Part shown: piece after piece, positions 1 through 64,000 of the stretch
How positions within the stretch are numbered: position 1 is the stretch's first letter
How the letters are laid out: every line of letters starts with the position of its first letter
Source of the DNA: Sinorhizobium americanum
GTDB taxonomy: Bacteria > Pseudomonadota > Alphaproteobacteria > Rhizobiales > Rhizobiaceae
Assembly: GCF_001651855.1 (NCBI RefSeq)
Contig: NZ_LNQC01000042.1
Location: forward strand, 1 to 64,000
Direction: 5' to 3'
Length of the DNA: 64,000 bases
Made by a program: the position numbers and the translations under genes
Notes under the pieces: generated by a model
What the model was told of the DNA's origin: nothing
Seen by the model: only the letters and a program-made list of their open reading frames with translations
The model's database searches: none

Positions 1-47
1 CAGCGCGCGCCGTCACGACACGCGAAAAAAGTAGCAGTCATTGACAG

Positions 48-743
48 TCACGCACCCGCGTTTTCACACGTCCTCGACCCTAAGCGGCCTTTGTCAGCCC
101 GTCGATGAGGCGGTGAAAACCGCAACTGAGCGTCGAAAGCACGCTTGTATGCGCGCCGCCCTTCGCCGCGGGCGAGATAGGCGGAGAGGTTCGGGTATTC
201 CTCCAATAGATTCGATCCCTTCAATCTAAGTAGCACCGACACCACCAGCAGGTCGCCGGCGCTGAATGCACCGTCGAGCCAGTCCGCATCACCAAGGCGA
301 CTGGAGAGGCCGCCCAGCCGTTTCCGTATGCTGTCCTCGAGGACACTCAGGCGCTGTTCGTACCAAGGCTTGTCACGCTCCAGAATCCTTGCGAGGTCGC
401 GTTCGAAGATCGGCGGTTCCACCGTGTTGAGCGCCGCAAACATCCATGTGATCGCGCGCGCTCGGGCATTCGCATCGCCTGGCAGCAGGCCCGCATGGCG
501 CTCCGCGATATGGAACACGATCGCCCCGGACTCGAACAGGACAAGATCGCTTTGTTCATAGGTCGGTATCTGCCCGAAAGGATGCAGGGCGAGATGCGCG
601 GGTTCCTTCATCGCCTTGAACGAAAGCAGACGAACATCGTAAGGTTGGCCCACTTCCTCAAGCGCCCAGCGAACGCGCATGTCGCGCGCCAGACCCTTGC
701 CGCGGTCGGGCGACCGTTCAAAGGCGGTAATGGTAATGGTCAA
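48..743 (-). CDS. Glutathione S-transferase family protein
   Basis: This 231-residue protein has a thioredoxin-like N-terminal half (residues about 1-80), with a GQIPTYE segment and an ESGAIVFHIAERH segment that match the glutathione-binding cis-Pro and ES(G)AI motifs of GSTs. The C-terminal half is alpha-helical. The start is placed at a TTG at 741-743, because GGAGAG lies just upstream and GST homology begins there with an ITITAFERSP strand; a longer reading to 800 adds residues unlike the family. It would conjugate or reduce electrophiles in the cytoplasm; the substrate is unknown. It is convergent with nothing visible and sits downstream of a minus-strand TetR gene. Confidence 0.8.
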   Translation of the reverse strand: MTITITAFERSPDRGKGLARDMRVRWALEEVGQPYDVRLLSFKAMKEPAHLALHPFGQIPTYEQSDLVLFESGAIVFHIAERHAGLLPGDANARARAITWMFAALNTVEPPIFERDLARILERDKPWYEQRLSVLEDSIRKRLGGLSSRLGDADWLDGAFSAGDLLVVSVLLRLKGSNLLEEYPNLSAYLARGEGRRAYKRAFDAQLRFSPPHRRADKGRLGSRTCENAGA

Positions 744-867
744 TGTTGCTCTCCATGTTTGGCCGACTGGACGACGCCCGGCTGGACGAGATTCCGACAC
801 CCATGCTCGAGGTAATCCTCGCGGTCAGGATCAAAGACAGCTAGCCTTTTGTCTGCATCATACCGGT

Positions 868-1539
868 TCAGTTCTCGTCGTCTGGCTTGAGGCCGCTAGA
901 TCCGCATTCGGCTGGTCGGCGGGCATAGTCCGACTGGCCGAGCATCTTTTGGATAAAGCGGAACTGCTCGCGCAGGGCCGCTTCAGTGTCTTCGCCGCGT
1001 CGAACGCAGTGCTCGATCAGAATCGGGTGGAAGAACGGCATGAATGCGGACTTGAGCGCACGCGCTGTCTCGGCGGGACCTTCGACCGCGAACTCGCCCG
1101 CTTCGACGCCGTCGCGGATGATCGCCTCAAAGATCGTCATCATCCGCTCGTCATGCGCCTTGATCACCACCCAGTTCTCCCGCATGGCCGTGGCAACAAG
1201 GTCATGCATGTGCTTTTCTTCGGTCAACTGCATCATGTTGTAGTGGTGAACCGCGCTCAGGACCCGCCGGAGCTTCTCCGAGGCCGACACGTTCCTGCTC
1301 GCGATCGCAAGGGCCACCTCGGCGGCCCGGTTCACAACCCGGCCGCAGACGGCCTCGGTGATCGCATCCTTGGAAGAGAAGAAGCGGTAGATGTTGGCTC
1401 GACTCATGCCGAGTTTGGAGGCGATGTCGGCCACCGATGTCTTATGATGACCAATGCGGTGGAAGTACTCCTCCGCCACATCCAGGATGCGCGCACGCAT
1501 CCTGTCGGTATAAGTCACCGGTCGGCCCGGATAATTCAT
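868..1539 (-). CDS. TetR/AcrR family transcriptional regulator
   Basis: This 223-residue protein has a TetR DNA-binding domain at residues about 10-60: ARILDVAEEYF, then TSVADIASKLGMSRANIYRFF, the classic helix-turn-helix with the NxYRFF signature. The rest is a helical ligand-binding domain. The start at 1539 is chosen because TGGAGG lies 5 bases upstream; the longer frame to 1599 has no comparable site. It lies immediately downstream of, and on the same strand as, the RND pump gene, so it may regulate efflux. A second TetR gene lies at the other end of the pump operon. The effector is unknown. Confidence 0.88.
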   Translation of the reverse strand: MNYPGRPVTYTDRMRARILDVAEEYFHRIGHHKTSVADIASKLGMSRANIYRFFSSKDAITEAVCGRVVNRAAEVALAIASRNVSASEKLRRVLSAVHHYNMMQLTEEKHMHDLVATAMRENWVVIKAHDERMMTIFEAIIRDGVEAGEFAVEGPAETARALKSAFMPFFHPILIEHCVRRGEDTEAALREQFRFIQKMLGQSDYARRPAECGSSGLKPDDEN

Positions 1540-1683
1540 GAATGCCTCCAGAGCGGATAAACGAATCTGCCGGACCCACCCCCGGACGATCATCTGCAAG
1601 CGCTGAGATCGCGGCCGGCCCGGTCTCGTGTTCAGTCAAGGCCGGCGCGCGGCGGCTTGAACGGTCTCAGCGGTGGCCGGGGT

Positions 1684-4600
1684 CTACTCGGCCGCCAGCG
1701 CTATGCGCGCTTTCGGCTCCTCCGTCGGCTGCTGATGGATCTCATCTGCCGTCGGCTTGATCCGGAACCACGCGGCGTAGAGCGCCGGAAGGAAGAGCAG
1801 GATCAGCACCGTGCCGACCGCCGTGCCGCCAATCAGGGTATAGGCCATGGACCCCCAGAAGACCGAGTGCGTGAGGGGAATGAAGGCCAGCACGGCGGCA
1901 AGTGCGGTCAGGATAACCGGGCGTGTCCGCTGCACCGTCGCCTCGATGACCGCATGATAATCGTCGAGGCCGGCAGCACGGTTCTCCTTGATCTGTTCGG
2001 TCAGGATCAGCGTGTTGCGCATCAGGATGCCGGCCAGCCCTATCAGTCCGAGAATGGCATTGAAGCCGAAGGGCTGATTGAAGAAAAGCAACGCCGGAAC
2101 CACCCCGGCAAGACCGAGCGGCGCCGTCAACATGACCATGGTCATCGTTGACAGGCTGCGGACCTGGAGGATGATGACGATCAGCATGGCGGCAATCATG
2201 GCCGGGAAGATTTTGACCAGCGCGACATTGGCCTTGAGAGATTCCTCGATGTTTCCACCCATCTCGATGCGATATCCGACCGGGAGCGAGGCGATCAGCG
2301 GCTGCAGTGCCTTCATGATCTGCTGGGAAACCTCCGGGGGCTGCGTCGCCTCGTTAATGTCCGATCGGATCGTGACGACCGGCGTTCGATCGCGACGCTT
2401 CAGGATCGGTTCCTCAAACCGGATTTCGGAATGGCCGATCTGATCGAGCGGAACCTGACGGCCGTCCCTGCTCATCAGCGAAAAGTCGGCGAGCCTCGCC
2501 GGATCGAGGCGGCTCTCGCCAGCACTGCGTGCGACAACGGGGACGTTTCGGATGTTTTCGCGAACCTGCGTCACCGGAATGCCGCTCAGCAGCAACTGTA
2601 TCTGCTGGGCTGCCTCAGCCGGCGAAAGGCCAATCAGATTGAGCCGGTCCTGGTCGGGGACAAAGCGAAGCACAGGCGTACGATTGCCCCAATCGCGGTT
2701 TGCCTGACGCACGTCCGGTACGCCTTTCATGATGTCGAGGGCCTTCTCAGAGATCTGGTACAATTGCTTGGGATCCGGCCCCATAATGCGAAACTCGACC
2801 GGAAACGGGGTATACGGACCGAACACCAGCTGCGTGACACGGACGTAGGCTTCGGGAACTAGTCCGTCCGAAACGGCAGCCCTAAGGCGCTGCTTCAAAG
2901 CCTCGCGTGCGTGAGAATCGGGGGTGAGCACAACGATCTTGGCGAAAGCGGGGTCCGGCAATTCCGGCGCCATCGCAAAGAAGAAGCGGGGCGCGCCCTG
3001 CCCGACATAGCTGGTGACGATCTTTGCCTCGGGCTGGTTTTGCAGCCAGCTTTCAACCTTCTCGACCGCGGCTGTCGTCGTCTCGATACTAGTACCTTCG
3101 GGCATCCGGACTTCGACCAGCACTTCGGGACGATCCGACGTCGGGAAGAACTGCTGTTTCACCCCTCCCATTCCAACAACCGAAATGGCCATAGCGATGC
3201 CGACGACCGCGCATGTGATGAACTTGTGGCGCACGGCGAACTTGATGAGACCCCGCAGGCGCCGGTAATTCGGTGTGTCGTAGATGGCGTGATGGCCGCC
3301 CTCGACTGGCTTGATCGCCGGCAGCATCTTGACGCCGAGGTAGGGCGTGAAGATGACTGCGACGACCCAGGAAACGATTAGCGCAAAACCCACGACCCAG
3401 AAGATATTGCCGGCGTACTCGCCGGCGGTTGATCTGGCAAAGCCAACCGGCATCAGTCCGATGATTGTCACGAGTGTACCGGACAGCATGGGCGCTGCCG
3501 TATGGCTCCAGGCATAAGCGGCCGCCTTGATGCGATCCATGCCCTCTTCCATCTTTACCACCATCACCTCAATGGCGATGATGGCGTCGTCAACGAGAAG
3601 GCCCAGCGCCAGGATCAACGCGCCGAGTGTGATGCGATCGAAGAACCGGCCGGTTTCCAACATGATGAGGAACACGACGGCAAGCGTGAGCGGAACGGCG
3701 AGCGCTACGACGATCCCGACACGCCAACCGAGGCTGAGCAGGCTCACGAGCAACACAACTCCGAGCGCCATGGCGAATTTCACCATGAACTCGCCGACCG
3801 CAGCGTCGATGTTGACGGCCTGATCGCTGACCTTGGCGAGCGTCATACCGAGCGGCAGTGTCTGTGCGATCGCGGCAGATCGTTCTTCGAGCGCCTTTCC
3901 GAGCTCGAGCCCGTTCCAGCCCTGCTGCATCACCGCAGCAAGCATGATGGCCGGCTCGCCTTCATGGCGGATGATGTAGGTCGGGGGGTCTTGATAGCCG
4001 CGCCGCACCTCCGCGAAATCAGAGAGTTTCAACGTGCGTCCGGCAGCGACGATCGGCGTGTCGGCAATTGCCTGCACACTGTTGTAGGCGCCATCGAAAC
4101 GGATAAAAACCTGCGGCCCGCGCGTATCGATCGAGCCTGCCGGAGTGACGGTGTTTTGCCTTTGCAAAGCGGCGGCGATGTCCTGTGCTGAAATGCCAAG
4201 GGTGGCGAGCTTGGCATACGAGAACTCGACAAAGATCTGTTCCGGCCGCTCCCCCAGAATGTTCATCTTTTTAACACCCGGCACGTGCAGAAGATCCTGA
4301 CGGATCGCCTCTGCCTGCCGCACAAGCTCGCGCATGGGCATACCCTTGGCCTTTAGCGCATAAAGGGCGAAGCTCACGTCCGAATATTCGTCGTTGACGA
4401 AGGGACCGAAGACGCCAGCAGGCAGGTTGCGTGCTTCGTCCCCCAACTTCTTGCGCGCCTGATAGAACTCCTCTTCGACAGCCGTGGCCGGCGTGCTGTC
4501 CTTCAGGGTGACGGTCAGAAAGGCGTAGCCGGGTCGGGTCATTGTCTCGACACGGTCATACCAGGTCAGTTCCTGGATGCGCTTTTCGAGCGGCTCCGCG

Positions 4601-4794
4601 ACAAGATCCTGCATTTCGCGCGCCGTGGCGCCTGGCCACACCGCCGTGACCGTCAGGGTCTTGATGGTGAAGGAGGGATCCTCTGCACGTCCCAGCTTGA
4701 CGAAGGCATAGACGCCTGCGGCAGCCAGCAGAACGATGAAGAACAAAGTGACGGCTCGCTCGCGAACCGCGAGTGCGGAAAGATTGAAGCTCAT
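1684..4794 (-). CDS. RND efflux pump inner-membrane transporter (HAE1/AcrB-like)
   Basis: This 1036-residue protein has the full RND length. It shows an N-terminal membrane helix (about 12-32), two large periplasmic loops and two blocks of membrane helices. The proton-relay motif LLVDDAIIAIE is visible in the first block (about residue 400), as are the conserved VxPGxxxxEMxxxVxxPLE porter-domain start and the C-terminal GGTAVGT helix. It would exchange protons for drugs or other amphiphiles and work with the adaptor encoded just upstream. The two genes overlap by 4 bases, so they are co-translated. No outer-membrane channel gene is adjacent, so the pump probably uses a TolC encoded elsewhere (inference). 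Confidence 0.95.
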   Translation of the reverse strand: MSFNLSALAVRERAVTLFFIVLLAAAGVYAFVKLGRAEDPSFTIKTLTVTAVWPGATAREMQDLVAEPLEKRIQELTWYDRVETMTRPGYAFLTVTLKDSTPATAVEEEFYQARKKLGDEARNLPAGVFGPFVNDEYSDVSFALYALKAKGMPMRELVRQAEAIRQDLLHVPGVKKMNILGERPEQIFVEFSYAKLATLGISAQDIAAALQRQNTVTPAGSIDTRGPQVFIRFDGAYNSVQAIADTPIVAAGRTLKLSDFAEVRRGYQDPPTYIIRHEGEPAIMLAAVMQQGWNGLELGKALEERSAAIAQTLPLGMTLAKVSDQAVNIDAAVGEFMVKFAMALGVVLLVSLLSLGWRVGIVVALAVPLTLAVVFLIMLETGRFFDRITLGALILALGLLVDDAIIAIEVMVVKMEEGMDRIKAAAYAWSHTAAPMLSGTLVTIIGLMPVGFARSTAGEYAGNIFWVVGFALIVSWVVAVIFTPYLGVKMLPAIKPVEGGHHAIYDTPNYRRLRGLIKFAVRHKFITCAVVGIAMAISVVGMGGVKQQFFPTSDRPEVLVEVRMPEGTSIETTTAAVEKVESWLQNQPEAKIVTSYVGQGAPRFFFAMAPELPDPAFAKIVVLTPDSHAREALKQRLRAAVSDGLVPEAYVRVTQLVFGPYTPFPVEFRIMGPDPKQLYQISEKALDIMKGVPDVRQANRDWGNRTPVLRFVPDQDRLNLIGLSPAEAAQQIQLLLSGIPVTQVRENIRNVPVVARSAGESRLDPARLADFSLMSRDGRQVPLDQIGHSEIRFEEPILKRRDRTPVVTIRSDINEATQPPEVSQQIMKALQPLIASLPVGYRIEMGGNIEESLKANVALVKIFPAMIAAMLIVIILQVRSLSTMTMVMLTAPLGLAGVVPALLFFNQPFGFNAILGLIGLAGILMRNTLILTEQIKENRAAGLDDYHAVIEATVQRTRPVILTALAAVLAFIPLTHSVFWGSMAYTLIGGTAVGTVLILLFLPALYAAWFRIKPTADEIHQQPTEEPKARIALAAE

Positions 4795-5906
4795 TGGTTG
4801 GCTACCTCTGCCTGAAGCTCGGTCCTGACGGGCGCACCATCTTTGAGGAGATGCGCTCCGAGGGCGACTACCTGATCTCCAATCTTGATGCCGGTGACAG
4901 ACGCTGTTTCTTGACCGAGCTGTTTGATCTCAATCGGAACAAAGCGCACGATGGAAGAAGATTGGTCGACAACCCAAACCCCCGTGCGGCTGCCGTCATT
5001 CAACACGGCGCCGACCGGCACCGCGACCTCCGACTGCCTTTCTCTGTTGAGGATGCTGATCGTAACTGTCGCACCAAGCGGCGCCGAGGCGGCGTCGCCA
5101 TCGAGCACGTAACGCGCTTCGTACGTGCGGGTCTGAGGATCGGCGGCATCCGAGATCTGTCGCAGGTGCGCTCTTGCCCGCCGCCCGTCACTTCCATAGA
5201 CACTTGCTTCGGCTTCCGATCCGATCGCGGGACGAAGGGTTTCGGGAAGCGCGACCAGGGCCTCGCGCGGGCCTGCATGCGCCAGCTGAACCACCGGCTG
5301 ACCCGCCGCGACGACCTGTCCGGGTTCGCCGAGCGTCGCGACCACGGTTCCGTTCGCATCGGCCACCAGGACCGAGTAGGTCGCCTCGTTTTCTGCGACT
5401 TTGGCTTCCGCTTCCGCGGCGGCAAGCTGCGCCTCAGCCGTATCCAACGCTGCCTTGGCCTGCTCGTAACGTTGGGGAGTAGCGGCGACTCCACCTTTGA
5501 CAAGAGAGGCATAGCGCCTCTCGTCCGCGCTTGCCTGAACGAGGACCGCCCGGGCCGCGGCAACCGCATTGCGCTTGGCAGTCAGCGCAAGACGCAAATC
5601 GGTTTCATCGATGCGCATCAGCGCTTGACCCGCCTTGACCTGCTGACCGACGTCGACCAGTCGCTCAACGATCTTGCCAGGTACGCGAAAGCCAAGATTG
5701 CTCTGCACGCGGGCGGCGATTGTACCTGTAAAGGCGCGCTCGGCTCTTTCCGGTCTTGTGGCTTCCACCATTCTCACAAATGGTGGCGCGGCGCGCGGAT
5801 CCGCGGCCTCCGCGTCGTGTGCCGAGGTGTCGAAGACGAACGCATATGCCGCGCCGCCGGCTACAGCCACAAGGCCTATCGATGTGAGAAAAAATTTGCG
5901 TTTCAT
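4791..5906 (-). CDS. RND efflux periplasmic adaptor (membrane fusion protein)
   Basis: This 371-residue protein has an N-terminal signal or anchor helix (about 5-23), followed by a split biotinyl-lipoyl-like domain: FRVPGKIVERLVDVGQQVKAGQ and later GTVVATLGEPGQVVAAGQP. Between the halves lies a coiled coil rich in Ala, Glu and Gln (about 105-175). The C-terminal beta-barrel and membrane-proximal domains follow. It would bridge the inner-membrane pump and an outer-membrane channel. The gene is first in the pump operon. Its promoter faces the divergent TetR gene across 98 bases that contain inverted repeats. Confidence 0.93.
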   Translation of the reverse strand: MKRKFFLTSIGLVAVAGGAAYAFVFDTSAHDAEAADPRAAPPFVRMVEATRPERAERAFTGTIAARVQSNLGFRVPGKIVERLVDVGQQVKAGQALMRIDETDLRLALTAKRNAVAAARAVLVQASADERRYASLVKGGVAATPQRYEQAKAALDTAEAQLAAAEAEAKVAENEATYSVLVADANGTVVATLGEPGQVVAAGQPVVQLAHAGPREALVALPETLRPAIGSEAEASVYGSDGRRARAHLRQISDAADPQTRTYEARYVLDGDAASAPLGATVTISILNRERQSEVAVPVGAVLNDGSRTGVWVVDQSSSIVRFVPIEIKQLGQETASVTGIKIGDQVVALGAHLLKDGAPVRTELQAEVANQ

Positions 5907-5940
5907 GTCAGATGACCCTTGTTGACGGCCGCCGCTTTAA

Positions 5941-5990
5941 TTAGATTGCGATCTAAATCTAAAAGTGGTATAGATGTCAAGTGAAATCTA
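5941..5990. promoter_or_regulatory. Candidate TetR operator region between the adaptor and tetR genes
   Basis: The 98-base divergent intergenic region holds a perfect inverted repeat TTAGAT-N4-ATCTAA at 5941-5956. A second, looser pair TAGAT-N10-ATCTA lies at 5971-5990. AATCTAA-like units recur between them. The position between the efflux operon and its divergent TetR gene is typical of autoregulated pump repressors. That this TetR binds here is inference. Confidence 0.6.
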
Positions 5991-6004
5991 ATTGGAGGTC
6001 GATC

Positions 6005-6592
6005 ATGAGAGTTAGCCGAGCCCAGGCGGAGGCAAATCGCGAAGCGGTCATCAACGTGGCGAGCCGGCTTTTTCGAGAGCACGGCTTTGATGGCATCGGA
6101 CTTAAGGATCTGATGAAGGGGGCCGGCCTCACCCAGGGCGGATTCTACAAGCAGTTCGAATCCAAGGACGATCTTGCGGCACAGGCCTCAAGGCGGGCGA
6201 TGGAGCACGCGACCCGCAGATGGTCGGCTATTGCTGCGGCAAGCCCTGATCCCCTTGAGGCCGTTATCGAGCTCTACCTGTCGACTGGCCACCGCGAAGA
6301 GAAGAGCGACGGTTGTCCCTTGGTGGCACTTGGTGCTGATGCGGCGCGTCAAACCGAGGAGGTGAGAGCCCCGTTCCAGGATGGCATTCAAGCACATCTG
6401 CAGATCCTCAACGAACTGATGCCGAAGGCGGAAAGTCCAAAAGGCCATGGCAGGGCCATGGCGATGCTGTCGCTGATGGTGGGTGCCGTGACGATCTCTC
6501 GTATCTTGAATGACGAAGAGATGTCGCAGCGCTTTCTCGAGGCAGCCGCGGACGAAGTTCGGCGGATCGCCGCCTCCGCAAGAGACATGTGA
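6005..6592 (+). CDS. TetR family regulator, probable repressor of the efflux operon
   Basis: This 195-residue protein has its HTH at residues about 8-55: EAVINVASRLFREHGFDGIGLKDLMKGAG, then LTQGGFYKQFESKDDL. The GGFYKxF recognition helix is typical of the TetR subgroup with a TetR_C-like ligand domain. The start is the ATG at 6005, with GGAGG 7 bases before it; an in-frame ATG at 5981 has no such site and lies inside the operator repeats. It is divergent from the RND adaptor gene, so repression of efflux is the most likely role. A stand-alone ketoacyl synthase and an SDR follow on the same strand and could be in the same regulon. Confidence 0.88.
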   Translation: MRVSRAQAEANREAVINVASRLFREHGFDGIGLKDLMKGAGLTQGGFYKQFESKDDLAAQASRRAMEHATRRWSAIAAASPDPLEAVIELYLSTGHREEKSDGCPLVALGADAARQTEEVRAPFQDGIQAHLQILNELMPKAESPKGHGRAMAMLSLMVGAVTISRILNDEEMSQRFLEAAADEVRRIAASARDM

Positions 6593-6766
6593 GATGTGCA
6601 CTTCCGCCAATGGCGTCATGCGTTCGCACGTTGGGTTCGCGGATTCTTGCCCGCTCGCCCTGTGCACGGCCCGAGAACATCCGAACGAGACGATTGCCAA
6701 AATGATGCCGATCCAGCGTCTGCACCGCATGCAGACGGATGAAACAAAATGACAGTTGGAGATCAC

Positions 6767-8065
6767 ATGCGTCGTATCGTCATCACAGGGATGGGAGCAG
6801 TAAGCCCCCTCGGAGCCAACGTGACGACTTCCTGGTCTCGGCTTCTATCCGGGCGTTCGGGCATCCGACGTCTTCCGGACGATATCGTGAGAGACCTGCC
6901 GGCAAAGGTCGGTGGAACGGTGCCCTCCCTGGACGAAGACCCCGAAGGTGGCTTCGATCCGAATACGGTCTTTGCCGAAAAGGATCAGCGCAAGGTCGAC
7001 CGCTTCATTCTCTTCGCGATGGCGGCGGCAGAAGAGGCGCTTGCTCAGGCGGGATGGAAGCCGGTCTCGGAAGATGACCGGGCTCGCACCGCCACGATCA
7101 TCGCGTCGGGCATCGGCGGGTTTCCGGCCATAACTGAGGCGGTGCGAACGGTTGATCAGCGCGGCGTCCGGCGTCTTTCACCGTTCACCGTGCCGTCTTT
7201 CCTGGTGAACCTGGCAGCGGGACAGATCTCCATCCGTCACGGCTTCAAAGGGCCGATCGGCGCACCGGTGACCGCCTGTGCGGCCGGCATTCAGGCGATC
7301 GGCGATGCGGCTCGCCTTATCCGCGCCAATGAAGCCGACATCGCGGTGTGCGGCGGAACGGAAGCATGCATGAATATCGTCAGTCTCGGCGGTTTCGCCG
7401 CGGCACGCTCTCTTTCGACCGGCTTCAATGACACACCTGACCAGGCCTCGCGTCCCTTCGACATGTTGCGTGACGGCTTCGTCATGGGCGAAGGCGCCGG
7501 CATCCTGGTCATCGAGGCATTGAGCCACGCGCTTGCGCGCGGTGCGAAACCGCTGGCCGAGCTCGTCGGTTACGGCACGACAGCGGATGCCCACCACGTC
7601 ACCTCCGGTCCCGAGGACGGCGATGGTGCGCGCCGAGCGATGGAGATCGCAATCGCCCAGGCCGGAATTTCGCCGCGCGAGATTGCACACCTCAATGCGC
7701 ATGCGACCTCCACACCAGTTGGCGACCTCGGAGAAATCGCGGCGATCAAGAGGGTCTTCGGCACCGATTCCAGCGTGGCCGTCAGCGGAACGAAGTCGGC
7801 GACCGGACATCTCCTCGGAGCTGCCGGCGGGCTTGAAGCCATCTTCACGGTTCTGGCGCTGAGGGATCAGGTAGCCCCGCCAACACTCAATTTGAACGCT
7901 CCAGATCCGGCCGGCGACGGGGTTGACTTCGTCGCGAACCGGGCTCGGCCAACGGCGATGGACTACGCGATCTCCAATGGCTTCGGCTTCGGAGGTGTCA
8001 ACGCCAGCGCCTTGTTCCGACGCTGGACGGACAAGCTGGCGGCCGCCGGAGAGCTCCATGAATGA
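6767..8065 (+). CDS. Beta-ketoacyl-ACP synthase II (FabF-like condensing enzyme)
   Basis: This 432-residue protein has the complete Cys-His-His catalytic triad of KAS II: Cys171 in TACAAG, His312 in NAHATSTPVGD and His348 in KSATGHLLGAAG. The N-terminal RRIVITGMGAVSPLG is typical. It would condense malonyl-ACP with an acyl-ACP. The ATG at 6767 is preferred over 6749 because GGAGAT lies 7 bases upstream. It stands apart from the acpP/fabF housekeeping pair and next to efflux and SDR genes, so it is probably an accessory paralogue (for example for fatty acid remodelling or a specialised acyl product). Its exact substrate cannot be told from sequence. Confidence 0.92.
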   Translation: MRRIVITGMGAVSPLGANVTTSWSRLLSGRSGIRRLPDDIVRDLPAKVGGTVPSLDEDPEGGFDPNTVFAEKDQRKVDRFILFAMAAAEEALAQAGWKPVSEDDRARTATIIASGIGGFPAITEAVRTVDQRGVRRLSPFTVPSFLVNLAAGQISIRHGFKGPIGAPVTACAAGIQAIGDAARLIRANEADIAVCGGTEACMNIVSLGGFAAARSLSTGFNDTPDQASRPFDMLRDGFVMGEGAGILVIEALSHALARGAKPLAELVGYGTTADAHHVTSGPEDGDGARRAMEIAIAQAGISPREIAHLNAHATSTPVGDLGEIAAIKRVFGTDSSVAVSGTKSATGHLLGAAGGLEAIFTVLALRDQVAPPTLNLNAPDPAGDGVDFVANRARPTAMDYAISNGFGFGGVNASALFRRWTDKLAAAGELHE

Positions 8066-8141
8066 AGTCTCACTTCCGGCCATTCCTTTTTTCGCAAACG
8101 ACACCAAACGAAATCCAGCCCAAAGAAGGAAGTAAATCTCC

Positions 8142-8957
8142 ATGAACAAAGCCAATCTTGGTGTCGCCCTGGTGACTGGGGCATCGACCGGCATCGGGCG
8201 CGCTACCGCCAGAGCCCTTCAGCGCGCGGGCTTTCGTGTCTTCGGAACCAGCCGTCGTGCGGCCGCCGAAAGATCTGACGGCGTCACCATGCTGACCTGT
8301 GACGTAACCGACGATACGTCCGTGGCGAGACTGATCGATCAGGTGCTGGCCGAGGCCGGACGCATAGATCTGCTCGTCAACAATGCCGGCATTGGCCTGC
8401 TCGGCGGCGCAGAGGAGTCCTCGACTGCCCAGGCACAGGCGCTGTTTGACGTGAACGTCTTCGGCGTGCTGCGCGTCACCAACGCGGTGTTGCCAACCAT
8501 GCGGAGTCAGGGCAAGGGCAGGATCATCAACATAAGCTCCATTCTGGGGCTGATCCCGTCGCCCTACAATGCTCTCTATGCATCGACCAAGCATGCCGTC
8601 GAGGGCTACTCCGAATCGCTCGATCACGAACTGCGCTCGTTCGGAATTCGGGTCGCGTTGGTCGAGCCCGCCTTTACCCGTACCGCCTTCGAAGAAAATC
8701 TGACCAAGCCCGATCGCTCGCTTGCTGTCTACGATGCGGTGCGCGCTGAAATGGAAGTGCAGATGCGCAAGGCGGTCGAAGCAGGCGACGACCCTGGGGT
8801 CGTGGCGGAGACGGTTGTCAAAGCGGCAACGGATAAGGCGCCGAGAAGACGTTACACCTCGGGAAAACTGGCCGGCCAAGTCCGCTTGCTGCGCCGTTTC
8901 GTCCCCGAATCCGCATTCGACAAGAGCTTGCGGAGAAAGGCCGGGCTGCCAGTCTGA
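8142..8957 (+). CDS. Short-chain dehydrogenase/reductase
   Basis: This 271-residue classical SDR has the nucleotide-binding motif TGASTGIG at residues 12-19, NNAG near residue 81, a catalytic Ser in the INISSILG stretch and the YASTK catalytic Tyr-Lys pair near residue 147. TSRR after the second strand suggests NADP preference. A purine-rich ribosome site precedes the ATG by about 8 bases. It lies 76 bases after the FabF-like gene on the same strand, so the two may be co-transcribed and act on the same acyl or lipid substrate (inference). Confidence 0.9.
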   Translation: MNKANLGVALVTGASTGIGRATARALQRAGFRVFGTSRRAAAERSDGVTMLTCDVTDDTSVARLIDQVLAEAGRIDLLVNNAGIGLLGGAEESSTAQAQALFDVNVFGVLRVTNAVLPTMRSQGKGRIINISSILGLIPSPYNALYASTKHAVEGYSESLDHELRSFGIRVALVEPAFTRTAFEENLTKPDRSLAVYDAVRAEMEVQMRKAVEAGDDPGVVAETVVKAATDKAPRRRYTSGKLAGQVRLLRRFVPESAFDKSLRRKAGLPV

Positions 8958-9321
8958 GTCGACAATCGCGAGATCGAACCGATTGGCATAGACGCTGTGA
9001 CAGGAGCCAAACCCGGAACTCGCCCCGTGCGCATGAGCTATGCCGACGACAGGGAATTGACCACGCTTGCGCCACCCCAAGGGTACAGTCTGTGATTGGC
9101 GCAATGACCGCAATTGGGCGCAACACGGCCGTCGCAGCCGAGTTGACCGCGCGACCGCATTCCTTAGCATTTGACGGCCGAATGGTTGAAATCTGCGCAA
9201 TGACCTCATCCGCCGAATCGCGAGACTGATACCCGGCGGTCCCGCGATCCGGTTTTGCTCCAGACAGAAGTCCCCGCATGTACGCGCATGCCGGGCCTCC
9301 CTTATCGCGACCTGCCCCCGT
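8958..9321. other. Convergent intergenic region without a recognised gene
   Basis: These 364 bases lie between the 3' ends of the SDR gene and norD. All long frames here are run-through from neighbouring shadows. I see no clear terminator hairpin with a T-run and no recognisable protein remnant. Confidence 0.6.
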
Positions 9322-11214
9322 CTAGCTTACAAGACCGCGATAGATCGCCGGTAGGGCCTGTGGCAGTCTGCCGATATGGCTGACGACGGCGTAGCCGTTC
9401 TGGCCGAAGATCACCGGCACATAGGATTTCGCCTCGCGATCCACCGTCACCCCGAACACGTTGACGCCTGAGCGGCGGGCATCGCCTACGGCGCGACGGC
9501 TGTCCTCGAGCGCAAATCGTCCTTCGTAATGATCGACATCATTCGGCTTGCCGTCGGTCAGGACGAGCAGCAGCTTGCGGCGGTTCGGCCGTTTGAGGAG
9601 ACCCGCCGCTGCGTGGCGGATCGCGGCGCCGATGCGGGTGTAGTAGCCGGGCTTCAGCGCAGCAATGCGCGACTCCACCGTCATGCTCATCGCCTCGTCG
9701 AAAGCCTTCACCGTCTCGATCCGCACCCAGTCGCGCCTCCGCGAGGTGAATGTCAAGATCTCGTGGCTGTCGCCGCAGGCCGAGAGCCCGTGCGCCAGAA
9801 CCAGAAGCGCCTGTTTCTCGACGTCGAGAACCCGCAGATCGTCGAACCAGGCGTCGGTCGACAGCGACACGTCGACAAGGATCGTTACCGCAAGATCATG
9901 CGCCTGCGGGCGGCTCATCATATGGATGCGGTCGCTCCCCTGGCCGCCGGCCATGAGGTCGGTGCGGGCGCGCACCACCGCATCGAGATCGAGATCGGCG
10001 CCGTCGATCTGCGCCCTCAGCATCTCGTGACGCGGCCGCAGGATCTCGAACTGGCGACGCACGCGGCGGATCAGGCTCTTCGTCGCCGGGTCCGTCCCGC
10101 CGGCGACACCATCCGAGAATGCGGGCGCGGCCAGGATCCGGCAATGATCCTTGAGGTAGCTAGCGCTGCGATAGTCCCATTCGGGATAGGTGAACTCGGC
10201 CGTCAGCGGCGTCCGGTCGAGCGCTTCCGGCGGCAGGTCGAGATCGAAGCGGAAGCGCGCCGCCGGCCTGCCCTGGCGTTCGCCGAGCGTCATGTCATCG
10301 AGCTCGTCGGCGGCCTGTGCATCATGGTCGTCGCTGTCGTCCGCCGGGCGGTCGACATTGACCATCTCGGCCATGGCAAGGATCTTCTCGAAGCGGTTGA
10401 GGATAAAGGGGCTACGCTCCGACTGCCGTTGAGCCTCTCGGGTGGCGACGTGGCGTGTCGTCTCCGCTCCCTCCGCTCCGCTGCCACCGCGGGCGGGCTC
10501 GTCCTCACGGCGACCCTCCGTCACCTCGCGCGAGAGAGCGTCGGGCCACAGCGGCACCGGCAGCATTTGGAGATAACCGGGCGGCGCCTTCTGCGGAAAG
10601 ATGATAGGCAGCACGTCGTCGCTCAGCCCGGCGCCCTTCCTCAACAGATAGAGAATGCGGTTTTCGACATGCTGCTCGACGGCCGGAAGCGAGCGCCGCT
10701 GCCGGACATTGAGCACCGCTCTTGAGAGGCGGCGATAGCGCGGGCGCATCGCCGGATAGGTGGCGAGCACCGACGTCACCGTCTGGTCTGCTCGGGAAAG
10801 GAGCGCCAAGTCGCGCGAAAGCGGGTCGGCGGCGTTGACTGGCGAAAGCGGCATCACCGCCATCATCGCCGCCAACCAGAAATAGAGGTCGCGGTTGAGG
10901 CGCCGCAAGGGAAAGAGATCGATCTCGGCCGGCAGCATCAGCGTTGCATGGTCGCGGGCCGGCTGCACCAGCTTTTCCTCACCCAGACCCATGCGCTGGC
11001 GCAAGCGCAGCCGGTGCGCCGAGGTGCGGCCGCGTGCGGGCGCGATCTGCACCGCCCGCTCGCCGCCGAGCCCGCGGAAATAGACCGCGAGCACGGCCTG
11101 GACGTCTTCGAGCCGGACGGCCTCGTCCGGAAAGCGCGGCCAGGTGCGCGTGTTGCCGATGAAGCGGTGCCAGGCGCGGCCGACCGTTTCTTCGAGTTCG
11201 AGGAAGTCCAGCAT
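9322..11214 (-). CDS. norD: Nitric oxide reductase activation protein NorD
   Basis: This 630-residue cytoplasmic protein has a C-terminal von Willebrand factor A domain with the MIDAS motif DVSLSTD. A long N-terminal region contains FLELEETVGRAWHRFIG. NorD acts with the NorQ ATPase to mature the NO reductase core, probably by inserting the non-haem iron (family knowledge). The start at 11214 begins MLDFLELEE and lies 12 bases after the norQ stop; the frame runs further upstream through norQ without family similarity. It is the last gene of the norEFCBQD cluster. Confidence 0.93.
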   Translation of the reverse strand: MLDFLELEETVGRAWHRFIGNTRTWPRFPDEAVRLEDVQAVLAVYFRGLGGERAVQIAPARGRTSAHRLRLRQRMGLGEEKLVQPARDHATLMLPAEIDLFPLRRLNRDLYFWLAAMMAVMPLSPVNAADPLSRDLALLSRADQTVTSVLATYPAMRPRYRRLSRAVLNVRQRRSLPAVEQHVENRILYLLRKGAGLSDDVLPIIFPQKAPPGYLQMLPVPLWPDALSREVTEGRREDEPARGGSGAEGAETTRHVATREAQRQSERSPFILNRFEKILAMAEMVNVDRPADDSDDHDAQAADELDDMTLGERQGRPAARFRFDLDLPPEALDRTPLTAEFTYPEWDYRSASYLKDHCRILAAPAFSDGVAGGTDPATKSLIRRVRRQFEILRPRHEMLRAQIDGADLDLDAVVRARTDLMAGGQGSDRIHMMSRPQAHDLAVTILVDVSLSTDAWFDDLRVLDVEKQALLVLAHGLSACGDSHEILTFTSRRRDWVRIETVKAFDEAMSMTVESRIAALKPGYYTRIGAAIRHAAAGLLKRPNRRKLLLVLTDGKPNDVDHYEGRFALEDSRRAVGDARRSGVNVFGVTVDREAKSYVPVIFGQNGYAVVSHIGRLPQALPAIYRGLVS

Positions 11215-11225
11215 TATCTTTATCC

Positions 11226-12038
11226 TCAGCGGATCACCGCGTCTGCAATCTCGATCAGCGCCGCCTTGACGTCCGGCTCGTCCGTCAGCGGTTCGATCAT
11301 CGTCGCGAGAACGGCGTCGCGCAGTGCAAGCCCGCTGTCGATGAGGCTGGCGCAATAGACGAGCAGGCGTGTTGAGACGCCCTCCTCGAGATCATGCCCT
11401 TTGAGGCTTCGCAGACGATGCGCAAGATCGACCAACGGCGCGACGCGTGCTTCGTCGAGACCGCTCTCCTCAGAAACGACGGCGATCTCGCGGTCTCTCG
11501 GCAGGAAGTCGAATTCGATGGCGACGAAGCGCTGGCGCGTGCTCGGCTTCAGGGTTTTCAAGAGGTTCTGGTAGCCGGGATTGTAGGAGACGACCAGCAT
11601 GAAGCCGCGCGGCGCCTCGAGCACCTCGCCGGTCCGCTCCAGCGGCAGGATGCGCCGGTCGTCGGTGAGCGGATGAAGCACGACGGCTACATCCTTGCGG
11701 GCCTCGACGATCTCGTCGAGATAGCAGATGCCGCCTTCGCGCACCGCCTTAGTCAAGGGTCCGTCGACCCATACGGTGTCGCCGCCCTTGAGGAGATAGC
11801 GGCCGGTCAGATCGGCGGCGGCGAGGTCGTCATGGCACGAGACCGTTGCAAGCGGTAGGCCGAGCCGTGCCGCCATGTGCGCGACGAAGCGCGTCTTGCC
11901 GCAGCCGGTCGGGCCCTTCAAGAGCAGCGGCAGCTGGCGGATCCATGCGTTTTCGAAGAGCGCGCATTCCTGGCCCGAGGGAGAATAGGCCGGAATGTCG
12001 CAGTCCGCCTTCAGCGGGTTTTTCAGAGTGATGTTCAT
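11226..12038 (-). CDS. norQ: NorQ, MoxR-type AAA+ ATPase for NO reductase activation
   Basis: This 270-residue protein has Walker A GPTGCGKT at about 42-49 and Walker B CYLDEI near residue 98-103, followed by the arginine-rich lid of MoxR ATPases. It pairs with NorD in activating the NorCB complex. The AGCCTTCC complement upstream of the start gives a GGAAGG ribosome site. It lies 61 bases downstream of the true norB stop; because of the norB frameshift the out-of-frame norB reading now overlaps the norQ start by 4 bases, which is probably accidental. Confidence 0.94.
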   Translation of the reverse strand: MNITLKNPLKADCDIPAYSPSGQECALFENAWIRQLPLLLKGPTGCGKTRFVAHMAARLGLPLATVSCHDDLAAADLTGRYLLKGGDTVWVDGPLTKAVREGGICYLDEIVEARKDVAVVLHPLTDDRRILPLERTGEVLEAPRGFMLVVSYNPGYQNLLKTLKPSTRQRFVAIEFDFLPRDREIAVVSEESGLDEARVAPLVDLAHRLRSLKGHDLEEGVSTRLLVYCASLIDSGLALRDAVLATMIEPLTDEPDVKAALIEIADAVIR

Positions 12039-12099
12039 GGAAGGCTCCGATATCGGGTTTCGGGCGGGGCGGCCGGCCGCACGGGCCGGCCGCTTCGCA

Positions 12100-13447
12100 T
12101 CATTCCGCGGGTTGAGCGGTCTGGTTGAGGGCCGGGCTCCGGCTCTTGCCCGGCACGAGCACGGCCCAGATGAACATCAGCGCCGAGACGAGCACGACCA
12201 CGCCGGAGCCGAGGCGCACCCCAGTAGAAAAGGGCGAGCTGGTCCTGCACCGCCATAAAGCTCTCGCCGAGGACGCGCTGCAGGTGGACCTGGACGACGC
12301 CGGCAAAGGTGAGCGCGAAGGTCATGACGGACATGGCGCTGCACATCGCCCAGAAGCTTACGATCGACAGCCACTGGTTATAGGGCGCCCGGCCGCGGAT
12401 CTCGGGGATCGCATAGGCCATGACGGCAAGGTTGAGCATCACATAGGCGCCGAAGAAGGCAAGGTGTCCGTGCGCGGCGGTGACCTGCGTGCCGTGGGTG
12501 TAGTAGTTGACCGACGACAGCGTGTGCAGGAAGCCCCAGACGCCGGCGCCGAAGAAGGCCATCACCGAGCAGCCGATCGACCAGAGGAGCGCGGCCCTAT
12601 TCGGATGCTTGCGGCCGGCCTTCCACGTCATCACGAAGGTGAAGATCACCATGGTGAAGAAAGGTGCCACCTCGAGCGTCGAAAACAACGACCCGATCCA
12701 CTGCCAGTAGCCCGGCGCGCCGATCCAGTAGTAATGGTGGCCGGTGCCGAGGATGCCGGAGAAGAGCGCCAGGCCGACGATGACGTAGAGCCACTTCTCG
12801 ACGAGCTCGCGGTCGATGCCATTGAGCTTGATCATCAGGAAGGCCAGAACCGAGGCCATAATCAGCTCCCAGACGCCTTCGACCCAGAGATGGACGACAT
12901 ACCACCAGTACATCTTGTCGAGCGCGAGATTGATCGGGTTGTAGAAGGCGAAGAGAAAGAAGATCGCCACACCCCAGAGCCCGAAGATCAGGATGTTGGT
13001 GACGGTCGTCTTGCGGCCCTTCAAGACAGTCAGGGTGATGTTGAAGAGAAACATCAGCGCGACGACGACGATGCCGACCTTGATCGCGAAGGGCTGTTCG
13101 AGGAATTCCCGGCCTTCATGGATGTGGAAGAGGTACCCGACGACCGCAACGGCCGCGGCCACCAGGAAGGTCCAGAACTGGGCGATCGCGATCTTCGGGC
13201 TGTAGAGTTCCGTCTCGGCCTCTTCCGGCAGCAGGTAATAGGTCGCCCCCATGAAGCCCATCAGCAGCCAGACGATCAGCGCATTGGTGTGCACCATGCG
13301 GACGATGTTGAAAGGCAGCAGTTCGGAGAGGGTGTTGGGCAGCACGTAGATCGTGCCGGCGAGCACGCCGAACAGAACCTGCGCGAGGAACAGGCCGAGC
13401 GCGCCGTAGAAATACAGCATCGCGACCCTTTGCGTTTGATATTTCAT
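12100..13447 (-). pseudogene. norB: Nitric oxide reductase large subunit NorB with a +1 frameshift near the 3' end
   Basis: The first 409 residues read as a normal NorB: the twelve-helix haem-copper-like subunit with HTNALIVWLL, HLWVEG and GHHYYWIG ligand regions. After FYW409 the frame is lost at a GGGG run (complement at 12219-12222). Removing one G restores VRLGSGVVVLVSALMFIWAVLVPGK, the expected last membrane helix, and a stop at 12100, giving 448 residues. As it stands, translation continues with 61 unrelated Arg/Pro-rich residues to 12035, so the last helix is missing. This is either a sequencing error or a real inactivation. The gene would otherwise reduce NO to N2O in the inner membrane. 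Confidence 0.88.
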
Positions 13448-13471
13448 GTCTTTTCTCCTTGTCCCGCCGTC

Positions 13472-13924
13472 TCAGCCTGCCTCGTTCGGAGGCCAGCTCT
13501 GCGTCTTGATCCGGCTCGTCCATTCGAGGAAGTCGGCAAGGTCGTTCAGTTCCTGCTCGGTGAGGTTGAACTGCGGCATCTGCCGCCGCCCTTCGGCACC
13601 GGAAGGCTGCGCGGCCATCCAGGATTTCAGCGTCTCGCGCGCGCCTTCCGGATCCGACTCGCCGCCCCATCGCTTCCACACGTTGCCGAGCTCCGGCGCG
13701 AAATAGGCGCCTTCGCCGAGCAGGGTGTGGCAGTTGATGCAGGAGTTCTTCTCCCAGACGTGCTTGCCGCGCGCGACGGAGTCCGTCAGCGTCGTTTCGT
13801 CGGTGGATTCGGTCTTCATGTAGTAGTGGCTGTGGGCCGTGAGGCCGACAAAGATCGCGAAGAAGAAGATGGAGCCGCCGTAGAAGACGTTGCGTGCCCC
13901 TGTCTTGGTAAGGCGTTCTGCCAT
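13472..13924 (-). CDS. norC: Nitric oxide reductase cytochrome c subunit NorC
   Basis: This 150-residue membrane-anchored cytochrome has one N-terminal helix (about 13-32) and a single c-type haem site CINCH at residues 62-66. The text after it, LLGEGAYFAPELGNVW, is characteristic of NorC. It passes electrons from periplasmic donors to NorB. It lies 24 bases before norB. Its upstream region carries its own Nnr-type box at 14050-14063, so norCBQD may start a separate transcript from norEF. Confidence 0.96.
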   Translation of the reverse strand: MAERLTKTGARNVFYGGSIFFFAIFVGLTAHSHYYMKTESTDETTLTDSVARGKHVWEKNSCINCHTLLGEGAYFAPELGNVWKRWGGESDPEGARETLKSWMAAQPSGAEGRRQMPQFNLTEQELNDLADFLEWTSRIKTQSWPPNEAG

Positions 13925-14049
13925 CCCATGGTCCTTTCGATTCCGGCAGGCCGCAATGCGCCGGCCTCAGCAGTTTCCGCCGGTCGGCCGCGGAGTCCCC
14001 TCGTCCACCGGTAACGCGATCTCTTCTAAGGTTTGGGCGCGGGCGGTCT

Positions 14050-14063
14050 TTGCGTTTCGGCAA
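14050..14063 (-). promoter_or_regulatory. Nnr/FNR-type box in front of norC
   Basis: Read on the minus strand the site is TTGCC-GAAA-CGCAA, a TTG-N8-CAA box with near-symmetric arms. About 27 bases downstream of its centre is TTAGAA, a -10-like hexamer, which is the spacing of a class II FNR/Crp-type activator. The norC start is about 130 bases further on. NnrR is the usual NO-responsive activator of nor in rhizobia; its binding here is inference. Confidence 0.65.
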
Positions 14064-14082
14064 ACAAGCGGCGGAGAGCTTT

Positions 14083-14373
14083 TCAACCGCTCAACGAAAC
14101 GGCGACGATGAGCGCTTTTGCCGCAGCGGCCACCGCAAAGAAGAGCGGCCAGGCGATAAGGCCGCGCCGCAGGGCTGCGGGACCGGAACGCAGACCCAGA
14201 AAATTCAGAACGACGAGTCGCGCTTTCAGGACCGCGAACGTCAGAAGGGCGGGCGTGAAGACCAGCGGGGCCGCAGAGCTCTGAAGCTTGAGCGAGAACG
14301 GCAGACCCGCGAGAACCAACAGGATCAGGACCAACCAGGTTTTCTTCAGCTGTCGGGGGCTGCGGTCGCTCAT
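14083..14373 (-). CDS. norF: NorF, small membrane protein of the NO reductase cluster
   Basis: This 96-residue protein has about three membrane helices (residues about 12-30, 37-58 and 72-92) and resembles cytochrome c oxidase subunit IV/NorF. The start MSDRSPRQLKK is taken because it lies 5 bases after the norE stop; longer upstream readings run antisense-like through norE. NorF supports full NO reductase activity in Paracoccus-type systems, but its mechanism is not known. It is co-transcribed with norE. Confidence 0.75.
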   Translation of the reverse strand: MSDRSPRQLKKTWLVLILLVLAGLPFSLKLQSSAAPLVFTPALLTFAVLKARLVVLNFLGLRSGPAALRRGLIAWPLFFAVAAAAKALIVAVSLSG

Positions 14374-14378
14374 CGCGT

Positions 14379-14921
14379 TCAAACCAGATAGACGATCGGA
14401 AACATGACGATCCAGACGAGATCGATCACGTGCCAGAGGGTGGTCACAAGATCGACATTGGCCGGACGCGGTCTCCAGGCGACGAGCAGGAGGAGGACGC
14501 CGACAAAGCCGACATGGACAAGGTGAAAGCCGGTCAGGAGGAAATAGAGCTCGAAGAAGGAGCGGAACGCCGCTTCGCCGGCAAAGCGGATTTCGGCGCT
14601 GTACTCGTAGATCTTGATGCTTACGAAGGCGAAGCCAAGAAGCGCCGCGACCACGAGTGCCCGACGCCGCCTGGCGACGGACACGCCCTTCCCTGCCGCA
14701 ATCGCCGCCTGCCATCCGCTCGTCAGCAAGACGAGCGTGTTGAGAGCGGCCAGTCCCGGTTTAAGGTGCAGCCGCGCGAAGCCGAAATGCTGGGGCGCGA
14801 TCATCGTTGCCACCAGGAAGGCGCCGATCAGAATGCCGAAAGCGGCAAGCTCGCTCCATATCAACACCCAGAGGATGAACGTATCGGCTTCCTCTTCGAC
14901 GGCCGCCATAGCCTGTTCCAT
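14379..14921 (-). CDS. norE: NorE, cytochrome c oxidase subunit III-like protein
   Basis: This 180-residue protein has five predicted membrane helices and heme-copper subunit III features: WSELAAFGILIGAFLVA, the SFFELYFLLTGFHLVHVGFVG stretch and WHVIDLVWIVMFPIVYL at the C-terminus. It is the NorE accessory subunit that supports NO reductase function. The start at 14921 (MEQAM) is chosen because GGAG lies 8 bases upstream. It is the first gene of the minus-strand nor cluster and faces an Nnr box at 14976-14989. Confidence 0.92.
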   Translation of the reverse strand: MEQAMAAVEEEADTFILWVLIWSELAAFGILIGAFLVATMIAPQHFGFARLHLKPGLAALNTLVLLTSGWQAAIAAGKGVSVARRRRALVVAALLGFAFVSIKIYEYSAEIRFAGEAAFRSFFELYFLLTGFHLVHVGFVGVLLLLVAWRPRPANVDLVTTLWHVIDLVWIVMFPIVYLV

Positions 14922-14975
14922 GCCGCATCTCCGCATCGGTTACTGAGCGGATAGGAAAAAACAGCCGGCGGTTCT

Positions 14976-14989
14976 TTGCTCCCGATCAA
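14976..14989. promoter_or_regulatory. Bidirectional Nnr/FNR-type box between norE and the divergent ORF
   Basis: The site TTGCT-CCCG-ATCAA fits TTG-N8-CAA. On the minus strand a TATCCG hexamer lies about 29 bases past the centre, before norE. On the plus strand TATGCT lies about 28 bases past the centre, before the small ORF at 15040. Both spacings suit a class II activator, so one box may drive norE and the nnrU side together. Confidence 0.65.
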
Positions 14990-15039
14990 AGACCAGCCGA
15001 GCCGTCCCGCTATGCTCCAGCGGAAAAACGGAGACTGCC

Positions 15040-15195
15040 ATGAACGACGCACAAATCGGCCTCTCGGTCGCCACCCCGATCATCATCATCTTCGCGCTGG
15101 TGCTCTATCGAATGGGTGTTCTGCAGCGCACCGGTACGCTTGCTGCCGTGCTGGCATCCGTCGCCTGCGCTGCGGTGCTGTTCATCGAGCGATAA
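15040..15195 (+). CDS. Small hydrophobic protein divergent from norE
   Basis: This 51-residue ORF (MNDAQIGLSV to VLFIER) has two hydrophobic helices (about 5-22 and 32-48) and is preceded by CGGAG 6 bases before the ATG. It starts 50 bases past the Nnr-type box and lies 109 bases before nnrU on the same strand. I do not recognise the family. The position, start signal and amino-acid composition support a real small membrane protein of the NO regulon. Function unknown. Confidence 0.65.
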   Translation: MNDAQIGLSVATPIIIIFALVLYRMGVLQRTGTLAAVLASVACAAVLFIER

Positions 15196-15304
15196 GGAAA
15201 TGAAGGACAACGAGGCCGAGAATTTAGGGCCAAGACACCAAATTAGAATTGTGCGGGGATGGGCGGGGGCCGCTCACCCAATTATCCTACGATGAGGCAA
15301 TGCC

Positions 15305-15991
15305 ATGGCCGAGTTTCTGCTGGCGCTGTTCGTCTTTCTGGTGCTCCACTCCATTCCGGCGACGCCCACCATCCGCGAGCGGCTGATCGGCATGCTCGGC
15401 AGGGCCACCTATTTCTCGCTCTATTCGCTCGTCTCCATCCTGGTTCTCGGCTGGGTGTTCTACTCGGCGCTGAGCGCCGACTATGTTCCCCTTTGGGAAC
15501 CGGCGGCCTGGCAGGCCTGGGTGACGCTGATGGCCGCCCCGGTCGGCGTCTTTCTGGTGCTCGCCGGGCTCTTCAGCGTCAACCCGCTGTCGGCCTCGAT
15601 CCGCCAGGGCGCGGCGCCCGGTGCGGTCGTCGCGATCACCCGGCATCCGGTCTTGTGGGGCTTCGCCCTCTGGGCGCTCGGCCATCTCGTCGCCAATGGT
15701 GACCTGCGATCGTTCATTCTCTTCGGAGGCTTCGCCGTATTCGCGCTCGCCAGCATCCCGATGCTGGACAAACGCGCCCGCCGACGGCTCGGGGAAAAAT
15801 GGTCGCAAGAGGCCGCTTCAACGTCGATCCTGCCCTTCGCCGCGATTATCTCCGGCCGCACACGCATAAGAGGAGACGCGCCGCTTGCCCTCGCAGCCGC
15901 TTCGACGGCTGCCCTGACGGTGTGGCTTCTCGGGGGCGGCCATGCTGCTCTGTTCTATGCGGACCCCTTGCTCCTGGCGACGGCCTATTGA
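15305..15991 (+). CDS. nnrU: NnrU family protein
   Basis: This 228-residue integral membrane protein has about six helices and the NnrU features HSIPATPTIRERLIGMLGR at the N-terminus and AVVAITRHPVLWGFALWALGHLVANGD in the middle, the latter shared with isoprenylcysteine methyltransferase-like folds. NnrU is required for nitrite/NO metabolism in denitrifying alphaproteobacteria; the biochemical role is unsettled. It is read together with the small ORF upstream, away from the nor genes. Its last bases overlap, in another frame, the reading that leads into the USP remnant downstream. Confidence 0.9.
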   Translation: MAEFLLALFVFLVLHSIPATPTIRERLIGMLGRATYFSLYSLVSILVLGWVFYSALSADYVPLWEPAAWQAWVTLMAAPVGVFLVLAGLFSVNPLSASIRQGAAPGAVVAITRHPVLWGFALWALGHLVANGDLRSFILFGGFAVFALASIPMLDKRARRRLGEKWSQEAASTSILPFAAIISGRTRIRGDAPLALAAASTAALTVWLLGGGHAALFYADPLLLATAY

Positions 15992-15992
15992 A

Positions 15993-16406
15993 CACCGCGA
16001 TCACGGGTCCAACAACCGTACCGAGACACTGGCGGAAACAATCATCACAGTTCTCCCAGACTCAGTTCCCCCACAGCCGGTCGACCCGGCTGACGAGCTC
16101 CGCCGGCATGTCGAGAACGCGTCCCCATTCACGCTCGGTCTCGGTTCCGAGTTTGCGGGTCGCATCGAGCCCGAGCTTGCCGCCGCGGCCTACTTGGCTC
16201 GTCACGGGATCAACGTGACGGTCGACCGGCTGCCCAGCGCCGGACGCCGGGTCGAGGACATTCTCAACCAGCACGCACTCGACATGGCGGCCGACCTGAT
16301 CGTGATGGGCGCCTACGGACATTTGCGCATTCGTGAAAGGGTGTTCGGCGGTGTGACGAAAGCAATGATCGATGTACCGACGGTTCCGGTGCTAATGGTG
16401 CGATGA
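15993..16406 (+). pseudogene. Universal stress protein (UspA) C-terminal remnant
   Basis: The frame that ends at 16406 encodes a recognisable UspA C-terminal half: TVLPDSVPPQPVDPADELRRH, then VTVDRLPSAGRRVEDILNQHALDMAADLIVMGAYGHLRIRERVFGGVTKAMIDVPTVPVLMVR, with the G-x2-G-x9-G nucleotide-loop pattern degraded. A GSNN motif near the left edge looks like the start of the second Usp domain. The first domain is missing and the middle (about 16110-16200) does not align well. The only in-frame ATG, at 15942, lies inside nnrU. I read it as a decayed two-domain Usp gene. Confidence 0.6.
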
Positions 16407-16413
16407 TCTCGCG

Positions 16414-16944
16414 TCACCGCACCTGATCGAGCAGGCGCTTACACTCCAGAAGGTCGTAAAGCGCTTCCTGCAGCAGCGCCCTGTCCTCCTTGCTGACGGA
16501 GGTCTTGCCAAGCGAAATCTCCGCATCGTCGCTGCTGGCGCCAAAGGAGAAGAAGCGCCGGCTGGCCGGCGCCTTAGGGCGGCCGACGATCTGATCCTCC
16601 TCGGCGACGCCAACCTTCGGCGCCGGCGGCTCTTCGTGGCTGGAAGCCGCGAGCGCCTCGACGGTGGCGAGATCGCCGCTGGCGATGGCGGCGACGAACT
16701 TGTTGCCATTCGCCTTCAGAAGCTTCTGCACGCCCTTGATCGTATAGCCATGGTCGTAAAGCAGGTGGCGAATGCCCTTGAGCAGATCGACGTCCTCGGG
16801 CCGGTAGTAGCGCCGGCCGCCGCCGCGCTTCATCGGCTTGATCTGCTGGAAACGCGTTTCCCAGAACCGCAACACATGCTGGGGCAGGTCGAGTTCGTCT
16901 GCGACCTCGCTTATCGTGCGGAAAGCGTCCGGGCTTTTTTCCAT
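16414..16944 (-). CDS. MerR family transcriptional regulator
   Basis: This 176-residue protein has a MerR-type winged helix at residues about 8-75 ([22 protein letters not shown], then [33 protein letters not shown]). The C-terminal part is low in similarity and may serve dimerisation. No effector cysteines are seen. The start at 16944 is preceded by a GGAGATGGGGA stretch; the frame extends to 16986. It lies downstream of ihfA on the same strand, an order conserved in Rhizobiaceae. Targets unknown. Confidence 0.88.
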
Positions 16945-17079
16945 CTCGTCCCCATCTCCATATTCATGCGAAGGAAGCAGCCGCAATCACTGGATCGTCG
17001 CGCGATGATCGCACGAATCAGACCCATTTCAATGGCTTATGGATGGGTTTTCAACCACATTTGTGATTGCGGCCGCGCC

Positions 17080-17418
17080 TCAGGAGCCCGTTCCGACCTG
17101 CTTCTGCTTGGCCTTCCGGCTGAGATGCGCCTTTAAGACCCGCTGTTTCAGCACGTTTGAGGCTTTGAACGTCATGACCCGGCGCGGCGAGATCGGCACT
17201 TCCTCGCCCGTCTTCGGGTTCCGACCGATGCGCTCGTTCTTGTCGCGCACCTGGAAGGTTGCAAACGAAGACAGCTTCACGCTCTCGCCACGCACGATTG
17301 CGTTGCAAATCTCGTCGATGACGGTCTCCACCAATTCGGCAGACTCCGTCCGAGACAAACCGACCTTGCGAAATACCGACTCAGCCAAATCTGCTCGCGT
17401 AACTGTTTTTCCGCTCAT
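17080..17418 (-). CDS. ihfA: Integration host factor subunit alpha
   Basis: This 112-residue HU/IHF-fold protein has the family signature [24 protein letters not shown] (here [19 protein letters not shown]) with the intercalating Pro at the arm tip. The N-terminal [22 protein letters not shown] is typical of IhfA. It bends DNA as a heterodimer with IhfB in replication, recombination and transcription. It lies between fabH and merR on the minus strand, 91 bases after the fabH stop. Confidence 0.95.
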
Positions 17419-17509
17419 CTTCCCCCACCGATATTTGGCACGCCGATCAGCGATGGAAGACTATTGCCCTTGCCTTTTTCGGTCAAGCGCCTGCCGTCAT
17501 TCAATTTTT

Positions 17510-18481
17510 TTACCAGCGGATGAGAATGGAGCCCCAGGTAAATCCACCGCCCATGGCTTCGAGCATCACCAGGTCGCCCTTCTTGATGCGCCCGTCGGAA
17601 GCAGCAGCGTCGAGCGCGAGCGGGATGGATGCGGCGGATGTGTTGCCATGCAGATCGACGGTCACCACAACCTTTTCGTTTGGAATGCCGAGTTTCTTCG
17701 CCGACCCGTCGATAATCCGCCGATTGGCCTGATGCGGCACCAGCCAATCGACGTCGTCGGCCGTCGTTCCGGTGGCCTCGAAGGCGGCCTCGATCACGTC
17801 GGTGATCATGCCGACCGCATGCTTGAAGACCTCGCGCCCTTCCATGCGGAGATGGCCGACGGTGCCGGTGGTCGAAGGGCCGCCGTCGACATAGAGCTTG
17901 TCGCCATGCATGCCGTCGGACCGCAATTGCGCCGTCAGCACGCCGCGATCGGCATTCGTTCCTTCGCCCTTCTGTGCTTCGAGAATGATCGCGCCGGCGC
18001 CGTCGCCGAAGAGCACGCAGGTGGTGCGGTCGGTCCAGTCGAGAATGCGCGAGAAGGTTTCGGCGCCGATCACCAAGGCGCGCTTCGCAAGGCCGCCGCG
18101 GATATAGGCGTCGGCCGTCGCGACCGCATAGACGAAGCCGGAACAGACCGCCTGCAGGTCGAAGGCCGCCCCGTGGCGCATGCCGAGACGGTTCTGGATA
18201 TTGACGGCCGTCGCCGGGAAAGTGTTGTCGGGCGTCGAGGTCGCGACGATGATCAGGTCGAGATCATCGGCGGTCATGCCGGCCCTCGTGAGCGCCGCGC
18301 GCGCCGCCCCCTCGCCGAGCGAGGCGGTGGTTTCGCCCTCGCCGGCAATGTGGCGCTGGCGAATGCCGGTCCGCTGCACGATCCATTCGTCGGACGTCTC
18401 GACCTTGGATTCCATTTCCTTATTGGTCATCACTCGCTTCGGCAGCGCTGCACCGAAGCCGCGAACGACAGAACGGATCAT
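17510..18481 (-). CDS. fabH: Beta-ketoacyl-ACP synthase III
   Basis: This 323-residue thiolase-fold enzyme carries the FabH triad: Cys113 in AVCSGF, His250 in VPHQANRRI and Asn280 in [10 protein letters not shown]. It starts fatty acid synthesis by condensing acetyl-CoA with malonyl-ACP. It follows plsX by 18 bases on the same strand in the conserved plsX-fabH order, so lipid initiation and acyl-phosphate supply are co-expressed. Confidence 0.97.
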
Positions 18482-18499
18482 CTAATCAAACCTCTTCAA

Positions 18500-19543
18500 T
18501 CATGCCGGCGGCAGGGCCTTGGTCGGCTCGGCGCCATGATAGCGGGCGAGGTCGGCCTCGATCTTGGCCTTCAGGCCGTTCTTCACCATATCGTAGCCGA
18601 CGTCGATCGCGGCGGCGAAGCCTTCCGCATCCGTGCCGCCGTGGCTCTTGATGACCACCCCGTTGAGCCCGAGGAACACGCCGCCATTGACCTTGCGCGG
18701 GTCCATCTTCTCGCGCACCCGATCGAAGGCAGCCTTGGCGAAGACATAGCCGATCTTCGCGAGAAGGGTGCGCGACATGGCGGAGCGCAGATATTCGGCG
18801 ATCTGCCGGGCCGTGCCTTCGGCCGCCTTCAGCGCGATATTGCCGGAAAAGCCTTCGGTAACGACGACGTCGACGGTGCCGCGACCGATGTCGTCGCCCT
18901 CGACGAAACCGTAATATTCAATGCCCTCGATATTGGCCTCGCGGATGAGCCTGCCGGCTTCCTTGACCTCTTCCTGGCCCTTGATCTCTTCGACGCCGAC
19001 ATTCAGCAGGCCGACGGAGGGACGTTCGACCTCGAAGAGGGCGCGGGCCATGGCGCCGCCCATCAAGGCGAAATCCATGAGTTGCTGCGCGTCCGCGCCG
19101 ATCGTCGCGCCGACATCGAGCACGATGCTCTCGCCTTTCAGCGTCGGCCAGATGGCGGCGATCGCCGGACGCTGAATGCCTTGCATGGTGCGAAGGCAGA
19201 AGACCGACATGGCCATCAGCGCACCGGTATTGCCGGCCGAGACCACCACGTCCGCCTCGTCGGCATTGATGGCGTCTATCGCCTTCCACATGCTCGACTT
19301 GCCGCGGCCGCGCCTCAGCGCCTGACTTGGCTTCTCGTCCATGCCGACGGCGATCTCGCAATCGTGAAAAGTGCTGCTTGCCCGGAGCTTCGGGTACTTG
19401 GCCAAGAGTTCGGCGCAGCGCGCTTCCTGGCCGAACAGGACGAACTTTATGTCCGGGTGACGTTCGAGCGCCCTGGCGGCACCCGGGATGACGACCTCCG
19501 GACCATAGTCGCCCCCCATAACGTCAAGTGAAATTCTGACCAC
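18500..19543 (-). CDS. plsX: Phosphate acyltransferase PlsX
   Basis: This 347-residue protein starts [17 protein letters not shown], the PlsX signature, and contains SAGNTGALM and [14 protein letters not shown]. It makes acyl-phosphate from acyl-ACP for PlsY. I start it at a GTG (19541-19543), since AAGGGA lies about 10 bases upstream and family similarity begins there; an ATG at 19579 would add 12 unrelated residues. It heads the plsX-fabH-ihfA-merR string. Confidence 0.95.
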
Positions 19544-19741
19544 GCGTGTCTTATCCCTTCTTCCCGCCACGCGACGCATTCCGCCCCTGCGCAGCTCTTA
19601 CGCAACGGCGATTCGTCCTTCCTTCTGACACTTGGGCCAGCATGCAGCGCGTCGGCACCACGGCCCCCTCGGCTGAAGTCGGGCCAAAATACTGCTTTTC
19701 GCCTGCGTGACAACCGAATTGTAAGCCCGGCCGATTCCGTT

Positions 19742-20293
19742 TCAATCCTTTTTCAAATCCTTCAGGACCGCGAACGGGTTGGGCCGCTTGTCATCGGCCG
19801 CTGAGCTTTCGATGCGCTCGCCGAAGACGGCCCCGTCCTTGCGGGGATAAGGGTCGATCGCAAGCGCCACATGCTCGCTGACGGCCACGCCCACGTCGAT
19901 CGTGTCGCCGGTGAAGGTATCGGGAATGTCCGGACCGCCCGGGTCGAGGATCATCTCGCCGCCGTCGTTGTCGGCTTGGCGCGCTAGGCGTGAGCCCTCC
20001 GGCACGAAGATCGCTTCGATTGGCTCGGATATCCCCGCAATGACGGGCTCCAGCGTGACGACGCAGGTCTGGACGAGCTCGGCCCGCACCTCGCCCTTGA
20101 TCTTCACGCCATCCTTCTTCCAGCGTCCGATCTGCAGGTCCGCGACCAGCGAGCGGACCTCATTGACCTTCCAAAGTTCCGCCAGCGCCCGCCGCTCCGC
20201 GTCATTGGCTGACAGATGCACGCTGACCGGATTGGCCGAGATGTGCCCTACCCTTACCGGGTACGAAAATGCCGGTTTGCCTTCGTGCTTCAT
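19742..20293 (-). CDS. DUF177 (YceD) domain protein
   Basis: This 183-residue protein has the DUF177 core: ELVQTCVVTLEPVIAGISEPIEAIFVP, with the conserved C-x-T pair, and a C-terminal VSEHVALAIDPYPRKDGA that matches the family's LALxxPxxP motif. YceD proteins are linked to 23S rRNA maturation and phospholipid/rpmF operons; the exact role is unclear. It lies upstream of plsX, as in many alphaproteobacteria, and 66 bases downstream of the bc1 chaperone gene. Confidence 0.92.
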   Translation of the reverse strand: MKHEGKPAFSYPVRVGHISANPVSVHLSANDAERRALAELWKVNEVRSLVADLQIGRWKKDGVKIKGEVRAELVQTCVVTLEPVIAGISEPIEAIFVPEGSRLARQADNDGGEMILDPGGPDIPDTFTGDTIDVGVAVSEHVALAIDPYPRKDGAVFGERIESSAADDKRPNPFAVLKDLKKD

Positions 20294-20359
20294 GACTAGA
20301 TCCTTCCTGCAGCGCCGCGCGCGTCCTTACCGATGCGCCAGATGCCACTCTGTGGACGC

Positions 20360-20899
20360 CTATTGGCTCCCTGCCGGCGGTACGCGCAATTGCCCCGTTT
20401 CGACCTGCTCTTCCGGGACTTTCGCGAGTGCGGCTTCAACGGACATGAGATAGCGCGCCAGGCCTGTCATCGCCGGCGCATCGTCTTGCTGTGGATGAAA
20501 GTTGCGCCGCAATGCGTCAGCTAGCGCCTGCCTGTCGCCGCCGTCGAGCGCCGTCGCATAGGACTCCAGGCGGCCGTAGAACATGCCGGCGAACTTCTTC
20601 ATCTTTTTCGGCACGCCGGCGTCGCCGACGCCAAGCTCGCGGATTGAGTGGTCGACATCTTCGAAGAAGGCATCGACGATCTCCTGGGCGATTTCCTGGC
20701 CGGTGCGGGCCGAGGCCCGGGTCCGACGAAAATAAAGAATCAGGATCGCCGACAACATCTCGAAACGACCCATCACCGTATCGGGCACATCGAGGTCGGT
20801 ATAGAGAAACGGCTGGCGCGCCGCCGCGGTCAGAAGTCCATACTGGCGCTCCACAATCGCAATGTTGCCGCTTTTTTTCTTGAACAGTCCAAAAATCAT
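20360..20899 (-). CDS. Ubiquinol-cytochrome c chaperone (CBP3-like)
   Basis: This 179-residue protein starts MIFGLFKKKS, and its body (AAARQPFLYTDLDVPDTVMGRFEMLSAILILYFRR, then QEIVDAFFEDVDHSIRELGVGDAGVPKKMKKF) matches the UQ-cytochrome c chaperone family used to assemble cytochrome b of complex III. The VPKKMKKF motif is well conserved. The start at 20899 is chosen over 20938 because the family begins there. Divergent from the omlA lipoprotein gene. Confidence 0.9.
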   Translation of the reverse strand: MIFGLFKKKSGNIAIVERQYGLLTAAARQPFLYTDLDVPDTVMGRFEMLSAILILYFRRTRASARTGQEIAQEIVDAFFEDVDHSIRELGVGDAGVPKKMKKFAGMFYGRLESYATALDGGDRQALADALRRNFHPQQDDAPAMTGLARYLMSVEAALAKVPEEQVETGQLRVPPAGSQ

Positions 20900-21038
20900 A
20901 ACAAAGCCCAGCCGTGGCTTTCTCGAATCCGTGGGCACGCGCCCATGACGTTATTGCATGATAGCCGAAGCTGGTTTACCGAAGCAGGCACGAATTGCAA
21001 TGGCGCATATGCCATCGTTACTCCAAGGGGAGCAGTCG

Positions 21039-21548
21039 TTGACGAAGCGGTATCTGACAACAAACCTGAAAGTTCTTGGCCGTGCCGTGGTCGTGGCTTC
21101 CCTATGCACTGGAGTGCTTGCCGGCTGCCAGGCAGCCAATGTCGGTGAAGTCCTGCACCAGGGCTATGTCGTCGATCAGGAGACCCTCAATCTGGTTCCC
21201 GTCGGGTCGAGCCGCGAACAGGTGCTGCTGTCGCTCGGCACCCCGTCGACGACCGCGACCTTCGACAACGAGGTGTTCTACTACATCTCGCAGAAGCGCA
21301 AGCGCCCGGTCGCCTTCATGAAGCCGAAGCTGATCGACCAATCGATCCTCGCCGTCTATTTCGACAAGGAAGGCGTCGTCAGCCAGCTTGCTCATTATAC
21401 GATGAAGGACGGCAAGGTCTTCGACATGCTGTCGCGCACGACGCCGACGGGCGGCAAGGAGACGAGCTTCCTCGGCCAGCTCTTGACCGGTCCTGGTGCC
21501 GGACAAGCCGCGGCACGCAACCTGTTCAAGAACTTCGGCAACAACTGA
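21039..21548 (+). CDS. omlA: Outer-membrane assembly lipoprotein, OmlA/BamE family
   Basis: This 169-residue protein has a lipoprotein signal: a hydrophobic stretch, then VLAGC with the acylated Cys near residue 29. The SmpA/OmlA domain follows, with VPVGSSREQVLLSLGTPSTTATFDNEVFYYISQ. It belongs to the BamE family of outer-membrane protein assembly. The TTG at 21039 is proposed as the start because AAGGGGAG lies 7 bases before it; ATGs at 21000 and 21009 are in frame but lack a site. A strong terminator follows. Confidence 0.85.
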   Translation: MTKRYLTTNLKVLGRAVVVASLCTGVLAGCQAANVGEVLHQGYVVDQETLNLVPVGSSREQVLLSLGTPSTTATFDNEVFYYISQKRKRPVAFMKPKLIDQSILAVYFDKEGVVSQLAHYTMKDGKVFDMLSRTTPTGGKETSFLGQLLTGPGAGQAAARNLFKNFGNN

Positions 21549-21568
21549 CGAAATAGCTTTCAAGACAA

Positions 21569-21599
21569 AGCCCGCGGAACCGAGTTCCGCGGGCTTTTT
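21569..21599 (+). terminator. Intrinsic terminator after the omlA gene
   Basis: Perfect 12-base arms AGCCCGCGGAAC and GTTCCGCGGGCT flank a CGA loop and run into TTTTT. It lies 20 bases past the omlA stop. An AAA stretch before the left arm may let it also stop hppA transcripts coming from the right. Confidence 0.92.
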
Positions 21600-21617
21600 C
21601 CGTTTGGAATTGTTCCG

Positions 21618-23753
21618 TCAGGCGAGAACGGCGAGCAGCAACAAGGCCACGATATTGGTGATCTTGATCGCCGGGTTTACGGCCGGACCGGCCGTGTCCT
21701 TGTAGGGATCGCCGACGGTATCGCCGGTGACCGAAGCCTTGTGCGCCTCCGAGCCCTTCATGTGGCGCGTGCCGTTCTTATCGACGAAGCCGTCCTCGAA
21801 GCTCTTCTTCGCATTGTCCCAGGCGCCACCCCCGGACGTCATCGAGACCGCCACGAACAGGCCGTTGACGATGACGCCGAGCAGCGAGGCACCGAGCGCC
21901 GCGAAGGCCGAGGCCTTCGAGCCGGAAATCAGCAGCACGCCGAAATAGACGACGATCGGCGCCAGCACCGGCAGAAGCGAGGGAATGATCATCTCGCGGA
22001 TCGCCGCCTTGGTCAGCATGTCGACGGCGCGGCCATAGTCCGGCCGATCCTTGCCTTCCATGATTCCCGGCTTCTCCTTGAATTGACGGCGCACTTCCTC
22101 GACCACGGCGCCCCCTGCCCTGCCGACGGCGGTCATGGCAATGCCGCCGAAGAGATAGGGAATGAGACCGCCGAAGATCAGGCCGGCGACGACATAAGGG
22201 TTCGAGAGATCGAACGAGATCGTGCCGACGTCGGCGAAGTAGGGATGCTTGTCGCCATTCGCCGCGAAAAACGCGAGATCGTTGGAATAGGCCGCAAACA
22301 GCACCAGTGCACCGAGCCCCGCAGAGCCGATGGCGTAGCCTTTGGTCACCGCTTTGGTCGTGTTGCCGACCGCATCCAGGGCGTCGGTCGACTTGCGCAC
22401 CTCGGGCGGCAGGTGCGACATCTCGGCAATGCCGCCGGCATTGTCGGTGACCGGGCCGAAGGCATCGAGCGCCACGATCATGCCGGCGAGACCCAGCATG
22501 GCGGTGACGGCGATCGCCGTGCCAAAAAGACCGGCGAGCTGATAGGTGGTGATGATGCCGCCGACGATGACGATCGCCGGCAAGGCGGTCGATTCGAGCG
22601 AAACGGCAAGGCCCTGGATGACGTTGGTGCCGTGGCCAGTCACCGAAGCCTGCGCGATCGAGTTCACCGGCCGCTTGTTCGTGCCGGTATAGTATTCGGT
22701 GATCACGACGATGAGCGCGGTGACGACGAGGCCGATGATGCCGCAGATGAACAGCGCCCAGCCGGTGACGTCCTGACCTGCAACGGTTCCGATCGAACCC
22801 CAGCCGATCGTCAACGACGTCGCCGCACCGAGGCCGAGGATCGACAGTGCACCGGTTACGATCAGTCCTCGATAGAGAGCGCCCATGATCGAGCCGTTGG
22901 TGCCGAGCTTGACGAAGAAGGTGCCGATGATCGAAGTGATGATGCAGGCGGCGCAGATCGCCAGCGGATAGGTCATGACCGTCGCGAGCACCGGCGCACC
23001 GGCGAAGAAGATCGATGCGAGCACCATGGTCGCCACCACGGAGACCGCATAGGTCTCGAAGAGGTCCGCGGCCATGCCGGCGCAATCGCCGACATTGTCG
23101 CCAACATTATCGGCGATCGTCGCCGGGTTGCGCGGATCGTCCTCGGGAATGCCGGCCTCGACCTTGCCGACGAGGTCACCGCCGACATCGGCGCCCTTGG
23201 TGAAGATGCCGCCGCCGAGACGGGCGAAGATCGAGATCAGCGAGGCGCCGAAGCCAAGTGCGACGAGCGCATCGATAACCTCGCGCCCGGCCGGTTCATG
23301 GCCGAGGCCGACTGTGAGTATGAAGTAATAGACCGAGACGCCCAACAGAGCGAGACCGGCCACCAGAAGACCGGTGATGGCACCGGATTTGAACGCAATG
23401 TCGAGACCGGAGGCGAGGCTGACCGATGCGGCCTGGGCCGTGCGGACATTGGCCCTGACCGAAACATGCATGCCGATGAAGCCGGCCGCGCCCGAGAGCA
23501 CCGCGCCGATCAGGAACCCGATGGCGGCCGCACTCGAGAGCAGAACCCATGCGGCAATGAAGACGACGACACCGACGATGGCAATGGTTGTGTACTGACG
23601 CGCGAGGTAGGCCTGTGCCCCCTCCCTGATAAAACCTGCGATCTCCTGCATGCGGGCATTCCCCTGGTCGGCGGCCAGCACCGACTGTGTCGCCCAGATG
23701 GCATAGGCCACTGAAAGCAACCCGCATGCGATAACGCCCAACAATATGGTCAT
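21618..23753 (-). CDS. hppA: Proton-translocating inorganic pyrophosphatase
   Basis: This 711-residue membrane enzyme has about 16 helices and the catalytic motifs [38 protein letters not shown] and DNAGGIAEM. The [10 protein letters not shown] sequence has Lys at the position that marks K+-independent H+-PPases (K+-dependent enzymes have Ala). It couples PPi hydrolysis to proton pumping. It is convergent with omlA and monocistronic. Confidence 0.97.
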
Positions 23754-23953
23754 TTCGCATTATCCTCCGTTAAAACCCGCGGCCTCAACTCCCTGCCGCC
23801 GGCCCCTCATTTCCGCGAATCGCACGCGCCTCCTCAAGCGGCGTGCTCCCACGGCGCGGCCAGAGTGCGGTTGCGAAGATGGATCGTCAAGCCCCTGAAA
23901 ATGCGAAAACATCGGGCCGCGGGGCGCAGGTTTCCTGCCGAGGGAGGGCTACT

Positions 23954-25183
23954 TCAGGCTGGAGCTCTCTTGCTTGCGCGCATCAGGAGAAAGAGAAGCA
24001 CAAGGCAAAGCCCCGCAACCGGCCAAATGACGGCATTGAGCATGTCCCAGCCGTAGGACGCCAGAACCTTGCCGGAGGCGAAGGACGAGCCGGCGACCGT
24101 GGAAAAGAGAATCACGTCGTGGAATCCCTGGACCTTGTCGGCCTCGTGCGGACGGTAGCTCTGGGCGACGATCGCCGTCGCGCCGATGAAGCCGAAGTTC
24201 CAACCGAGCCCAAGGAGAACGAGTGCGCCCCAGAAATTCCAGAGCTCGATGCCTAGATGGGCGACGGCGGCACAGCCCATGAGCAGCAAGAGCCCGCAGG
24301 CAACGACGCGCTCCGCGCCGAAGCGGCTCATCAGCCAGCCGGTGGCGAAGCTTGGAGCAAACATGGCAAGCACGTGCCATTGGATGCCGAGTGTGGCGAG
24401 ATCGCTCGAAAAGCCACAGCCGACGACCATGGCGACCGGAGCGCCGGTCATCATGAAGGTCATCAGCGCGTAGGAGGAGATGCCGCAGACCATCCCGGTC
24501 AGGAAGCGCTGGCTGCCGACGATCTCGCGGAGCGGCCGGGCGGGTGGGGCCGCTTGCACTGACGCCGCCGCCCTCGCTTCGGGCAGGCGCAGCGGCATGA
24601 AGAAGAAAAGGGCGCAGAGGCAGATGGGTATCAAAGCGACGAAAGCACCGGCAAACCACACCGGTGCGAAGTAGTCGCCGGCGAAGATGACGATCTGCGG
24701 TCCAAGGACAGCCGAAAGAATGCCGCCACCCAGAATCCAGGAAATCGCCTTCGCCTTGTAGAAGGAAGGCGACGCATCCGCGGCGGCGAAACGCAGCTTT
24801 TGGGTAAAGCCGTTCGAGGAGCCGAGCATGGCGAGGCCGGTGGCGAACAGCCAGAAACTCTCGCGGAACAAAGCCGCGGCGGTAACAATGCCGCCTATCG
24901 CCGCAATCACCGCGCCGATCATGAAGGCAAAGCGCCGTTCGATCATTCGCGACAGGATCGCCACCAGGATGACGCCCAGCGCCATGCCGACATTGAAGGC
25001 CGTCAGGGGCGCGGTCGCGAGCGACTTGTCGTCGCCGAGCAATTGATGGCCGGCAACGCCGCCGACGGCAAAGCTGATCGGTCCGATGACGCCGAGCAGC
25101 GCCTGGGCCACAGTCAGCAAAAGGACGTTGCGGCGGGCCTCGCGAAGAACCGTTCCGATGTCTTCCGCAGCCGCAACAAGCAT
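23954..25183 (-). CDS. MFS transporter
   Basis: This 409-residue protein has twelve hydrophobic helices in two six-helix halves, split by a Pro/Ala-rich loop near residue 205-225. The first cytoplasmic loop carries SRMIERRFAF, a variant of the MFS GxLaDrxGrr motif, and the seventh-to-eighth helix loop has a similar MSRFGAERV. Substrate not predictable. It starts 5 bases after the nusB stop, so it is probably the last gene of a ribH-nusB transcript. Confidence 0.85.
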   Translation of the reverse strand: MLVAAAEDIGTVLREARRNVLLLTVAQALLGVIGPISFAVGGVAGHQLLGDDKSLATAPLTAFNVGMALGVILVAILSRMIERRFAFMIGAVIAAIGGIVTAAALFRESFWLFATGLAMLGSSNGFTQKLRFAAADASPSFYKAKAISWILGGGILSAVLGPQIVIFAGDYFAPVWFAGAFVALIPICLCALFFFMPLRLPEARAAASVQAAPPARPLREIVGSQRFLTGMVCGISSYALMTFMMTGAPVAMVVGCGFSSDLATLGIQWHVLAMFAPSFATGWLMSRFGAERVVACGLLLLMGCAAVAHLGIELWNFWGALVLLGLGWNFGFIGATAIVAQSYRPHEADKVQGFHDVILFSTVAGSSFASGKVLASYGWDMLNAVIWPVAGLCLVLLFLLMRASKRAPA

Positions 25184-25188
25184 CAGGG

Positions 25189-25671
25189 CTATTTCCGCCG
25201 CTCGCCGCGGATCTGCTTGGCGATCCTGTCGAGGACGGCGTTGACGAGCTTCGGCTCCTCGTCCTCGAAGAAGGCCTTGGCGATCTCGACATATTCGGTG
25301 ACGATCACCGGAACCGGGACGTCCTTGCGCTCGAGCAGTTCGAAGGTGCCGGCGCGCAGGATGGCGCGCACGGTGGAATCAAGCCGCGACAGCGCCCAAT
25401 CGTCCTGAAGGGCCGATCCGATCAATGGGTCGAGCTTGCGCTGGTCGCGCACGACGCCGGAGACGATCGAGCGGAACCAGGAGGCGTCCGCCTTGAGATA
25501 GGTCTCGCCGTCAAGTTCCTGGCCGAGGCGATGCGCCTCGAACTCGGCAACGATCTCGAGCACGCCGGTTCCGCCGACTTCCATCTGGTAGAGCGCCTGA
25601 ACGGCCGCAAGGCGCGCCGCCCCGCGCTGGTTGACCTGCTTCAGCGGCTGATCCGAGGGGGTGTTCGTCAC
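25189..25671 (-). CDS. nusB: Transcription antitermination factor NusB
   Basis: This 160-residue all-helical protein has [17 protein letters not shown] at the N-terminus and [49 protein letters not shown] at the C-terminus, both NusB hallmarks. It binds boxA RNA with NusE in rRNA antitermination. The start overlaps the ribH stop by 4 bases, so translation is coupled. Confidence 0.96.
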
Positions 25672-26129
25672 TGTTCTGCACTCAGCTTGTTTTTCAGTTC
25701 GATCATGGTGAGCGCGGCGCGCGCCGCAAAGCCGCCCTTGTCGCCTTCCGACCGGCGGGCCCGCGCCCAGGCCTGCTCCTCATTCTCCACGGTCAGAATA
25801 CCATTGCCGAGCGCAAGGCTCTCGCTTACGGCAAGATCCATCAGGGCGCGCGCCGACTCGTTGGCGACGATGTCGAAATGGTAGGTCTCTCCACGGATCA
25901 CCATGCCGAGGGCGACGAAACCGTCGTATTCGGTGCCGCCTTCGTCGGCACCGTCGAGCGCCATGGCGATCGCCGCGGGGATTTCCAGCGCCCCTGGGAC
26001 CGTGACGATATCATAGGTCGCACCAGTTGCGTCGAGGGCATGCTTCGCTCCGTCGAGCATTGCATCCGCCATATCGTCATAGAAGCGCGCTTCCACAATC
26101 AGGATGCGGACGGGCTCGGTCTTCGCCAT
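25668..26129 (-). CDS. ribH: 6,7-dimethyl-8-ribityllumazine synthase
   Basis: This 153-residue protein has the lumazine synthase features [15 protein letters not shown] and [30 protein letters not shown]. It makes the lumazine precursor of riboflavin. Another rib pair (ribE, ribD) lies 7 kb away on the same strand, separated by an accessory block. I see no FMN riboswitch in the 247 bases upstream. Confidence 0.96.
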
Positions 26130-26376
26130 GGGTCACCTGTCTTGAGAATATCGGCCGGCCTTGGCCGGACGCAGGCGGCGGTCAAACCACGGCCTGCACA
26201 GAATGGCAAGCAAATTCCTCCATCGGGAAGCCATTTGCCACGCCATGCTACCCTTCGGACTACGCCGACGACAGTTCCGGCATATACTAGCCTTAAAACC
26301 TCAAGTATATTGCGAGCGATTCTGCAAGGTGAAGCTGTTCACGCTGCGGAAGACCGCCGCGGCCGGGAGGAGAGCC

Positions 26377-26925
26377 ATGACGGAAGTCAGAAAGCCGATC
26401 GTCAGCCTCAAGGCGCTCGCACTCGACCACTGGCGCCGCGGCTCCTTCTTCGAATCGCGCGACGCTTCCTTCGGCGCGCTTCTCGGCCTGAAGGAGCTCG
26501 GCATCAGCTATGGAGAAGTGCCGCCCGGCAAATCCGGCTGCCCCTTTCACAACCATCATGTCGAGGAAGAACTGTTCGTTATTCTTGACGGAGAAGGCAC
26601 ATACCGCTTCGGAGCGGAACGCTATGCCGTCGGGCCCGGCGACGTGCTCGGCGCACCGGCGGGCGGCCCCGAAACGGCCCATCACCTGATCAATACCGGG
26701 ACGCTGCCGCTCAAATATCTGTCTATCTCCACGATGGCGGCGACGGAAATCTGCGAATATCCCGATTCCGGCAAGTTCCTGGCGAGAACCCGGCGGGCCG
26801 GCACGGGCGAGACTTCGTTCGACTTTATCGGCCGCCCGCAATCCGCTGTCGACTATTGGGACGGCGAGCCCGGAGCTCAGGTCCAAGATCCGATACCATT
26901 TCCCCCATCAGCCAAACCGGAGTGA
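26377..26925 (+). CDS. Cupin domain protein
   Basis: This 182-residue protein has one cupin barrel. Motif 1 is HNHHVEEELFVILDGEGTYRFG (metal ligands His-His-Glu and a later His in ETAHHLINTG). It probably binds a divalent metal; the reaction is unknown. GGGAGGAG lies 6 bases before the ATG. The GNAT gene follows after 2 bases, so the two are probably co-translated. Confidence 0.88.
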   Translation: MTEVRKPIVSLKALALDHWRRGSFFESRDASFGALLGLKELGISYGEVPPGKSGCPFHNHHVEEELFVILDGEGTYRFGAERYAVGPGDVLGAPAGGPETAHHLINTGTLPLKYLSISTMAATEICEYPDSGKFLARTRRAGTGETSFDFIGRPQSAVDYWDGEPGAQVQDPIPFPPSAKPE

Positions 26926-26927
26926 AA

Positions 26928-27464
26928 ATGCATCGTGTGCCCGTGATCGAGACCGAGCGGCTTCTCTTGCGTCCCTATCGGCGGGACGACTTTCCCTCCT
27001 ACAACGCGCTCTTCTCGGACGAAGAGGTGACGCGCTACGCCGGCGGCATTCCCTACACGCGTGAACAGTCTTGGACGCGCTTTTTGCGCCAGGTCGGCAT
27101 GTGGCATTATTTCGGCTTCGGCTTCTTTGCTCTCCAGGATAAGGAGAGCGGTGCGTTCATCGGTGAGGCCGGCTTCCATGACCCCCACCGCCAGATCACA
27201 CCATCGCTCGAGGGAACGATGGAGACGGGCTGGGCGCTTTCTCCAAAGAGCCACGGCCGCGGCCTTGCGTCGGAGGCCGTTTCCGCCGCGCTGGCCTGGG
27301 GCGACCGAGAGTTCCCCGCCCTCAGAAAGACCTGCATCATCGAGCCCGGCAACGAGGCCTCGATCCGGGTCGCGCTCAAGCACGGCTTCAGGGAATTCTG
27401 GCGTACGACCTATCACGGCAGGTCGATGCTCATGTTCGAACGGCGGTTGACGGGCGCAGTGTGA
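26928..27464 (+). CDS. GNAT family N-acetyltransferase
   Basis: This 178-residue protein has the RimJ/RimL-type fold: IETERLLLRPYRRDDF at the start, ETGWALSPKSHGRGLASEAVSAAL containing the acetyl-CoA loop (Q/R-x2-G-x-G/A is here SHGRGLA), and NEASIRVALKHGF near the end. It transfers an acetyl group to an unknown amine. It lies directly behind the cupin gene. Confidence 0.9.
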   Translation: MHRVPVIETERLLLRPYRRDDFPSYNALFSDEEVTRYAGGIPYTREQSWTRFLRQVGMWHYFGFGFFALQDKESGAFIGEAGFHDPHRQITPSLEGTMETGWALSPKSHGRGLASEAVSAALAWGDREFPALRKTCIIEPGNEASIRVALKHGFREFWRTTYHGRSMLMFERRLTGAV

Positions 27465-27797
27465 ACGCCGGACTTCGGCCGCTTGCATTTTCGCCAGCCT
27501 CCTCAAATCGGCGAACATGAACGATTTTTAATTATTTTTCAGCGGCTTACGCCATGGAAACGGCCACATTCCGGCCCAGTTTCCTAATCGTTGGCACGGC
27601 GCGGCACCCGACAGCAAAAAGGGGCAAACGCCGCCTCAACCAGTCGAAACAGTCCAGCACCCCTTCGCTGCGGATGGTCCCACCCGCAAACGGCTCGTGC
27701 TGGCCATGCGGAGCTCGTCAGGACGCTTGGCAATCGTAACGGGTCATGCGTTCGATTGCCGGTTCGGGCAGCGGCCGCAAACCAAAGGAGCATGACA
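27465..27797. other. Intergenic region, no gene recognised
   Basis: These 333 bases contain an AT-rich patch (27525-27545) and, near 27700-27780, a stretch that resembles a tRNA in base order but does not fold (see rejected items). The last 15 bases hold the ribosome site of the next gene. No other feature is supported. Confidence 0.55.
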
Positions 27798-28148
27798 ATG
27801 AACCGCATTGCGACTTTTTCCGTCATCGCCGCCCTCTCCACATTGAGCTTCGGCGGCATCACCTATGCCACCGACGCCAAGATGAACTGGCCGAGCCACA
27901 TCGACCAAAGCGTTCGCGCCTTCAAGGGCGACAATGTCAGGATCGTCGACGTCGACACGTTGAAGGAGGAGAACCAGACCCGGATGTGGATCGACGAGGC
28001 ATCGGCGGAGCAACGTGCCGCCCTGCTTGCCGCAGTCGAAGCCAACAAGCCGCTGGCTACCAAGCTGAAGGCACAAAATGTCGAGATGAACAACATCGCC
28101 GGCGCCGAGGAAGCCGCCGACGGCGGCCTCACGATCTACGTACGCTGA
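27798..28148 (+). CDS. Small secreted hypothetical protein
   Basis: This 116-residue protein has a Sec signal peptide (MNRIATFSVIAALSTLSFGGITYA, cleavage probably after TYA) and a mature part of about 90 residues, acidic, with no cysteines. AAAGGAG lies 7 bases before the ATG at 27798; the ATG 6 bases earlier is too close to that site. I do not recognise the family. It would act in the periplasm. Confidence 0.75.
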   Translation: MNRIATFSVIAALSTLSFGGITYATDAKMNWPSHIDQSVRAFKGDNVRIVDVDTLKEENQTRMWIDEASAEQRAALLAAVEANKPLATKLKAQNVEMNNIAGAEEAADGGLTIYVR

Positions 28149-28214
28149 AACGGGCGCCAGACAGAGCAGGCTAGGCAAGCATGTCCGGTTCTTGCCTATG
28201 TCCACTCTGTGAAT

Positions 28215-28242
28215 GATCCCGGGTCGTTTTCGACCCGGGATC
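28215..28242. terminator. Hairpin after the small secreted protein gene
   Basis: Perfect 12-base arms GATCCCGGGTCG and CGACCCGGGATC flank a TTTT loop. There is no T-run after it, so it may stop transcription weakly or act as a 3' stabiliser. Confidence 0.55.
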
Positions 28243-28366
28243 GTCCACGGGGCCAGTGCGAAGCCTGACCTCTTACCCATGCCGTTGGATTTCTCCAGAC
28301 ACTTTTCAATTGTGCGACCGGAAGAGTATAGTCCGCCTGCAGCTCGACTGCGGCGGGGGGCGGCCA

Positions 28367-29269
28367 ATGAGTGGGAAAGTTGGGCAGCGCTTGGGCAGGT
28401 TCGTGGGGCTGGATCAGCCTCCTACTCTCACCACCCGTTATCTACAGCTGGCAGAAATCTCCGGCAGTCGGCACTGTTGGGACGGCTCGGAAGCGGCAGC
28501 GCCCGTCCGAATGGACACAAGCAACGGCTATCTGCTTTGTCTTCAGCGGCGCGAACTGCCCGCAATTCCCTATTGGGTGAACGGAAAGCCGGTGTCCATG
28601 ATGCCGCTAAATCGAGGGCAGTTTCTCTTTCTCGATCTGAACGAGGAGCATGCCTCGGTGACACATGGCACCGTGGACTGCGTCTCCATGTACGCGCCGC
28701 GTGAGGCGATTCGGCAGTTCGAGCATGAGCACGATATGAAATCGGTGGGCGAGCTTCGGACGGCCAACGGCGTGGCCTTCAGCGATGACGTCATCAGAAA
28801 TCTCGGAGCATGCCTTGCACCTGCATTCGAGCGCCCAGAGACGACGAGCCGCCTTTTTGTCGATTACATCGCTTTGGCGCTGCTCACGCATCTCACCACC
28901 CACTATGCAGAGAATCCTGCCGTCGCGCGTCCGATAGGAGGACTGGCACCGTGGCAGGAACGCCAGGCAAAGGAGATGTTGCTGGCCCATTTGGACGGAA
29001 AGATCGGCCTTGATGAACTCGCCCGCGCCTGTCGGATCTCGCGCAGTCATTTCGCCCGCGCCTTCAAGGCCACGACAGGATCGTCTCCTCTGCAGTGGCT
29101 GCTCGGCCGACGCATAGAACGCGCACAGGAACTCCTTATCAATTCAGACTTGCCAATCGAGCAGATCGCAAGTCGCTGCGGCTTTACGGATCAAAGTCAT
29201 CTCACCCGCAGTTTTGTCAAAGCCATGAATGTAACGCCAGGCCATTGGCGCCGCCTGCGTCTCGCGTAG
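28367..29269 (+). CDS. AraC family transcriptional regulator
   Basis: This 300-residue protein has an N-terminal sensing domain (AraC-binding-like-2, about 20-180) and a C-terminal double HTH of about 100 residues: LDELARACRISRSHFARAFKATTG, then IEQIASRCGFTDQSHLTRSFVKAMNVTPGHWRR. The ATG at 28367 follows a GGGGGGCGG stretch; in-frame ATGs upstream to 28256 lack support. It lies before the aldehyde oxidoreductase operon on the same strand and is its probable activator. Confidence 0.88.
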   Translation: MSGKVGQRLGRFVGLDQPPTLTTRYLQLAEISGSRHCWDGSEAAAPVRMDTSNGYLLCLQRRELPAIPYWVNGKPVSMMPLNRGQFLFLDLNEEHASVTHGTVDCVSMYAPREAIRQFEHEHDMKSVGELRTANGVAFSDDVIRNLGACLAPAFERPETTSRLFVDYIALALLTHLTTHYAENPAVARPIGGLAPWQERQAKEMLLAHLDGKIGLDELARACRISRSHFARAFKATTGSSPLQWLLGRRIERAQELLINSDLPIEQIASRCGFTDQSHLTRSFVKAMNVTPGHWRRLRLA

Positions 29270-29325
29270 CAAATCGAGCCTCTGGCTTATGTGCTGCTAT
29301 CGGCGGTTCTTCGCACGGCTCGGAG

Positions 29326-29354
29326 ACAGCACTCTCGTACAAAAAACAGCACTC
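29326..29354 (+). promoter_or_regulatory. Direct repeats, candidate AraC binding sites
   Basis: ACAGCACTC occurs at 29326-29334 and again at 29346-29354, exactly 20 bases apart (two helical turns), in the 207-base gap between the AraC gene and the oxidoreductase operon. An inverted copy of the core, GTGCTG, is at 29291-29296. AraC-type activators commonly bind such direct repeats upstream of -35. Binding is inference. Confidence 0.55.
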
Positions 29355-29476
29355 GGATCACTGGCGGGCGTCAAGGAAACGAATAGCTTTTTCATCCGAG
29401 AGCCGCGGGACATCGCGGTCCAGGCGTGCATGTTCATAGGATCGCCGCCGTTCCACGGCATTCTGAGGAGGATCTG

Positions 29477-30112
29477 ATGATCGATCGGGAACCACCATCA
29501 AGAAATGCAGAAGCAGCTTCACGTCCCTTCCCGACCGTAATCGTATCGCGCCGGGCGGTGCTGCAATTGGCCGGAGGCGCCGCTTCGCTCGCGACGATTC
29601 CCGATGCCTCCGCCCAGCCCGCCCCTGCCTCAGGCCAGACCAGCGAGGCACTCGAACGGGTCCGTTTGATCGTCAACGGCGATGCACGAGAACTCGAACT
29701 CGATCCTCGCCAGTCGCTGCTTGATGTCCTGCGCGAAACGCTTGACCTCACCGGAACGAAAAAGGGCTGCAACCAGGGTGCCTGTGGTGCCTGCACCATT
29801 CTTCTCAACGGTAGGCGAGTCGTTTCCTGCCTGACGCTGGCCGCCATGCACGACGGCGCCGAGATCACAACGATCGAAGGTCTTTCCGCGGGCGGGGAAC
29901 TTCATCCGCTCCAGGCAGCCTTCATCGAGCATGAGGGGCTGCAATGCGGCTACTGCACCCCCGGCCAGATCATCTCGGGCGTCGGCTGTATCGCCGAAGG
30001 CCACGCCGGCTCGCCTGAAGAAATCCAGTTCTGGATGAGCGGCAATATCTGTCGATGCGGCGCCTATCCCGGAATCGTCGCGGCGATAGCGGATGCTGCG
30101 GAGAGGAGCTGA
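29477..30112 (+). CDS. Periplasmic aldehyde oxidoreductase, [2Fe-2S] subunit (PaoA-like)
   Basis: This 211-residue protein starts with a Tat signal (Arg25-Arg26 in SRRAVLQLAGGAAS). The plant-type cluster is at Cys98, 103, 106 and 118, and the second cluster is at Cys156, 159, 191 and 193 (QCGYCTPGQ and NICRCGAYPGI). It would carry electrons from the molybdenum site in the periplasm. AGGAGG lies 6 bases before the ATG at 29477. The next gene starts 2 bases after its stop. Confidence 0.92.
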   Translation: MIDREPPSRNAEAASRPFPTVIVSRRAVLQLAGGAASLATIPDASAQPAPASGQTSEALERVRLIVNGDARELELDPRQSLLDVLRETLDLTGTKKGCNQGACGACTILLNGRRVVSCLTLAAMHDGAEITTIEGLSAGGELHPLQAAFIEHEGLQCGYCTPGQIISGVGCIAEGHAGSPEEIQFWMSGNICRCGAYPGIVAAIADAAERS

Positions 30113-30114
30113 CC

Positions 30115-31092
30115 ATGATCCCCTTCACTCTTGAAAAGGCGCGGAACGCCGAACAGGCGATCGCCGCCGCCGCTGCCGGCGCCCGCTATATCGCCGGCGG
30201 CACGACCCTCATCGATCTCATGCGCGAGGAGGTGGAGCGCCCCGAACGGCTCGTCGACATCAACGCACTTCCGCTGGCGGAAATCCGCGTGGAGAACGAC
30301 GTTCTCGTGATCGGCGCACTCGCCCGGATGGCTGATGTCGCGGCTCACCCGGAGGTGCAAGCCCGGCAGCCACTTATCGCCGAAAGCCTGATCGAGGGCG
30401 CCTCGCCGCAACTCAGGAACATGGCCTCGATCGGCGGCAACCTGCTCCAGCGCGTCCGCTGTCCCTATTTCCGGATGCTCGACGCTCCCTGCAACAAGCG
30501 CGATCCGGGTTCGGGCTGCTCGGCGCTCGACGGCCTCCATGCCGGCCATGCCATCCTCGGCACGAGCGATCACTGCATTGCAACGCATCCTTCCGACCTC
30601 GCGGTCGCTCTTGTCGCTCTCGATGTGACAATGCGGGTCCTTGGTCCGCAGGGGGAGCGCAGCTTTCCGGTGGAGGACCTCTTCCGTCTACCGGGCAACG
30701 CGCCGCATCTCGAACACACTTTGCTGCCCGGCGAACTCATCATTGACGTGCAGGTCCCAGCGGGCGCCTATAGCCGTCGCGCGCGCTATCTGAAAGTGCG
30801 CGATCGGGCTTCGTACGAATTCGCGCTCGTCTCGGCAGCGGTCGCACTGGACATTGAGGGCGGCCAGATCCGTCAAGCGCGGATTGCCACCGGCGGCGTG
30901 GGGACACGGCCGTGGCGCATGCGCGCCGTGGAGGAGGCGCTGGCGGGTAAGCCGCCACAGCGCCAGGCGTTCGAGGCGGCCGCCCAGTTGGCGGTGCGAG
31001 AGGCCCGGCCGCTGAGAGACAACCATTATAAGATGGAGCTCTTGCCACGGACGATCGTCCGGGCACTTGAATTGGCGGGAGAAGTCGCATGA
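30115..31092 (+). CDS. Aldehyde oxidoreductase FAD subunit (PaoB-like)
   Basis: This 325-residue protein of the CO dehydrogenase/xanthine dehydrogenase flavoprotein family has AGGTTLIDLM and ASIGGNLLQR FAD-loop motifs. After these come Cys116 (RCPYFR), Cys126 (PCNKRDPGSG), Cys135 (GCSA) and Cys154 (DHC). That pattern is the extra [4Fe-4S] insert of PaoB, absent from ordinary CoxM proteins. The gene overlaps the next one by 4 bases. Confidence 0.92.
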   Translation: MIPFTLEKARNAEQAIAAAAAGARYIAGGTTLIDLMREEVERPERLVDINALPLAEIRVENDVLVIGALARMADVAAHPEVQARQPLIAESLIEGASPQLRNMASIGGNLLQRVRCPYFRMLDAPCNKRDPGSGCSALDGLHAGHAILGTSDHCIATHPSDLAVALVALDVTMRVLGPQGERSFPVEDLFRLPGNAPHLEHTLLPGELIIDVQVPAGAYSRRARYLKVRDRASYEFALVSAAVALDIEGGQIRQARIATGGVGTRPWRMRAVEEALAGKPPQRQAFEAAAQLAVREARPLRDNHYKMELLPRTIVRALELAGEVA

Positions 31093-33305
31093 CAACGCGT
31101 GTCATCGGAAAACCGCTGCCGCGAGTGGACGGACGCGCCAAGGTGACCGGGAGTGCGCGGTACGCCGCGGATTTCAATCAGCCGGGCCAGGTCTATGCGG
31201 TGATCGTCAGCGCCACTGCCGGCCTCGGCCGTATCGCCGGTGTCGACAGCGCCATGGTGGAGTCCATGCCCGGCGTCATTGCGGTGATCACCCACCGGAA
31301 CGCACCACGCCTGCCCTATGGCGAGCATAAGAGCTACATCGACCCGGCTGTCGGCGAGCGGCTGCATGTGCTGCAAGACGACCGCGTGCGCTTTTACGGT
31401 CAACCGGTGGCAATCGTCGTTGCCGACACGCTCGACCGGGCCGAACGGGCCGCCTCATCGTTGAAGCTCGCCTACGAAGCGGAGCGGCCAATCGTCGATC
31501 CCGCGGACCCGACAGTGGAGGCGATCGTCCCGGAAGGGGCGCGACACGCCGACACTTCACGCGGCGACGCCGACGCGATGCTGGCCGGCGCACCCGTGAT
31601 GGTCGACGAGACCTACGACATTGCGCGAGAGAACCACAATCCGATGGAGCCGCATGCGACGATCGCTGCCTGGAGCGGCGACCGCCTGACGCTTTGGAGC
31701 AAGAGCCAGTTCGTGGTCAACGAACAGGCGGAGATCGCAGCGATATTTGGCATTCCTCCCGAGAACGTGCAGGTGATCTGTCCCTTCATCGGTGGCGCCT
31801 TCGGCACGAGCCTCAGGACATGGCCGCACGTAACCCTTGCTGCCATGGCAGCGCGGCAGACTGGGCGAGCGGTCAAGCTCGTGCTGACGCGTAAGCAGAT
31901 GTTCTTCACCACCGGCCACCGCCCGCGCACGCTTCAGCGGATCGCAATCGGTGCAAATGCAGACGGCAGGCTGACAAGCCTTATCCATGAAGGCGCTGGC
32001 GAAACCAGCCGCTACGAACAGTTCACCGAGGCGCTCACCAGCGCCAGCGGCTACATCTATTCCTGCCCGAATGTGCGCACGCGGTACAGGCTGCGGCAGC
32101 TCGACATCGGCACGCCGAACCACATGCGCGGACCGGGCGAGGCAAGCGGCATCTTCGCGCTCGAATGCGCATTGGATGAACTTTCCTACAGCCTGGGCCT
32201 CGATCCCATCGAACTGCGCCGGCGTAACGAACCTGAAATCGACGAGAGCGACAACAAGCCCTTTTCCAGCCGCTCGCTGATGACGTGCTACGACGTGGCC
32301 GCGGGCCACTTCGGCTGGTCACGCCGAACTCCGGAGCCGCGCTCCATGCGCGACGGCCGTCTGCTGATCGGCATGGGGGTGGCGTCAGCCACCTATCCGG
32401 CTTACCACGCGCCGTCCAGCGCAAGCGTGCGCCTGCTCCCCGACGGCACTGCCGAAGTCGCCGTCGCGGCGAGCGACATGGGTCCCGGCACCTATACGTC
32501 GATGACACAGGTCGCCGCCGAAACGCTCGGCCTGCCGGTGGAACAGGTGCGCTTCAGCCTCGGCCGCTCGGATTATCCGCCTGCTCCCTCCCATGGCGGC
32601 TCATGGACGATGGCTTCCGTTGGCTCGGCAATCCGCGCCGCCTGCATCGCTGTGCAGGAGAAGGCTGTACGACAGGCTGTTGCCGACCAGCGACTGACGG
32701 TCTTCGGAGGGGCGGTCGATGCGATCGAATGGACCGGAGGCCGGCTGCGTCGTCGTGGCGACCCGTCGCCCGGCCAGTCCTATGGAGATATCGTGTCGAG
32801 CCTCGGGAAGCCGATCGAGGCGGAAGCCTCTTCGCAACGTGATCCGGACGTTGCCGAACGCTATTCGATGCATTCCTTCGGAGCCGTGTTCGTCGAGGTC
32901 GCCGTCGATCCGGACGTCGGGACAATCCGCGTGCGCCGCGCTGTCGGCGCCTATGGTATCGGCCGCGTCGTCAATCCGCGCCTCGCAGCAAGCCAGTGCA
33001 CCGGCGGCATGATCGGCGGCATCGGAATGGCGCTGATGGAGCGGACCGTCCTCGATCCGCGCGACGGGCGCCCGGTCAACGCCCACATGGCCGACTACCT
33101 CGTGCCCGTAAATCTGGATATCCCGAAGCTGGAGGCGCATTTCGTCGAAGAAGTCGACCCGCACGTCAATCCGCTCGGCGTCAAGGGGCTTGGCGAGATC
33201 GCCCTCGTCGGCATGGCCCCGGCGGTCGCCAACGCAGTCTTCCATGCGACCGGCAAGCGCGTGCGCACCCTTCCGATCAGAATAGAGGACGTCCTGACCG
33301 TTTAG
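31089..33305 (+). CDS. Aldehyde oxidoreductase molybdenum-binding subunit (PaoC-like)
   Basis: This 738-residue xanthine-oxidase-family protein begins with VIGKPLPRVDGRAKVTGSARYAADF. It carries the cofactor loops FIGGAFGTSL and RGPGEASGIFALE. Near the end is the catalytic Glu703 in GVKGLGEIALVG. It would oxidise aldehydes or N-heterocycles with the bis-pterin molybdenum cofactor. It has no signal, so export is probably with the Tat-tagged first subunit. The maturation chaperone (PaoD/XdhC) is not in the window. Convergent with ribE after 26 bases. Confidence 0.92.
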   Translation: MTTRVIGKPLPRVDGRAKVTGSARYAADFNQPGQVYAVIVSATAGLGRIAGVDSAMVESMPGVIAVITHRNAPRLPYGEHKSYIDPAVGERLHVLQDDRVRFYGQPVAIVVADTLDRAERAASSLKLAYEAERPIVDPADPTVEAIVPEGARHADTSRGDADAMLAGAPVMVDETYDIARENHNPMEPHATIAAWSGDRLTLWSKSQFVVNEQAEIAAIFGIPPENVQVICPFIGGAFGTSLRTWPHVTLAAMAARQTGRAVKLVLTRKQMFFTTGHRPRTLQRIAIGANADGRLTSLIHEGAGETSRYEQFTEALTSASGYIYSCPNVRTRYRLRQLDIGTPNHMRGPGEASGIFALECALDELSYSLGLDPIELRRRNEPEIDESDNKPFSSRSLMTCYDVAAGHFGWSRRTPEPRSMRDGRLLIGMGVASATYPAYHAPSSASVRLLPDGTAEVAVAASDMGPGTYTSMTQVAAETLGLPVEQVRFSLGRSDYPPAPSHGGSWTMASVGSAIRAACIAVQEKAVRQAVADQRLTVFGGAVDAIEWTGGRLRRRGDPSPGQSYGDIVSSLGKPIEAEASSQRDPDVAERYSMHSFGAVFVEVAVDPDVGTIRVRRAVGAYGIGRVVNPRLAASQCTGGMIGGIGMALMERTVLDPRDGRPVNAHMADYLVPVNLDIPKLEAHFVEEVDPHVNPLGVKGLGEIALVGMAPAVANAVFHATGKRVRTLPIRIEDVLTV

Positions 33306-33331
33306 ATCAGATGGCTCCGCTCCGTGGACAA

Positions 33332-33952
33332 TCATTCCCCCTGCTGAGCGGGAAACTCGGCAAGCCGCGCCGCATAGCGGGCCATCGTATCGACCTCGAA
33401 ATTGACGAAATCGCCGACCTGGCGTTCACCCCAGGTGGTGACCTCGAGTGAATGTCGGATCAACAGCACGTCGAACGCGGCGCCATCGACCCGATTGACC
33501 GTCAGCGACGTGCCGTCGAGCGCCACAGAACCCTTCGGCGCGACGAAGCGGGCGAGATGCTCCGGTGCCCTGAGCCGGAAGCGTACCGCATCGCCCTCCG
33601 CCTCGACGGCGAGGATTTCCGCCTGGCCGTCCACATGGCCGGAGACGATGTGGCCGCCGAGTTCGTCGCCGATCTTCAGCGAGCGCTCGAGATTGATACG
33701 CGTCCCCTCCTGCCAGCCCGAAATGCTCGTCAGCCGCAAGGCTTCTTCCCAGGCTTCGACTTCGAACCAGCGCTCGTTGCTGCCGGTCTCCGGCAGTGCC
33801 GTCACCGTCAGGCACACGCCAGCATGGGCGATCGAGGCGCCCATGTCGATCGTCTTCGGATCATAATTGGTGGCGACGCGAAGCTTGATGCCCTCTTTGA
33901 GCGCCGTAATCTTCGCCACGGTGCCGATATCGGTGATTATGCCTGTGAACAT
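33332..33952 (-). CDS. ribE: Riboflavin synthase alpha chain
   Basis: This 206-residue protein is a tandem beta-barrel. The N-terminal MFTGIITDIGTV is invariant in the family; the repeat of the second barrel is visible at GGHIVSGHVDGQAEIL and at GSVALDGTSLTVN. It dismutates two lumazines to riboflavin. The start overlaps the ribD stop by 16 bases. Same strand as nrdR and ribD. Confidence 0.96.
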   Translation of the reverse strand: MFTGIITDIGTVAKITALKEGIKLRVATNYDPKTIDMGASIAHAGVCLTVTALPETGSNERWFEVEAWEEALRLTSISGWQEGTRINLERSLKIGDELGGHIVSGHVDGQAEILAVEAEGDAVRFRLRAPEHLARFVAPKGSVALDGTSLTVNRVDGAAFDVLLIRHSLEVTTWGERQVGDFVNFEVDTMARYAARLAEFPAQQGE

Positions 33953-35031
33953 CCGGTATCTCTTTCGTAATCCTCGAAAATATCGTCGCCGTAGCGGGCG
34001 CTGCGCTTGAGCGAGAAACCCGCGGGTACGGTCGTCCGATCAAATGGGGATCGAATGCCGTCTTCGCCAAGGGTCGACGGCCCCGAATAAAGCAGAATGC
34101 GATCGACGAGATCCGCATCGAGAAATTGGCGCGCCGCCCGCGCCCCGCCTTCGACCAGAAGCGAGGAAATGCCGCGCGAGGCGAGAGCGGTCAAGAGATC
34201 GGAGACGGTGTCGGCGTTCAGCACCTCGACGCCCGCGGCTTCGAGAGCCGCGCGGCGGGCAGCATAGTCACCCTCTCCGGCGACGACGATCAGCGGAACA
34301 TCACGCGCCGAGCGCACCAGCTTCGAATTCATCGGCAGATCGAGACGGCGGTCAAGAACGATCCGAACGGGCGAGCGCTCTTCAAGCCCCGGCAGCCGCA
34401 CCGTGAGTTCCGGGTCGTCGGCACTTGCGGTACCGACGCCGACGAGGATCGCATCCGTTTCGGCTCGTAATACTTGGACCTGGACGCGTGAGACGACACC
34501 GGTGATCCTGACCTGCCCCTCGCCCTTTCGGCCAATCATCCCGTCTGCGGAAACTGCAAGCTTCAGAGTCACATATGGGCGTTTCATGCGCTGGCGCATG
34601 AGATAGGCTTCGAGCACCCGTTCCCCTTCATCGCGAAGCACGCCGATATCGACCTCGATGCCGGCGTCGCGCAGCATCACCACGCCGCGACCGGCAACCC
34701 GTTCGTCGGGATCGAGAAGGCAGACAACCACGCGGACAACACCCGAGGCAATCAACGCATCGGCACAGGGCGGCGTTCTGCCGTGATGCGAACAGGGCTC
34801 GAGGGTGACATAGGCGGTCGCTCCCCTCGCCTGCTCGCCGGCATCGGCGAGTGCTTGCGTCTCGGCATGCGGACGTCCGTCCGGCGCGGTCACGGCCCGC
34901 CCGACAATCGTTCCGTCCTTGACGACAAGGCAAGCGACGGAAGGATTTGTCGAGGTCAGACCAAGATTGCGGCGGGCGAGGCGTAGCGCCGCCGCCATGA
35001 ATCTCTCGTCCTCACGCGTCGGCCCGCCCAT
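33937..35031 (-). CDS. ribD: Riboflavin biosynthesis bifunctional deaminase/reductase RibD
   Basis: This 364-residue protein has an N-terminal deaminase with the zinc motif HAETQAL and PCSHHGRTPPC. The C-terminal reductase half begins near residue 150 with RPYVTLKLAVSADGMIG and includes VEGGARAARQFLDADLVD. It performs the second and third steps of riboflavin synthesis. It lies 17 bases downstream of nrdR. Confidence 0.96.
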   Translation of the reverse strand: MGGPTREDERFMAAALRLARRNLGLTSTNPSVACLVVKDGTIVGRAVTAPDGRPHAETQALADAGEQARGATAYVTLEPCSHHGRTPPCADALIASGVVRVVVCLLDPDERVAGRGVVMLRDAGIEVDIGVLRDEGERVLEAYLMRQRMKRPYVTLKLAVSADGMIGRKGEGQVRITGVVSRVQVQVLRAETDAILVGVGTASADDPELTVRLPGLEERSPVRIVLDRRLDLPMNSKLVRSARDVPLIVVAGEGDYAARRAALEAAGVEVLNADTVSDLLTALASRGISSLLVEGGARAARQFLDADLVDRILLYSGPSTLGEDGIRSPFDRTTVPAGFSLKRSARYGDDIFEDYERDTGCSQA

Positions 35032-35048
35032 GCGCTTCTCCGCTAGAG

Positions 35049-35522
35049 CTACTCGCTCGGATCGCGCGCGATCTTGGCGCTGATCTCGGCAATGACCTTT
35101 TCGAAATCCTCGGCGTGGGAGAAATCCCGATAGACGGATGCGTATCGCACGAAGGCGACGTCATCGAGGCTCTTCAAGGCTTCGAGCACCTGGAGACCGA
35201 TTTCTTCCGAGGGGATCTCGGTTTCGCCGGAGCTTTCGAGACGGCGGACGATGCCGGATACCGCCCGCTCGATACGATCGCGATCGACCGGGCGCTTGCG
35301 CAGCGCGATCTCGAAGGATCGCAACAGCTTGTCCCGGTCGAAAGGCACCTTCCGACCGGTCTTCTTGATGATCATCAGCTCGCGCAGCTGCACCCGCTCG
35401 AAGGTCGTGAACCGGCCGCCGCAGTCCGGGCAGATGCGGCGGCGGCGAATGGCGTTCCCGTCCTCGGCAGGACGGGAATCCTTCACCTGGCTGTCTTCAG
35501 AACCGCAATAGGGGCAGCGCAT
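35049..35522 (-). CDS. nrdR: Transcriptional repressor NrdR
   Basis: This 157-residue protein has a zinc ribbon ([17 protein letters not shown] and [16 protein letters not shown]) followed by an ATP-cone domain ([22 protein letters not shown]). It represses ribonucleotide reductase genes in response to dNTP/ATP. It lies in the conserved glyA-nrdR-ribD-ribE order. Confidence 0.96.
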
Positions 35523-35534
35523 GCAACCTTCCGA

Positions 35535-36830
35535 TCACATGTAGCCGTACATCGGGAAGCGGTCGGTAAGCTTCACCACCTTTTCGCGGACGGCGGCCTC
35601 GACGGCGGCATTGCCCTCGTCGGAGTTGGCGGCCTTGAGGCCGTCAAGAACCTCGACGATCAGCTCGCCGATTTCCTTGAACTCCGCTTCCTTGAAACCG
35701 CGGGTGGTGCCGGCCGGTGCGCCGAGACGAACGCCCGAGGTGACGAAGGGCTTCTCCGGATCGAATGGGATGCCGTTCTTGTTGCAGGTGATGTAGCCGC
35801 GGCCGAGAGCGGCCTCGGCGCGCTTGCCGGTCGCGTTTTTCTTGCGCAGGTCGACGAGCATCAGGTGGTTGTCGGTACCGCCGGAAACGATGTCGAGGCC
35901 GTTGGACTTCAGGGTTTCGGCAAGGGTGCGGGCATTCTTGACGATCTGTGCCGCATAGTCCTTGAAGGAGGGCTGCAGCGCCTCGCCGAACGCGACCGCC
36001 TTGGCCGCGATCACATGCATCAGCGGACCGCCCTGCAGGCCAGGGAAGACGGCCGAGTTGATCTTCTTGGCAATGTCCTCGTCATTGGTGAGGATCATGC
36101 CGCCGCGCGGACCGCGCAGCGACTTGTGCGTCGTGGTCGTCGCGACATGGCAGTGCGGGAAAGGCGACGGATGCTGGCCACCGGCGACGAGGCCGGCGAT
36201 GTGCGCCATGTCGACCATCAGCCAGGCGCCGATTTCGTCGGCGATCTCGCGGAAGCGCTTCCAGTCCCAGATGCGCGAATAGGCAGTGCCGCCGGCAATG
36301 ATCAGCTTCGGCTTGTGCGTGCGGGCCTTCTCGGCGACGTCGTCCATGTCCAGCAGGTGATCGTCTTCGCGCACGCCGTAGGATACGACGTTGAACCACT
36401 TGCCCGACATGTTGACCGGCGAACCATGGGTCAGGTGACCGCCGGAGTTGAGGTCGAGGCCCATGAAGGTGTCACCCGGCTGCAGGAGCGCCAGGAAGAC
36501 TGCCTGGTTCATCTGCGAACCGGAATTGGGCTGCACGTTGGCGAAGTTGACGCCAAAGAGCTTCTTGGCGCGTTCGATCGCCAGTTCCTCGGCGATATCG
36601 ACATATTGGCAGCCGCCATAATAGCGCTTGCCCGGATAGCCCTCGGCATATTTGTTGGTCATGATGGAGCCCTGGGCTTCCAGGACCGCGCGCGAGACGA
36701 TGTTCTCGGAGGCAATCAGCTCGATCTCATGGCGCTGGCGGCCCAGCTCCTTCTCGATCGCACCGAAGATTTCCGGATCGCTATCGGCGAGAGAGCGGGT
36801 GAAGAAGACGTCATTGGACTGTGGAAGCAT
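35535..36830 (-). CDS. glyA: Serine hydroxymethyltransferase
   Basis: This 431-residue PLP enzyme carries the lysine-loop motif [14 protein letters not shown], with Lys binding PLP, and [11 protein letters not shown] at the N-terminus. It interconverts serine and glycine with tetrahydrofolate. The ATG at 36830 is the family start, preceded by GAGAGGAG; the frame runs back to 36953. It lies 12 bases before nrdR. Confidence 0.96.
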
Positions 36831-36960
36831 GGGCGCGGGGCTCCTCTCAAGGGTGGCTGTTCCTTTAGCTTCCTCGCACGCCGAGAGCAATATCCGCTGT
36901 GCGGTTTGCGTCATTTCCACGATCCGCCGCGCCCAAATACCGCGGGCGCCCAATCATGCA

Positions 36961-36993
36961 AAAGGCCGCGCATTCTGGAGATGCGCGGCCTTT
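36961..36993 (-). terminator. Terminator after the L,D-transpeptidase gene
   Basis: Perfect 13-base arms AAAGGCCGCGCAT and ATGCGCGGCCTTT flank a 7-base loop. On the minus strand, the direction of the transpeptidase gene that ends at 37017, the stem ends in CCTTTT. It separates that gene from glyA. Confidence 0.85.
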
Positions 36994-37016
36994 ACAATTG
37001 AACGCGGGGACTTTGC

Positions 37017-38345
37017 TTATTGCGGCAAGGCGTCGGCGTCGATCGGGCCCGGCGATTGCTCGACTCCGCTCGTCGTCTGGAGGGCGAGCTCCGCCGCGCC
37101 GTCGCGCTGGTAGATGTCGTCGCGGAACTGGACGACGCGATCCTTTGCCGACCAGGCGGTGATGTAGGTGAAATAGACCGGCACCTCTTCGGCAAGCTTG
37201 ATCGGCGTGTTGACGCCCGACTTGATGGTCGACTCGATCTGCTGGCGCGACCAGCCTGGCGTTTCCTTGAGCAGCCAGGTGGAGAGGTCGCGGACGTTCT
37301 GCACGCGTACGCAGCCCGAAGATTCGAAGCGCATCAGCTTGTTGAACAGGCCCTGCTGCGGCGTGTCGTGCATGTAGACCGCGTGCTCGTTGTGGAAGTT
37401 GATCTTCGTCGAGGACATGGCGTTGATCTTGCCGGGGTCCTGACGGAACATTAGGTTCGGTGCCTTCTCCGCATTCCAGTCGACGGTTTCAGGCGACACC
37501 TCGTTGCCGCTGCCGTCGATGAGGCGGATGGCGTTACGCTCGAGATAGGTCGGATCCTTGCGCATCAGCGGCATGATGTCCTTCTGGACGATCGAGCGCG
37601 GCGCGGTCCAGTAGGGGTTGAGGATGACCTCGTAGATCTTCGAGTTGAGGATCGGCGACTGGCGGTCGATCTTACCGACGATGGCAGTGTGGCGCAGCAC
37701 GACGCGACCATTCTCGACCGCCTCGATATAGGCGGCGGGAATGTTGACCATGACATAGCGCCGGCCGAGATCGCCCGACATCGACTGAAGTCGCACGAGA
37801 TTGGTCTCAAGCTGGGCAAGCCGCGTCGCGGCGTCGACGTTCAGTGCCTTGAACGAATATTCGCCGATCACGCCATCCGCCGGCAGGCCGTGGCGCGCCT
37901 GGAAGCGTTTGACTGCGCCGTCGACGTAGGAGTCGAACGAAGAGGAAATACCGGCCGACTGCGGCAGGTCTCCGGAGACCATCAGCCGCTGACGCAGTTG
38001 CTGCACGGAGGAGTCGGTGACGCCAAGCTCGAGCCTGACGCCGGTCTGCGGAACCTGGGGCCAGCCGCCGGCGGCAACGATCTGTTGATAATCGAAGATC
38101 GCCTGCTGCACATTGCCGATCGTCTGCGGGCCGAAAACCGGCGTGTTGGAGAGGACTGCCGTTGCTGTGCGCGAGGCCTTGGCGTCGAACTGGTCATCCC
38201 AGGAGCCGCGGCGCGGCGAATTGATGAGCTCGCCCAGGGCGTCCTGAGCACTCGCGGAGCCCGCCCATGCGGCGGCACCGAGCGTAGCGGCCGAACGCAG
38301 AAACGCGCGGCGCGAGAATGCATCAATTCCGTTCTTTTTCGACAT
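37017..38345 (-). CDS. ldtP: L,D-transpeptidase, LdtP-type
   Basis: This 442-residue protein begins with a Tat signal (SRRAFLRSAATLGAAAWAGSASA). It has a peptidoglycan-binding segment near 150-180 (VKRFQARHGLPADGVIGEYSFKALN) and the YkuD catalytic domain with SSGCVRVQNVRDL, whose Cys is the nucleophile. It would make 3-3 crosslinks or attach proteins to peptidoglycan in the periplasm. A divergent-operon LdtR regulator sits upstream; in Liberibacter LdtR controls ldtP. The start at 38345 follows AGGGA. Confidence 0.93.
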   Translation of the reverse strand: MSKKNGIDAFSRRAFLRSAATLGAAAWAGSASAQDALGELINSPRRGSWDDQFDAKASRTATAVLSNTPVFGPQTIGNVQQAIFDYQQIVAAGGWPQVPQTGVRLELGVTDSSVQQLRQRLMVSGDLPQSAGISSSFDSYVDGAVKRFQARHGLPADGVIGEYSFKALNVDAATRLAQLETNLVRLQSMSGDLGRRYVMVNIPAAYIEAVENGRVVLRHTAIVGKIDRQSPILNSKIYEVILNPYWTAPRSIVQKDIMPLMRKDPTYLERNAIRLIDGSGNEVSPETVDWNAEKAPNLMFRQDPGKINAMSSTKINFHNEHAVYMHDTPQQGLFNKLMRFESSGCVRVQNVRDLSTWLLKETPGWSRQQIESTIKSGVNTPIKLAEEVPVYFTYITAWSAKDRVVQFRDDIYQRDGAAELALQTTSGVEQSPGPIDADALPQ

Positions 38346-38676
38346 AGTCCCTACCATCTGAAAGCGCTACAACGCGCGCTGCCCGAGCCCTAGCACAAAC
38401 GTGGTTAACAAACGTAAACCTGCGTGCCACCCGGCTCTCACATTACCTTCACGATAGAGCGAGCGAGAGCCTCTCCCAGCAGGCGACCACGAATCGTCGC
38501 GTACCTGCCGCATCGAATGCGTCGCTGTCATAGCAATATGGCCAATTCGTGTCTGGGCCTTCCTGCGCAGGCGGCGTGGCGGGGTCATACGGATCAACTC
38601 GATGGAGAAAAGCCAGCAAGGGTCGGACACGCAGGGATTGCGCCCGACCCTTGGAACTGGAGGGGCATGCCCGCAA
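38346..38676. other. Intergenic region with the ldtP promoter side and a hairpin
   Basis: These 331 bases lie between ldtP and ldtR, both on the minus strand. The only structure I can support is the hairpin at 38618-38652. The rest should hold the ldtP promoter, but I do not see a clear operator. Confidence 0.55.
38618..38652 (-). terminator. Probable terminator after ldtR
   Basis: Arms AAGGGTCGG (38618-38626) and CCGACCCTT (38644-38652) enclose a 17-base loop. On the minus strand GCTGGCTTTTC follows, so the T-run is short and displaced. Confidence 0.5.
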
Positions 38677-39189
38677 TTACAGGCGATACATGATGCTGTC
38701 GTTCCAGAAGCGATCGAGGCGCTGCAGGAGCTTGTTCATCTGGGTGAACTCATCCGAACCGATGCCGCCGACCTTGTGGATAGAACCGATATGGCGCTCG
38801 TAGAGCTTCGCAACGGTCTCGGCGATCTCCTGGCCCTCTTCCGTCAGGCTGATGCGCACCGAGCGACGGTCGATGCGGGAGCGCTGATGGTTGATGAGGC
38901 CAAGATCGACGAGCTTCTTAACGTTGTAGGAAACGTTGGAACCGAGATAGTAACCACGCGAACGAAGCTCGCCGGCGGTCAGTTCGGAGTTGCCGATGTT
39001 GAACAGCAGCAGCGCCTGAACGGCGTTGACGTCGCTGCGGCCCTGCCGGTCGAACTCGTCCTTGATGACGTCGAGCAGACGGCGATGCAGACGCTCGACG
39101 AGGTGAAGGGATTCCATGTAGAGACCACGGATCGTCTCTTTCTGTGGGTCCCGGGGTGCAGCTACCTGCGGCTTCATCTTGGTGTTCAT
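38677..39189 (-). CDS. ldtR: MarR family regulator LdtR
   Basis: This 170-residue winged-helix protein has a MarR core: LTAGELRSRGYYLGSNVSYNVKKLVDLGLINHQRSRIDRRSVRISLTEEGQEIAE. The RGYYLGSNVSYNVKKL recognition helix is strongly conserved in rhizobial LdtR proteins, which control an L,D-transpeptidase in Ca. Liberibacter. Its position one gene upstream of ldtP fits that role. Confidence 0.92.
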   Translation of the reverse strand: MNTKMKPQVAAPRDPQKETIRGLYMESLHLVERLHRRLLDVIKDEFDRQGRSDVNAVQALLLFNIGNSELTAGELRSRGYYLGSNVSYNVKKLVDLGLINHQRSRIDRRSVRISLTEEGQEIAETVAKLYERHIGSIHKVGGIGSDEFTQMNKLLQRLDRFWNDSIMYRL

Positions 39190-39319
39190 TTTCGTGCCTC
39201 ACTGTTTCGTTTGGCGGTGTTTCTTTGTCTTCCCGCCTTGAGTGAGACCCTATCGAATACGTATAAAATTCTACTTAAACCGCAGCCTTAACATGAACTT
39301 ACCATCCGAGGAGCCTGTC

Positions 39320-39757
39320 TCAGGGTGAATCAACCCTTACCTGTCGCGCCTGGCGCCAGCGCTGCCAGAAGAGCGCCGCACGGAAAAGAACGAAGGTCAC
39401 CGCGACGGCCCCGTGGAGCAAGAGGAGCAGCGGACGTGCGCCGAGCATGCCGGGAGAGAACTCGAGCATGGCGAGTTCTATTGCCGCCGCGAGCACCCAG
39501 ATAACCGGCCCCCAGGAGACGAGCAGCCAGAGCCCGATGGCAGCGACCGGATAAAGGACGGCAAGCGCCGTCGCGGCAGCGCGCCACTCAGGCGCCAGCA
39601 AATCGAAACGCCCGGCGCCACCGTGGGAAAAACCGATCAGCATCGCCCAGTAGTTCAACGCAAACCAGAAGCAGGAGGCCGAGACCAGTCGCAGGAACCA
39701 ACCGAACAGCACTTCGGTGAGCGATGGCTTCGGGACATGAGCAGAATCGTGAAGCAT
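39320..39757 (-). CDS. DUF6163-like integral membrane protein
   Basis: This 145-residue protein has four predicted helices (about 15-40, 55-80, 83-100 and 105-128). It resembles the short membrane proteins found next to hemB in rhizobia. The start at 39757 (MLHDSAHVP) is preferred over 39799. Function unknown. Divergent from hemB. An imperfect hairpin (39828-39863) lies in the gap. Confidence 0.75.
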   Translation of the reverse strand: MLHDSAHVPKPSLTEVLFGWFLRLVSASCFWFALNYWAMLIGFSHGGAGRFDLLAPEWRAAATALAVLYPVAAIGLWLLVSWGPVIWVLAAAIELAMLEFSPGMLGARPLLLLLHGAVAVTFVLFRAALFWQRWRQARQVRVDSP

Positions 39758-39939
39758 GGCCCGCAAGATAGGCCGAGTGCCGGCAATCCACCAGCGCAAA
39801 GCAGGAGAGTCCGCCCGAGCGGCTCACCCGCGGGGGGAAATGCCGCAGCCCCTCCTCCCGCGGCGCTGTTTTCAATCAGCCGAGGCGCGTGATAAACCGC
39901 CTTCGATCGACGCAGTGAAAGAAGAAGGAAGCGGGGGCG

Positions 39940-40953
39940 ATGAACGACAGGACAAATCTTGTGGACAGGATCACCGGACACCGTCGCATGCGCCGCAACC
40001 GAAAAGCGGACTGGACGCGCCGCCTGGTGCAGGAGAACCGCTTGACCGTGGACGACCTGATCTGGCCGATCTTCATCGTGCCGGGCAGCGGCATCATTCA
40101 GCCGATCGAAGCGATGCCCGGCGTCAACCGCATGAGCGTCGACAAGGCCGTCGAGGCGGTGAAGGAGGCGGCCGATCTCGGCATTCCCGCCGTCGCCACC
40201 TTCCCGAACATCGAGATGGCGCTGCGCGACGAAACCGGATCGAACAGCCTTGCCGCCGACAACCTCATTAATCAGGCGACGCGGGCGATCAGGAGCGCCG
40301 TTCCGAATATCGGCGTCATCACCGACGTGGCGCTTGATCCTTTCACCAGCCACGGCCATGACGGCATCCTGCGCGGCGGCGAAATCGTCAATGACGAGAC
40401 GGTGGAAGCGGTGGCGCGTGCGGCAGTGATGCAGGCGGATGCCGGGTCAGACATCATCGCACCTTCCGAAATGATGGATGGGCGGGTCGGCGCCATCCGC
40501 GAGGCGCTCGATGCGGCAGGCCACCACAATGTCGGCATCATGTCCTATGCGACGAAATTCGCCTCCGCCTTCTATGGCCCCTATCGCGAGGCGATCGGCA
40601 CCGGCGGGCTGCTGAAGGGCGACAAGAAGACCTATTACATCGATCCGGCCAACGGCACCGAAGCGATCCGCGACGCCGCGCTCGACGTCGAGGAAGGCGC
40701 CGACATGCTGATGGTGAAGCCCGGGCTGCCCTATCTCGACATCTGCTGGCGGATGAAGGAAGCCTTCGGCCTGCCGGTCTTCGCCTACCAGGTCTCGGGC
40801 GAATACGCGCAGATCAAGGCGGCGGCGGCGAATGGATGGATCGACGGCGAGCGCATCATGCTCGAGACGCTGCTTGCCTTCAAGCGCGCCGGATGTGACG
40901 GCATTCTGAGTTACTTCGCCGTCGAAGTGGCAAAGATCCTGGCAAAGCGATGA
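39940..40953 (+). CDS. hemB: Delta-aminolevulinic acid dehydratase (porphobilinogen synthase)
   Basis: This 337-residue protein has the active-site lysines in SYATKFASAFYGP and LMVKPGLPYLD. The metal loop reads DVALDPFTSHGHDG, with Asp where zinc enzymes have Cys, so it is the Mg-type. It condenses two ALA molecules in haem synthesis. CGGGGG lies before the ATG. Confidence 0.96.
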   Translation: MNDRTNLVDRITGHRRMRRNRKADWTRRLVQENRLTVDDLIWPIFIVPGSGIIQPIEAMPGVNRMSVDKAVEAVKEAADLGIPAVATFPNIEMALRDETGSNSLAADNLINQATRAIRSAVPNIGVITDVALDPFTSHGHDGILRGGEIVNDETVEAVARAAVMQADAGSDIIAPSEMMDGRVGAIREALDAAGHHNVGIMSYATKFASAFYGPYREAIGTGGLLKGDKKTYYIDPANGTEAIRDAALDVEEGADMLMVKPGLPYLDICWRMKEAFGLPVFAYQVSGEYAQIKAAAANGWIDGERIMLETLLAFKRAGCDGILSYFAVEVAKILAKR

Positions 40954-41030
40954 GCGGCCGGTTCGCACGACAGACGCATTGTTTTGTCGAATCCGGTCCC
41001 CATATGTGATCGAAACGAGGCGAGGCTGAC

Positions 41031-41495
41031 ATGAGCATGCACAACCAGGAACTCCGACTTCCTAGCCAGGATTGGCGCGCTTACCAGGGTGTCCTGTCGC
41101 GCCGGGTGTTCGCCTTCATTATCGATTACCTGATCGTCGCGCTCCTGTGGATTCCGGCTGCGGTCGTCGTCTTCTTTCTGGGCATCCTGACGCTCGGCCT
41201 CGGATTCTTCCTCTATCCGGTGCTCTTCGCGCTGGTGGCGATGCTCTATTTCGGGCTTACCGTCGGCGGCCGCGAGCAGGCATCGCTCGGCATGCGAATC
41301 ATGGGCGTCGCGATCGCCCGGACGGATGGCCGGCCGCTGGATTTCCTGACCGCGATCATACACCTCGCGATCTTCTGGATCGCCAATGCGCTGCTGACGC
41401 CGCTCGTCTTGCTGATCGGACTGTTCACGGATCGCGGCAGGTTGCTGCACGATCTTCTGATCGGCACCGTCGGCGTCCGCCGCGACATGTACTGA
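41031..41495 (+). CDS. RDD family membrane protein
   Basis: This 154-residue protein has RRVFAFIIDYLIVALLWIPA, with the Arg-Asp-Asp type motif read here as RR..ID, and three to four helices. RDD proteins may move small solutes; the substrate is unknown. Its start codon is 78 bases after hemB. Confidence 0.85.
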   Translation: MSMHNQELRLPSQDWRAYQGVLSRRVFAFIIDYLIVALLWIPAAVVVFFLGILTLGLGFFLYPVLFALVAMLYFGLTVGGREQASLGMRIMGVAIARTDGRPLDFLTAIIHLAIFWIANALLTPLVLLIGLFTDRGRLLHDLLIGTVGVRRDMY

Positions 41496-41671
41496 CGGTG
41501 GCGGGCGATAAGACCTTTTTCAACGCCGAATTGAATTCTGGCCAAGCGGTATCGACGTCCCCAGAAATTGTCGGCACTTGCTCGTTCCTCGCCGAACGCG
41601 TGTGTTGACGTTTTTCATTCTTCGGCCATCCTATTGCAGAGTAACCTCGCGAAGAGTGATCCCCGCGCTCG

Positions 41672-42451
41672 ATGAACACGCAGACCACACAGTCTCCGCA
41701 ATTCTATCTGACCGCGCCGGCAGCCTGTCCCTACCTGCCGAACGAGATGGAACGGAAAGTCTTCACGCACATGGTGGGCGAGCGCGCGCCGGAGCTGAAC
41801 GATCTTCTGACCCAGGGCGGTTTCCGCCGCTCGCAGAACATCGCCTACCGCCCGGCCTGCGAGACCTGTCGCGCCTGCATTTCTGTGCGCATCCTTGCCA
41901 ACGAGTTCATGCCCACCCGGTCGATGCGTCGTGTGCTCGCGGCCAACCAGGATGTGGTTTCGACCGAATATCCTGCGGAACCATCGAGCGAGCAGTACAA
42001 CCTATTCCGCCGCTATCTCGACTGCCGGCACCAGAGGGGGGGCATGTCGGACATGTCGGTGCTCGACTACGCGATGATGGTCGAGGACACCCATGTGCAC
42101 ACGAAAATCATCGAATACCGCTTGCGGGCCGAGGGCGACGGCATCAGCGAGAAAGCCAAAGGTCCGCTGATCGCCACGGCGCTCACGGACCGGATGGGCG
42201 ACGGGCTGTCGATGGTTTATTCCTTCTTCGACCCCAGTCTCGCAAACCGTTCGCTCGGCACCTTCATGATTCTCGACCATATCCGTCGGGCGAAGGAACG
42301 CGGCCTGCCGCATGTCTATCTCGGCTACTGGGTCAAGGGCTCCCGCAAAATGGGGTATAAGACAAAGTTTTTGCCGCAGGAGCACCTTATGGCCCGCGGG
42401 TGGGAGCGTTATGCTGGCGGCCAAGACCTCCCCGAAACCGCCACGGATTAA
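41672..42451 (+). CDS. bpt: Aspartate/glutamate leucyltransferase (Bpt)
   Basis: This 259-residue N-end-rule transferase has the N-terminal cysteine cluster [14 protein letters not shown] and the C-terminal [20 protein letters not shown] motif. It adds Leu to N-terminal Asp/Glu of proteins to mark them for ClpS. The DMT gene starts 3 bases after its stop. Confidence 0.94.
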
Positions 42452-42454
42452 GAC

Positions 42455-43366
42455 TTGACCCCCTCCTCCGACGCCGCGCGGCACCGACGCGGTCTTGCCA
42501 TCACGGGCCTCGGCGGCCTTGCGCTTTCCTTCGACATCCCGCTGATCCGTTCGGCCGACGGTGAAGTCTGGTCGATCCTCGCCGTGCGCAGCCTGTCGAC
42601 CTTCGCGGTGGCGATTGCCGCCTGGTTGTTCATCAACCGCGTGCTGGGCCGCCGTATCGCGCTGATCCACGGCAAGGCCGGGCTGATCGCCGGGCTGTTC
42701 TACGGCATCAATTCCTTCACCTTCCTGCTCGCGGTGTTCAACACCTCGACGGCAAACGTCGTCTTTATCCTCGCCTTCACCTCGATGTTCGCGGCGATCC
42801 TGTCCTGGATCTTCCTGAAGGAGCGTCCCTCCAACGCCACATTGCTCACAATGGCGATCATGCTCCTCGGCGTCGGGGTCATCGTGCAGGACGGCCTGGA
42901 AAGTGGGCACCTGTTCGGCGACGCCATGGCCGCCTGTTCGGCCTTCCTGCTGGCGAGTGCCATCACCATCAGCCGTGCCAGCGGACGGGACATGGCGCTG
43001 GTGCCGCTGGCGACGGCGATCTTCCCGGCGCTCGCGGCGCTCACGCTCTTGCCGGCGAGCGGATTCGCCATTGCCGCGCCTGGCTATATCCTCTTCAACG
43101 GGCTGGTGATGATTCCCGTCGCCTTCTTCTGCCTGGCGACGGGGCCGCGTTATCTTTCCGCACCGGAGGTGGGGATGTTCTACCTGCTCGAAACGATCCT
43201 GGCGCCGATCTGGGTGTGGATCGTCTTTTCCGAGATGCCCACGTTCCAGACGCTCGTCGGCGGCGCCATCCTGATCCTCGCTTTGCTCGGCCATTCGCTC
43301 TGGCAGATGCGCAGCAAGGCGGCAAAGGCCGAGATTCCCTGTGAGGAATTGCCGTTCACCGGGTGA
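42455..43366 (+). CDS. DMT/EamA family transporter
   Basis: This 303-residue protein has ten helices in two EamA repeats (about 12-140 and 150-295), each with the helix-rich GxxxG packing. The start is a TTG (42455), because no ATG occurs before the first helix; this start is the least sure part. Substrate unknown. Confidence 0.85.
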   Translation: MTPSSDAARHRRGLAITGLGGLALSFDIPLIRSADGEVWSILAVRSLSTFAVAIAAWLFINRVLGRRIALIHGKAGLIAGLFYGINSFTFLLAVFNTSTANVVFILAFTSMFAAILSWIFLKERPSNATLLTMAIMLLGVGVIVQDGLESGHLFGDAMAACSAFLLASAITISRASGRDMALVPLATAIFPALAALTLLPASGFAIAAPGYILFNGLVMIPVAFFCLATGPRYLSAPEVGMFYLLETILAPIWVWIVFSEMPTFQTLVGGAILILALLGHSLWQMRSKAAKAEIPCEELPFTG

Positions 43367-43384
43367 CGGCGATTTGCCTGCCGG

Positions 43385-43708
43385 TTACTGCGGGCTTGCC
43401 GGAGCAGGCCCTGTCTCCTCGATCTGCGACCGCATCGCCCAAAGCTCGCGATTGGTGTTGATCCATTCCGCCGCGACCTCCAAAGGGGTCGGATCGGCGG
43501 CGATAAACTCTCCGTTGCCCTGACGCCGGCGGGTAATCAGCCCCGCCTCTTCCAGAATCACCACGTGATTCGACAGCTCGTCCTGTTCGGCGCCGATCGC
43601 AGTGGCCACTTCCGCAACGGAGCTTTCACCGGCAAACAGAACTTCGAATATGCGGCGGCGTGTGGGATCGGCAAGTGCCAACAAGGTATCGTCAAGGGCC
43701 GAAATCAT
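43385..43708 (-). CDS. ArsR family transcriptional regulator
   Basis: This 107-residue protein has a winged helix: LLALADPTRRRIFEVLFAGESSVAEVATAIGAEQDELSNHVVILEEAGLITRRRQGNGEF. No metal-binding Cys pairs are seen, so it is probably not a metal sensor. Convergent with the DMT gene. Confidence 0.88.
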   Translation of the reverse strand: MISALDDTLLALADPTRRRIFEVLFAGESSVAEVATAIGAEQDELSNHVVILEEAGLITRRRQGNGEFIAADPTPLEVAAEWINTNRELWAMRSQIEETGPAPASPQ

Positions 43709-43852
43709 CGCGTTCCTCTCTCCGCCGCATCATTGGGCAAATCGCGGCCGATTTAAGGAAACAGCAAAGAGTTGCAGCGGCTGGCGGAAAAGACCTGGAA
43801 GCTGTGGATAAGCAAGCAGCCGAACGAACGATCCACGGGCCAGATCCGGCGG

Positions 43853-46508
<2,656 letters not shown>

Positions 46509-47702
46509 ATGATGCATACGCGCAAGATCCGTCTGATGATGGCCAGCGCCGCCCTCCTCACGCTCGCCAGCCCGGCCTTCGCGCTGGACGGCGCGGACAT
46601 GATGAAGAAACTGAGCGCCGCGCTTGAGGTGAACGGCACGTCGCTCGCCTTTGACAAGGCGGAAGCGGACGGTGACGACGTGACGGCAAGCGGCGTCAAG
46701 CTGCAGGTCGTGGCGCAGCCAGGCGAATCGGTCGCAATAGGCGATGTGACGTTCGAAGGCGTCAAGGAGACCGATGACGGAGGCTACTACGCCGAAACGG
46801 TTTCCTTCGCAGATGTCAATGTGACCGAAAAGGAGGACAGCGCCTCCGTCAAGGACATTGCGATCGGCGGCCTCTCCATTCCCGGCAATGCGTCGGGCGG
46901 CACGATCGACGACATTCTGCTCTACGAGTCCTTCGGCACGGGGCCGGTAGAAGTCAAGGTCAAGGGCAAGGACGTCTTCAAGATCGCCAGCATCGAGAGC
47001 AATTTGAGCCGGCAGGAAAACGACGCGGGGTTCGACTTCGACGCGACGATGGCGGGACTGTACGCTGATCTCTCCGAGGTCGAGGATGCCAAGGCGAAGG
47101 ACGCGATCGACAAGCTCGGCCTGAAGCAGATCGACGGCCAGGTGACGATGAAGGGAAGCTGGGAGCTGGAGAGCGGCAATCTCGCCGTCGATGAATACGC
47201 TCTCGACTTCAAGAATGTCGGCCGGCTGAACATCGCCATGGATTTTTCCGGCTACACGCTCCAGTTCCTGAAGTCGCTCCAGGAGGCGAACAAGGCCGCG
47301 CAAGCTAATCCGAACAAGGAAGAGGCCAACCAGGCAATGGGCCTTGCGATGCTCGGCCTCATGCAGCAACTGACGTTCAACAGCGCCTCGATCCGCTTCG
47401 ACGACGCCTCAATCACCAAGAAGGCGCTCGACTATGCCGGCAGCCAGCAGGGCGTCACCGGCGAGCAGATGGCGCAGTCGCTGAAGGGCCTGGTGCCGAT
47501 CATGATGGCGCAGTTGAACCTGCCGGAACTGCAGAACCAGATATCGGCGGCGGTCAATGCCTATCTCGACGCGCCGAAGAGCCTGACGATCAGCGCCGAA
47601 CCGGAAAAGCCCGTACCGTTCCCGATGATCATGGGTGCCGCGATGGGCGCGCCGAACACCATCCCCTCGGTTCTCGGCGTCAAGGTGACGGCAAACGACT
47701 GA
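46509..47702 (+). CDS. Secreted hypothetical protein
   Basis: This 397-residue protein has a Sec signal (MMASAALLTLASPAFA, cleaved after AFA) and a mature part of acidic beta-rich repeats with many VK(V/L) strands and regular Gly/Ser turns; no cysteines or membrane helices. I do not recognise the family. AGGA is 6 bases before the ATG. It is the only gene between its promoter and a strong terminator, so it is monocistronic. Confidence 0.8.
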   Translation: MMHTRKIRLMMASAALLTLASPAFALDGADMMKKLSAALEVNGTSLAFDKAEADGDDVTASGVKLQVVAQPGESVAIGDVTFEGVKETDDGGYYAETVSFADVNVTEKEDSASVKDIAIGGLSIPGNASGGTIDDILLYESFGTGPVEVKVKGKDVFKIASIESNLSRQENDAGFDFDATMAGLYADLSEVEDAKAKDAIDKLGLKQIDGQVTMKGSWELESGNLAVDEYALDFKNVGRLNIAMDFSGYTLQFLKSLQEANKAAQANPNKEEANQAMGLAMLGLMQQLTFNSASIRFDDASITKKALDYAGSQQGVTGEQMAQSLKGLVPIMMAQLNLPELQNQISAAVNAYLDAPKSLTISAEPEKPVPFPMIMGAAMGAPNTIPSVLGVKVTAND

Positions 47703-47750
47703 CGCTTAAAGCGCTGCGAGCCGACGCAACGCGTGCGGCTTTCGAATGCG

Positions 47751-47782
47751 AGCCCGGCGAATGTCTCGCCGGGCTTTTTTTT
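47751..47782 (+). terminator. Intrinsic terminator after the 46509 gene
   Basis: Ten-base arms AGCCCGGCGA and TCGCCGGGCT flank an ATGTC loop and lead into eight T bases. Confidence 0.93.
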
Positions 47783-47897
47783 GCCACCGCGATCGATGTT
47801 ATGATGCAGCGCTTGATGCTCGCATGCGCCGGCCTATCTATCTCGACAGCCGGCAGTTTGTGCATTCCCTACCGAAGAAACCCGGAAGGAGGACGCA

Positions 47898-48116
47898 ATG
47901 GGACTGAAGCATTCGGATATCACCGCCATTCTCGGCCCGGTCGATGAAACCCTGATGGCCGAACTTCTGGCGACGGGCGCGACCGCGAGTGAACTTGCCG
48001 AAGCGATTGCCTGGGTCAACAACGACGAGGCCCTGATCGGCGAGGGCCGCCATCTTCCGGCCGGCCGGGTTGCCGCCCTGATCGACATTCTGACACCCGA
48101 GGTCGATGAGGAGTGA
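47898..48116 (+). CDS. Small conserved-looking hypothetical protein
   Basis: This 72-residue helical, acidic protein ([37 protein letters not shown]...) has GGAGG 8 bases before the start. It lies upstream of groEL on the same strand, in the place usually held by groES, but it has no similarity to GroES. Function unknown. Confidence 0.7.
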
Positions 48117-48192
48117 CGGCGAAGCTTCCGCTGCCCGCAGGTGCCGGCGGCTATCAGGTCCGGCGCTGCGGGCCGGGCGAATAAGTACCTGA

Positions 48193-49845
<1,653 letters not shown>

Positions 49846-50039
49846 TTGCCGAATTAACCAGCGCCGGCGCGGGCGTCGTCGCAGGGCGACGGCCCCGGGG
49901 CGTCGGCGCCATCCGACGGCCCGACTCCGCTCAGCGCCTGCCAAGGGCGGCGCATTTCCCGCCTTTACGAACCGAGAAAGCGTGGCTTGCGATCGCAAGT
50001 GTCCGGCGACACGTTGCTGGCGGTTGATTAGATCAGATA

Positions 50040-50052
50040 TTTTGATATGCAT
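50040..50052 (+). promoter_or_regulatory. AT-rich motif before the ArsR-type regulator gene
   Basis: TTTTGATATGCAT matches 10 of 13 positions of TTATGATATAAAT at 51085, before the arabinofuranosidase gene. It starts 38 bases before the regulator ATG and may be an autoregulatory site. Confidence 0.4.
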
Positions 50053-50089
50053 TATCCAATTGCATTTCAGTCCAGCCGATCGGAACCCC

Positions 50090-51016
50090 ATGAGCCGTAA
50101 CTTTCTTGTCGTCGACCCCGAGGAAGGCATGCCCGTACTGAAAGGGCTCGCGTCGCCGGCAAGAGTCTCGATGCTGAAGCTGCTGCACGAAAAGGGACCG
50201 CTGAACGTCAACGAGATTGCGGATGTCCTTGATCTGCCGCAGTCGAGCGTCTCAACCAACGTGCAGATTTTGGAAGAGGCGGGGCTCATCCGGACGGAGA
50301 CGCAGAGGGCGCGGAAGGGAAACCAGAAGGTCTGCCACAGCGTCTATGACGAGGTCCTCGTCGTCTTCAAGAAGGAAATCAAGGAAACTGAACCGGACGC
50401 GATCGAAGTGTCGATGCCGCTGGGACTCTATACGAGCTTCGAAGTGACCGCCCCTTGCGGCCTCTGCTCGGCCGACGGCATCGTCGGACTGCTCGATGTA
50501 CCCGACACGTTTCTCGATCCCGACCGGATGAAGGCGGCGCTGATCTGGTTTACACGCGGCTATGTCGAGTATCAGTTCCCGAACAATGCGCGCCTGGCGA
50601 ACACCGGCATTCGCGAGGTCGAGTTCGTCATGGAACTGAGCTCCGAGGTGCCGGGAACCAGCGCCGATTGGCCGTCCGATATCACCCTAACGATCAATGG
50701 AGTGGACATCGGCACCTGGACTTCCCCGGGCGATTTCGGCGACAAACGCGGCGTTTTAACCCCGGATTGGTGGAAGCTCAAAGGCTCGCAATACGGCAAG
50801 CTGAAGAGTTTTCGGATCAATGACGACGGCTCCTTTGTCGACGGTCTGCGCATTTCCAATGTCAAGCTCGCCGAGCTAAGGCTCGACCAACATCATTCGA
50901 TCCGGCTTCGCATCGGCGTCCGGGACGACGCGCGCCATCCCGGCGGCATCAACATCTTCGGCCGAGGCTTCGGCAATTACGATCAGGATATCCTGCTGCG
51001 CCTGAAGACACGGTGA
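50090..51016 (+). CDS. ArsR-type HTH regulator with C-terminal beta domain
   Basis: This 308-residue protein has a winged helix (about 15-85, LKGLASPARVSMLKLLHEKGPLNVNEIADVLDLPQSSVSTNVQILEEAGLI). The second half (about 105-308) is predicted beta-rich, with TFSCxxC-like CGLCSADG and several aromatic loops (DWWKLKG) like a carbohydrate-binding jelly roll. It would sense a sugar (inference) and regulate the arabinose genes downstream, which start 109 bases after its stop. Confidence 0.82.
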   Translation: MSRNFLVVDPEEGMPVLKGLASPARVSMLKLLHEKGPLNVNEIADVLDLPQSSVSTNVQILEEAGLIRTETQRARKGNQKVCHSVYDEVLVVFKKEIKETEPDAIEVSMPLGLYTSFEVTAPCGLCSADGIVGLLDVPDTFLDPDRMKAALIWFTRGYVEYQFPNNARLANTGIREVEFVMELSSEVPGTSADWPSDITLTINGVDIGTWTSPGDFGDKRGVLTPDWWKLKGSQYGKLKSFRINDDGSFVDGLRISNVKLAELRLDQHHSIRLRIGVRDDARHPGGINIFGRGFGNYDQDILLRLKTR

Positions 51017-51082
51017 GGCTCACCCCGTGCTACAGAATATCGCTACTTGACCTCCGCCGTGGCTTCCGTTTTACTCATCCCA

Positions 51083-51097
51083 ATTTATGATATAAAT
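51083..51097 (+). promoter_or_regulatory. Inverted repeat before the arabinofuranosidase gene
   Basis: ATTTAT-GAT-ATAAAT is a short perfect inverted repeat, 29 bases before the GH51 start. Related cores occur at 50040-50052, 52641-52653 (inverted) and 52691-52703. Confidence 0.5.
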
Positions 51098-51125
51098 CAC
51101 AAATCAGGATGCAGTGGAGGAAGCC

Positions 51126-52637
51126 ATGAAGGCCGCGGTAACGGTGCACAGCAAGTTCACGATCTCGGAGATCGATCCGCGTCTCTACGGGTCGTTCATT
51201 GAGCACCTTGGCCGTGCCGTCCATACCGGCATTTACGAACCCGATCATCCGACCGCCGATGAAAACGGCATGCGGCGGGACGTGATCGAGCTCGTCAGGG
51301 AACTCAATGTGCCGATCGTCCGCTATCCGGGGGGCAACTTCGTTTCCGCCTATAACTGGGAAGACGGAATCGGCCCGAAGGAGAGCCGCCCGACGCGCCT
51401 CGACCTCGCCTGGCACACCTCGGAAAGCAACCAGGTCGGCATCCATGAATTCGCTGATTGGTGCGCGGCTGCCAATACCCAGATGATGCTCGCCGTCAAT
51501 TTAGGCTCGCGCGGGCTCGACGAGGCCCGCAACTTCCTCGAATACGTCAACCACCCGGGCGGCAGCGAATGGAGCGACAAGCGCCGCGCCAATGGCCGCG
51601 AGGAGCCCTGGGACGTCAAGCTCTGGTGCCTCGGCAACGAGATGGACGGCCCCTGGCAGATCGGCCACAAGACGGCCGACGAATATGGCAGGCTGGCGCA
51701 CGAGACCGCCAAGGCGATGCGCGCCTTCGACAGCTCGCTCGAACTCGTCGTCTGCGGCTCCTCCAATGCGCATATGCCCACCTACCCGGAATGGGAGGCG
51801 ACCGTTCTCGACCACACCTACAATGAGGTCGATTTCATCTCGTTGCACATGTATTTCGAGAACCGTGCCAAGAACACGGCCAACTACCTCGCGCGCAGCA
51901 TCGAGCTCGACCACTATATCGGCACGGTGGCCGGCGTGATCTCCTACATCAAGGCGAAGAAACGCTCGACCAAGGACGTCTATATTTCCTTCGACGAATG
52001 GAACGTCTGGTACCACTCCAAGGAGCGCGACAAGGCGACCCTTGCCGGCGCCCATGGCTGGCCGCATGCGCCGGCGCTGCTGGAGGACGACTATAATTTC
52101 GAGGACGTGCTACAGGTCGGCTGCATACTCAACACCTTCATCAATCGCGCCGACGTGGTGAAGATCGCCTGCATGGCGCAACTCGTCAACGTCATCGCCC
52201 CGATCATGACGGTGCCGGGTGGTCCGGCCTGGCGCCAGACGATCTTCTATCCCTACTATTTCGCTTCGGTCTATGGCCGCGGAACGGCGCTCAAGCTGCT
52301 GGTCGACAGCCCGACCTATAGGGTCGATGGCCTTGGCGAGGTTCCTTATCTCGATATTTCCGCCGTCCACGATGCACACAGAAACGCCGTCACGTTCTTC
52401 ATCGTCAACCGGAATGGCAGCGAAGCGATCGACCTCGACGTCAGCCTCCTCGAATTCGGCACGATGAAGATCATCGACGATCAGGTGCTCGCCCATTCCG
52501 ACATCAACATCACCAACAGCGCCGACCAGCCCGACAATGTGGTGCCGAAAAAAGGAGAAGGCGCCGCCTTCGCGGACGGAAGGCTCGGCTTGAAGATCGC
52601 GCCGCTGTCCTACCGGATGATCCGTCTGAAAGCGTAA
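51126..52637 (+). CDS. GH51 alpha-L-arabinofuranosidase
   Basis: This 503-residue enzyme has the acid/base Glu172 in GNEMDGPW and the nucleophile Glu291 in FDEWNVWY. A C-terminal beta domain follows the (beta/alpha)8 barrel near residue 385. There is no signal peptide, so it cleaves imported arabino-oligosaccharides in the cytoplasm. GGAGG precedes the ATG at 51126. The ABC importer genes lie downstream. Confidence 0.94.
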   Translation: MKAAVTVHSKFTISEIDPRLYGSFIEHLGRAVHTGIYEPDHPTADENGMRRDVIELVRELNVPIVRYPGGNFVSAYNWEDGIGPKESRPTRLDLAWHTSESNQVGIHEFADWCAAANTQMMLAVNLGSRGLDEARNFLEYVNHPGGSEWSDKRRANGREEPWDVKLWCLGNEMDGPWQIGHKTADEYGRLAHETAKAMRAFDSSLELVVCGSSNAHMPTYPEWEATVLDHTYNEVDFISLHMYFENRAKNTANYLARSIELDHYIGTVAGVISYIKAKKRSTKDVYISFDEWNVWYHSKERDKATLAGAHGWPHAPALLEDDYNFEDVLQVGCILNTFINRADVVKIACMAQLVNVIAPIMTVPGGPAWRQTIFYPYYFASVYGRGTALKLLVDSPTYRVDGLGEVPYLDISAVHDAHRNAVTFFIVNRNGSEAIDLDVSLLEFGTMKIIDDQVLAHSDINITNSADQPDNVVPKKGEGAAFADGRLGLKIAPLSYRMIRLKA

Positions 52638-52652
52638 CGGTACAAATCATAG

Positions 52653-52672
52653 TTTCCGATATGTATCGGAAA
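52653..52672 (+). promoter_or_regulatory. 20-bp palindrome between the GH51 and ABC importer genes
   Basis: Perfect 9-base arms TTTCCGATA and TATCGGAAA are separated by TG. It lies 16 bases after the GH51 stop and 211 bases before the ABC ATPase start. Its form suits a LacI/GntR-type operator, or a hairpin in the mRNA. Confidence 0.5.
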
Positions 52673-52690
52673 TGCCTTGACAGATGAATT

Positions 52691-52703
52691 GTATGATTTA
52701 ACG
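52691..52703 (+). promoter_or_regulatory. AT-rich motif in the ABC operon promoter region
   Basis: GTATGATTTAACG shares the TATGAT core with the motif at 51083-51097. A further inverted copy with the same core is at 52641-52653. The region also holds a TTGACA at 52677-52682, but no -10 box at a normal distance. Confidence 0.4.
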
Positions 52704-52883
52704 TCGCGACACAGCTTCGACGTGCCGCTGGGAGGAGAAGATGGGAGCAAGGGCTTCTGTTTTGGCACTATCGTTGATCAATCTGGTCTCGCTGCCCGGC
52801 GGGAGAAGCCGCCGTCTTGGGGCGGGCCGGCCGAGCGTCGCAATTGGTCTTTGCGGTTCTGAGACCAAGGTCGGAGCCGCCGG

Positions 52884-53984
52884 ATGACCGCCCATATCGA
52901 AATCCGAAATGTCAGCAAGCGCTACGGCTCGCTGACCGTGCTCGACGGACTGTCGCTGACGATCAAGGCCAACGAATTCATTGTCTTTCTCGGCCCGTCG
53001 GGTTGCGGCAAGTCCACGCTCCTGCGGATGATCGCCGGGCTCGACAGCGTCGACGACGGAACCATCTCGATCAACGGCGAGCGCATCGACAATCTGCCGC
53101 CGGGCCAGCGCGACATCGCCATGGTCTTCCAGAGCTACGCGCTTTATCCGCACATGACGGTGGCCGACAACATGGCCTTCGGCCTCCGCAACATAAGCCT
53201 GCCGGCCGAGGTCATTTCCGCGCGCGTCGCAGAAGCCGCGCGCATGCTCGAAATCGGCCACCTCCTCGAACGCAAGCCCGGCCAGCTTTCCGGCGGCCAG
53301 CGCCAGCGCGTCGCGATCGGGCGCGCCATCGTCAAGGAGCCAAAGGCCTTCCTGTTCGACGAGCCGCTGTCGAACCTCGATGCGGCGCTGCGCGTGCGCA
53401 CCCGCGTCGAGCTTGCCCAGCTTCGCAACCGGGTCAGATCGACGATGATCTTCGTCACGCACGACCAGATCGAGGCGATGACGCTCGCCGATCGCATCGT
53501 CGTCATGAACAACCGGAAGATCGAGCAGATCGGCACGCCGATGGAGATCTACTCGCGGCCGGCAAGCCGCTTCGTCGCCACCTTCGTCGGTTCTCCGACG
53601 ATGAATTTCCTGCCGATCGGCCTGTCAGGCGAGAACGGCTTCGCGCGCGCAAGGCTGCCGGACGGTACCGAGCTGCAGACGGCAATCCGCCTCGACGGCA
53701 TCAATGGCAGCGAGCATTCGCTCGGCATCCGCGCCGAGGCCGTCAAACTCGCCAACGGAACCGCTGCGACGACGACGGGCAAAGTCGAGGTGATCGAGCG
53801 TCTCGGCGACCGCACGCTGCTCTATACGCGTCTTGAGGGCGGAAGCGTCATCATCGCCGAGGATGTCGGCAACAGCCGCGTCGCGATCGGCGACGAAGTC
53901 GCCCTGGCGCTCGATGGCGCCCGCACACACCTCTTCGACGCCGAAGGCAGAGCCTGGCACAATGAGGGCGTCGGCCATGGCTGA
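52884..53984 (+). CDS. ABC sugar importer ATPase (MsmX/UgpC-like)
   Basis: This 366-residue protein has Walker A GPSGCGKS (37-44), signature LSGGQ (135-139), Walker B AFLFDE (155-160) and a C-terminal TOBE-type domain from about residue 240. It energises the importer encoded by the next three genes. The next gene overlaps it by 8 bases. Confidence 0.95.
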   Translation: MTAHIEIRNVSKRYGSLTVLDGLSLTIKANEFIVFLGPSGCGKSTLLRMIAGLDSVDDGTISINGERIDNLPPGQRDIAMVFQSYALYPHMTVADNMAFGLRNISLPAEVISARVAEAARMLEIGHLLERKPGQLSGGQRQRVAIGRAIVKEPKAFLFDEPLSNLDAALRVRTRVELAQLRNRVRSTMIFVTHDQIEAMTLADRIVVMNNRKIEQIGTPMEIYSRPASRFVATFVGSPTMNFLPIGLSGENGFARARLPDGTELQTAIRLDGINGSEHSLGIRAEAVKLANGTAATTTGKVEVIERLGDRTLLYTRLEGGSVIIAEDVGNSRVAIGDEVALALDGARTHLFDAEGRAWHNEGVGHG

Positions 53985-54912
53985 GGCGACCCTTTCCGGC
54001 AGCGCGTCGGCCGCCAAGGCGGCAACACGGCAGGCGGTGCAGAACATCAATGCCCCGCTCTGGCGCAACGCGGTTTTCGTCGCGCCCTATCTGTTCTTGT
54101 TCGTGACGCTTCTCGTCGTGCCGCTCTTCTGGAGCATATGGCTCAGCCTTCACAAGGCCGACGCCTTCGGCATCGGGCGGTTCGTCGGTGTCGATAACTA
54201 CTTTCGGCTCTTCCGGGACAAGATCTTCATCCAGTCGGTCGGCAACACCTTCTACTTTGTTTTCCTGACCGTCCCTGCCCTCGCCCTGATTGGCCTCATG
54301 CTGGCACTCGCCCTCAATCGCAAGACGAGGTCGGCGGCCGCGCTCCGCGCCGTCTACTTCTCGTCGTCGGTCCTCTCCGTGACGATAGTGACGCTCATCT
54401 GGCGCATCGTCTTCATCGGCAATTTCGGCCTGCCGGCGACGATCTACGGCTGGTTCGGAGCGACCGCGCCCGCCTTCCTGTCCGACCCTAAATTGACCAT
54501 GATCGGAATTGCCATCGCGACGGTCTGGTGGTGCATCGGGCTGCCGATGATGCTCTTTCTCTCGGCCTTGCAACAGGTGCCGCAGGAAATCTACGAGGCC
54601 GCGGCGCTTGACAATGCAAGCCGTTGGCGAACGCTCTGGCACATCACCCTGCCCTCGATCCGGCGCACCTTCGTCCTTGTGATCATCATCGAGATCGTCC
54701 TGCAGTTCCAGCTCTTCGGACAGGCGCGGCTGATGACGCAGGGCGGCCCGAACAATGTCTCGAAGCCGATCGTGCTCTACATCTATGAGGCCGCCTTTAC
54801 CAAGTGGGATCTCGGCCTCGGCGCCGCCGCGTCCGAAATTCTCTTCATCCTGATCATGCTCGCCGCCATGGCGCAGTATTTCATCTCTCGCCGGAGAGGA
54901 GAGGAAGGATGA
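53977..54912 (+). CDS. ABC sugar importer permease 1
   Basis: This 311-residue protein has six helices and the binding-protein-dependent transport EAA loop EIYEAAALDNASRWRTLWHITLPSI. GAGGG precedes the ATG at 53977. The next gene overlaps its stop by 4 bases (ATGA). Confidence 0.94.
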   Translation: MAEATLSGSASAAKAATRQAVQNINAPLWRNAVFVAPYLFLFVTLLVVPLFWSIWLSLHKADAFGIGRFVGVDNYFRLFRDKIFIQSVGNTFYFVFLTVPALALIGLMLALALNRKTRSAAALRAVYFSSSVLSVTIVTLIWRIVFIGNFGLPATIYGWFGATAPAFLSDPKLTMIGIAIATVWWCIGLPMMLFLSALQQVPQEIYEAAALDNASRWRTLWHITLPSIRRTFVLVIIIEIVLQFQLFGQARLMTQGGPNNVSKPIVLYIYEAAFTKWDLGLGAAASEILFILIMLAAMAQYFISRRRGEEG

Positions 54913-55757
54913 GTTCCACGTCCTCGGGCATCGTTGGTCGCTCGACCGGCGACCGCATCATTCTCATATTGGTGATCGTTCTTGCGCTGATCATGATGGC
55001 ACCGATCGCTTGGGTCATCGCGCTGTCGCTCAAGGACAACAAGGAACTGATGACGGACATGAATTCCGTCTTCCATGCGCCCTATACGATCAACAACTAC
55101 ATCAACATCCTGGCGACGTCGTCGGTCTTCCGCTGGATCCTGAACAGCCTGATCGTGTCAGGCGGCCTTACCGTCATGACGCTGATCCTGTCGTCGCTCG
55201 CCGGCTACGGCTTTGCGCGGCTGAACTTTCCGTTCCGCAATGCGCTGTTCATCATCGTGCTGCTCGGCCTTGCTGTTCCGGAACAGGCGGTGCTGATCGC
55301 CCGGCATCAGCTCTTCAGCTGGCTGAAATTCCACAACACCTATCACGGGCTGATCCTGCCGGGCCTGGCCGCTCCCTTCGGCGTGTTTCTGATGACGCAA
55401 TATTTCCGCGCCATACCGAAGGAGCTCGACGAGGCCGCGCTGCTCGACAATGCCAGCCGCTTCAAGATCTTCTGGAAGGTGCTGCTACCCCTGACGATCC
55501 CGGCGCAGGCCACCCTCGGTATCTTCACCTTCCTGTCGTCCTGGAACGACTATTTCTGGCCGCTGATCTCCGGCACCAAAAAGGAAATGTACACGCTGAC
55601 GATCGGGATCGCTTCGACGCAGACGAACTTCGCACAGTCGGAAGGACTCGGATTCCTGATGTCGCAGGCGGTCTTTGCAGGCGCGCCGATCCTCATTCTC
55701 TACCTGTTTTTTCAGAAATACATCGTGACGGCCGTCTCCGGCGCCGCGGTTCGCTGA
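54909..55757 (+). CDS. ABC sugar importer permease 2
   Basis: This 282-residue protein has six helices and the EAA loop ELDEAALLDNASRFKIFWKVLLPLTIPA. It pairs with the permease before it. AGGAAGG is 1-7 bases before the ATG, a tight spacing typical of coupled genes. Confidence 0.94.
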   Translation: MSSTSSGIVGRSTGDRIILILVIVLALIMMAPIAWVIALSLKDNKELMTDMNSVFHAPYTINNYINILATSSVFRWILNSLIVSGGLTVMTLILSSLAGYGFARLNFPFRNALFIIVLLGLAVPEQAVLIARHQLFSWLKFHNTYHGLILPGLAAPFGVFLMTQYFRAIPKELDEAALLDNASRFKIFWKVLLPLTIPAQATLGIFTFLSSWNDYFWPLISGTKKEMYTLTIGIASTQTNFAQSEGLGFLMSQAVFAGAPILILYLFFQKYIVTAVSGAAVR

Positions 55758-55782
55758 AGCCACCACCCATAGTGTTGCAACC

Positions 55783-55821
55783 GGCTCTCTGGGAGGGGAG
55801 CCAAGCCAGGGGCGAGGCCCC
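55783..55821 (+). promoter_or_regulatory. Two hairpins between the permease and binding protein genes
   Basis: Arms GGCTCTC and GGGGAGCC (55783-55802) and GGGGC-GAG-GCCCC (55809-55821) follow each other, a few bases before the AGGAGG of the binding protein gene. They may protect or separate the binding-protein message, which usually needs to be more abundant than the permease messages (inference). Confidence 0.5.
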
Positions 55822-55832
55822 ATGAGGAGGAG

Positions 55833-57164
55833 ATGAACATGACACATAGCCTGAGGAAGTACATGCTGGCGGCCGCCTCGGCGCTCGCGCTCGCCGTCGC
55901 GACGCCTGCCCTGGCGGCAACCGAACTTACCGTGCAGCGCTTCTTCGGCGCCTGCGACGCGGAGTTCGGCACCAATACCGACGTCAGCAAGGCCGTCGGG
56001 GAATGCGGCATCATCACCTCGCTGATCAACAAGTTCAACGCCGACAACCCGGATGTGCATGTGATCGTGACCACCGTCGAATGGCCGGGCTACGACCAGC
56101 TGACGGCGCAGTTTGCGGCCGGCGACCCGCCGGACATCGTCACCGTCCACCACTCCGTGCTCGGCGACTACCAGTCCAAGGGCCTGTTGATGCCGCTTGA
56201 CGATCTCCTGAAAACGGTTGGCGTCTCGCCCTCGGACTTCACCGACGCGAGCCTCAGCGGCGTCACCAAGGACGGCAAGATCCATGGCTTGCCGATCGAC
56301 AACTGGACTATGCTGTTCCACGTCAACCTGGACCTCTTCAAAAAGGCCGGCCTCGTCAATGCCGACGGCACGCCGAAGCTGCCGGCGAGCGTCGACGAAC
56401 TCATGGCACAGGCCAAGCAGTTCAAGGAAAAGACGGGCAAGCCCTATTTCGTCCAAAATCTCGCGAATGAAGTCGCGCTCTATACGCGCAACCTCTACAC
56501 CTATCTTTTCCAGCAGGATTCCGATTTCTTTGCCGATCCCAAGCAGGTGAAGATGAACACGGCCGAGGCCAAGAAGGTCCTCGAGATGTACAAGGCGATC
56601 TACGACAACGACGACACCACGAAAGACCTGGACTACGCCGCCAGCATCAATGCCTTTCTCGCAGGCGAAGGCGGCGTGCATTTGAATGGTACGTGGGTGA
56701 TCGGCGACTACACCGCCTCCTCGGAAACATCCGGTACCGCCCTCAACGCCGGCGGCTACGCGGTCTACCCTTATCCGCAGCTTTTCTCCGGCAAAAAGGC
56801 CCAATATGCCGACGGCCACAGCTGGGCCGTTTCGCAGAAAGACCGCACCCCGGAGGAAGAGGCGGCGATCGGCAAGTTCCTGAAGTTCTTCAACGACAAT
56901 GACTACGAATGGTCACGTACCGGCCACCTTCCGGCGGTGAAGGCCGTGCTCGAGTCGGACGCGTTCAAGAAGCTGCCGCATCGCGATACGATCGCGCCCA
57001 TCGCAACACTCGGCACGCCGCTGCCGTCGACCGTGCAGCGCCAGTTCGCAATCCAGGACATCATCGGCCAGGAGATGAATGCGGCGATTACCGGCCAGAA
57101 GGAGATCGACGCCGCCCTTGCCGACATGGAGTCCCGCATCAACGAGTTGCTCGCGAATATCTGA
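55833..57164 (+). CDS. Sugar ABC importer binding protein
   Basis: This 443-residue family 1 solute-binding protein has a Sec signal (MLAAASALALAVATPALA, cleavage after ALA). The mature part carries the LITANGD-like SBP motif GDPPDIVTVHHSVLGDYQSKGLL and the hinge-associated LNGTWVIGDYT. Substrate is probably an arabinoside, judged from the GH51 neighbour. It closes the importer operon. Confidence 0.93.
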   Translation: MNMTHSLRKYMLAAASALALAVATPALAATELTVQRFFGACDAEFGTNTDVSKAVGECGIITSLINKFNADNPDVHVIVTTVEWPGYDQLTAQFAAGDPPDIVTVHHSVLGDYQSKGLLMPLDDLLKTVGVSPSDFTDASLSGVTKDGKIHGLPIDNWTMLFHVNLDLFKKAGLVNADGTPKLPASVDELMAQAKQFKEKTGKPYFVQNLANEVALYTRNLYTYLFQQDSDFFADPKQVKMNTAEAKKVLEMYKAIYDNDDTTKDLDYAASINAFLAGEGGVHLNGTWVIGDYTASSETSGTALNAGGYAVYPYPQLFSGKKAQYADGHSWAVSQKDRTPEEEAAIGKFLKFFNDNDYEWSRTGHLPAVKAVLESDAFKKLPHRDTIAPIATLGTPLPSTVQRQFAIQDIIGQEMNAAITGQKEIDAALADMESRINELLANI

Positions 57165-57185
57165 GGCTCGCCACTCCCCGAGCCA

Positions 57186-57292
57186 GAGCGGGATGAGGAA
57201 CCTCTCCGCCTCGTCCCGCTCAAATCAAACGGCCTCAATTGACGGAGCTCTCATCCCGAACGGGATGAAGATTCGTACTTCGTCCTCGAAGT
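57186..57292. repeat. Cluster of three palindromes downstream of the importer operon
   Basis: Three inverted repeats sit close together: GAGCGGGATGAGG/CCTCGTCCCGCTC (57186-57221, one G-U), TCATCCCG-AA-CGGGATGA (57251-57268) and ACTTCG-TCCT-CGAAGT (57277-57292). The first two share a GGGATGA core. The cluster looks like a rhizobial intergenic repeat, but copies elsewhere cannot be checked. Confidence 0.55.
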
Positions 57293-57307
57293 GGCCGCCC
57301 AAAAGAG

Positions 57308-57384
57308 AAACCCGGCGAGGTCTGAACTGCCCCCCGAAGTTGGATGTCCAACTTTGTGGGGTCAGTTCAGTCATCGCCGGGTTT
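57308..57384. terminator. Bidirectional terminator whose loop is interrupted by a 47-bp element
   Basis: Arms AAACCCGGCGA (57308-57318) and TCGCCGGGTTT (57374-57384) would form a perfect 11-bp stem with a GGTCA loop if the 47-bp element at 57323-57369 and one copy of GTC are removed. TTTTCTT follows on the plus strand and TTTCTCTTTT on the minus strand, so it serves both the importer and aspS. Confidence 0.8.
57323..57369. mobile_element. 47-bp mini-element made of two IS3-family-like ends
   Basis: Inverted ends TGAACTGCCCCCCGAAGTTGG... (left) and TGAACTGACCCCACAAAGTTGG... (right, reverse strand) face outward with only TG between them. GTC repeats directly on both sides (57320-57322 and 57370-57372), a 3-bp target duplication. 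The ends resemble those of the IS150 group of the IS3 family. There is no transposase inside. Confidence 0.75.
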
Positions 57385-57403
57385 TCTTGTCTCTCGAAGG
57401 AGC

Positions 57404-59191
57404 TCAGTCCTTTTTCTGCGGGATCGGCCGGATCGCCAGTTCGCGCAGTTGCGCCGGCGTTGCCGGCGACGGTGCTCCCATCAACAGATCGACGGCCTGC
57501 TGGTTCATCGGGAACAGCGAGATCTCACGCAGGTTCTTGGCGCCGACGATCAGCATGACGATGCGATCGATGCCGAAGGCCATGCCGCCATGCGGCGGGG
57601 CGCCGTACTGGAAGGCGCGGTAGAGACCGCCGAACTGCGCTTCGACATCCGCCTGGCTGAGGCCGACATTCTCGAAGGCCTTGACCATCAGCTCCGGCGA
57701 CTGGTTACGGATCGAGCCGGATGCGATTTCGAAGCCGTTGCAGACCATGTCGTACTGGAACGCCTTGATCGACAGCAGGTCGTCGCCCGAGAGCGCCTCA
57801 AGGCCGCCCTGCGGCATCGAGAACGGGTTATGGGCGAAGTCGACGCGCTTCTCGTCCTCATTCCATTCATAGAACGGGAAGTCGACGATCCAGCACAGTT
57901 CGAAGCGGTCGCGATCGACGAGGTTCAGCTCCTCGCCGGCCTTGGTGCGGGCTTCGCCCGCGAATTTGTAGAACTTGGCCGGCTCGCCGGCGACGAAGAA
58001 GCAGGCGTCGCCATCCTCGAGGCCGAGCTGCGTGCGGATCGCATCGGTGCGTTCCTCGCCGATGTTCTTGGCGAGCGGGCCTGCCCCTTCGAGCTTCTCG
58101 CCTTCCTTGCGCCAGAAGATATAGCCGAGGCCTGGCTGACCCTGGCTCTGGGCCCAGGCGTTCATGCGGTCGCAAAAGGCGCGGCTGCCGCCGGTCTTGG
58201 CCGGGATCGCCCAGATCTCCACCTTCGGGTTGGAGGCGATCATGTTGGCGAAGACCTTGAAGCCGGAGCCGGCGAAATGCTGGGTGACGTCCTGCATCTC
58301 GATCGGGTTGCGGAGATCGGGCTTGTCGGAACCGTATTTGCGGATCGCCGTGTCATAGGGGATGCGCTGGAACTTTTCGGTGACCGGCTTGCCGCCGGCG
58401 AAGTCCGCGAAAATCGCGCGGATCATCGGCTCCATTGTGTCCCAGACGTCTTCCTGTTCGACGAAGCTCATCTCCAGGTCGAGCTGGTAGAATTCGCCCG
58501 GCAGCCGGTCGGCACGCGGGTCCTCGTCGCGGAAGCAGGGCGCGATCTGGAAATAGCGGTCGAAGCCGGCGACCATCAGCAGCTGCTTGTACTGCTGCGG
58601 CGCCTGCGGCAGCGCGTAGAAGGTGCCGGGGTGAATGCGGCTCGGCACCAGGAAGTCGCGCGCGCCTTCCGGCGACGAGGCCGTCAGGATCGGCGTCGTA
58701 TATTCGGTGAAACCGATCTCGGTCATGCCCCGGCGCATGGCCGAGATGATCTCGGTGCGCTTAACGATGTTCTTGTGCAGCGTCTCGCGGCGGAGATCGA
58801 GGAAGCGGTATTTGAGGCGCACGTCTTCTGGATATTCCGGCTCGCCGAAGACCGGCAGCGGCAGTTCCTTGGCGGCCGAAAGGACTTCGATCTCGCGGGC
58901 ATAGAGCTCGACCTCGCCGGTCGGCATGTTCTTGTTGACGGTCTCGTCGGTGCGAGCCTTGACGGTTCCGTCGATGCGGATGACCCATTCACCGCGCACG
59001 GTTTCCGCCATCTTGAAGGCCGGCGAGTCCGGATCGGCGACGACCTGGGTGATGCCGTAATGGTCGCGCAGGTCGATGAAGAGCACGCCGCCGTGGTCGC
59101 GGACGCGGTGAACCCAGCCGGAAAGGCGAACGGTGGAGCCGACATCCGACTTGCGGAGAGCGGCACAGGTGTGGCTGCGGTAACGGTGCAT
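57404..59191 (-). CDS. aspS: Aspartyl-tRNA synthetase
   Basis: This 595-residue class II synthetase has an N-terminal OB anticodon domain ([18 protein letters not shown]), motif 2 ([24 protein letters not shown]) and motif 3 ([13 protein letters not shown]), plus the bacterial GAD insertion near 300-410. Probably non-discriminating, as in alphaproteobacteria with GatCAB. The start MHRYRSH is the family start; the frame runs back to 59338. Confidence 0.96.
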
Positions 59192-59483
59192 CGTCTGGTC
59201 CTGGAATTGCAGAAGGCCGCGCGAGGCTCGCCAAGGCGGGCGCGGCGGCATAGCCAAAGTCGGGCGGAAAAGCGCATGATGCGCCGGATTTGTCAAGGCC
59301 GCGGCGCTCCCGCCGCCCGTCCAATGGGCGCCTGCCAACGCAACGTTGTCCGACTAGGTGCGTCTCGGCGGACATGACACCAGAAAAGGTCACAAATCGC
59401 GACTGTCTTCCCCTATCGCGTATCGGGTACACAGTGGAAGACCCACCCGCCCCACGAGTCGCCGCCGTAAAGCCGGGTGCGCC

Positions 59484-60773
59484 ATGTCCCAGATTCGCCC
59501 CCTCATCCCTCTCCTCCTAACCGCCGGCATTCTGATCGGCGGCAACGGACTGCAGGGCACCTTCATATCCTTGCGCGCGCTCGAGGAAGGCTTTTCGACG
59601 TCGCTGATCGGCCTCGTCGGCGCCGGCTACAATATCGGCTTCGCCATCGGCTGCGTCTATGTCACCCGCATCCTCCGAGCGATCGGTCATATACGTACCT
59701 TCTCGGCAATGGCGGCAATCGCCTCGGCGGCAGCAATCGCGATGGTCCTCGTCATCGAACCGGGCTTCTGGTTCCTGATGCGGCTCGTCGCCGGCATCTG
59801 CTTCGCCGGCCTTTTCGCAACGGTAGAAAGCTGGCTGAACGCCAGCGTCACCAATGCCAACCGGGCCCGCACGCTGTCGATCTACCGCCTTGTGGATCTC
59901 GGCTCGGTGACCGCCGCGCAATATCTCATTCCCGGCGTTGGGATCGGCGGCTTCGAGCTCTTCGCCATCATCTCGATGGCGCTGACGCTCTCGCTCGTAC
60001 CAATCTCCTTTGCCGACCGGTCGAGCCCTGTCGCGCCGGAGGCGATCCGCTTCGACGTCAAGGCGCTCTGGAACATCTCGCCGCTCGCCACTATCGGCTG
60101 CATCGTCGTGGGGCTGACCAATGCCGCCTTCCGTTCGCTCGGGCCGATCTATGCGCAGGAGATCGGGCTTTCGGTGACCGCCATTGCGACCTTCATGAGC
60201 GCCGGCATCATCGGCGGCGTCGTGCTGCAATATCCGCTTGGGCATTATTCGGATCAGATCGACCGGCGGCTGATCATCCTGATCGCCACTTTCGGCTCAC
60301 TTGTCGCCGGTCTCTTCCTCGCCTTCGGCGCCGGCAGCGACGAATGGCTGAATTTTGCCGGCATCTTCGCCTTCGGCGCGTTCGCCATGCCGCTCTATTC
60401 GCTCTGCTCGGCCCATGCCAACGACCACGCCGCCGAAGGCCAGCATGCGCTGGTCTCCGCCGGCATGCTGTTCTTCTGGTCGCTCGGGGCGATCATCGGA
60501 CCGCTCTTCGCCTCCTTCATGCTTGATCTCTTCGGACCGCGGGCGCTCTTCATCTATACTGCGGTGATCCTTTTTCTCTTCATGCTCTACACGCTGCAGC
60601 GCATGACGGCGCGGGAGGCGGTGCCGGCCGGCGAGCGTGCGATGCCGTTCCGCAATCTGCTGCGCACCTCGTCCTTCTTCAACAAGCTGGTAGGCGGTAG
60701 CCATCCGCAGCAAGGTCACCTGCGGCAAGATGCGCGATCAGATCGAATTGCTGAACGTGAAGATCAGGTTTAA
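59484..60773 (+). CDS. MFS transporter (YcaD-like)
   Basis: This 429-residue protein has twelve helices; MSQIRPLIPLLLTAGILIGGNGLQGTFISLRA begins it. Motif A-like loops are GHIRTFSAM and HYSDQIDRRLII. The C-terminal tail (about 40 residues) is charged and unlike the body. Substrate unknown. Confidence 0.85.
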   Translation: MSQIRPLIPLLLTAGILIGGNGLQGTFISLRALEEGFSTSLIGLVGAGYNIGFAIGCVYVTRILRAIGHIRTFSAMAAIASAAAIAMVLVIEPGFWFLMRLVAGICFAGLFATVESWLNASVTNANRARTLSIYRLVDLGSVTAAQYLIPGVGIGGFELFAIISMALTLSLVPISFADRSSPVAPEAIRFDVKALWNISPLATIGCIVVGLTNAAFRSLGPIYAQEIGLSVTAIATFMSAGIIGGVVLQYPLGHYSDQIDRRLIILIATFGSLVAGLFLAFGAGSDEWLNFAGIFAFGAFAMPLYSLCSAHANDHAAEGQHALVSAGMLFFWSLGAIIGPLFASFMLDLFGPRALFIYTAVILFLFMLYTLQRMTAREAVPAGERAMPFRNLLRTSSFFNKLVGGSHPQQGHLRQDARSDRIAEREDQV

Positions 60774-60846
60774 AACGGCGCAATTCCCGGAACGCTGCGG
60801 GCAACACCATGGCTCCGCGGCCCGCCTTTTTTCGAATGTGGACGCC

Positions 60847-62247
60847 ATGACCCCGATGCTGAGCCGCCGCACTTTTCTCCAGGCCTCGGCTGCACTCGGC
60901 GGCGCCTTTGCGCTCGGCGCCGGACTTGCCGCACGCGCCGGAACGACTCCCGGACCGCAGGTGCTGACGGCGCAGCTTGCGCAGGCGCAAATCACGGTCG
61001 ACGGCGTCACGCCTGTGATGACCTACGGGCTCGGCGATGCGCCCCATGCCGCCCTGCCGCCGGTCTTGAGGATGCGCAAGGGCGAAGCTTATGCGGCAAG
61101 GCTGGTGAATCGGCTCGACGAGCCGACAACAGTTCACTGGCACGGCTTGCGGATCGCCAATGCGATGGACGGCGTGCCGGAAATGACCCAGCCCTACGTG
61201 TATCCCGGCGACCACTTCGACTATCTCTTCACCCCGCCCGACGCCGGCACTTTCTGGTACCATCCCCATTGCAACACGCTGACGCAGATGGGCCACGGCC
61301 TCACCGGCGTGATCGTCGTCGAGAACCCGGCGGACCCGAACTTCGACGCTGAAATCGTCCTCAATCTCCGCGACTGGCGGCTTGGTGCCGGGGGCAAATA
61401 CATCGATCCTTTCAAGCCGCGGCACGCGGCGCGCGGCGGCACCTATGGAACGGTCAGAACCGCCAATTGGCAGCAGGAGCCCGTGTACGACGCTCCTGCC
61501 GGCGGGCTCGTTCGGGTCAGGATCGTGGCGACCGACGTGACGCGCATCTATACGATCGGTGTGGAGGGCGCAGAGGCGAAGGTGGTCGCGCTCGATGGCA
61601 ACCCGGTCGAACATCCGTTCCTGCTCGACCGCATGGATATCGGGCCGGGGCAGCGCGTCGATCTCGTCCTGCGCATGCCCGATGGCGAAGGGGCGCGCGC
61701 GACGCTCGGCAATTTCCGCGGCTCGAATCCCTGGACGATCGCAAGCTTCCGGGCCGCCGGGCCTTCCCTGAAACGGCATCATCGCGACGTCGCTCCCCTC
61801 CCCGCCAATCCGGTCGCCGAAGCCGACCTGTCGACGGCAACGCGGATTCCGCTCGAGCTCACCGCGACGGCAGAACACAAGGCGACGCCGTCGATCTGCG
61901 GATCGCTCGGCTTCACCTTCTGGGCGCTGAACAAGGTTCCGTGGCCGGGCGACACGCCCGATCCGATTGCGCCCATCGAGGAGCTGAAACTCGGCAAAAG
62001 CTATGTGCTCGAGATCGCCAATCGCACCCCGCATGCGCATCCGATCCACCTGCATGGCTTGAGCTTCCGCATCCTCAGCTCCAACAAGCGGAGCTTCCTG
62101 CCGCCGCCGACCGACACGATCCTGCTCCTGCCGGACGAACAGGCGGAGGTGGCGCTCGTTGCCGACAATCCCGGCGACTGGGTGATCCACTGCCACATAA
62201 TTGAACATCAAAAGACCGGGATGACCGGCTATTTCAAAATTATCTGA
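60847..62247 (+). CDS. Tat-exported multicopper oxidase
   Basis: This 466-residue protein starts with a Tat signal (SRRTFLQASAALGGAFALGAG). The four copper motifs are HWHG, WYHPHC, HPIHLHG and HCHIIEHQKTGM. It has three cupredoxin domains, like CueO/CopA/SufI-type enzymes. It would oxidise Cu(I) or phenols in the periplasm. It starts 74 bases after the MFS gene. Confidence 0.92.
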   Translation: MTPMLSRRTFLQASAALGGAFALGAGLAARAGTTPGPQVLTAQLAQAQITVDGVTPVMTYGLGDAPHAALPPVLRMRKGEAYAARLVNRLDEPTTVHWHGLRIANAMDGVPEMTQPYVYPGDHFDYLFTPPDAGTFWYHPHCNTLTQMGHGLTGVIVVENPADPNFDAEIVLNLRDWRLGAGGKYIDPFKPRHAARGGTYGTVRTANWQQEPVYDAPAGGLVRVRIVATDVTRIYTIGVEGAEAKVVALDGNPVEHPFLLDRMDIGPGQRVDLVLRMPDGEGARATLGNFRGSNPWTIASFRAAGPSLKRHHRDVAPLPANPVAEADLSTATRIPLELTATAEHKATPSICGSLGFTFWALNKVPWPGDTPDPIAPIEELKLGKSYVLEIANRTPHAHPIHLHGLSFRILSSNKRSFLPPPTDTILLLPDEQAEVALVADNPGDWVIHCHIIEHQKTGMTGYFKII

Positions 62248-62327
62248 CAATTTCGATTGTGACAGCCGCAGCGAAACGATAGAGGGAAGGCTCAAGCCTC
62301 ATTTTCGCCACAGTGATTTTAGCCACG

Positions 62328-63479
62328 ATGATTCAGACGACAGCAGAACTGGAGGCCGCTTGCAATGAGCTGGCCCGTTCAAGCTATATTACGATCGATA
62401 CGGAATTCCTGCGCGAGACCACGTTCTGGCCTGAACTCTGCCTGATCCAGATGGCGAGCCCCGATACGGCGGTGATCGTCGATCCGATGGCGCCCGGGAT
62501 CGACTTGGCACCCTTCTTCGCGCTGATGGCCAATGCCGATATCGTCAAGGTCTTCCACGCGGCCCGTCAGGACATCGAGATCATCCACCATCTCGGCAAC
62601 CTCATTCCGCATCCGCTCTTCGACACGCAGGTGGCTGCCATGGTCTGCGGCTTCGGCGACAGCGTCTCCTATGACCAGCTCGTCAGCCGCATCAAGAACG
62701 TGCAGATAGACAAATCGTCGCGCTTCACCGACTGGAGCCGCAGGCCGCTCACCGACAAGCAGCTCGAATACGCGCTGGCAGATGTGACGCATCTCAGGGA
62801 TATCTATCATTACCTGAAAGCGGAGCTCGAGCGCGAAGGACGCTCCTCATGGCTCGCCGAGGAAATGGCCATTCTGGAGAACCGCGAGACCTACGATCTC
62901 CATCCGGAGAATGCCTGGCAGCGCCTGAAGATGCGCGTCAGAAAGCCGATCGAGCTGGCAGTGCTGCAGAAGATCGCCGCCTGGCGCGAGCGTGAAGCGC
63001 GGGCCCGCAACGTACCGCGCGGCCGGATCATCAAGGACGACGCGATCTACGAGATCGCCCAGCAGCAGCCGAAGGATGCGGAAGCACTCGGCCGACTGAG
63101 GACCATTCCGAAGGGTTGGGAGCGTTCGGCTCCCGGGACCGCGATTATCGAGGCGGTCACCGAGGCTCTGGCGATTCCGAAGACTGATCTGCCCCGCCTG
63201 CCGCGCCAGAACCACGCGCCGGAGGGCGCTGCGGCAGCGGGCGAAATGCTCAAAGTGCTCCTGAAGCTCATCTCCGAAAAGGAGGGCGTGGCGGCCAAGA
63301 TCATCGCCAGCGGCGACGATCTCGATCGGATCGCCGCCGAAGGCGAAAGGGCCGACGTCGCCGCGCTGCACGGCTGGCGCCGGGAGCTTTTCGGCGAGAT
63401 GGCCCTGAAGCTTATCAACGGCGAAGTGGCTCTCCGCTTCGTCGGAAAGAAGATCGAGGCGATGGAAATCGGCGGTTGA
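62328..63479 (+). CDS. rnd: Ribonuclease D
   Basis: This 383-residue protein has the DEDDy exonuclease motifs IDTEFLRE (motif I), HAARQDIEI (motif II) and YALADVTHL (motif III), followed by an HRDC domain (about 205-290, IELAVLQKIAAWREREARARNVPRGRII). It trims stable RNA 3' ends. The ATG at 62328 is used; a GTG at 62313 is also in frame. Confidence 0.95.
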   Translation: MIQTTAELEAACNELARSSYITIDTEFLRETTFWPELCLIQMASPDTAVIVDPMAPGIDLAPFFALMANADIVKVFHAARQDIEIIHHLGNLIPHPLFDTQVAAMVCGFGDSVSYDQLVSRIKNVQIDKSSRFTDWSRRPLTDKQLEYALADVTHLRDIYHYLKAELEREGRSSWLAEEMAILENRETYDLHPENAWQRLKMRVRKPIELAVLQKIAAWREREARARNVPRGRIIKDDAIYEIAQQQPKDAEALGRLRTIPKGWERSAPGTAIIEAVTEALAIPKTDLPRLPRQNHAPEGAAAAGEMLKVLLKLISEKEGVAAKIIASGDDLDRIAAEGERADVAALHGWRRELFGEMALKLINGEVALRFVGKKIEAMEIGG

Positions 63480-63639
63480 ACGGCGGCCGCCGCCAACACC
63501 TTTCCGCCCGAATCCGGTCTTAGCCAGACGAATTGAAATGCTGATCCGACTCAACGGATCAGGTGTTCGCACTGCCGCGAATGAGACTTCCGCAGGCGCG
63601 GCGATCCTTCCGCTGTTTCGATTCCCGAGGCCATCGCTC

Positions 63640-64000
63640 ATGCGCTGGAGATTTTCCACGCTCGAATTCATTTTCCTGCTTCTGGTCCTCGCTGGCAGCG
63701 GCGTGGCCTATGCGTGGGTCGTCTATGGCGACGGTGCGCTGATCGGCGCGACCTTTGCAGTGTTCATCTGCATGCCGGTCCTTGCCTTTGAACGCCGCAT
63801 CATCCTGCGCCGCCTCTACAGGGCGATCCACAGCCTTCCGACACCAGCCTTTCTGTTGTCCTCGATCGCCGTCTATTTCGCGGTCGAGAATCTCGGCTTC
63901 GTCGCGGCGGGGGTGGTGCTGAAGGTAACGGGCGTGCTGCAGCAGTCCTGGAGCGAGGCGATGGTGCCCTCCTTCAATGTGCTCGTCTATGCGCTCGTCG
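63640..64000 (+). CDS. N-terminal part of a membrane protein, adenylate cyclase-like (cut by the window end)
   Basis: The visible 120 residues (MRWRFSTLEFIFLLLVLAGS...) hold three to four helices. They resemble the membrane domain that precedes the class III cyclase domain in rhizobial adenylate/guanylate cyclases. No catalytic residues fall inside the window, so this is tentative. Confidence 0.55.
   Translation, partial: MRWRFSTLEFIFLLLVLAGSGVAYAWVVYGDGALIGATFAVFICMPVLAFERRIILRRLYRAIHSLPTPAFLLSSIAVYFAVENLGFVAAGVVLKVTGVLQQSWSEAMVPSFNVLVYALV

What the first reader, a model, noticed from the sequence alone, without database searches (positions are those of the whole stretch)
57308..57384. 47-bp palindromic mini-element inserted exactly in the loop of a terminator
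Seen: two near-identical 22-23 bp ends face outward with 2 bp between them, flanked by a GTC direct repeat, inside a hairpin. Removing the element plus one GTC restores a perfect 11-bp stem/5-nt-loop terminator shared by the importer operon and aspS. Known: IS3-family (IS150 group) ends look like this and make 3-bp duplications. Inferred: a transposase-free derivative chose, or was tolerated in, the terminator loop, and the terminator may now fold as a long double hairpin.
Basis: partly seen in the sequence, partly recalled or inferred. Interest (0 to 1): 0.7.

Follow-up and report, generated by a model that had tools for sequence, protein, structure and literature searches.

The report
IS relics nested in terminator loops
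A 47-base DNA palindrome sits exactly in the loop of a predicted transcription terminator; it is likely the shrunken remnant of a jumping gene (an insertion sequence) of a kind found in such loops in many bacteria, where insertion would do little harm and loss of the middle would leave only a longer hairpin.

Summary
The 47-bp element (57323-57369) lies between two GTC copies in the loop of a terminator-like hairpin between aspS and a solute-binding-protein gene. It is absent downstream of aspS in 29 of 29 sister loci examined; two hold exactly the predicted empty site with one GTC. At 65 of 111 distinct sites a strong stem spans the insertion point (2.5% of random points), and 56 of 111 have a 3- or 4-bp direct repeat. 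Full-length IS3-family, IS150-like parents with the same ends exist; 12 of 14 sit in such stems. Their transposase-side end is a hairpin, usually followed by a T run. Joined at GGGG(G)T to the last bases of the other end, it predicts the mini-elements, eight of them letter for letter. One R. leguminosarum-complex terminator shows empty, partly deleted and 45-47 bp states. I read the element as an in-place collapse remnant ("nearly precise excision") rather than a free mini-transposon. Deletion mechanism and effect on termination are untested.

The parts
57308..57318 (.). Left arm of the terminator-like stem, AAACCCGGCGA (between convergent genes)
   Evidence: Sequence; repeats; fold of the empty site; same hairpin without element in sister genomes
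57320..57322 (.). GTC, left copy of the 3-bp target duplication
   Evidence: Sequence; only one GTC in the empty sites L038 and L049
57323..57369 (-). 47-bp palindromic IS remnant; read on the - strand it fits best as the IS left-end (transposase-side) hairpin plus about 8 bases of the IS right tip (orientation tentative)
   Evidence: relatives; fit to the predicted fusion 39 against 37 for a plain end-to-end join, a small margin for this copy
57323..57344 (+). Outward-facing end 1, TGAACTGCCCCCCGAAGTTGGA
   Evidence: 1 match; 0 in 100 shuffles
57347..57369 (-). Outward-facing end 2, TGAACTGACCCCACAAAGTTGGA on the - strand
   Evidence: Sequence; similar to full-IS ends
57370..57372 (.). GTC, right copy of the 3-bp target duplication
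57374..57384 (.). Right arm of the terminator-like stem, TCGCCGGGTTT, followed by TCTTG
55833..57164 (+). Flanking gene: extracellular solute-binding protein (PF01547), converging on the element
57404..59338 (-). Flanking gene: class II aminoacyl-tRNA synthetase with OB fold and GAD domain, aspS-like (start codon not settled)

Best explanation
The 47-bp palindrome at 57323-57369 lies in the loop of a predicted transcription terminator and is most likely the collapsed remnant of an IS3-family (IS150-like) insertion sequence that landed in that loop and then lost its interior through a deletion between short direct repeats near its two ends. Shown: it has IS3-type ends, a 3-bp repeat on both sides, an empty counterpart in two sister genomes, and many relatives at the same kind of site; full-length parents with the same ends sit in the same kind of site. 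Shown: the transposase-side end of the parents is a hairpin of about 40 bp (about 43 bp in the Burkholderiales and Halomonas copies), in 13 of 14 full copies followed by a T run and then the transposase start, and most mini-elements match that hairpin plus the last bases of the right end. Inferred: the deletion joins GGGG(G)T inside the left-end hairpin to GGGGT in the right tip, helped by the inverted repeats (terminator arms plus IS ends) around the element, as in the nearly precise excision known for Tn10-type transposons. Inferred: insertion in the loop is nearly harmless because the element's own left end would act as a substitute terminator, and the collapse leaves host stem and T tract in place with a longer hairpin, so that termination would persist.
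For: Site rule: 18 places in 15 of 394 Rhizobiaceae genomes from a pattern that ignores the flanks, 17 of 18 folding as an element inside a hairpin with terminator-like flanks, judged by eye (L027 the weakest, L018 a likely chance match). 119 stretches in a species-wide scan; at 111 distinct sites stem score >=20 in 65 against 2.5% of 11,100 random points, >=24 in 55 against 0.85%, A and T tracts on both sides in 46 against 0.8%, exact flanking repeat of 3 bp in 40 (shuffled mean 2.8) and of 4 bp in 16 (0.6), 56 in all. Stricter control with flanks of different elements paired: 11% at >=20 against 68 of 118. Parent: full IS in G002, IS3-family transposase; of 14 full-length copies, 12 have stem >=20 and 11 a repeat of at least 3 bp. 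Fusion: 108 of 120 elements fit the predicted fusion better than an end-to-end join, 10 the reverse, 2 ties; 8 elements (7 site clusters) are identical to the product predicted from a sequenced IS. Decay in place: at one terminator on R. leguminosarum-complex plasmids, of 12 records read, 3 empty (L251, L253, L259), 2 with an internally deleted IS keeping both tips (L255, 643 bp; L256, 583 bp), 2 with a mini-element (L241, 47 bp; L260, 45 bp), 5 with one IS end (L246, L252, L257, L258, L261). G105 has 4 full copies and no mini-element of that kind. Window: empty site in L038 and L049; 0 of 29 sister loci with a mini-element.
Against: For the window copy the fusion model wins only 39 to 37. Its own genome has no intact parent: the nearest is a decayed left part at G000:C48:10524, and the best OrfB match is weak (1.8e-13), so the collapse is not seen in this lineage. 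10 of 120 elements fit an end-to-end join better. The R. leguminosarum series may mix independent insertions at a hot spot: the IS end points the other way in L246, L252, L258 and L261, and only 12 of 121 matching records were read. 46 of 111 sites lack a stem of score >=20 and 55 of 111 lack an exact 3-4 bp repeat. Some elements sit in REP-like palindromes (Advenella) or in no clear stem (L009, L069; full copies L204, L264). No site was found with a complete IS in one strain and the mini-element in another.
Confidence: 0.72

Rival explanations
1. A true mini-transposon (MITE): the 47-mer is itself mobilised in trans by an IS150-like transposase that prefers hairpin loops.
For: Two end-like arms with TG..CA tips and 3-4 bp repeats at 56 of 111 sites; mini-elements in 14 of 394 Rhizobiaceae genomes (L018 set aside) against 3 of 394 with a close OrfB at E <= 1e-90; two Advenella mandrilli elements, L116 and L136, are identical and two in G021, L011 and L013, nearly so.
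Against: In most elements the right arm is the inner arm of the left-end hairpin, not the right end; the four elements in G061 all differ; G105 with 4 full copies has no mini-element of that kind within 3 mismatches. IS3-family elements move through a minicircle (PMC3219604, start of abstract seen in the listing), and a 47-bp duplex circle is physically implausible (recalled). Two copies only were found in the window's genome.
Confidence: 0.2
2. Fold-back copying: during replication the nascent left-end hairpin primes on itself, copies tip and terminator arm, and skips the rest of the IS, giving a perfect palindrome.
For: 10 of 111 sites have perfectly complementary flanks for at least 4 bases right next to the element (e.g. 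L098, L123, L156, L157, L162), which simple deletion of an IS with a target duplication would not give.
Against: 56 of 111 sites keep a direct repeat, and many elements have unequal tips: the window copy has TGAACTGCCCC on one side and TGAACTGACCCC on the other, and many 51-52 bp elements end in GGGGTGCAGTTCA opposite TGAACTGACCCC, so the right tip came from the right end there.
Confidence: 0.1
3. The element is a selected terminator extension: the long hairpin was kept because it improves termination or protects the mRNA 3' ends of the two convergent genes.
For: Predicted folding is far more stable with the element (-60.0 against -23.2 kcal/mol on the + strand); related elements persist at the same site in several records (L091/L146/L148/L155, L104/L195, L140/L202).
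Against: Absent from 29 of 29 sister loci examined. Termination is expected to depend mainly on the stem base and T tract, which the empty site already has (recalled, not tested).
Confidence: 0.1

Closest known systems
IS1397 / ISKpn1 / ISPsy8 (IS3 family, targeting REP sequences or palindromic units)
   Same: IS3-family elements that insert into palindromic sequences; experiments with IS1397 and ISKpn1 point to the transposase as source of the specificity (passages of PMC1525189)
   Different: Here many targets are terminator-like hairpins with differing sequences and flanking A/T tracts rather than one REP family, and 44-54 bp collapsed remnants are common; REP-like targets are seen in some genera
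Nearly precise excision of Tn10-type transposons
   Same: Deletion between short direct repeats near the ends, helped by inverted repeats (passages of PMC12524634); that a remnant of about 50 bp stays at the old site is recalled
   Different: Different transposon family; here inferred from natural genomes of many genera, with junctions at about 5 bp of identity inside longer imperfect repeats
Bacterial class C (group IIC) introns
   Same: Mobile elements that use intrinsic terminators as landing sites (passages of PMC3522654)
   Different: Retroelements that insert downstream of the terminator, not in its loop; no DDE transposase
Prokaryotic MITEs (review PMC10969869, passages)
   Same: Short, without gene, inverted ends, target duplications, stable hairpins
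   Different: At 44-54 bp much shorter than the examples in the passages seen, low copy number here, and better explained by collapse in place than by transposition

Membership tests
IS3 family, IS150-like (the parent element) | IS3-family transposase with integrase core | tested here: met
   L079 OrfB: NF033516 327 bits (cut-off 160), rve, rve_2, HTH_21; OrfA with two HTH_28 stretches. That this makes it IS150-group is from recall
IS3 family, IS150-like (the parent element) | Inverted ends TG...CA and a 3-4 bp target duplication | tested here: met
   14 of 14 full copies TG...CA (they were picked by end patterns); 11 of 14 with a direct repeat of at least 3 bp, which the patterns did not ask for
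IS3 family, IS150-like (the parent element) | Two frames joined by programmed frameshifting | not tested
   OrfA frame (2000-2653) and OrfB frame (2677-3477) seen in L079; no frameshift site examined
Insertion sequence (the 47-bp element itself) | Encodes its own transposase | tested here: not met
   47 bp, no gene; filed as a remnant, not as an IS
MITE | Short, gene-free, inverted ends, target duplication | tested here: met
MITE | Moves or amplifies through a transposase supplied in trans | tested here: inconclusive
   2 copies in the window's genome; 0 in G105 beside 4 full copies; one identical pair in Advenella mandrilli
REP-targeting IS3 elements (IS1397-like) | Inserts in a palindrome, between its arms | tested here: met
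   Stem >=20 across the insertion point at 65 of 111 sites and 12 of 14 full copies, against 2.5% of random points
REP-targeting IS3 elements (IS1397-like) | Target is one family of repeated REP sequences | tested here: not met
   116 elements fall into 111 clusters by flank sequence; REP-like flanks only in some genera (by eye)
Nearly precise excision remnant | Junction at short direct repeats near both ends | tested here: met
   Fusion at GGGG(G)T reproduces 8 of 120 elements exactly and is the better of two models for 108 of 120; small margin for the window copy
Nearly precise excision remnant | Independent of RecA and transposase, linked to replication | not testable with these tools
   Needs an excision assay

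The most novel reading that the evidence does not exclude
A widespread lineage of IS150-like elements lives in a terminator niche: the transposase recognises terminator hairpins, inserts in their loops, brings a replacement terminator at its own left end so that the host notices nothing, and on collapse leaves a stretched terminator. Terminator loops across Proteobacteria would then be a shared safe harbour, and the 44-54 bp palindromes in them a fossil record of past invasions.
Probability: 0.45. Interest if true: 0.75.

Novelty: new variant of a known kind. Interest (0 to 1): 0.6.

Why it matters
It turns an oddity in one intergenic gap into a rule: an IS3-family lineage found in terminator loops, and a simple route from the full element to a 44-54 bp remnant. 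If the target rule is causal, it offers a testable case of a DDE transposase that reads a hairpin, would explain many extra-long terminators in Proteobacteria, and warns that such palindromes may be IS fossils rather than regulatory structures.

Tried and rejected
The plain MITE reading was kept as a rival, not adopted. Chance was rejected. A full IS at the window's site in relatives was sought: in G008 and G010 the gap between the two genes is longer (about 770-840 bp) and holds rhodanese-like ORF sequence (recalled resemblance), not an IS. At the terminator of the S. fredii mini-element L242 other strains carry different insertions or DNA, so that site says nothing on decay. E. coli: 2 of 5,426 genomes match 25 bp of an end and none the whole mini-element, for one 47-bp query. 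The S. meliloti pSymB full copy is shared by 12 records; the 60 rows listed of 71 show no record joining both flanks around a short insert. The consensus terminator scanner found no site at the window element or two IS left ends; it allows loops of 3-8 nt only and no bulges, so it cannot see these structures, but it lends no support either. A loose regular expression on L062-L070 found nothing useful and was replaced by reading the BLAST coordinates. Ten paper searches listed no title or abstract start that reports IS3 mini-elements or IS150-like elements in terminator loops; several lists were cut (e.g. 15 of 3,852, 25 of 68), and most subscription papers, such as the IS1397 original, are not held.

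Rows dropped before counts: 120 elements lost 2 with short flanks and 2 duplicates (116 left), then merged to 111 sites. In one search one element per locus was used (L196 has two) plus the window copy; L264 gave no predicted product. L018 was set aside by eye. A few of the 119 stretches (such as L173 and L176) look like chance matches; they were kept in the counts. Full copies were taken only where both ends matched my patterns; IS ends without a partner (L205, L246, L267-L269 and others) were left out of the 14. Titles were shown for 80 of the 119 stretches.

Full report
WHAT IS IN THE WINDOW. Between a solute-binding-protein gene (55833-57164, +) and an aspS-like gene (57404-59338, -) lies the hairpin 57308-57384. 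Its outer stem is AAACCCGGCGA/TCGCCGGGTTT; inside it stand GTC, 47 bp, GTC. The 47 bp are two outward-facing ends of 22 and 23 bp with TG between them. The whole folds at -60.0 kcal/mol on the + strand against -23.2 for the flanks alone, and far better than shuffles.

THE EMPTY SITE. A 701-bp query around the element matched 33 of 33 genus genomes, the window's own included. I then read 400 bp downstream of aspS in 29 loci, one from each of 29 of the 32 other genomes: no mini-element in 29 of 29, a CCCGGC-type hairpin of at least 7 bp in 22, another hairpin in 1, none in 6. G018 and G003 hold CCCGGCGAGGTCATCGCCGGG, exactly the window's flanks with one GTC. G001 and G024 hold the same stem with another 5-nt loop. 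So the element was gained in the window's lineage. The genus is Sinorhizobium/Ensifer: the length of G021's contig C1 equals that of Ensifer sp. BR816 NZ_KB905370.1, and that of G019's C186 equals a Sinorhizobium shofinae contig.

A FAMILY WITH A SITE RULE. The window's genome has a second 47-bp relative (C70:2492-2538, 85% identity) and a decayed IS left part (C48:10524). In 394 Rhizobiaceae genomes a pattern that describes only the element, not its flanks, gave 18 places in 15 genomes; 17 of 18 fold as an element within a hairpin with terminator-like flanks (by eye; L027 is the weakest, L018 a likely chance match). Of the 80 titles shown, 78 are Proteobacteria by name (Rhizobium, Mesorhizobium, Sinorhizobium, Burkholderiales, Pseudomonas, Shewanella, Psychrobacter and others) and 2 are not (L118, L137). 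Lengths cluster at 44-47 and 51-52 bp. At 111 distinct sites a stem of score >=20 spans the insertion point in 65, against 2.5% of 11,100 random points in the same loci; A and T tracts flank both sides in 46, against 0.8%; exact direct repeats of 3 bp stand at 40 (shuffled mean 2.8) and of 4 bp at 16 (0.6), 56 sites in all. A stricter control that pairs left and right flanks of different elements gives 11% at >=20, against 68 of 118 observed. Against the rule: 46 of 111 sites lack such a stem, and some genera (Advenella) use REP-like palindromes.

THE PARENT. G002 holds a 1437-bp element with the same ends and a TTG repeat on both sides, in a loop of the form AAAAAAGCCCGGTTTG|IS|TTGCTCCGGGCTTTTTT. 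Its OrfB is an IS3-family transposase. In all I collected 14 full-length copies (Sinorhizobium, Rhizobium, other Rhizobiaceae, Cupriavidus, Paraburkholderia), 1368-1452 bp; 12 have stem >=20 and 11 a repeat of at least 3 bp; L204 and L264 lack a strong stem. The left end is a hairpin; in 13 of 14 it is followed by a T run and the transposase start, e.g. TGAACTGACCCCCGAAAGTTGGACATCCACTTTCGGGGG-TTTTTAC-ATG; in Cupriavidus, Caballeronia and Halomonas the hairpin is about 43 bp and followed by TG-TTTTT-C-ATG. It folds strongly (-29.1 and -35.4 kcal/mol with 20 bases of flank). I infer that it shields the transposase gene from outside transcription and substitutes for the split host terminator; no test was made, and the consensus terminator scan did not flag it.

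HOW THE MINI-ELEMENTS ARISE. Taking each full IS, cutting after GGGG(G) in the left-end hairpin and adding the right tip TCAGTTCA predicts products of 46-51 bp (13 of 14 copies gave one). Of 120 elements (119 loci plus the window), 108 are closer to such a product than to a join of two whole ends, 10 are closer to the latter, 2 tie; eight (L087, L100, L104, L106, L132, L142, L194, L195; L104 and L195 are one site cluster) are identical to a predicted product. For the window copy the margin is small (39 against 37). The difference in length between the 44-47 and 51-52 bp elements follows the length of the parents' left-end hairpins.

DECAY IN PLACE AT ONE SITE. Beside nanR on plasmids of the R. 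leguminosarum complex one terminator is empty in three records (L251, L253, L259 = strain 3841), holds an IS with its middle deleted and both tips kept in two (L255, 643 bp; L256, 583 bp), a 47- or 45-bp element in two (L241, L260), and a single IS end in five (L246, L252, L257, L258, L261). L255 and L241 have the same orientation; L246, L252, L258 and L261 have the opposite one, so this loop was probably hit more than once. The series supports decay in place but is not one lineage. These 12 records were chosen from 121 that matched.

MOBILE OR RELIC. G105 carries four full copies and no mini-element of its kind within 3 mismatches. Among 394 family genomes 3 had a close OrfB (E <= 1e-90) and 14 a mini-element; the query was one subfamily, so divergent parents may be missed. 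Four elements in G061 all differ. Against this, L116 and L136 in Advenella mandrilli are identical. I hold the relic reading at 0.72.

PRIOR KNOWLEDGE. IS3-family elements that target REP palindromes are known (passages of PMC1525189), group IIC introns insert downstream of terminators (passages of PMC3522654), and nearly precise excision is known for Tn10-type transposons (passages of PMC12524634). Passages of a MITE review (PMC10969869) and of an IS survey (PMC9208149) mention nothing of this kind in what I saw. Ten searches of the open library listed no report of it. I call it a new variant of a known kind.

Noticed in passing
G000:C70:2492-2538 (L004, L076): Second 47-bp element in the window's own genome, 85% identical over the aligned part, with a short GCCGC/GCGGC flanking stem but no clear T tract.
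   Followed up: partly
G000:C48:10524 onward (L002, L077): Decayed copy of the parent IS: left end and start of OrfA, right end not found; it lies downstream of, not inside, a GGCCTCTTC/GAAGAGGCC hairpin.
   Followed up: partly
L116, L136, L138, L152 (Advenella mandrilli); L084, L097, L141 (Alcaligenaceae MAG): Here the elements sit in REP-like palindromes (about TTCCCAYGCTC/GAGCRTGGGAA, by eye) instead of terminators; L116 and L136 are identical.
   Followed up: no
L098, L123, L156, L157, L162: A subset has perfectly complementary flanks right up to the element and no direct repeat, as if the palindrome had been completed by fold-back copying.
   Followed up: partly
L118 (Fermentimonas MAG), L137 (Spirochaetaceae MAG); plasmid hit H251 (Priestia koreensis): Similar elements or partial matches outside Proteobacteria; wider spread or assembly contamination.
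   Followed up: no
L073 (G008) and L074 (G010), between aspS and the solute-binding-protein gene: Two relatives carry rhodanese-like ORF sequence in this gap (about 150 aa in L074); the resemblance is recalled, not tested.
   Followed up: partly
L242 against L247, L248, L249: At the terminator where S. fredii CCBAU 45436 has a mini-element, two strains carry about 1.35 kb with an IS110-like transposase (recalled resemblance) and a third about 220 bp of other DNA: several kinds of insertion meet there.
   Followed up: partly
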